Source of the DNA: Chloroflexota bacterium
Lineage (GTDB): Bacteria > Chloroflexota > UBA6077
Length of the DNA: 23,339 nucleotides
Direction of reading: 5' to 3'
Assembly (NCBI GenBank): GCA_021788565.1
Contig: JAJYKO010000005.1
Coordinates: forward strand, 1 to 23,339
Under the pieces are notes generated by a model that had not been told where the DNA came from, did no database searches, and was given only the letters and a program-made list of their open reading frames with translations. A program made the translations under genes and the position numbers. How positions within the stretch are numbered: the first letter of the stretch is position 1; every line of letters begins with the position of its first letter. Shown piece after piece: positions 1-23,339 of the stretch.

Positions 1-83
1 CGGTATTGTACATCAAGGGTCGTGCCCTTGACGCCGCTCGCGAGCGCGGTATAGAGTTCCGACAGACTGGGGTCACGGATCGG

Positions 84-101
84 GGGGCAGGCGCCTGCCC
101 C
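84..101. repeat. 18-bp perfect palindrome upstream of pncB
   Basis: GGGGCAGGCGCCTGCCCC is a perfect inverted repeat. It lies 30 nt before the preferred start of the nicotinate phosphoribosyltransferase gene. Two more symmetric elements precede it: a TCAAGGG/CCCTTGA hairpin at 13-31 and the palindrome CGCTCGCGAGCG at 35-46. The first 131 bases hold no gene I can support. The hairpins may end transcription from a gene left of the window or act in the 5' leader, but there is no T-run to prove a terminator. Confidence 0.5.
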
Positions 102-131
102 TTGCCCCCGACCCCTCTTCGGAGGCAGAAG

Positions 132-1550
132 TTGGATCCATCCTTCCTGGGCCGGCATCCGGGCCTGATGACCGACCTGTACCACCCCGATGCCGCTTAC
201 ATCAGCTGGCGAACGGGGCGAAACGGTCTCGCGACCTTCGACCTGTACGCCCGCACCGCGCCATTCCTTGGCTCCTATATGCTAGTTGCCGGCCTGGAGA
301 TGGCCGTGGAGTTCGCCACTCGCTTCCGTTACACGGACGAGGACATCCGCTACCTGGGCCAGATCCGCGACTACGACCCGCGCTTTCTGGAGCACCTTCG
401 GGGAGTCCGCTTCACCGGCGAGATTCGCGCCATGCCAGAGGGCTCCATAGCCTTCCCTCATGAACCGCTCTTGAGAGTCACGGCACCCTTCCAGGAGGCG
501 ATACTGCTGGAGTCCGGCCTTCTCCACACCGTGAGCCTCTCCACCCTGATTGCCACAAAATCTGCGCGAATAGTCCACGCGGCTCGGGGCAAACCGGTCT
601 CTGACTTCGCGTTCCGGCGGGCGCAGTCGCCATACGTGGTAACCCGCTCGGCCTACATCGGGGGCTGCACCACCACGTCATTTCTGGACGCCGCCTACGA
701 GTTCCGCCTCCGCGCAACCGGAACCATACCGCACGCACTTGTACAGCTCTTCGAGACCCAGCGCGAGGCATTTTCCGCGGTGGCAGAGAGCTTCAATCGC
801 TATACGCTACTGCTGGACACCTACGACATTCACGAGGCGGCCTACACGGCGGTGGAGGTGGCCAGGGAGTATCAGGACCGGATGGGCCACACCCTCACGG
901 CGGTTCGGCTGGACAGCGGCGATCTGCTGGAGGGAACCAGGTATGTGCGCAAGGTACTGGATGAGGCGGGCATGCCCGAAGTGCGAATCCTCGCCAGTTC
1001 AGACCTCGACGAGTTCAAGATCGCCGACCTCATCGCCCAGGGAGCCCCTGTCGATGGCTTTGGGGTTGGCACCAGCATAGGAGTGGGCGCCGGGTCAGTG
1101 GACCACAACGTTCCTGGGAGTGCCCTGGGCGCGGTGTACAAGCTGGTATGGTATGAGGACGACAACCCCAGGGATCGACCCAAGATCAAGGTGGCCGGCG
1201 AGAAAAGCACCTGGCCGGGGAAGAAAGAGGTTTACAGAATCGATCGCTTCGAGCGGGACGTCATCCAACTGTGGGATGAGCCGAAGCCGGACAGCGGAAA
1301 CCGGCTACTCAAGACGGTAATACGCCACGGCGAGGTCACGCCCGGTGCGCTGCCTCCCCTCTCGGAGATCTGGGAGCTCGCGAGCCGAAACCTTGCACAA
1401 CTGCCGGAGGAGTACCACGCCCTGGTCTCCCCAAAGCCCTATCCAGTCGAGCGGAGCAGCGGGTTGCTGGCCCTGCGGCAGCAAGCCTTAGAGCACTACG
1501 GCGGCAACGGTTTCTCCGAAGGCGGCGAGGAAGACGCGATTATCGGATAA
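132..1550 (+). CDS. pncB: nicotinate phosphoribosyltransferase
   Basis: Joins nicotinate to PRPP to give nicotinate mononucleotide in NAD salvage (cytoplasm). The family is clear from GLMTDLYH at the N-terminus, GTIPHALVQ around residue 200 carrying the His phosphorylated in the ATP-assisted mechanism (H201), RLDSGDL at 259-265, SSDLDEFKI at 289-297, and the phosphate-binding GFGVGT at 309-314. I chose the TTG at 132 because GGAGG at 121-125 lies 6 nt upstream and gives the usual short lead before LMTDLY. The ATG at 6 would translate the palindromes at 13-101 and is unlikely; the ATG at 168 lacks a ribosome binding site and would cut into the conserved start. Product is 472 residues, normal for the family. 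The gene is convergent with the next, with only 4 bases between the stops. Reading frame intact. Confidence 0.93.
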   Translation: MDPSFLGRHPGLMTDLYHPDAAYISWRTGRNGLATFDLYARTAPFLGSYMLVAGLEMAVEFATRFRYTDEDIRYLGQIRDYDPRFLEHLRGVRFTGEIRAMPEGSIAFPHEPLLRVTAPFQEAILLESGLLHTVSLSTLIATKSARIVHAARGKPVSDFAFRRAQSPYVVTRSAYIGGCTTTSFLDAAYEFRLRATGTIPHALVQLFETQREAFSAVAESFNRYTLLLDTYDIHEAAYTAVEVAREYQDRMGHTLTAVRLDSGDLLEGTRYVRKVLDEAGMPEVRILASSDLDEFKIADLIAQGAPVDGFGVGTSIGVGAGSVDHNVPGSALGAVYKLVWYEDDNPRDRPKIKVAGEKSTWPGKKEVYRIDRFERDVIQLWDEPKPDSGNRLLKTVIRHGEVTPGALPPLSEIWELASRNLAQLPEEYHALVSPKPYPVERSSGLLALRQQALEHYGGNGFSEGGEEDAIIG

Positions 1551-1554
1551 CGTG

Positions 1555-2061
1555 TCAGCTATCAGCAATCGGCTGTGAGCGAACTGGGGACGAGAACCTC
1601 CACTGCGCCCACAGCAGCAGCCCCTCGAACACCAGGAGCGACATTATGGATGGCCATTCGAGGTGATACCCGATATCTGGCTCCGGCCGTGGTTGCGGCA
1701 ACCAGAGATACGGCACCAGATGGGCCGCCGCGGCCAGGGGGATTCCGAAGAACATGAAACCCAGGTTAAGTCCAGCAAATACCCAGGGTACTCTCGAACG
1801 ATCAGCCGAAAGGGCTGCCCTGATGACAAATAGCACTGCGCTCGCTGTGACCAGGATAGCCGCCGGGACGTTGCTTCCAGGTGAGGTCTCGAAGAAATCG
1901 TTGAGTGCACGTGCCGCGGTTCCGATGGGTGGCCTCCCCGGGCGCACGTCCCATGGAACCATCCAGGCCTCAGTCACCGCAGCAACGACTATGAACAGTA
2001 GGACCCACGTTACTATGAGCCCACCCACACCGAGGATAGCGGCCAAACCTCTTCGTGACAC
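1555..2061 (-). CDS. four-helix membrane protein of unknown function
   Basis: I do not recognise the family. The 168-residue product has four hydrophobic segments, roughly residues 6-30, 60-82, 90-117 and 131-150. A short basic start (SRRG) puts the N-terminus inside the cell by the positive-inside rule. The GTG start at 2061 is preferred because GGAGG (2071-2075) sits 9 nt upstream; the longer open frame from 2157 would run through the 28-bp palindrome at 2116-2143. The gene lies downstream of the secreted-protein gene 2159-2839 on the same strand but is separated from it by that hairpin, so co-transcription is partial at best. No catalytic motif visible. Confidence 0.7.
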   Translation of the reverse strand: MSRRGLAAILGVGGLIVTWVLLFIVVAAVTEAWMVPWDVRPGRPPIGTAARALNDFFETSPGSNVPAAILVTASAVLFVIRAALSADRSRVPWVFAGLNLGFMFFGIPLAAAAHLVPYLWLPQPRPEPDIGYHLEWPSIMSLLVFEGLLLWAQWRFSSPVRSQPIADS

Positions 2062-2115
2062 ACTTGTGGACCTCCACGTAATGACGGAGTGGGTGCGAAG
2101 CACTCCCAGAGCGAA

Positions 2116-2143
2116 CTGGCTGGGCGAGCGCTCGCCCAGCCAG
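2116..2143 (-). terminator. 28-bp perfect palindrome, probable terminator hairpin
   Basis: Each 14-nt arm (plus-strand left arm CTGGCTGGGCGAGC) pairs perfectly with the other, with no spacer. It begins 15 nt beyond the stop codon of the minus-strand secreted-protein gene, where a terminator is expected. There is no T-run after it, so it may slow or partly stop transcription, or protect the 3' end. Function is inferred from position and stem strength. Confidence 0.5.
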
Positions 2144-2158
2144 CGCATACAAGTCACT

Positions 2159-2839
2159 CTACCACAGGTACAACCCGTTCTTCACCCTGTCCATCCCGCC
2201 GCACAGCAGGTCTGCCGCCCGATCTCCGATCACGAGACGCATCCAGTCGTACGAGGAGCTGAAGCCGCTGAGATCGGCCCCGTAGGCTAGCATCAGCCCG
2301 TTCAGCACTATGGCGTCATCGCTGTACCAGTTGAGAAGACTGACGTCATTCCAGGCACAGGGTATGTTGTCCACATAATCCATATCCGACGGATCACCGT
2401 CAGCATTGGCGTCCGCATACCAGTAGCTACCGAAGCACCTTTCACTGTAGCCGTCATAGCTAGCAAGAACGATGGAGCCGCTCCAGGGGAGAGATGTCGA
2501 GGCCGCACCGAGGGGGCTGAGGGTAGGCGCCGCCTTCGGCTTGCCCGTGCTCGCCGATCGCTTGAGCGCTGCCAGGTCCTTCTGTGACATGCCAACTTTC
2601 GCGGCGGACTTCTCCAGAAGCGTTTCCTTCTCCGACTGGGTCAACCTGGCGTGGAAGGCCATGACTTCTGGTGAGGAGATCTTTCCCCCGTAGACTCCAT
2701 CCACGAACGCCTGGATTTCCTCAGGTGTCACCCCTGATGATGCAGGTGCCCGGGACTCCGATCCGATGGCGGTCCCTGGGACTAGCCCCGCGAGTAGGAC
2801 CAGCCCTACGACCATTGATGCCAGTCTTGCTTTGACCAC
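2159..2839 (-). CDS. secreted protein with a calcium-loop-like segment, family unknown
   Basis: 226 residues. Residues 1-26 form a Sec signal peptide (basic VKAR, hydrophobic core, small residues before the cut). Residues 37-95 are charged and probably helical. The C-terminal domain (about 115-226) has three Cys and an Asp-rich stretch DANADGDPSDMD that resembles an EF-hand or dockerin calcium loop. The last residue is Trp. The start is GTG at 2839, set by AGGAGG 7 nt upstream (2847-2852). No protease or other active-site motif is recognised. The gene follows the split LuxR-type gene on the same strand with 140 bases between them, so that regulator's promoter may once have read into it. I am sure it is exported; its role is unknown. 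Confidence 0.75.
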   Translation of the reverse strand: MVKARLASMVVGLVLLAGLVPGTAIGSESRAPASSGVTPEEIQAFVDGVYGGKISSPEVMAFHARLTQSEKETLLEKSAAKVGMSQKDLAALKRSASTGKPKAAPTLSPLGAASTSLPWSGSIVLASYDGYSERCFGSYWYADANADGDPSDMDYVDNIPCAWNDVSLLNWYSDDAIVLNGLMLAYGADLSGFSSSYDWMRLVIGDRAADLLCGGMDRVKNGLYLW

Positions 2840-3234
2840 CCTGGTACCTCCTCTTCTCTGTGCTCGCCCACAAAATTGGTGGCAGGAGATGTATTGTCTT
2901 CCTGTGCCGACACGTCACCGGGGAAATCCCTAGTCCTGCATGATCGTGCTGCGTGTGCACACACCTCGACCGACTTTCGTCAGCAAACATCGCCCCAAGG
3001 TGCCGCCACGGGCAGCAGACCGTGCCGGTACGCCTCGACTATGGCCTCGGCCCTCGAACGCGCCCCGAGTTTCGACAGCACGTTGCTGACATGGAACTCC
3101 ACTGTCTTGACCGACACGACTAGCTCACCGGCGATCTCGGCGTTCCGCAGTCCGGCCACCAGAAGTTCCAGCACTCTCTGCTCGGACGGAGTGAGAGGCT
3201 CACCCCCACGTAGCATCGGGCGGCCACTTAGGAT

Positions 3235-3251
3235 CCTTGACGGAATAAGTC
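3235..3251 (+). repeat. left terminal inverted repeat of the ISAzo13 element
   Basis: CCTTGACGGAATAAGTC. It is an exact reverse complement of 4505-4521 and lies three bases past the transposase stop codon. Confidence 0.85.
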
Positions 3252-3253
3252 CT

Positions 3254-4471
3254 TCAATTGATGGAGCTTCTGGGATGGATCGAGTAGTTCCATTCGCCGT
3301 GGAAGCTGTCCAGGTAGATCTGGACCCCTGCCAACTCATCGTCCGAGACCTGTTTCTTGGTCGGGTAGGGAGTGGAGTCCAAGGCCGCCCGGATCTGGAG
3401 TCCAGCCGGGGTCATGGTGCTCCCGATCAAACTGACCACTACTTCGTGACTGACCAGCGGTCGGCCTCGCCAGTTCTGAGTGATATGCGAGAACATCCGA
3501 TGTTCGATCTTGTTCCACTTGCTCGTGCCAGGGGGAAAATGGCAGACCGACACACGCAGTCCTGTCTCATCAGCGAATTGCTGCAGGGCCAACTTCCACA
3601 ACCGGGAACGGTTGCCATTGCTTCCACCACCGTCGGCCATGATGAGCAGTTCGGTCGCCTCGGGATACTTCGGTGCCCCCATTTGCTCCCACCATCGACG
3701 CACCGTTGCCACGGCAAACTCCGCCGTGTCGTGATCGGTGCCCACGCTCACCCACCCCTGGTTCGCCCAGACGTCGTAGACACCATAAGGGATCGCCTTT
3801 CCCAGCGCCTGGCTCGGGAAATCGTGAACCTGCACCAGTTCTGGCTGACCTTTCGGCTGCCACTCCCGCCCGCCGTTCTTGAATTCCCCCACCAACTCCT
3901 TCTTCTTCGCATCCACCGAGATAACAGGTTGGCCTCGCTGCTGAAAGGCCAACGCCTGCGCGTTGATGTGCTCGAACTGCGCGTTGCGGTCGGGATGGGA
4001 CGCCCCTTCCTTGGTCTTGCGATTCGCCTGCAAGCTGTAGCCCAGATCTCGCAGCAGATCCCCGACCTTGCGTCCGCTGATCCTGTGGCCTTTCTCTCCC
4101 AGGGCTTCCGCCAGCTTGTTCAGACTCTTGCATGTCCACCGCAAGGGCGACTGGGGGTCGCCACGGGCGGACGGCTCCACCAGCGCCTCCAGGTCTCGCA
4201 GCAGCGTCGGGTCCTGCTCGGTCAGCGCCTTCCGCCCCCCACCAGGACGCCGCAGCCGCTGCTCGGCCGGCACCACCGTCGGCGTTACCGTCAACTCGCT
4301 GATGCCCTGGGCGATGGTACTCCGCGCCATCCCGGTAGCCCGGGCAACCAACGCCACCCCACCCCGCCCGAAGGCCTGCGCTTCGGCAGCCGCTACCAGG
4401 CGCCGCATCCGCTCGGTCAACACCGGGTGCAGCGTCTCAAAGACTCTCTTGATGCTCTGCTCATCTGCCAT
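3254..4471 (-). CDS. ISAzo13-family DDE transposase
   Basis: Catalyses cut-and-insert of its own element. The 405-residue product has an N-terminal HTH-like part (FGRGGVALVARATGMARSTI, about residues 34-53) and an RNase-H-like DDE core. That core shows ISVDAKKKELVGEFKNGG, with the first Asp near 187, LIMADGGGSNGNRSR with the second near 280, and KWNKIEHRMFSHI with Glu near 323. These strings are typical of the ISAzo13 group (Pfam DDE_Tnp_ISAZ013). I chose ATG 4471 (MADEQSIKRV), the usual N-terminus of the family; ATG 4498 in the same frame is possible. No strong ribosome binding site precedes either. Full length and uninterrupted, so probably active. Confidence 0.9.
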   Translation of the reverse strand: MADEQSIKRVFETLHPVLTERMRRLVAAAEAQAFGRGGVALVARATGMARSTIAQGISELTVTPTVVPAEQRLRRPGGGRKALTEQDPTLLRDLEALVEPSARGDPQSPLRWTCKSLNKLAEALGEKGHRISGRKVGDLLRDLGYSLQANRKTKEGASHPDRNAQFEHINAQALAFQQRGQPVISVDAKKKELVGEFKNGGREWQPKGQPELVQVHDFPSQALGKAIPYGVYDVWANQGWVSVGTDHDTAEFAVATVRRWWEQMGAPKYPEATELLIMADGGGSNGNRSRLWKLALQQFADETGLRVSVCHFPPGTSKWNKIEHRMFSHITQNWRGRPLVSHEVVVSLIGSTMTPAGLQIRAALDSTPYPTKKQVSDDELAGVQIYLDSFHGEWNYSIHPRSSIN

Positions 4472-4504
4472 AAGCACATCATAGCACCGACAGACCAAAT
4501 GACT

Positions 4505-4521
4505 GACTTATTCCGTCAAGG
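4505..4521 (-). repeat. right terminal inverted repeat of the ISAzo13 element
   Basis: Reverse complement of the left repeat at 3235-3251, 17 of 17 bases. It lies upstream of the transposase start. Confidence 0.85.
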
Positions 4522-4775
4522 CGACTTAAATTGGCGGCGCGACCCGATGAGAGTCCACCAGACCCGGGTTTCGGTCTTTCGGGGCGAGGTCTCTCGGTAT
4601 GTGAGTGCTTCGGCCTAGGATGCAGCATCATGTTTACCTCCGATGAGCGTTTGGACAACACCACGGCCTTGACTCGGCCTCGACAATTTGCGAGGCCCAC
4701 AACCGCCACTTCTGGGGACGGCACACGCCCCGGGCTGACCCCGAGGACGATGTTCTTCCTCAGCCGTGCACTCGT

Positions 4776-4845
4776 AGTGTACGCACGGTTGGGCGCCTGC
4801 ACACCGGCCGAATTGACAGGCTTTGGCCTGTATCAGAATCATGAT
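4776..4845 (-). promoter_or_regulatory. tandem dyad operator and -10 of the split LuxR-type gene
   Basis: On the minus strand the proximal site is GCCTGTCAATTCGGCCGGTG (4821 to 4802). A weaker site lies 24 bp upstream (4845-4826) and ends in ACAGGC. The shared core is CAGGCCAAAGCCTGTCAATT (4830 to 4811), close to those at 6227-6246 and 13194-13213. A -10-like TACACT (4781-4776) follows the proximal site by 20 nt. The transcript would start near 4769, giving a leader of about 140 nt before ATG 4631. On the plus strand TATGGT at 4845-4850 could make it bidirectional and serve the 4913 gene. Activator use is inferred from spacing. Confidence 0.6.
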
Positions 4846-4912
4846 ATGGTTGTTGGCGGAGGCTAAGGCCCTTGTAGCGGTGGCCGCCGGGCATAGCCGC
4901 TAGGAGTACGCG

Positions 4913-5227
4913 ATGAGCAAGAAATGGAGAGGCGAGCCACCCCCGGGTAACCAGGATCGGGACGGCTTGGGGAATTGGATAGACTGGCAGGACCACCAGT
5001 ACCTGCCGGCCTACTGGGTGGGTGGGAAGGTGCCGCCAAATCTGCTGGGAAAGCGGCCCAACAAGTTTGGCTACCTCCTTCTGGCCACCGGCGTCGGAAC
5101 CCTCTTGATTGCTGGGGTGCGCGTGCTCCTTTCCGGAGCCAACCCGGACCCGGTGGAGATAGGCTATCCCGTGCTCTTTGCCGCCCTCCAGGTGGGTGCA
5201 GGCGTAAGCCTGCTCAAAAGATCCTGA
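4913..5227 (+). CDS. small two-helix membrane protein, unknown
   Basis: 104 residues starting at ATG 4913 with AGGAG at 4902-4906. The first 50 residues are hydrophilic and rich in Pro, Gly and Trp (WRGEPPPGNQ, YLPAYWVGG). Two hydrophobic segments follow at about 51-72 and 82-100, ending in LLKRS. This predicts a cytoplasmic N-terminal tail anchored by a helical hairpin. I do not recognise the family. It shares its upstream region with the divergent split LuxR-type gene, so it may respond to the same operator at 4802-4845. It converges on the Clp N-domain gene. Confidence 0.65.
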   Translation: MSKKWRGEPPPGNQDRDGLGNWIDWQDHQYLPAYWVGGKVPPNLLGKRPNKFGYLLLATGVGTLLIAGVRVLLSGANPDPVEIGYPVLFAALQVGAGVSLLKRS

Positions 5228-5256
5228 CCTTCGCGAAGATCCCGACAGATCAAAGA

Positions 5257-5287
5257 GAGAGCCGATAGGAACGCATCGGGAGCTCTC
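5257..5287. terminator. hairpin between convergent genes
   Basis: GAGAGC (5257-5262) pairs with GCTCTC (5282-5287), and inner CGAT pairs with ATCG, with a small bulge. It sits between the stop of the 4913 gene and the stop of the Clp N-domain gene. No T-run on either side, so the call is weak. Confidence 0.3.
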
Positions 5288-5325
5288 GCCAAAGCAACTG
5301 CGATCGTTCCCTCAGGGGGATACGC

Positions 5326-5745
5326 CTACGGCGCAGGCGCCCCTCCAAGTTCCCGAAGGATCCCGCCCCTAATCTCCTGGGAATCGATTCCCAGAAGCTT
5401 CAGCACCGTGGCAGCAGTGCCAGTGTCGTCACGGAGCAACGCCAGTAACAGGTGCTCGGCACCTATGTGGTCACTGCCCAGGCGCATGGCCTCCGCAGGG
5501 GCGTCCCGTTGGATGATCTCCGTCAGCCGCGCCTTCGTTAGCTGCACCGCAATTCGCGCTTTTTCCAGATCGGGGACCCAGTTCCTCAGTATCATCCCCG
5601 CGATACTCGTGTCCTCTCTGAGAAGACCAAGTAGCAAATGCTCACTGCCCGTGCCAGCGTCACCGAGTCGCCGGGACTCCTCACGGGCAAGTGATAGCGC
5701 CTGCATCGCCGCCTGGTCGTAGCACCTGGGCTGACTAGTCTCCAT
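5326..5745 (-). CDS. stand-alone Clp N-terminal (double Clp_N) domain protein
   Basis: 139 residues with two Clp_N repeats and nothing else. Repeat one has AMQALSLAREESRRLG and GSEHLLLGLLRE; repeat two has AMRLGSDHIGAEHLLLALLR followed by TAATVLKLLGID. In ClpC/ClpA this domain docks substrates and adaptors onto the AAA+ ring. Here the ATPase modules are absent, so the protein cannot unfold substrates alone. It may be an adaptor, a competitor for adaptors, or a relic. ATG 5745 is chosen because GGAGG lies 9 nt upstream; the longer frame from 5859 has no such signal. The gene is single and flanked by an IS110 remnant, so its operon partners may be lost. Domain call is firm, role is open. Confidence 0.85.
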   Translation of the reverse strand: METSQPRCYDQAAMQALSLAREESRRLGDAGTGSEHLLLGLLREDTSIAGMILRNWVPDLEKARIAVQLTKARLTEIIQRDAPAEAMRLGSDHIGAEHLLLALLRDDTGTAATVLKLLGIDSQEIRGGILRELGGAPAP

Positions 5746-5862
5746 GACGCGCCCTCCTGTTGGACCCAATCCTTTGACACGCTGATGCTGACCTCTTGGA
5801 ATCGACGCTTTAGCGGGGGTAGCCCGGGACGTCCGACTAAAGTCTCGTATGAAAACCAAGGG

Positions 5863-6177
5863 TCAGGCGGCCACCTCCTGCGGAGTGACGGTGACCTGGT
5901 AACCGAGAGCTCGCAACTGCTGGATGGCCCGCGGGGCTACATGTTGGCGACGACACTCATCGTAGGGCGGGGGGGGGTGATCCCGACGGACCTCCCCCTT
6001 CTTGATCAGATTGTAGGCGATGATGAGGATCGAATGACCCACAGCAATGGCAGCCCGCTTGGCACCCCGGCAGACCACCAGCCGCTGCTGCTGGCTAGAC
6101 AGGTAGCAGGGCTTCTTCTTGACGGCGGCCCTGGCCGCATCGGTCAGGCTGCGCCTCAGCCAGAGGCTCCCCGTAGA
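5863..6177 (-). pseudogene. IS110-family transposase, C-terminal remnant
   Basis: About 104 codons of open frame match the C-terminal end of IS110/IS116-type transposases: LWLRRSLTDAARAAVKKK, then GAKRAAIAVGHSILIIAYNL and a final LRALGYQVTVTPQEVAA. The frame is closed upstream by TGA at 6178-6180. The N-terminal DEDD catalytic domain and the Ser motif region are missing. It is a relic. Its left end overlaps nothing; its right end lies 34 bases from the operator of the C39-like peptidase gene, so the old insertion may have reshaped that promoter region. Confidence 0.75.
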
Positions 6178-6211
6178 TCACACATGTTGCCTCAGGCCTC
6201 AGCCGGCCGTC

Positions 6212-6282
6212 ACCTGTGGATTCTCACAGGTAAAAAACTGGCAATTCTGACAGTACGCAAGCCCGAGTGGATAGGAAAGAAT
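6212..6282 (+). promoter_or_regulatory. tandem dyad operator and -10 of the C39-like peptidase gene
   Basis: Site one is ACCTGTGGATTCTCACAGGT (6212-6231), a dyad with 7 of 8 paired arm bases. Site two, AACTGGCAATTCTGACAGTA (6236-6255), is centred 24 bp downstream. The core CAGGTAAAAAACTGGCAATT (6227-6246) matches the cores at 4811-4830 (minus) and 13194-13213. A -10-like AAGAAT (6277-6282) follows by 21 nt. The proximal site would centre near -43, as for response regulators that contact polymerase. The predicted leader to ATG 6477 is about 190 nt. Confidence 0.65.
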
Positions 6283-6304
6283 ACGACCACGTTGTAACAC
6301 AACC

Positions 6305-6333
6305 GGAGGCAACTGATGAAGGAGGTGACATAG
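6305..6333 (+). other. short upstream ORF with strong ribosome binding site in the leader
   Basis: GGAGG (6305-6309) precedes by 6 nt an ATG at 6316 that reads MKEVT and stops at 6331-6333. The same stretch contains AAGGAGGTGA (6319-6328), complementary to the 16S rRNA 3' end. A hairpin CGCTCA/TGAGCG follows at 6368-6383. It may tune translation or stability of the peptidase mRNA. Not proven; a chance Shine-Dalgarno cluster is possible. Confidence 0.35.
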
Positions 6334-6476
6334 GGCAACTGAGGCTGATACCGACGCTCCCTGAAGCCGCTCACATCTGAGCGAGCATCCTGGATCCCGA
6401 CTGGGTGATCGTTGACGGTAACCGCATGGGATGCCTGTAGCCCCTTCCGGTCGATCACAAAAAAGGAGCAAGGTAC

Positions 6477-7301
6477 ATGAAAGTCAAGCTACTAGCTATA
6501 CTACTATCGGCAATCACCCTTGCGACTGCGGCCCTGCCGGCCTACGCGGACGGCCCGAATACTCCACCAGGGTACAAGCAGCCCACCAGGCAGCTTACCG
6601 GCCAGGAGGCTGCCAGAAACAAGCAGAAAGCAACGGAAGCCGACGCTTTGTTTCGCATGTTCAACAGCTATCGCGAAGGAAAAGCCGGCTACGCGGCGCT
6701 CGAGAAAGTGGTCCAGGTATTTAACGATCACTGGGCCAAGGGCAAACCTGCGAAGGAGACAATCGAGCGGTTAGGACAGGCCGACCCCAATCTAGGGCTG
6801 AACCTTGTCGCCCAAGAAACCGGTTACTGGTGTGGTCCAGCCAGCGCGTACATGGGGCTGGCCTACAAGGGCGCATGGATGGATCCCAGAAACCCGAGCA
6901 GGTCGCTAAGCCAAAGCAACCTCGCCACCGATCTTGGCACAAGCCAGGATGGAACCATTTGGGCAAACGTCCCCGGGGTGTTGAACGCCTGGGCTAACAC
7001 CAATTGGTATGCCAACTTCAGTGCTCCTACTTCCACACAGGTGATGAACGACGCCAGCCTGGACTATGCCAATAGCTACCCTTGGATCTACGATACTCAC
7101 ATGAGCAGTTCAACCGGTTACCTGACCGGATGGTCGAGCGGCGACATATGGCACTACGTTGCGGGTGACGGGTACGACAACAATTCGCAGCAAGTCCACT
7201 ACTATGATCCCTATTCGAGCAACCCGAACGCCTACGGTAACTGGTGGATACCGGCTAGCACGATGAGCGGGGTTCTTCAAGATCGTGGAATGACTTGGTG
7301 A
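6477..7301 (+). CDS. secreted C39-like (papain-fold) cysteine peptidase
   Basis: 274 residues. Residues 1-24 are a Sec signal peptide ending PAYA. Residues 39-100 are a charged helical pro-like region. The C-terminal domain has the Peptidase_C39-like layout: Q113 and ETGYWCGPAS with C119 as nucleophile, LATDLGTSQDGT, then DIWHYVAGDGYD with H226 and HYYDPYS with D244. The catalytic set is complete, so it is probably an active peptidase or amidase outside the cell. Unlike ABC-exporter C39 domains it is free and exported. ATG 6477 has GGAG 8 nt upstream. Transcription is probably controlled from the dyad pair at 6212-6255, which links it to the peptide-kinase operon at 8785-12984. The final residue is Trp. 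Its substrate is unknown. Confidence 0.8.
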   Translation: MKVKLLAILLSAITLATAALPAYADGPNTPPGYKQPTRQLTGQEAARNKQKATEADALFRMFNSYREGKAGYAALEKVVQVFNDHWAKGKPAKETIERLGQADPNLGLNLVAQETGYWCGPASAYMGLAYKGAWMDPRNPSRSLSQSNLATDLGTSQDGTIWANVPGVLNAWANTNWYANFSAPTSTQVMNDASLDYANSYPWIYDTHMSSSTGYLTGWSSGDIWHYVAGDGYDNNSQQVHYYDPYSSNPNAYGNWWIPASTMSGVLQDRGMTW

Positions 7302-7351
7302 ACGCCGCTCGGGCGTCGCACGCACTTGCAGGCGCCCTCGGCTCCGAGCAC

Positions 7352-7387
7352 CGGATCGCAGGGGGCCTCCTTGGCCCCTACGATCCG
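7352..7387 (+). terminator. hairpin downstream of the C39-like peptidase gene
   Basis: CGGATCG (7352-7358) pairs with CGATCCG (7381-7387); inner AGGGG/CCCCT and GCC/GGC extend the stem to a small loop TCCTT, with one mismatch and one bulge. It starts 50 nt after the stop codon. No T-run follows. The rest of 7302-7585 has no gene I can support. Confidence 0.45.
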
Positions 7388-7597
7388 CCTTCCGGCGTTC
7401 TTGAATCGTCGAGGCCACGTGCTTCGGGCAGCCAGCAGGCAAGCCGGTAACTCAGGGATCGGCCGAGAACCGGCCCTAGGTCGTTCCTGCGTGTGGAGCA
7501 GTGGGCACAAGATGTCATCCCGCTGCAGCGATACGCCAAGATCGTGGGGCGTCCGTCTCAATGGCTGCAAACAAATGGAGAGGAGTTGGGCAAGAAG

Positions 7598-8779
7598 ATG
7601 AGACTAGCCGTGTCCTTCACCTGCGTACTCGTCGTCGCCGCCAGCTTGGTGAGCGGATCTCTTGGATGTGCCCAACAACCGGCTGTCCGGTCCAACGTCG
7701 ACAAGGGCGGAACGATAGCAGCGGAAGCCACCCCAATGGTGGCAAGACTGCCCTCGGGCATCACAATGGAGCTTCCAAAGAACGTCGGGTTCCTGCGTGG
7801 AGTAACTAATCGGGGCAATCTACTGGTGTCGTTGTGGAAAGACGCGAACCCCCCCGTCATCGGAGAGGAAATATACGAGTACGACATAGCGAGCGGGCAG
7901 TTCCGGTACCTTGTCGGACCTTCGGATCCTCAGCTGACAATTATTAGCGCTTCTCTATTTAACTCCTGGCTGCTGTGGGGAGAGTCCCGACGCGTAGTTG
8001 AGGGGCTCGGATGGAAACTGCATCTAAAGAACTTGGAAACCGGAGAGGACGCCATTCTAGCGCAGGACGATCTGGGCATTCCTGAGGGGACGATCTTGGC
8101 CAACATTGCGCCCCATAACCCTTCCATAAATGCGAGGTACGCTGCGTGGGATCAACTGACGCGGAATGGCGACAGCTTTGACTCGCAGATATTTCTGTAT
8201 GATCTGCGAAGCAAGGAGAGGAGATCCATAGCAAGAATACAGCGCGGCGGGCTAGACCTGGTAGTCTCGTCCCCTCAGCTATACGACAATCTCGTCGTGT
8301 GGAATAAGGTGTTCTACGATAGAGCTAACCTGGTCGCACATCCGGATGTCTACCTGCTCGACATCGATAAGGGTGAGGTACGGCAGCTGACGAACAACGG
8401 AAAGAGCTTCGCGCCTGTAGTCTCAGGGAATCACGTTGCATGGATGTACCGCAGTACACCTGAAGGTGTTTATGGGCAGATCGAACTCTATGACCTGGCC
8501 ACCAACCGGCTGAGGAGGCTCACCGATTCGGATCCTCGCGAAGGGAATTGGGGCCCCAGTATCGGCTCGCAGGCTGTTGCGTGGCAAACGACGCTAGCGG
8601 ACAAAGCGCAGGCCTACGATCTTGCATCAAAGAGGCTCCTGGTACTGGACAGCGGCTATATCGACAGGGTGTTCACCAATGCCAATGTCGTGGCCTGGCA
8701 ATGGAACGAGCCCAATAAAGACCGAATCGACCCTCTGGCACGCAGGATACGGTTTACGTTGCTTCCAGGTGATGGCTAG
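7598..8779 (+). CDS. exported beta-propeller (TolB/WD40-like) protein, possible lipoprotein
   Basis: 393 residues. A signal sequence (MRLAVSFTCVLVVAASLVSG) runs to C24 in SLGC; the lipobox is imperfect (Ser at -3), so lipidation is likely but not certain. The rest holds repeated blades of the form YEYDIASGQFRYL, LHLKNLETGED, FLYDLRSKERRSI, YLLDIDKGEVRQLTNNG, ELYDLATNRLRRLTDSD and AYDLASKRLLVL, alternating with ARYAAWDQL, GNHVAWMY and SQAVAWQT. This is the PD40/TolB-type propeller, usually a protein- or sugar-binding surface. Start choice is open: ATG 7598 has AGGAG 12 nt upstream; TTG 7586 in frame has GGAG 5 nt upstream. The open frame extends back to 7493, but that would bury the signal peptide. 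Converges on the response regulator gene with 5 bases between stops. Confidence 0.75.
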   Translation: MRLAVSFTCVLVVAASLVSGSLGCAQQPAVRSNVDKGGTIAAEATPMVARLPSGITMELPKNVGFLRGVTNRGNLLVSLWKDANPPVIGEEIYEYDIASGQFRYLVGPSDPQLTIISASLFNSWLLWGESRRVVEGLGWKLHLKNLETGEDAILAQDDLGIPEGTILANIAPHNPSINARYAAWDQLTRNGDSFDSQIFLYDLRSKERRSIARIQRGGLDLVVSSPQLYDNLVVWNKVFYDRANLVAHPDVYLLDIDKGEVRQLTNNGKSFAPVVSGNHVAWMYRSTPEGVYGQIELYDLATNRLRRLTDSDPREGNWGPSIGSQAVAWQTTLADKAQAYDLASKRLLVLDSGYIDRVFTNANVVAWQWNEPNKDRIDPLARRIRFTLLPGDG

Positions 8780-8784
8780 AAGGG

Positions 8785-9411
8785 CTACACCAGCCAGCCG
8801 TTACGCCGGGCCAGGTGCACCAGTTCCGTGCGGGAACCGGCGTTGAGCTTCGAGAAGAGATTGCCGAGGTGGAACTGGACCGTGCGGTCGCTAGTGCAGA
8901 GCCGGCGGGCGATCTCCTTGTTGCGGAGCCCCTCCGCGACCAGCCGCAGTACCTCCATCTCGCGAGGAGTGGGCTCGTCGTCGGGGGACTGGTTCGCCCC
9001 GCCGCCCAGCATCTCCGCGATCATCGGTTGGAAGTAGGTATTGCCGTCGCGCACGGCGAGCAACGCCCTCACCAACTCCTCGGACGAGGCCGCCTTGGAG
9101 AGGAACCCCTGAACCCCCAGCCGGACCAGGGCCCGGGCATACTGTTCGCTGTCGTAGCCGGTGAGGATGACTACTCGGATCTCCGGGAACTCCCGTCTGA
9201 GCACTTCCGACACCTGCACCCCGTTCAGGCCCGGCATGCTGATGTCGAGCACTACGATATCCGGCCGCAACTCCTCGGCCAGGCGCAGGGCCTCCTCCCC
9301 ATTCACCGCCTCGCCGATCACCTCGAGGTCCGGCTCCACCTCCAGAAGGCGGCGCGTTCCTTCCCTCGTGATTGCGTGGTCGTCAGCCAGCAGCAGTCGG
9401 ATCCGGCTCAT
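8785..9411 (-). CDS. NarL/FixJ-family response regulator, ComA-like
   Basis: 208 residues: receiver domain 1-120 with acidic pair D10-D11, phospho-acceptor D56 (VVLDISMPG), T84 and K106, then a LuxR-type HTH around 148-203 (PTPREMEVLRLVAEGLRNKE; SDRTVQFHLGNLFSKLNAGS). All activation residues are present. It is the last gene of the four-gene minus-strand operon. Its ATG overlaps the TGA of the kinase gene (ATGA), so the two are translationally coupled and surely partners. By analogy with ComA it should bind DNA when phosphorylated. The dyad operator at 13064-13083, and those at 4802, 6212 and 13179, are the best candidate targets; this pairing is inference. The membership in NarL/FixJ is certain, the ComA role depends on the operon context. 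Confidence 0.93.
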   Translation of the reverse strand: MSRIRLLLADDHAITREGTRRLLEVEPDLEVIGEAVNGEEALRLAEELRPDIVVLDISMPGLNGVQVSEVLRREFPEIRVVILTGYDSEQYARALVRLGVQGFLSKAASSEELVRALLAVRDGNTYFQPMIAEMLGGGANQSPDDEPTPREMEVLRLVAEGLRNKEIARRLCTSDRTVQFHLGNLFSKLNAGSRTELVHLARRNGWLV

Positions 9412-11789
9412 CGGCGAGCCCCGGGCAGCAGCCGAATCCCGGTCCGGAGGTCATCAACCACGTGGATCCGCACGCGGACTTCGGTGCCTTTCCCGGGCGC
9501 CGAAACCACCCTCAGTCTCCCGCGGAGCCGTTCCACCCGCTCGTGCATAGTTGCGAGGCCAAGATGCCCGCTGCGAAGCAGGGCTGCTGGCGATGCAGGC
9601 ACCACGAAGCCCCGCCCGTCATCGCGGACCGTCAGCTCAACCTCGCGGTCTTCCAGCCTCAGTTCGATGACGGCCGCGTCCGCTTCGGCGTGGCGACACG
9701 CGTTGTCCAGCGCCTCGCGCGCCACCCTGTACAGTGTGTCCTCGACGGGGGGCGTAAGCCGGCAATCCTCGGGAAATCCCTCGGTCGAGAATCGGACGAC
9801 GACGCTTTCGTCCCGGTTCGTCCGGCTGACGAGGCTTTCGAGCGCGGCGACCAGCCCCAGATGGGCAAGCTCCGACGGATAGAGATCCGAGCAGATGGTG
9901 CGCAGCTCGTGGACGGCGTCTCGGCCCCGCTCGGCCAGTTCGTGCAGGCGCACGGCCGGGCCATCGCCATCCGGGTGACCCAATGGTGCGCCGTGAGGCG
10001 CAGTGTCGGCCTGGCGAACCAGGTCCAGCACAGTGTGCAGAGGACCGTCGTGGATCACCTCGGCCAGACGCTTGCGTTCCTCCTCCTGGACCCGCAGCAG
10101 ACGGTCTCCAAGCAGCTCCAGCTCGGCAACCTTCCCCTGGAGCCTCTCCACCAGGAGGGCGTTGGCGATCGCAACGGCCGCCTGGCTCGCAATGGTCTCG
10201 GCCAGGGTCAAGTCCTCGACGCTGAAGTCCACTCCGGAGCGCTTGGGGGCCAGGTACAGAACCCCGATCTCCTCGCCATGGACAACCAGTTGAATCCAGC
10301 GTCCGGGGCCGGCGGGATTTTGCCCAGTCCAGCCCGCTGTGCCGCCGGCAACCGACTGAGCAAGCGGCATGTCGCCTGGGTCCCCAGTGCTCACCCTCAT
10401 GACGAGCTCTCCATCGGCATTCCGCGTGAAGACCGCCGCCCCACGGAGGTTCATCGTTCGCGCGAGGCTGTTGGCGACGTCGCTGAGCACCCGATCGATG
10501 GGCTGTGGTGAAGCGAGCCGGTAGCCGAGGGCCCTCAAGGTCCGCACGTAGTCGTAGCGGTCGCGATAGATCAGATGGTCGACGATGAGCCGAAGCCTAT
10601 CCCGAACCGGAATGAAAGTCATCGTCAGGGCGGCGAAAAAGAGCAGCGAGAGGATCGGGGTGCTATGGGGGATCGGGCCATCCCCGACGAACCCGAGCCC
10701 GTACAGGAAGAGGGCGTAGCACCCGGCCAGCAGGAAGGTCATCGCGCCATAGACAAGGGCCCGCTCCGCCACGACGTCGATCCCGAAGAATCGATGCCGC
10801 ACGATGGCGTAGGCAGAGCCGGCAGGCAGGAGGATCGCGGTGAGGGCCGCGAACTGCGGACGAAGGATGGGCGAGGCGCCGAGGCTGGCCGGGATGAGAG
10901 AAAGGATCGTCAGGGGCGCGGCCGCCACCACCGCGCTGACGAGGACGATCTGAATCTGCGGACGGGCGTCCGGCGACCTGGGGCGGACGTACGCCATCAG
11001 GAGGACGGCGAGCCCGGAGATGATCCCTAATGAGAGAAGACCCAACAGGACAACGCGGAGCGAATAGTACCACTCGGACCCTGCCTCTCCTGCCAGCAAA
11101 TAGAGAACGCCACAGCCCACGCCAACGACCAACAGGGCCCGTATGGCGATAATTGTCCGCCCCATGGGTGGAGCGCCCCGGGCAAACCGCGCAGTGAAGC
11201 CCAGAAACAGCGCTGGCAAGTGGGCGAAGGCCAGAACCTCAACCACCTTAGCCCAGACGATGTCGGCGCCAGCCGCGGGAGTCAGCGCCAGGACAATGGC
11301 CGCCGCCACGTTTAGCTTGTAGAACTCGCGGGCGAGCTCGTCACCCGGCTTCAGTAATCGAACGAGGACGGCTACCCCCCAGAAGGCCAGCGCGATCGTA
11401 AGGAAAGCGACAGGCTCGCTGAAGTCATACCAGGGAGTCCGCTGCCAAGCCGGCCTCATAGCCAGCGTATGCCCATCCCTGAGCACTGCCCACTCGCTCG
11501 CCGCGCTCAGGTTCAGACTGGGATCGGTCTTCCGGCGGGCAGCAGGCTGCGCTCCGTCCAGGGACACCACGACATCGCCGGCACGAAGCCCGGCCGCAGC
11601 CGCAGGACCTGCCGGGTCCACCCAGGTGACGACCCAGCCGTCGCCCTCCCACTGCACTCTCGCGCCGACGTCGGATTCGTATAAGTGGGCGGTCACCCAG
11701 GGCAGCAGCATGATCGCCAGCACCCCGAGAGACACGACCATCGATCGGCCGGTCTCCTCGAGCAGCCGATTCAAGACCCGCGAAAACAC
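9408..11789 (-). CDS. PDZ and multi-helix membrane sensor histidine kinase, ComP-like
   Basis: 793 residues. Order: membrane helix 17-35; extracytoplasmic PDZ domain about 40-112 (GWVVTWVDPAGPAAAAGLRA, GDVVVSLDG); about eight to nine further helices from 124 to 395; GAF-like domain about 428-545; HisKA_3 dimerisation and phosphoacceptor region with EEERKRLAEVIHDGPLH (H580); HATPase with N box REALDNACRH (about 691-700), VRDDGRGF (721-728) and GHLGLATMHERVERL (741-755). The kinase is of the NarX/DegS/ComP class, which phosphorylates NarL-type regulators, matching the gene it overlaps. GTG 11789 follows GAGG by 9 nt and lies 17 bases after the polyprenyl synthetase stop. A large membrane sensor next to a peptide and prenyl transferase gene is the ComP position. 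I infer that PDZ plus helices sense the modified peptide. Confidence 0.93.
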   Translation of the reverse strand: MFSRVLNRLLEETGRSMVVSLGVLAIMLLPWVTAHLYESDVGARVQWEGDGWVVTWVDPAGPAAAAGLRAGDVVVSLDGAQPAARRKTDPSLNLSAASEWAVLRDGHTLAMRPAWQRTPWYDFSEPVAFLTIALAFWGVAVLVRLLKPGDELAREFYKLNVAAAIVLALTPAAGADIVWAKVVEVLAFAHLPALFLGFTARFARGAPPMGRTIIAIRALLVVGVGCGVLYLLAGEAGSEWYYSLRVVLLGLLSLGIISGLAVLLMAYVRPRSPDARPQIQIVLVSAVVAAAPLTILSLIPASLGASPILRPQFAALTAILLPAGSAYAIVRHRFFGIDVVAERALVYGAMTFLLAGCYALFLYGLGFVGDGPIPHSTPILSLLFFAALTMTFIPVRDRLRLIVDHLIYRDRYDYVRTLRALGYRLASPQPIDRVLSDVANSLARTMNLRGAAVFTRNADGELVMRVSTGDPGDMPLAQSVAGGTAGWTGQNPAGPGRWIQLVVHGEEIGVLYLAPKRSGVDFSVEDLTLAETIASQAAVAIANALLVERLQGKVAELELLGDRLLRVQEEERKRLAEVIHDGPLHTVLDLVRQADTAPHGAPLGHPDGDGPAVRLHELAERGRDAVHELRTICSDLYPSELAHLGLVAALESLVSRTNRDESVVVRFSTEGFPEDCRLTPPVEDTLYRVAREALDNACRHAEADAAVIELRLEDREVELTVRDDGRGFVVPASPAALLRSGHLGLATMHERVERLRGRLRVVSAPGKGTEVRVRIHVVDDLRTGIRLLPGARR

Positions 11790-11806
11790 CTCACGTTGCC
11801 TCGGGT

Positions 11807-12784
11807 TTAGCTTCCGCGCATCCGCGCGACTAGGTCGAGAAGAGGCACGGCTTGGCCGGGTGCAACGCCATCCAGGCAGCTCAGGGCTCTGTCCCAGTAT
11901 ACGTCCGCGACGGCGAATGCGTAGTAGAGTCCACCGCTCGCGGCCAGGAGATCCCGGATCCGATCGACTCCGTCGGGACTGAGCTGACCGACGCGGGCGC
12001 GGCGGAAAAGCCCGCCAAGTTCCTCCCGAAGCTCTTCAGGCCCATTCTCCAACGCGAAGAGCGCCGGAAGACTCAGCTTGCCCAGCCGAAGGTCGTTGCG
12101 ATCCTCTCGCCTTGTGGAGTCTGCGGCAAGATCGTTGCCGATCTGCAGAGCCGTTCCCGCGTTCAGCCCAAACCTGGCGAACGCCTCGACCTCATCAGAC
12201 CCCGCCCCAGCGACGATTGCCCCGGACCGGCACAGGCACTCCACCATGGACGCTGACTTCGCCTCGATCATCCTCAGGTACTCGGCCTCATCCATGCTTT
12301 CAGCGTTTCCCCGATCCAAGTCCCTCTGCTGGCCTGCGCACGCCCTGGCACCGGCGGCGGCGAACGCCTGAACGATATCTAGGACCGCACCCTCCGGCAC
12401 CCTCAGCGTTCTGAGGCGACCGAGGGCGAGCTGACTCAGGAACAGGAGAAAAGCGCCGACGTTGGTGGCAGTCGCGACCCCTGATACCCGCCAGAGTCCT
12501 TCCTCAGTGTCCCGGTCCTGGACGTCGTCGAGGGTATCCGCGGCCGAGATGAAGCACTCCGCCGCCGTGCTGAGTGGCAACGCCCGTGCCGGGTCGCCGC
12601 CCGCGGCCTCGCAGACCAGGAGAGGGAGCAGGCCCCAGGCGAAGCCGTCCCCTTCAGCGAGCAGCCTGCCCCGCGCTCGCAGAGCTCGCCAGACTAGGTT
12701 GATCGCTGGGAAGCCTGCACCCTCCTCCTCGACGCACCGGGCCACCTCCGCCGCGGCTGCCTCCCTGATGACGCCTACGGCCAC
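11807..12784 (-). CDS. polyprenyl synthetase-family protein, candidate ComQ-like peptide prenyltransferase
   Basis: 325 residues of the trans-isoprenyl diphosphate synthase fold. First Asp-rich motif DTLDDVQD (D83, D86, D87, D90) is intact. The second is NDLAAD (N217, D218, D222) in QIGNDLAADSTRRED, where chain-elongating synthases have DDxxD; the N-D-x-x-x-D form occurs in divergent members including ComQ. GKLSLPALFALEN and IEAKSASM complete the family signs. The GTG start overlaps the peptide gene by 10 bases, so synthesis is coupled to the peptide. No other isoprenoid gene is nearby, which argues against a lipid pathway and for modification of the peptide's Trp, as ComQ does on ComX. It could still make a free prenyl diphosphate. 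Family certain; peptide substrate inferred. Confidence 0.85.
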   Translation of the reverse strand: MAVGVIREAAAAEVARCVEEEGAGFPAINLVWRALRARGRLLAEGDGFAWGLLPLLVCEAAGGDPARALPLSTAAECFISAADTLDDVQDRDTEEGLWRVSGVATATNVGAFLLFLSQLALGRLRTLRVPEGAVLDIVQAFAAAGARACAGQQRDLDRGNAESMDEAEYLRMIEAKSASMVECLCRSGAIVAGAGSDEVEAFARFGLNAGTALQIGNDLAADSTRREDRNDLRLGKLSLPALFALENGPEELREELGGLFRRARVGQLSPDGVDRIRDLLAASGGLYYAFAVADVYWDRALSCLDGVAPGQAVPLLDLVARMRGS

Positions 12785-12984
12785 TCGCCGTCCGGCCCGA
12801 CGAACGGCATCTCGGAGCCGCCCGCCGCGGCCAGACGGGTGCGCAACCGAAGCAGCGCCCGGTGCTCCTCGGCCGGGACGCCCCGATTGGCCAGGGTTCC
12901 CTCAGGCGAATCGAGGAAGGACTGGAGGAACTCGCTGTCCGCGAACAGACCCCGAATCAGCTCCTTGAGACCCTGTGACACCAT
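12775..12984 (-). CDS. ComX-like pheromone precursor peptide, 69 residues
   Basis: Starts at ATG 12984 with an AAAGGGG ribosome binding site about 10 nt upstream; GTG 12993 would add three residues. Residues 1-52 are a helical, charged leader (FLQSFLDSPEGTLANRGVPA, then EEHRALLRLRTRL). Residues 53-56 are AAGG and the tail is SEMPFVGPDGEWP, with Trp next to last. ComX precursors also have a helical leader and a short C-terminal pheromone with one Trp near the end that is prenylated. The gene overlaps the prenyltransferase gene by 10 bases and is first in the operon. The leader also resembles RiPP leaders of the type xxLLxxPExxLxxxGLxxEE. Too short and divergent to prove homology to ComX; call rests on operon position, size and Trp. 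Cleavage after GG would give a 13-mer. Confidence 0.72.
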   Translation of the reverse strand: MVSQGLKELIRGLFADSEFLQSFLDSPEGTLANRGVPAEEHRALLRLRTRLAAAGGSEMPFVGPDGEWP

Positions 12985-13035
12985 CGTGCACACACCCCTT
13001 TCTCGAAATGTGGAGCCGCTTGGTGGGATGCCGGC

Positions 13036-13083
13036 AGTCTACCACGAGGTTGAGGAACGCGGTACCTGTCAATTCTGACAGGT
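13036..13083 (-). promoter_or_regulatory. dyad operator and -10 of the peptide-kinase operon
   Basis: ACCTGTCAATTCTGACAGGT (13064-13083) is a perfect dyad; with flanking GT/AC the arms are 10 bp with a 4-bp spacer. On the minus strand TAGACT (13041-13036) follows 22 nt downstream, placing the dyad centre near -45 and the start near 13029, about 45 nt before ATG 12984. No good -35 hexamer is present at 17 nt, as expected for an activated promoter. The operon's own response regulator is the natural candidate activator (inference). Confidence 0.65.
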
Positions 13084-13178
13084 ACGCCTTTCCCCTGCGC
13101 GGCTCCTCACTGTGCATCTCGAGACGAACGGAGTGCGTAGCTCGTCTCCTCCATACTGCGCGGTACCCCTCCAGCGTC

Positions 13179-13248
13179 ACCTGTTGAAATTGCCAGGTCA
13201 AAACCTGTCAATTTCCCCGGTGTGTATCCGTACAGGCACACGTATGCT
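13179..13248 (+). promoter_or_regulatory. tandem dyad operator and -10 of the secreted six-Cys gene
   Basis: Sites ACCTGTTGAAATTGCCAGGT (13179-13198) and ACCTGTCAATTTCCCCGGTG (13203-13222) are centred 24 bp apart with CAAA between them. The core CAGGTCAAAACCTGTCAATT (13194-13213) matches those at 6227-6246 and 4811-4830 (minus). TATGCT (13243-13248) follows by 20 nt, giving a start near 13255 and a leader of about 220 nt to ATG 13476. It lies back to back with the operon promoter at 13036-13083, the two operator regions being about 115 bp apart centre to centre. Confidence 0.65.
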
Positions 13249-13391
13249 AGCTGCCAAGGACTGGACCGCAGGTGACGCCTTGGGCCTGGTTGACGACAAC
13301 GGCGTACCGCCCAAGATCAGCTCGGACAGTAGACGGCGAGCGCCGCGCGAGTACGGTGGGTCTATCGCTAGCCGAACTCCCTGAGTCTGGG

Positions 13392-13407
13392 AAGGAGGTG
13401 AGCTCTA
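13392..13407 (+). repeat. 16-bp direct repeat, copy 1, in the leader
   Basis: AAGGAGGTGAGCTCTA, identical to 13773-13788. The first ten bases match the anti-Shine-Dalgarno of 16S rRNA. In this copy the last A begins ATG GGC TGA (13407-13415), a two-codon ORF. The same ten bases occur in the leader of the C39-like gene (6319-6328). Confidence 0.5.
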
Positions 13408-13475
13408 TGGGCTGAAGTGGCCCAAGACGAGCCCCTATCAACTTACCTTGTCGCAAATTAAGTGAGGAGGTTGAC

Positions 13476-14270
13476 ATGCTTACCACAGTCAGGAAGGTGG
13501 TGTGGATGGCAGGAGCTCTCCTGCTGGCCACGGCCATGATGACGAGCTCCACGGTCGTCAGTGCCAACGGCCCGGATTTGGTGCGTGTCTCTGCCAAGGT
13601 GAACGGCATCGAGTCTCCCGTTGCCCCGGGTTCGCTTGTCGCGAAGGGGACGTTGAAGGCCGATGGAGCGTGCGATACCCCGCTAGTGACGTTGGAAACA
13701 GCAGTGTCCAAGGGTGGGCCCAAACATGTGAGTGTTTCCGTGGAAACCTCGCCTCAGTGCGAGATGATCGTCAAGGAGGTGAGCTCTAGCTCGTCAATAG
13801 TCCAACCTCCCTCCCGACCTGGCAATGTCAAGTCGGTAAATCCTGCAGCGGTTAACGGTTCGCCCGCTCCCGGACGATCGGCTCCCATGGGCGCCCTGGA
13901 GACTACCTATCGAGTTTGGGCAGAGTCCGTGTACAGAGATGTGGCGCGTCTCGCTCTGACAACTGCACATGGAGAGTTGCAGTACAAGGACAGTGGCTCC
14001 CAAGTCTACGGTGGGTCTAACCCGAACAATTACTGTTGGTGGCTTCCTGACGGGTGGAGCCTCGACTCGTGCTCTTCCACATGGGATCCAAACGGCACGA
14101 GCGAAGTGTGGTCAGAGGACTACGGCTCATTCCACTTCACGGGCAACAACTGGCCGCATTCGCAGTCAGCCAGGGCCATAGGATTGCCCGGGGACAGCTA
14201 CTCAGCATCGTGCAGTCACCAGGGTGACACGGTCCCTGGTGGCCTTTGGACTTGCGACTCGGGACGGTAG
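13476..14270 (+). CDS. secreted six-cysteine protein, family unknown
   Basis: 264 residues. Signal peptide 1-30 (cut after VVSA). Residues 31-100 are beta-rich with C66 and C95. Residues 102-140 are a Ser/Pro-rich linker. The C-terminal domain 142-264 is aromatic and has C187, C199, C246 and C260 (NNYCWWLPDGWSLDSCSSTW, SEDYGSFHFTGNNWPHSQ). Six Cys would allow three disulfides outside the cell. No enzyme motif is seen. ATG 13476 has GAGGAGG 6 nt upstream. The gene is divergent from the peptide-kinase operon and shares its control region; the tandem operator at 13179-13222 predicts joint control. It may be an effector of the signalling system, for example a toxin, adhesin or binding protein, but this is a guess. 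Confidence 0.75.
   Translation: MLTTVRKVVWMAGALLLATAMMTSSTVVSANGPDLVRVSAKVNGIESPVAPGSLVAKGTLKADGACDTPLVTLETAVSKGGPKHVSVSVETSPQCEMIVKEVSSSSSIVQPPSRPGNVKSVNPAAVNGSPAPGRSAPMGALETTYRVWAESVYRDVARLALTTAHGELQYKDSGSQVYGGSNPNNYCWWLPDGWSLDSCSSTWDPNGTSEVWSEDYGSFHFTGNNWPHSQSARAIGLPGDSYSASCSHQGDTVPGGLWTCDSGR
13773..13788 (+). repeat. 16-bp direct repeat, copy 2, inside the coding region
   Basis: Second exact copy of AAGGAGGTGAGCTCTA, here coding for part of KEVSSS at the start of the linker of the secreted six-Cys protein. Confidence 0.5.
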
Positions 14271-14378
14271 TCGAGGATGGTGTCTGTCCGCCTAAGGGTG
14301 GGAAACATCAGGTTGGCGGTTTGAGGCGCAACCTGTACCCCGCCTTCGGGTGCGGCAAGCGATATCGCGCACTTGCCG

Positions 14379-14408
14379 GCCGCCGTGTGGTGGCCACCAC
14401 ACGGCGGC
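14379..14408. repeat. 30-bp perfect palindrome
   Basis: Left arm GCCGCCGTGTGGTGG with its exact complement, no spacer. It is enclosed by a second inverted pair, GCGGCAAG (14352-14359) and CTTGCCGC (14418-14425 region). It lies about 110 nt after the secreted six-Cys gene and may end its transcript; TGTCTCTCTT follows, only weakly T-rich. Apart from this and the possible gene remnant at 14512-14790 I see nothing in 14271-14915. Confidence 0.5.
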
Positions 14409-14511
14409 TGTCTCTCTTGCCGCTTGGGGAAATCCGCCGACGGTTCCCACTGGGAACACGACTTTTGACCTACATACGCGAAGATTGGTTAGGACAGAGC
14501 AGAACTGCTCA

Positions 14512-14790
14512 GATGGGCCGCCGCTGCGCACCGTTGACGCTAGGCGAGGCGTATTTCCGGTCCAAGTTGTGCTCCTCGAAGCAGTTCGCCCCCTCCGGTC
14601 TTACATCAACCACCACCCCATTTTCATCCTTCATGGTGCCGAGTGCCGACTGGTATGAACCGTCACTTCGTGTTGGTATACAGCAGTGCCGTTCCATCTA
14701 TCGACAGGCCGGGAAAACAAGCGTAGCCAGGTTCTCGTGAGAGCGCTGGCGCCCCAAATAGATGACCCTCTCGGTAGTGGGCGGAGGTTG
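14512..14790 (-). pseudogene. possible degraded propeller-gene fragment
   Basis: Two minus-strand frames abut with a shift near 14665. The upstream frame reads FPGLSIDGTALLYTNTK then stops; the next frame continues DGSYQSALGTMKDENGVVVD. Joined, they resemble one PD40/TolB-type blade (usual form PxLSPDGxxLxYTxxxDGSxxxxxMxxDG). No start, no full domain. It could be a chance resemblance; if real it is a frameshifted relic. Confidence 0.25.
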
Positions 14791-14915
14791 CCACAAGGAG
14801 ATAGAATGATCGTGCATGGAACGGCCAGCGTTTGCCGTCCTGCGGGGTTTACCGTTACGTCACGTACAACTCGCGGGAAGGGAGCCGATTTGTGCCGTGG
14901 CCCGAGGAGGGAGAC

Positions 14916-15251
14916 ATGCAGATGGCTCGATGGATGGAAGTCGTAGGTGGGGCGGTCGCGGCGCTCGTCGCGCTGGTGATCGCCGGAGTAGCGGGTTTTC
15001 TAGGAGCCTACTGGTGGGCGGTTGCGCTCATAGGACTGAGTGGACTTGCAGCGCCAATCGGCGCCTACCTACACGTTGCTTACGACAGGCGACAGGGTGT
15101 GGCCCTGCTCTGGGTCTCGTCGGCGGGGCTCGTCGTCATGACTGTGCTGACGATCTTCAGTATCGGCGTCTTCCTATTCCCCGGCGCATTAGCTGCCATA
15201 GTAGGGGCCATGGCAGGAACGAGGCGTTCGGCGGCAGGCGGCACGGACTGA
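14916..15251 (+). CDS. small membrane protein (three to four helices), unknown
   Basis: 111 residues from ATG 14916, chosen because GAGGAGG (14904-14910) lies 5 nt upstream. Longer frames from 14832 lack a ribosome binding site. Hydrophobic segments at about 10-28, 30-48, 58-75 and 78-100 predict four packed helices with a short basic C-terminus (GTRRSAAGGTD). The pattern resembles DUF4064-like small membrane proteins, but no motif is decisive. It has no shared promoter element that I can find. Confidence 0.6.
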   Translation: MQMARWMEVVGGAVAALVALVIAGVAGFLGAYWWAVALIGLSGLAAPIGAYLHVAYDRRQGVALLWVSSAGLVVMTVLTIFSIGVFLFPGALAAIVGAMAGTRRSAAGGTD

Positions 15252-15421
15252 AAACGTCGCCACCTCTGGCGCACCGACGGGCAGCCGTGCTTGCCGAAGC
15301 AGGACGTTGAGAGTGGAGTCTTCCCCACTGAGGCACCCCAGGTGACACCCGGTTGAGCACAGGTAGGAAATGGGTCCATGCTCGGCTACGCGTCCACATA
15401 TCACTCGGTTGGTCACTCGCA

Positions 15422-15468
15422 AGCTGTCAGAAACCACAGTATTTTGCTCATGCACGGCGAGCGATGAT
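15422..15468 (+). promoter_or_regulatory. candidate weaker copy of the dyad operator with -10
   Basis: AGCTGTCAGAAACCACAGTA (15422-15441) matches 14 of 20 positions of the dyad ACCTGTCAGAATTGACAGGT. GATGAT (15463-15468) follows by 21 nt, the same spacing as at the stronger sites, and the lipoprotein ATG is 43 nt further. No clear second site lies 24 bp upstream. Treated as a candidate only. Confidence 0.35.
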
Positions 15469-15510
15469 GCCCATGCGGCAAGTCCCAGCAGCAGACCTCG
15501 GAGTAACAAG

Positions 15511-16038
15511 ATGTCTCGGGACCATCGTATGCGCTATATAGTGGCTCTGTTCTTTGTCACCAGTTCATTGGTTGTCGCCTGCGCTTCCGGACCGGGCCAG
15601 ATTGGCGGCCAAGCGCCGGGCGCACGATCCGCGCCTCCCTTGACCCCCATGCCGACGGTGGACGTGCCATCCGTCGAGAGATTCGATCTCGCCTCATATC
15701 GCCGCATCGAGAACCACGTCGATCCGAAGGGCGGCGGGCCAGTTTACATCGAGGACCGGAACCCCACGGTTCGAGCCCGGGTGCGCGGCATCAAGCGGCT
15801 GGACGTCCTCCTGGCACTGAATGCTCGCGACACAGTTGCTACGGTCGCGGGCGTGCCCGACAGGGGCGGCAGCGTCGAGGTGCAGCTCCGGTTGCCGCAG
15901 GCAGGGGTCATCTACGTGGTGTCGGCGACGGCGGTGCCGGTTGACCAATCGGGAGACCTCTGCTGCACGGCCGTCAACGAGCGCGGCGAGCACATCCTCC
16001 CGGTTACGCCCTCCTTCAGGGTCGTGGCCGAACAATAG
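15511..16038 (+). CDS. lipoprotein, unknown function
   Basis: 175 residues. Lipoprotein signal with basic SRDHRMR, a hydrophobic core and lipobox LVVAC (C24). A Pro/Gly-rich tether follows (SGPGQIGGQAPGARS). Residues 50-175 form a beta-rich domain with RRIENHVDPKGGGPVYIEDR and VEVQLRLPQAGVIYVVSAT, and two adjacent Cys (DLCCTAVNERGEH). No known family recognised. ATG 15511 has GGAG 7 nt upstream. The upstream candidate operator (15422-15441) may place it in the same regulon as the secreted proteins. Confidence 0.7.
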   Translation: MSRDHRMRYIVALFFVTSSLVVACASGPGQIGGQAPGARSAPPLTPMPTVDVPSVERFDLASYRRIENHVDPKGGGPVYIEDRNPTVRARVRGIKRLDVLLALNARDTVATVAGVPDRGGSVEVQLRLPQAGVIYVVSATAVPVDQSGDLCCTAVNERGEHILPVTPSFRVVAEQ

Positions 16039-16066
16039 CCGTGCCGAACCGATTGCGCTGACGCTA

Positions 16067-16096
16067 TTGACACTTCTGCCGGGGTGCCTGTAGCAT
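16067..16096 (+). promoter_or_regulatory. sigma-70-type promoter of the MNT/HEPN pair
   Basis: TTGACA (16067-16072), 18-bp spacer, TAGCAT (16091-16096). The -35 box is a perfect match and the -10 matches 4 of 6. It lies 80 bases before the TTG start of the antitoxin gene and 29 after the lipoprotein stop. It is the clearest housekeeping promoter in the window. Confidence 0.6.
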
Positions 16097-16175
16097 TCGC
16101 ATAGCGCTGAAATCGCATTCGGTTCGCCGGCTGATGGTGCCAGAGTCGCGCTAGCAGACGACATGGGAGGGATCA

Positions 16176-16796
16176 TTGTCTCCAGTACGCCGTGGTCAGG
16201 ATAACTCCGCGGCTTCCGATGTGCTCACAACCGGTCAGGCCGCAGCTGCCCTTGGCGTGAGGTCGGTCAATACAGTGAAGCAATGGGTGAGGGACGGAAC
16301 CCTGGACGGCTTTCGGCGCGGTTCCAGGATCCTTGTACTGAAGAACTCGGTGGTCCGTCTTCAGAACGAGGGGAAGGCCGGGCGCGGCGGGGCGGTCCGC
16401 ACCATCGTCGGGGCCAGAGCGGGAGATGCCAAGAATCGGGACGCGTTGTCCGCGCTTCTGGAGCTGCCGGAGAGGACGGATCAGACCCAGCGCGCGAGAA
16501 TCCTTGCCGGTACAGTCGCGGAGATAAGGCGGCGGGTCCGTCCGACGCTCCGGGGCCACGGGATCTCAAGGGCATTCTTGTTCGGATCGGCAGCGCGAGG
16601 CGACGTTAGCAGGCGGAGCGACATCGACATCGCCGTCGAGCTGCCCGCGAACTCCACCCTGGACCTCGTCGGTTTCGTGGGCCTCGGATTGGAACTGGAG
16701 GGAGTGCTGGGACGGAAGGTCGACCTGGTCAACTCGGCGACCATGAAGCCACGGATAAGAGAGAGAGTCGAGATGGAGCAGGTTTCGATCCTTTAG
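16176..16796 (+). CDS. mntA: MNT-type nucleotidyltransferase antitoxin with N-terminal HTH
   Basis: 206 residues. Residues 16-53 are an excisionase/MerR-like helix-turn-helix (LTTGQAAAALGVRSVNTVKQ, then DGFRRGSRILV). Residues 105-206 are a minimal nucleotidyltransferase: FLFGSAARGDVSRRSDIDIA gives G137-S138 with ten residues before D149 and D151, and a third Asp at 183 (KVDLV). This is the GSx10DxD pattern of MntA, which AMPylates the HEPN toxin HepT and silences it. TTG 16176 has GGGAGG 5 nt upstream. The toxin gene follows after 14 bases. The HTH fusion is unusual for MntA and suggests the protein also represses its own promoter at 16067-16096. Confidence 0.85.
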   Translation: MSPVRRGQDNSAASDVLTTGQAAAALGVRSVNTVKQWVRDGTLDGFRRGSRILVLKNSVVRLQNEGKAGRGGAVRTIVGARAGDAKNRDALSALLELPERTDQTQRARILAGTVAEIRRRVRPTLRGHGISRAFLFGSAARGDVSRRSDIDIAVELPANSTLDLVGFVGLGLELEGVLGRKVDLVNSATMKPRIRERVEMEQVSIL

Positions 16797-16810
16797 GGAA
16801 GGCTGGCAGG

Positions 16811-17227
16811 ATGGGAAGGGGCGACGAAGCCGGCAGGAGTGCGCAGCCGGAGCCAGAGACCAGGCATCCATCACATCGGGTAGTCGAGGACTACCTGTAC
16901 GACATCCTCACGGCCATTTCGAAGATCGAGCGGTACATGGCCGGGGTCACGGAAGGGCAGTTCCGTCAAGATAGCGAGAAGCAGGACGCGGTCAGCCGTA
17001 GGCTCCAGATCATCGGCGAGGCAGCGAAGTACATACCGAGGACCCTTCGAGTCAGACACCCGGAGATACCCTGGAAGGCGATCGTCGGGATGCGCAATAT
17101 CCTGACTCATGCCTACCATGATGAAGATCCGGGTCTGCTCTGGAGGACGGTCCAGACCAGGTTGTCCTCGCTGGAAGAGGCTGTCCAGGACCTGCTCGAC
17201 AGAGTGGCCAAGTCTGGGGGCGACTGA
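16811..17227 (+). CDS. hepT: HEPN-domain (DUF86) RNase toxin, HepT-type
   Basis: 138 residues, an all-helical HEPN domain from about 24 onward (VVEDYLYDILTAISKIERYM; RLQIIGEAAKYIPRTLRVRH). The catalytic R-x4-H is R95 to H100 in MRNILTHAYH, and Y102 two residues later is the Tyr that MntA-type antitoxins AMPylate in the RNxxxHxY motif. It is expected to cut RNA when unmodified. ATG 16811 has GGAAGG 8 nt upstream; the first 22 residues are outside the usual domain. Directly downstream of the antitoxin gene in one operon. Motifs intact, so a functional toxin-antitoxin pair is likely. Confidence 0.88.
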   Translation: MGRGDEAGRSAQPEPETRHPSHRVVEDYLYDILTAISKIERYMAGVTEGQFRQDSEKQDAVSRRLQIIGEAAKYIPRTLRVRHPEIPWKAIVGMRNILTHAYHDEDPGLLWRTVQTRLSSLEEAVQDLLDRVAKSGGD

Positions 17228-17282
17228 TAGCTTCTTTTAACCATCTTTTTACCCTCTCTTCTACCATAATTGGTACAGTTCG

Positions 17283-17340
17283 AGTACTATAGTGCCTGCT
17301 ACCGCACAATCAGTACTGTAGTGTTTGCTGCCGCACTATC
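17283..17340 (+). repeat. tandem 29-bp direct repeat before a secreted-protein gene
   Basis: Two adjacent copies, 17283-17311 and 17312-17340, agree at 24 of 29 positions. Both begin AGTACT and contain TAGTG, TGCT and CCGCAC. Copy two contains the inverted pair TAGTG/CACTA, copy one GTGC/GCAC, so each can form a short hairpin. The block ends one base before the AAAGGAGAAA ribosome binding site. A -10-like CATAAT (17265-17270) lies just upstream, which would put the repeats in the 5' leader. Operator or RNA element; I cannot decide. Confidence 0.6.
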
Positions 17341-17358
17341 AAAGGAGAAAGTCGAACC

Positions 17359-18276
17359 ATGAAGAGACTGCTGTTAAGTTTGGGGTTGGCCGCCATGTGC
17401 ACGCTCGCCCTGAGCGGCGCCGCCTTCGCCCAGACGGCGACAAATCCCGCGCCAACCCCCACACCTGCGCCCGCCAATCCCAACATAAGTGTGGTGGACA
17501 AGGACCTGGCCCACAACGCCGATGGGCAGATCCCCTGGTACTCCAACTTCGCCAACACTCTGGCGCCCAGCTGGAACAAGAGCTTCGGTTGGACGGTGCC
17601 CAGGCCGGTCACCATCAACCTTTACACCAGCGGGATCATCATGGCCGCGGACGCCGGCTTCTACAGTGTCGTGCCCTATAGCCTCAACCAGCTGCTCACA
17701 GTGGCCAACCAGCCCACCGTAGCCGTGAGGGATATGCGCCCCATCGGTCCGGGCGGGGGCAACGGCGGCTGGATCATTGGAGTCAACGTTAACTACACCG
17801 GCAACGTCACGCAGATCGCCTCCACGACTCCTCCCACCGAGACCCAGGGGTGGTTGGTCCATGACATGGCCATCGGCATGCTCCAGGATGTGGGGGGCAC
17901 AGGGGGACCGACCTGGTTCAGGGAAGGGCTGGCGGACCTCCTGGCTAACAGCACGGTCCCTGGCATGGTCGAGGTTGAACATCGGGACGCGGCCTGGAGG
18001 ATGGCGCTGGGCAACAACCAGCTTCCTTCGGTGTCCAACATCAACGCGAACTGGGATAGCCTCATGGGCAGCTCTCCCATGATAAGGGATGCCTCCTACA
18101 AGGTCGCGGATCAGGCTGTGTTCTTCCTGGCGCAAAAGGTCGGGGTGCCTGCCCTGGTCGGCGTCCTGCAGAAGACTTCGGCGGGGGAGGATTTTCAGAC
18201 GGCCCTTCAGGCCGCCACGGGCTACAACTTCGCCACGCTGGACTCGGCCTACCGGGTCACGATGCCCGCGTACTAA
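17359..18276 (+). CDS. secreted gluzincin-like (peptidase MA-type) protein with degenerate zinc site
   Basis: 305 residues. Signal peptide 1-24 (ending AFA before QTATNP), a Pro/Thr linker 28-42, then an alpha-beta domain. The region QGWLVHDMAIGML (164-176) followed by PTWFREGLADLLA (184-196) matches the layout of peptidase MA-like proteins, which read HExxH and then WxxEG(L/A). Here Glu of HExxH is Asp (D169) and the second His is Ile (I172), while H168 and E189 remain. So the zinc site is broken and the protein is probably a binding or structural derivative. ATG 17359 has AAGGAG upstream, directly after the 29-bp tandem repeat. Monocistronic, with a strong terminator at 18372-18402. Confidence 0.72.
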   Translation: MKRLLLSLGLAAMCTLALSGAAFAQTATNPAPTPTPAPANPNISVVDKDLAHNADGQIPWYSNFANTLAPSWNKSFGWTVPRPVTINLYTSGIIMAADAGFYSVVPYSLNQLLTVANQPTVAVRDMRPIGPGGGNGGWIIGVNVNYTGNVTQIASTTPPTETQGWLVHDMAIGMLQDVGGTGGPTWFREGLADLLANSTVPGMVEVEHRDAAWRMALGNNQLPSVSNINANWDSLMGSSPMIRDASYKVADQAVFFLAQKVGVPALVGVLQKTSAGEDFQTALQAATGYNFATLDSAYRVTMPAY

Positions 18277-18302
18277 CAAAGCCTGACAAAACTGTAGGGG
18301 CT

Positions 18303-18322
18303 GGCGGCCAGAGCCGGCCGCC
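18303..18322 (+). terminator. short GC hairpin after the pseudo-metallopeptidase gene
   Basis: GGCGGCC (18303-18309) pairs with GGCCGCC (18316-18322), loop of 6, 26 nt after the stop codon. No T-run follows. It may act with the stronger hairpin at 18372-18402. Confidence 0.35.
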
Positions 18323-18371
18323 CATACAAGGATTGCTAGCGACTCTGCGAGACGCGCAAGTCAGGTATCAA

Positions 18372-18402
18372 CGAGGCCGCCGGGACCAACCCGGCGGCCT
18401 CG
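18372..18402 (+). terminator. intrinsic terminator
   Basis: A 13-bp perfect stem (CGAGGCCGCCGGG and its complement) with loop ACCAA, followed by a T-rich tract CTTCGTCTTCACGTTTT. It ends the 17359-18276 transcript. Between 18277 and 18744 no gene is seen; the stretch holds this, the 18303 hairpin and the inverted repeat 18621-18688. Confidence 0.75.
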
Positions 18403-18620
18403 CTTCGTCTTCACGTTTTGCTCCCAAGCCGCCTTTGCTATCCGGGGCCTTGGGCTGGTCCTGCCGGGTAGAGGCCGCTGGCCATGCCCCCCGGCACCTT
18501 GGAGCCGACGTTGTCCCAACGCCGGTGGTCGATTCGGGAGCCGCCTGGGTTTAGACAACCCTGGCTCATAGTTACTTCAACAAAGATCCTGGCGTCACGA
18601 TTTAAACCAAAGCCAGGATG

Positions 18621-18688
18621 AAACCCGCGGGGTCTCAGAGATCACGGCGCGCCAGTTCACTACTACGGGCCAAAGACCCCGCGGGTTT
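18621..18688. repeat. 15-bp perfect inverted repeat with 38-nt loop
   Basis: AAACCCGCGGGGTCT (18621-18635) and its exact complement (18674-18688). It lies between two convergent genes, 56 bases from the stop of the YeiH-type gene. On the minus strand the stem is followed by TTTCATCC, so it may end that transcript. The 38-nt loop is long for a simple terminator. Confidence 0.5.
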
Positions 18689-18744
18689 GGTCGCCGCTTT
18701 ACTTTAGAGTGGCCGCGCCTTGAACGGGAGATTATGACCATCTC

Positions 18745-19842
18745 TCACGCGATGCCGAAGACGTACACCAATCCCAGGCTCGCGACCCCCATCACTGCGC
18801 CTACGAACAACCCCGTCAGGAGAGGCTTGCCTCCCAGCTTGCGAATCTGCGCGAAGCTCATGCCGAGCCCGACCGATGCCAGCACCATCACGATCAGGAA
18901 TGTGGCTATCTGCGTCAGCCCGCCGATTACCGGCGTGGGGAAAACCCCGAACGTGTTGAGGACTGCCATCCCGAGGAACCCGAGCACGAACCACGGCATC
19001 ATCTTCCAGACGTTGATCTTCGCGCCGCCGGACCTGCCCTCCCGTAAAGCGAAGAACATTCCGATCCCCACGGCCAACGGGACCAGCAGCACCGTTCGGG
19101 TCAATTTGACGACCGTCGCGACCTGGCCGGCCGTGGTGCTGTAGATCAAACCAGTGGCGACCACGGCGGAGGTGTCGTTCACCCCGGTGCCGGCCCAGGT
19201 ACCGAAGGCAGTGTTGCTCAGGTGCAGCATGTGGCCAATATAGGGATAGAACATGATCGCGAACGCGTTGTACGTGAAGATGGTGCCGACAGCGTAAGCG
19301 ACCTCTGCCTCAGTCGCAGGAATCAGCGGTCCTACTGTCAGGATGGCCGTTGCCCCACAGATCCCTGTGCCGGCGCCGAGCAGCGTGCCTACTCGCCCGG
19401 AGAGTCCGAGGGCCCGGGCAACCAGCAGGCTCAGGGAGAAGGAGGCCACGAGACAGATCAGGATCACCGGAAGGGCTTCGCCCCCCTTCCCAACTATGGC
19501 CCCGAAACTGAGACTGGCTCCCAGAAGGATGATGGCGGCTCGAAGCAGGAACTTCTGGGTGAACTTGATTCCGGCGTTGCCTACGGCCGGAACTCCGATG
19601 CTGTTCTTGATTGCCGCCCCCAGGACCAGGCCTATCACGGCGTCAGGCACGAATCCGCTTACGCGGGTCGCTAGCCGAGCAGCCACCGCGACGGCCAGCA
19701 CCATCGCCAGTCCCGGGAGCAACTTCTGGAAGCCGGCCAGGGTGACGGACAGCCCCTGCTGCTTCTCCTGCCGGACCGGAAGGTCCATCTTCTTCGCTTC
19801 ACCGATGTAACTCACTACACTCTCGTTCCTTTCTCTGCCCAT
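18745..19842 (-). CDS. yeiH: YeiH/UPF0324-family membrane transporter, putative sulfate exporter
   Basis: 365 residues with about ten hydrophobic helices. Family strings include GFVPDAVIGLVLGAAIKN, LRAAIILLGASLSFGAI, GRVGTLLGAGTGICGATAIL, WAGTGVNDTSAVVATGLIY and VKLTRTVLLVPLAV. This is the UPF0324/PSE family; members are proposed exporters of sulfate or related anions in sulfonate breakdown, and the substrate is not settled. ATG 19842 gives the longest product but has no ribosome binding site; GTG 19815 in the same frame has GAAAGGA 11 nt upstream and may be the true start. Divergent from a LysR gene 113 bases away, the arrangement seen for yeiH and yeiE, so that regulator probably controls it. 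Confidence 0.88.
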   Translation of the reverse strand: MGRERNESVVSYIGEAKKMDLPVRQEKQQGLSVTLAGFQKLLPGLAMVLAVAVAARLATRVSGFVPDAVIGLVLGAAIKNSIGVPAVGNAGIKFTQKFLLRAAIILLGASLSFGAIVGKGGEALPVILICLVASFSLSLLVARALGLSGRVGTLLGAGTGICGATAILTVGPLIPATEAEVAYAVGTIFTYNAFAIMFYPYIGHMLHLSNTAFGTWAGTGVNDTSAVVATGLIYSTTAGQVATVVKLTRTVLLVPLAVGIGMFFALREGRSGGAKINVWKMMPWFVLGFLGMAVLNTFGVFPTPVIGGLTQIATFLIVMVLASVGLGMSFAQIRKLGGKPLLTGLFVGAVMGVASLGLVYVFGIA

Positions 19843-19907
19843 TTCGAAGCTCGAAAGCCCGCGTTGCGCGGATTCCCCACCTCTAGGTAGAATGTAGCAC
19901 CAGGTTA

Positions 19908-19934
19908 AACAATTAATCCAATACAGATATTGTT
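19908..19934. promoter_or_regulatory. candidate LysR-type binding site
   Basis: AACAAT (19908-19913) and ATTGTT (19929-19934) form an interrupted dyad with a 15-bp spacer in the short AT-rich gap between the divergent yeiH-type and LysR genes. LysR-type regulators usually bind such a site between themselves and the target. Position and symmetry are the only evidence. Confidence 0.45.
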
Positions 19935-19955
19935 GGGAAGTGATAGACTACTTCT

Positions 19956-20912
19956 ATGCTCACTCTTGCTCAGCTGCGGGTTTTTGACGCGGTCGCCCGT
20001 CATCGCCACTTCACTCGCGCCGCAGAATCGCTCCTCATCGCACAACCCTCGGTGAGCTATCAGATTCGTGAGCTGGAACGTGAGCTGAAAGTTCGGCTGG
20101 TGGAGGTTGTCGGCCGGCGAGTCTACCTGACCGACGCCGGCGAGCGGCTGGCCGTGCGGACGGCCAAATTGCTCAGCGAGATCGAGGACGTCGAGCAGGA
20201 GATTCAGGGCTATGGCACCGGCGAAGCGGGCCGGCTGCGGCTCGGGGCAACTCGCACTGTCGGGGGATACGCGCTACCGGAAGAGCTTGCGCGCTTCAGG
20301 GCGGCTCACCCGGGGATCGACCTTCACCTATCCGTGGACAACACGAGGGCTATCGAGCAAATGCTGATCGAGCGCACCATCGACATGGGAGTCGTCGAGT
20401 GGACGGTGGAAAGTCCCTCTCTGGCGAGCACCCCGATTGGGCGTGACACGTTGGTGCTCGTCGCCCGCCCCGACCACCCGCTCGCGACTCGAAGGGCGAT
20501 CAGCGTCGAAGACCTCCGGGGGGAGTCGTTCGTCATGCGCGAGCCGGGATCGGGAACTCGAGCCCTGGCCAACCAGGCACTCGGACCGGTCCAGTCCGAA
20601 ATCAACATCGCCATGGAGCTCGATCAACCGGAGGCGATCGTGCGGGCGGTGGCGGGTGGGCTGGGCATCTCCTTCATCTCGCAGGTAATCGCCGCCCCCT
20701 TTGTCGACTCCGGCATTCTGCGCGTGCTGCCGATCGTCGGGGATGACCTGTGCCGTGACTTCTCACTGGTCGTCCTGCGCGATCGCCCCGATTCCCCAGC
20801 GATGAAGACGTTCCGTACGTTCATCGTGGAAGCGTGGAAGTTAAAGCAGCAGGCTCCCTTCAGCTCGTCAACTGCTCGACGCGGTGCCGGAACTGAGTCT
20901 CGTAGAGGCTAG
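19956..20912 (+). CDS. LysR-family transcriptional regulator, YeiE-like
   Basis: 318 residues. N-terminal winged HTH 1-60 (LAQLRVFDAVARHRHFTRAA, then QPSVSYQIRELERELKVRLV and YLTDAGERL), a linker helix, and a periplasmic-binding-like effector domain about 90-295 (LRLGATRTVGGYALPEELAR; SFVMREPGSGTRALANQ; VAGGLGISFISQ). The phrase MREPGSGTR is common in the CysB/YeiE branch. The effector is probably a small anion or sulfur compound, judged from the neighbouring transporter. ATG 19956 has only a weak ribosome binding site. The 3' end overlaps the convergent ABC transporter gene by 53 bases. Confidence 0.9.
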   Translation: MLTLAQLRVFDAVARHRHFTRAAESLLIAQPSVSYQIRELERELKVRLVEVVGRRVYLTDAGERLAVRTAKLLSEIEDVEQEIQGYGTGEAGRLRLGATRTVGGYALPEELARFRAAHPGIDLHLSVDNTRAIEQMLIERTIDMGVVEWTVESPSLASTPIGRDTLVLVARPDHPLATRRAISVEDLRGESFVMREPGSGTRALANQALGPVQSEINIAMELDQPEAIVRAVAGGLGISFISQVIAAPFVDSGILRVLPIVGDDLCRDFSLVVLRDRPDSPAMKTFRTFIVEAWKLKQQAPFSSSTARRGAGTESRRG

Positions 20913-22857
20913 CGTACAGGCCGCCCTCCGCCAGCAACTGCGCGTGAGTCCCCTGCTCCACCAACTGCCCCTCGTCCATCACCAGTATCAGGTCTGCTGC
21001 CAGGATAGTGCTGAGGCGATGAGCAATCACCAGGCTCGTTCGGCCCTCCATGACCCGCTCGAGAGCGGCCTGGATCAGCGCCTCGGACTGGGAGTCCAAG
21101 CTGGAGGTAGCCTCGTCCAGGATCAGAATCCGTGGATCCCTCAGGATTACTCGGGCAATGGCGACCCTCTGCTTCTCGCCGCCTGAGAGGCGATAGCCGC
21201 GCTCCCCAACTATGGTGTCGTAGCCCTCGGGGAGCCCGGTGATGAAGTCGTGGATATTCGCCGCTCGGCAGGCGTCCCTGAGCTCCGCGTCCGTCGCATC
21301 CGGCTTTGCGTACAGCAGATTGGCCCGCAAAGTATCGTGGAACAGGTAGGTCTCCTGCGTGACCATCCCGATCTGCGCGGCAAGGGAGTCCTGCGAGACG
21401 TCCCTGATATCGTGCCCATCGATAAGGATGCGGCCCTCGGTCGGGTCGTACAGCCGCGGCAGCAGGTAGGTGATCGTGGTCTTTCCCGCTCCGCTCGGCC
21501 CCACCAGCGCCGCAAGCTGGCCGGGAACGATTTCGAAGCTCACACCCTGCAGCGCCAACCGCCTGGGCGGGTTCTTCGCCGTTTCCTCGTCGCCATCGTT
21601 TTGCTCTCCGTTCTCCCTGTCGCGGCGGCCACCCACGTCCAGCGCGGATCTGTGGCTGGGAGTCAGCGGCCGGTTCGACCCGTCGTTGTACGATCGGAAC
21701 CTGTCGACCTCGCGCAGTTGACCGAACACCCCGGTCTTGGGATCTCCGGCCGCATAGTTGAAGGAAACGTGCTCGAATTGTACGTGCCCGGCCGCCTCAC
21801 CCAGTTTCACCGCACCGGGCCTGTCCGCAATCTCCAACGGGAGGTCCAGCACTTCGAATACCCGCTCAAAGCTCACCATGGAGGTGGCGAAGTCTACTCT
21901 AGCGTTTGTCAGGGCCGTCAATGGGCCGTACAGCTGGGCCAGATACGCGCTGAAGGCCACGATGGTTCCCACGGAGAAGGCGCCCTGCAACGCCAGTGTG
22001 CCCCCCCACCAGAACACCACCGCGGTACCCACGGAACTGGCGAGGCTCAGCCCCATGAAAAACCACCGGCCAATCACGGCCTGCCGGATCCCGACCGCCC
22101 GCACGCGGGAAGCACGTTCCCGGAATCGAACGTTCTCGTCAGCCCTCCGGCCGAAGATCTTCACCAGCAGAGCTCCACTGACGTTGAGGGTTTCGCTCAT
22201 CAGGGCGTTCATATCCGCGTTGAAGTTCATCCCGTCCCGGGTGACTTCACGCAGCACTTTTCCCACCCTTCGCGCTGGAAAGATGAAGAACGGCAGCACG
22301 ATTACGGAGAGAAGGGTAAGCCGCCACTCCAGGGACAGCATAACCGCGGCCGTCATCACCAGCGAGATCGCGTTGGAGATGATGCTCACGCTGGTGCTGG
22401 TGATGGCCTGCTGCGCCCCAACCACATCGTTGTTCAGACGCGACATCAACTCGCCGGTTCTAGTGTTGGTGAAGAAGCGCAGCGACATCCGCTGAAGGTG
22501 CCCGAACAGGGCGTTGCGGAGATCGAAGATGATGCCTTCGCCGATCCGAGAGCTCAGGAAGCGCTGCGCCACGCCAACCAGGCCGCTGAGCACCGGTATG
22601 GCAACCATCCCCGCGGCCAGCAGGTTGAGGCGGGCATAGTCGTGGGTTGGGATCGCCTGGTCGATCAGGTTGCGGATCAACAGGGGCGGAATCAGGGTGA
22701 AGACGTCGACGGCGATGATGGTGAAAAGCATCAGGATGATCTGCTTCATATAGGGACGGGCATAACCCGCCACACGCCTCAGCAGGTCCCTGCTTACACT
22801 CGGCTTATCCTGCTTCTCGTCGTATCGTATGTATGACCACCAGCCACCGTTGTGCAT
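20860..22857 (-). CDS. ABC exporter, fused membrane and ATPase domains
   Basis: 665 residues. Six-helix type-1 exporter domain about 35-325, then the nucleotide-binding domain: Walker A GPSGAGKT (453-460), Q-loop Q501, signature LSGGE (557-561), Walker B ILILDEATSSLD (577-588), switch His H613. All motifs are intact. Between the domains is a hydrophilic insert, about 371-433, rich in Arg, Asp and Gly (DVGGRRDRENGEQNDGDEE), which breaks the first strand region of the ATPase domain. No C39 leader-peptidase domain is present. ATG 22857 has GGGGG at 22862-22866. It works as a homo- or heterodimer at the inner membrane; substrate unknown. It follows the M3 peptidase gene by 40 bases and may share its transcript. 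Confidence 0.92.
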   Translation of the reverse strand: MHNGGWWSYIRYDEKQDKPSVSRDLLRRVAGYARPYMKQIILMLFTIIAVDVFTLIPPLLIRNLIDQAIPTHDYARLNLLAAGMVAIPVLSGLVGVAQRFLSSRIGEGIIFDLRNALFGHLQRMSLRFFTNTRTGELMSRLNNDVVGAQQAITSTSVSIISNAISLVMTAAVMLSLEWRLTLLSVIVLPFFIFPARRVGKVLREVTRDGMNFNADMNALMSETLNVSGALLVKIFGRRADENVRFRERASRVRAVGIRQAVIGRWFFMGLSLASSVGTAVVFWWGGTLALQGAFSVGTIVAFSAYLAQLYGPLTALTNARVDFATSMVSFERVFEVLDLPLEIADRPGAVKLGEAAGHVQFEHVSFNYAAGDPKTGVFGQLREVDRFRSYNDGSNRPLTPSHRSALDVGGRRDRENGEQNDGDEETAKNPPRRLALQGVSFEIVPGQLAALVGPSGAGKTTITYLLPRLYDPTEGRILIDGHDIRDVSQDSLAAQIGMVTQETYLFHDTLRANLLYAKPDATDAELRDACRAANIHDFITGLPEGYDTIVGERGYRLSGGEKQRVAIARVILRDPRILILDEATSSLDSQSEALIQAALERVMEGRTSLVIAHRLSTILAADLILVMDEGQLVEQGTHAQLLAEGGLYASLYETQFRHRVEQLTS

Positions 22858-22897
22858 CTATCCCCCGAACTCAATGCTCATTCCCAAATTTCACTTT

Positions 22898-23339
22898 CTA
22901 AGTCGCTACAGCCTCTTTGAACTCCGCCAGCAGCCCCTCCAGCACCTGGAAGCCCGTCTCCCAGAAGTCCGGCGCCAGCGGATTCAGCCCCATGGATCCC
23001 AGCAGCACCTCCGGCCGATCCTTGCCGCCGCTGGAGAGCAACTCAAGGTAAGCGGGTGCGAAGGAGTCGCCCTCCTCGAGGAACTTCCGGTACAGGGAGA
23101 AGTTCAGCAGGTGTCCAAAGGCATAGGAGTAACAGTAGAATCGGTAATGGACGAAATGCGGAATCGTAATCCACCCCCACCGATCCAGGTCGCCGAGGAT
23201 TACCGAATCGCCATACAGCCGCCGGCTTTCCTCGGACCACATCGCCCCGTACTCCTCCGGCGTGACGACTCCCTCCGCCCGCCTTCGGTGTGCACGCTGC
23301 TCCCACCTGGTGTACATGGCCTGACGGAAGATGGTGCCG
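22898..23339 (-). CDS. pepF: M3-family oligoendopeptidase F, C-terminal part (cut by window edge)
   Basis: The window holds the last 146 or so codons; the gene continues past 23339, with GTIFRQAMYTRWEQ at the edge. HFVHYRFYCYSYAFGHLLNF followed by SLYRKFLEEGDSFAPAYLEL and LLSSGGKDRPEVLLGSMGL is the signature C-terminal part of PepF-type M3 zinc peptidases, containing the substrate-positioning Tyr residues. The HExxH motif lies outside the window. It hydrolyses oligopeptides in the cytoplasm. Adjacent to the ABC exporter gene on the same strand. Confidence 0.9.
   Translation of the reverse strand, partial: GTIFRQAMYTRWEQRAHRRRAEGVVTPEEYGAMWSEESRRLYGDSVILGDLDRWGWITIPHFVHYRFYCYSYAFGHLLNFSLYRKFLEEGDSFAPAYLELLSSGGKDRPEVLLGSMGLNPLAPDFWETGFQVLEGLLAEFKEAVAT

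Follow-up and report, generated by a model that had tools for sequence, protein, structure and literature searches.

Four minus-strand genes, termed X, Q, P and A, overlap or abut between positions 12984 and 8785 of the window (the whole 23,339-nucleotide stretch of DNA analysed) in the order X-Q-P-A (Table 1), with X and Q overlapping by 10 bases, Q and P separated by 17, and P and A overlapping by 4. The TG of the Trp68 codon of X is at the same time the TG of the GTG start codon of Q (12784-12782). The preliminary description had reported this packing, with the precursor gene before the transferase gene, and had listed the products as a 69-residue peptide with Trp next to last, a polyprenyl synthetase with DTLDDVQD and NDLAAD motifs, a PDZ and multi-helix histidine kinase with HisKA_3, and a NarL-type response regulator of a GC-rich, non-Bacillus host; all of these points are borne out by the ORF coordinates, Pfam profiles, motif positions, hydropathy and a GC content of 62%. 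An in-frame GTG at 12993 would yield an X of 72 instead of 69 residues; the ATG start is backed by the homologue P0002 (88% identical, beginning MVSQ) and by GAGAAAGGGG, 10 bases upstream. Neither a transporter nor an immunity gene appears within the four-gene operon by ORF calls and Pfam, no terminator was found in 8500-13700, and the single sigma-70-like site there does not lie upstream of X.

Table 1. Coordinates of the genes, domains, motifs and candidate sites in the window
Feature	Position	Strand	Description
X	12775..12984	-	69-aa precursor, ATG start; helical NHLP-like leader (residues 1-53), unstructured C-terminal tail, ending DGEWP
Trp68 codon of X	12781..12783	-	TGG; predicted prenyl acceptor
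Q	11807..12784	-	GTG start, 325 aa; predicted ComQ-type, trans-IDS-like tryptophan prenyltransferase
Q first Asp-rich motif	12515..12538	-	DTLDDVQD, residues 83-90
Q pseudo second motif	12122..12136	-	NDLAA, residues 217-221; preceded by invariant Gln214
P	9408..11789	-	GTG start, 793 aa; ComP-type receptor histidine kinase
P membrane sensor	10599..11750	-	Residues 14-397; nine hydrophobic segments (hydropathy and profile)
P PDZ domain	11529..11672	-	Residues 40-87; loop between hydrophobic segments 1 and 2
P HisKA_3	9867..10079	-	Residues 571-641; likely phospho-acceptor His580
P HATPase_c	9462..9743	-	Residues 683-776
A	8785..9411	-	ATG start, 208 aa; NarL/ComA-type response regulator
Perfect inverted repeat	13062..13085		GTACCTGTCA-N4-TGACAGGTAC; upstream of X, candidate A-binding site
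Imperfect second dyad	13186..13215		GAAATTGCCAGGT-N4-ACCTGTCAATTTC; same half-sites, upstream of X
Two related dyads	6212..6255		6212-6231 and 6236-6255; candidate further target of A

Q matches the Pfam family polyprenyl_synt (6.3e-24), and its structure model (pLDDT 91.6) has the all-helical isoprenoid-synthase fold, with a GGPP synthase as the best Foldseek PDB match (TM 0.86) and Ord1 as the second entry (TM 0.77); the best NCBIfam match, an encapsulin-cargo prenyltransferase model, scores just 106 bits against a cut-off of 450. The first motif is an intact DDxxD (DDVQD), and the second, in full NDLAAD (residues 217-222), has ND where a canonical prenyl diphosphate synthase would carry DDxxD for IPP. 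ComQ activity requires NDxxx or GDxxx at this position, with an N-to-D change sharply cutting geranylation (PMC5331326), and importance has also been ascribed to a Gln before the second motif (PMC13290415). The ND pseudo-motif and the Gln just upstream are invariant in the window Q and 29 relatives (alignment A1), and together with the absence of a His before the DD are common to the Chloroflexota and Bacillota enzymes. Among the loci compared, L[IV]HDD and a second motif with DD mark the canonical synthases of Chloroflexota, which lack a neighbouring P, although one canonical-type enzyme (L075) has ND as its second motif; ComQ-type enzymes, with ND at the second motif and lacking the His ahead of DD, are adjoined by P wherever the contig extends far enough, P beside the Q of L023 having been detected by profile only. 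In an unrooted tree of 76 rows, drawn from 13 of the 30 rows of A1 and a selection of the loci, 21 canonical-type rows (L075 included) lay on one side of a branch with support 100, with Q and Bacillus ComQ outside it. The same rows split off in two further unrooted trees, one with the motif columns removed (support 97) and a third (support 99), from both of which the long rows L011, L088 and L023 were left out. Q thus does not fall inside the canonical lipid or carotenoid synthases; a firm grouping with them was what the preliminary description had named as counting against its reading. Placements of the window Q clade nearer the canonical synthases or nearer the other Chloroflexota ND enzymes both fit (support 25; AU 0.325). 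From its motifs and relatives, Q is predicted to be a ComQ-type enzyme that prenylates tryptophan.

A leader-only profile built without the window X and its close homologue, the only close relative found, matched X alone among the 222 window ORFs (9.7e-14). Across the window and 14 other loci, the top match of each held-out leader-only profile was the ORF upstream of Q (15/15), and all 15 carry Trp within their last six residues. Conservation of Trp in alignment A2 (16 precursors) is partly circular, because the initial selection of X ORFs demanded Trp near the end; the leader-only profiles avoid this circularity. A leader-only search returned 575 relatives of X, and in the best-scoring 120 of these, which lie close to Dehalococcoidia precursors, Trp stood within the last 13 residues without exception and within the last 8 in 118, the aligned column being exclusively Trp and the columns flanking it the most variable of the peptide. 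Loss of the Trp in homologous loci, the other finding said beforehand to weigh against the reading, is accordingly not seen. A small Trp-ended ORF stands upstream of Q in 15 of 16 ND-type Chloroflexota loci (the miss being L088) versus 3 of 21 canonical loci; among 57 Bacillota loci it is upstream in 17, downstream in 31, and in at least one of the two positions in 45. The operon association exceeds chance by these comparisons, since the held-out leader profile picks X alone in the window and the genes co-occur in other genomes.

The HMM search proposed for the peptide gave a divided answer. Pfam ComX (PF05952) matched neither the window X nor any of the 16 A2 precursors, nor ten Desulfosporosinus-type precursors (A5), and as a positive control matched 9/9 Bacillota precursors (A6). 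On the side of RiPP leaders, the window X matched an NHLP-clan model at 1.7e-4 (21.6 bits, below the curated cut-off of 40), and 12 of the 16 precursors matched NF038399 of the same clan at E<=0.01 (best 5.5e-11); Pfam LigA was also weakly matched by 12 of 16 (best 1.8e-5). The NHLP clan groups RiPP leaders, and the leader of X resembles it at the profile level. In profile comparison, true ComX aligned weakly with X (probability 39%), and the Desulfosporosinus precursor profile aligned with X across the length of X (probability 86%). The NHLP-like leader had no place in the preliminary account.

P carries PDZ_6 (1.6e-7), GAF, HisKA_3 and HATPase_c (1.8e-15) domains by Pfam. A profile of the Chloroflexota sensors matched B. 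spizizenii ComP at 4.3e-25, spanning 22-418 of 439 positions, so that P is homologous to Bacillus ComP across the sensor (TM, PDZ and multi-TM) by profile; a smaller profile of 7 rows missed the same protein when the whole genome was searched at E<=1e-10. When the larger sensor profile was run on the 7558 ORFs from 99 loci, its matches at E<=1e-3 were receptor-type ORFs at Q loci, the canonical loci being a small negative set because their flanks reach only ~1.5 kb. The TM1-PDZ-TMs topology of P is that of BaComP (PMC9620489). Some receptors alone (those of the window, L006, L102 and L105) score above the cut-off of the Pfam PDZ models, and the PDZ score of B. spizizenii ComP is itself below it (20.5 of 23.2 bits). 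The outputs of 16 receptors vary between HisKA_3, HisKA, hybrid kinase, HD-GYP and HD-GYP with GGDEF; HD-GYP or GGDEF outputs occur in L006, L100, L103 and L033.

A consists of a receiver (Response_reg, 5.9e-27; likely phospho-acceptor Asp56) and a LuxR/GerE helix-turn-helix (GerE, 1.5e-20), a match to ComA that is non-discriminating because the NarL family is large. The arms of the perfect repeat upstream of X are spaced by N4, as are those of ComA sites (PMC4797271). The dyads further along the window lie 222-265 bases before a gene for a secreted Peptidase_C39_2 (6477-7301, plus strand), and the pattern that retrieved them had been built from those very sites. Allowing 3 or fewer mismatches in 16 positions gave 3 sites, the query among them, versus ~0.07 expected, and at <=5 mismatches there was no excess; another count gave 4 matches versus 1.1 expected, and three longer perfect palindromes occur elsewhere in the window. 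The half-site palindrome was absent upstream of X at 8 other loci, of which 6 have no perfect repeat with an arm of >=8 and two (L033 and L100) have different ones.

Q stands beside P in at least 13 of 400 Chloroflexota genomes, with X before Q in eight. A search of other genomes for the X-Q-P-A order recovered it in Desulfosporosinus (Bacillota), a genus listed among com-like loci by Dogsa 2014 (PMC4008528), and some Chloroflexota loci run Q-X-P; the order is therefore not specific to this lineage, and the idea that it might be unique was rejected. Within the window Q clade the full four-gene order is known from the window alone, because L001, the only relative whose DNA was examined, ends inside Q at a contig edge. 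No clear precursor gene was found at L105/L131, L132 and L133, despite the presence of Q and P. The exact first-motif pattern occurred in 12 of 400 genomes, 6 of them ComQ-type (G001, G253, G267, G347, G046 and G004), and the other six matches (L106, L107, L108, L112, L115 and L116) had no Q, X or P match; the pattern misses the true members G273, G199, G044 and G174 and is therefore no census.

In the ComX system of Bacillus, a small peptide lipid-tagged on tryptophan is sensed and answered in cell-to-cell signalling. The window operon likely encodes a prenyl-tryptophan peptide quorum-sensing system, with Q and P homologous to ComQ and ComP, and the identification as ComQXPA-like is supported at the sequence level by the type of Q, the sensor homology of P and the conserved Trp of X. 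As in comQXPA of Bacillus subtilis and other Bacillota (PMC4008528), four adjacent genes of the same four kinds lie on one strand with gene overlaps and encode a ComQ-type pseudo second motif, a small precursor with Trp near its C-terminus, a TM1-PDZ-multi-TM receptor kinase with HisKA_3 and HATPase_c, and a NarL-type regulator. In contrast to comQXPA, the precursor gene stands before rather than after the transferase gene, X is unrecognised as ComX and has an NHLP-like leader, GAF is detected in P and not in B. spizizenii ComP, and the host is likely a member of Chloroflexota whose relatives' receptors bear other outputs.

We infer prenylation, export, sensing and regulation alike from the anatomy of these genes. 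The helical leader of X would be the part bound by Q, which would move a prenyl group (geranyl, farnesyl or longer) onto Trp68 from a diphosphate held by DTLDDVQD, after which the leader would be cleaved and the short lipidated tail exported. The tail would be bound by P through its extracytoplasmic PDZ and membrane sensor, leading P to autophosphorylate at His580, from where the phosphate would reach Asp56 of A. The regulator may then bind the N4-spaced inverted repeats upstream of X in a feedback loop, and perhaps sites near other genes.

A possible but improbable alternative is that Q prenylates X to give an antimicrobial or otherwise bioactive lipopeptide, with P and A governing its production or self-protection rather than responding to density. 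The NHLP-like leader (a RiPP trait), the C-terminal Trp, the trans-IDS-like transferase and the adjoining histidine kinase gene do follow the PalX/PalQ/PalP layout of Paenibacillus alvei (PMC10853753). However, PalQ retains Asp at the first and last positions of its second motif (D200 and D204; PMC10853753) where Q has ND, and extension beyond Trp abolishes PalQ activity (PMC13290415) whereas X ends Trp-Pro; the Pal cluster is described as three genes without a regulator. The ComP-homologous sensor, the hypervariable residues beside an invariant Trp, which fit pherotype change, and the lack of a transporter or immunity gene in the operon also argue against a bioactive product. Equally unlikely is an independent origin in Chloroflexota, in which an NHLP peptide and a ComP-type kinase acquired a GGPP-synthase-like enzyme as partner and the likeness to comQXPA is convergent. 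This would suit the failure of X to match ComX by Pfam, the possible placement of the Q clade beside canonical synthases and the ND of L075, but not the traits common to the Chloroflexota and Bacillota transferases, the homologous receptors, or the Desulfosporosinus loci with the same gene order and an alignable precursor. The preliminary wording was "independent or very divergent", and only its second half stands, because homology links Q to ComQ and P to ComP; on the reading preferred here, the system shares its ancestry with comQXPA but has diverged, carries a PalX-like leader and was not invented independently. That Q is an ordinary prenyl diphosphate synthase or lipid enzyme caught by chance in a two-component operon, with X an unrelated or untranslated ORF, agrees with its Pfam and NCBIfam superfamily and nearest PDB fold but is very improbable, and was rejected, given the ND motif, a position apart from the 21 canonical-type synthases in each of three trees, the recurring X and P neighbours and the invariant Trp in the X relatives examined.

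The 2014 census records no comQXPA-like locus outside Firmicutes (PMC4008528), Chloroflexi are described as holding a ComP-ComA kinase-regulator pair (PMC8895600), and no report of a complete comQXPA-like locus in Chloroflexota was found in the literature searched. It seems somewhat probable that tryptophan-prenyl pheromones form a system of a second phylum, in which a conserved Chloroflexota TM-PDZ-membrane receptor with exchangeable outputs reads a prenylated NHLP-leader peptide, and that ComX itself may have its origin in a RiPP leader of the NHLP clan. If so, prenyl-peptide quorum sensing would cover two phyla, Dehalococcoidia included, and the NHLP-like leader would tie ComX-type pheromones to RiPP biosynthesis. 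Since the receptor is in some species joined to HD-GYP or to HD-GYP with GGDEF, a pheromone would there set c-di-GMP directly through a single protein, as a peptide-to-c-di-GMP switch. The invariant Trp with hypervariable neighbours would make pherotype specificity testable beyond Bacillus, and the new ND-type transferases may broaden the toolkit for lipidation of Trp in peptides. Among known enzymes, Ord1 (PDB 9v4g) has the fold of Q and a Gln before its second motif, but is a farnesyltransferase of free tryptophan (PMC13290415) with DD in that motif (QIRDDL in the alignment); cyanobactin prenyltransferases modify peptide side chains including Trp (PMC5331326, PMC10853753), but belong to another family with the ABBA fold.

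The four tightly packed minus-strand genes of the preliminary description were confirmed, with an overlap of 10 bases between the precursor (X) and transferase (Q) genes, a gap of 17 between Q and the receptor gene (P), and an overlap of 4 between P and the regulator gene (A), and the domain content claimed for Q, P and A was borne out by Pfam, in a GC-rich setting (GC 62%; third positions 75-88% GC across the four genes). Judged from its sequence, the operon is a divergent homologue of comQXPA with an NHLP-like precursor (NHLP being a RiPP-leader clan); of the two origins initially offered, an independent or a very divergent version, divergence is favoured and independence is unlikely. Neither the classical gene order nor the ComX model applies, so the operon is not a plain comQXPA member. 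The analysis establishes sequence, homology and conservation; prenylation, processing, export, sensing and regulation by the X-Q-P-A system are what we infer.

Coordinates of the operon genes, candidate regulatory sites and neighbouring features in the window
Feature	Position	Strand	Annotation
X	12984-12775	minus	precursor
Q	12784-11807	minus	Pfam polyprenyl_synt
P	11789-9408	minus	Pfam PDZ + GAF + HisKA_3 + HATPase_c
A	9411-8785	minus	Pfam receiver + GerE
GTACCTGTCA-N4-TGACAGGTAC repeat	13062-13085		upstream of X; candidate binding site of A
Imperfect dyad with the same half-sites	13186-13215		upstream of X
Dyads holding two pattern occurrences	6212-6255		precede secreted Peptidase_C39_2 gene at 6477
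Weaker similar dyad	15422-15441		before lipoprotein-like ORF near 15526
Secreted or lipoprotein-like ORFs, one on each side of the operon	13476-14270 and 7493-8779 (+)		
414-aa ORF	3254-4498	minus	presumably an IS transposase, by resemblance
Two ORFs	within 16176-17227	plus	presumably an MNT/HEPN toxin-antitoxin pair, by resemblance

The transferase did not group inside the canonical lipid or carotenoid synthases, the placement that would have spoken against a ComQXPA-like system. In a 76-row tree the 21 canonical-type synthases (among them that of locus L075, whose second motif is ND) lay on one side of a branch with support 100, and Q belonged to a clade of 14 rows that also held L001, a locus cut by a contig end, and 12 relatives from metagenomes (support 99). 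The canonical rows remained apart (97) after removal of both motif stretches and three long rows; with the motif stretches restored and the long rows still out, canonical rows, window clade and Bacillota ComQ each received 99, with weak support for the link between the window clade and the remaining groups. The predicted structure of Q (pLDDT 91.6) matched a GGPP synthase first (Foldseek TM 0.86) and Ord1, a farnesyltransferase of free tryptophan, second (TM 0.77), so that fold alone cannot discriminate its function. A protein search returned 29 relatives at 41-71% identity (P0004-P0032), the next step down being 34% and canonical synthases, and the first-motif DD..D, Gln214 and N217-D218 were kept in all 30 rows including Q. 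A passage of PMC5331326 states that the second motif of ComQ holds just the second Asp, with NDxxx or GDxxx required, and a section of PMC13290415 places a Gln directly ahead of this motif in Trp-acting enzymes.

A scan of one genome per species (84,980 species) used two patterns that derive from the window's own family and is therefore no exhaustive census. Of the 137 stretches that it gave, 69 were relatives: 57 from Bacillota, including Bacillus, Lysinibacillus, Paenibacillus and Desulfosporosinus, and 12 from Chloroflexota or near kin (loci L001-L009, L016, L023 and L033, the last a Sphaerobacter placed by NCBI in Thermomicrobiota). Within the phylum of G001, the genome carrying L001, a Q profile matched 323 of 400 genomes at 1e-25, chiefly through canonical synthases; among 30 loci opened, Q was ComQ-type in eight (seven with P, one ended by a contig end), L[IV]HDD with a DD second motif, the canonical type, occurred in 21, and L075 had an ND second motif but a canonical first motif and lacked P. 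At L071/L100 the Q frame (236 aa) does not open until the first Asp-rich motif, 286 bases past X, and its start may have been frameshifted or lost.

For the precursor, the profile search proposed earlier failed for ComX, with no Pfam ComX match to X, and gave mixed results for RiPP leaders: the best matches of X were weak NHLP-clan models (NF038399, 1.7e-4, under cut-off), and 12 of 16 precursors matched the Os1348/NHLP model (best 5.5e-11). The precursor PalX of Paenibacillus alvei likewise combines an NHLP leader with a C-terminal Trp. Profile comparison was fair with Desulfosporosinus precursors (probability 86%, E 4.9e-6, 65 columns) and weak with ComX (39%), and the structural model of X has four helices up to residue 53 and then an unstructured tail (pLDDT 70, modest). 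A Trp-ended ORF (45-100 aa, at most 300 bases upstream of Q) was present at 15 of 16 ND-type loci (second motif ND) versus 3 of 21 canonical Chloroflexota loci; since this filter itself demanded Trp, two leader-only tests were run. With held-out leader-only profiles the top match was the ORF upstream of Q in 15 of 15 cases (the window and 14 loci; 6.5e-9 to 3.4e-32), and each of these ORFs has Trp among the last six residues. Against 5.8 billion proteins the leader-only profile gave 575 matches, and among the 120 distinct matches listed Trp lay within 13 residues of the end in all and within eight in 118 (71 have it at -6 and 39 at -2). In these 120 the aligned Trp column is invariant and the adjoining columns are the peptide's most variable (3.57 and 3.42 bits in the two before, 3.25 in the one after), so both tests uphold conservation of the Trp in homologues of X. 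An invariant acceptor amid hypervariable neighbours is the pattern that a pherotype-switching pheromone would show. Taking Q from its first start codon, the 10-base X/Q overlap occurs in eight loci (window, L001, L011, L013, L020, L026, L027, L086), where the acceptor codon TGG gives the TG of the Q start codon (window 12781-12784); many non-overlapping loci still keep the Trp, so the overlap is not the cause of its conservation.

The Chloroflexota N-terminal sensor profile (window and 14 loci) matched Bacillota ComPs, including that of B. spizizenii (4.3e-25, over 22-418 of 439), and its matches at E<=1e-3 in a set of 7558 ORFs from 99 loci were receptor-type ORFs. Hydropathy of P indicates one segment, a PDZ-bearing loop and eight further segments; BaComP has ten helices, the first and second of which enclose a PDZ fold, according to part of PMC9620489. 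In seven of nine whole genomes a 7-row sensor profile (A3) had matches of nearly full length at com-like loci, that in G001 being a second com-like locus; there were additional short partial matches in two, and no match at 1e-10 in the B. spizizenii genome. Sensor matches occurred in 13 of 29 genomes of the class of G094 (1e-12); many covered no more than the membrane part and came without a Q, so that part by itself cannot serve as a diagnostic. Outputs of 16 Chloroflexota-type receptors (window and 15 loci) were HisKA_3 in two (window; L105, below cut-off), HisKA in five (L004, L008, L009, L023, L130), a PAS-HisKA-REC hybrid in five (L002, L007, L101, L102, L104), HD_5/HD-GYP in three (L006, L100, L103) and HD-GYP+GGDEF in one (L033). 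The last four thus carry HD-GYP instead of a kinase on a ComP-type sensor, beside an ND-type Q; all have HHE and GYP motifs, HD[IL]G is present in three and unmatched in L006, and L033 has the GGDEF motif.

An ND-type Q adjoins P in at least 13 of the 400 genomes, a floor because inspection was confined to the loci with the top scores. In eight of them (G001, G273, G347, G253, G267, G044, G046, G004) X comes before Q, while G150 and the second locus of G001 have it between Q and P; a clear X was absent from the Q-P loci of G174, G206 and G086, and the G199 locus begins at a contig end. The X-before-Q order thus recurs among Chloroflexota genomes but is not special to this lineage, since Desulfosporosinus-type loci also have X before Q, with Q and P overlapping and A after P in most. 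Gene order differs between the two com-like loci of G001, X-Q on the truncated contig (L001) and Q-X-P at L130:2275-6710, where a 78-aa precursor ends FWFG; Desulfosporosinus lacus has three (L010, L017, L126): in two of these X comes before Q, and in the third a ComX-family peptide follows Q. Loci L136:145-4098 and L143 are also Q-X-P, with precursors ending NWW or FWN, and the L136 precursor has a match to the NHLP-like leader profile (6.6e-5), so the type of leader and the order of genes are not tied to each other. The available part of Dogsa 2014 (PMC4008528) gives no com locus outside Firmicutes, an excerpt of a KEGG-based survey (PMC8895600) records the ComP-ComA pair in Chloroflexi, and a literature search with subscription journals mostly outside it found no report of the full comQXPA set there.

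Elsewhere in the window, a nicotinate phosphoribosyltransferase shares 75% identity with its counterpart in G094, a genome from the phylum and class of G001. Matches at 1e-80 were found in 85 of the 400 genomes of that phylum and in 1 of 149 Bacillota genomes (46% identity); on this comparison with two phyla the host is likely a member of Chloroflexota. The two ORFs flanking the operon had no Pfam family at E<=0.01. The window holds six perfect repeats with arms of at least 9 (1.65 expected), three longer than the one at 13062-13085, so perfection alone is no argument for the latter; the case for a candidate regulatory site comes from its position, its spacing and the recurrence of the half-sites. 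A portion of PMC4797271 describes ComA sites as inverted repeats of TTGCGG, with 4 bases as the best spacer; the half-site in the window is a different one. A pattern derived post hoc from the sites has four occurrences with no more than one mismatch, of which three are exact (0.17 expected), and the dyads before the peptidase and lipoprotein-like genes possibly mark a regulon.
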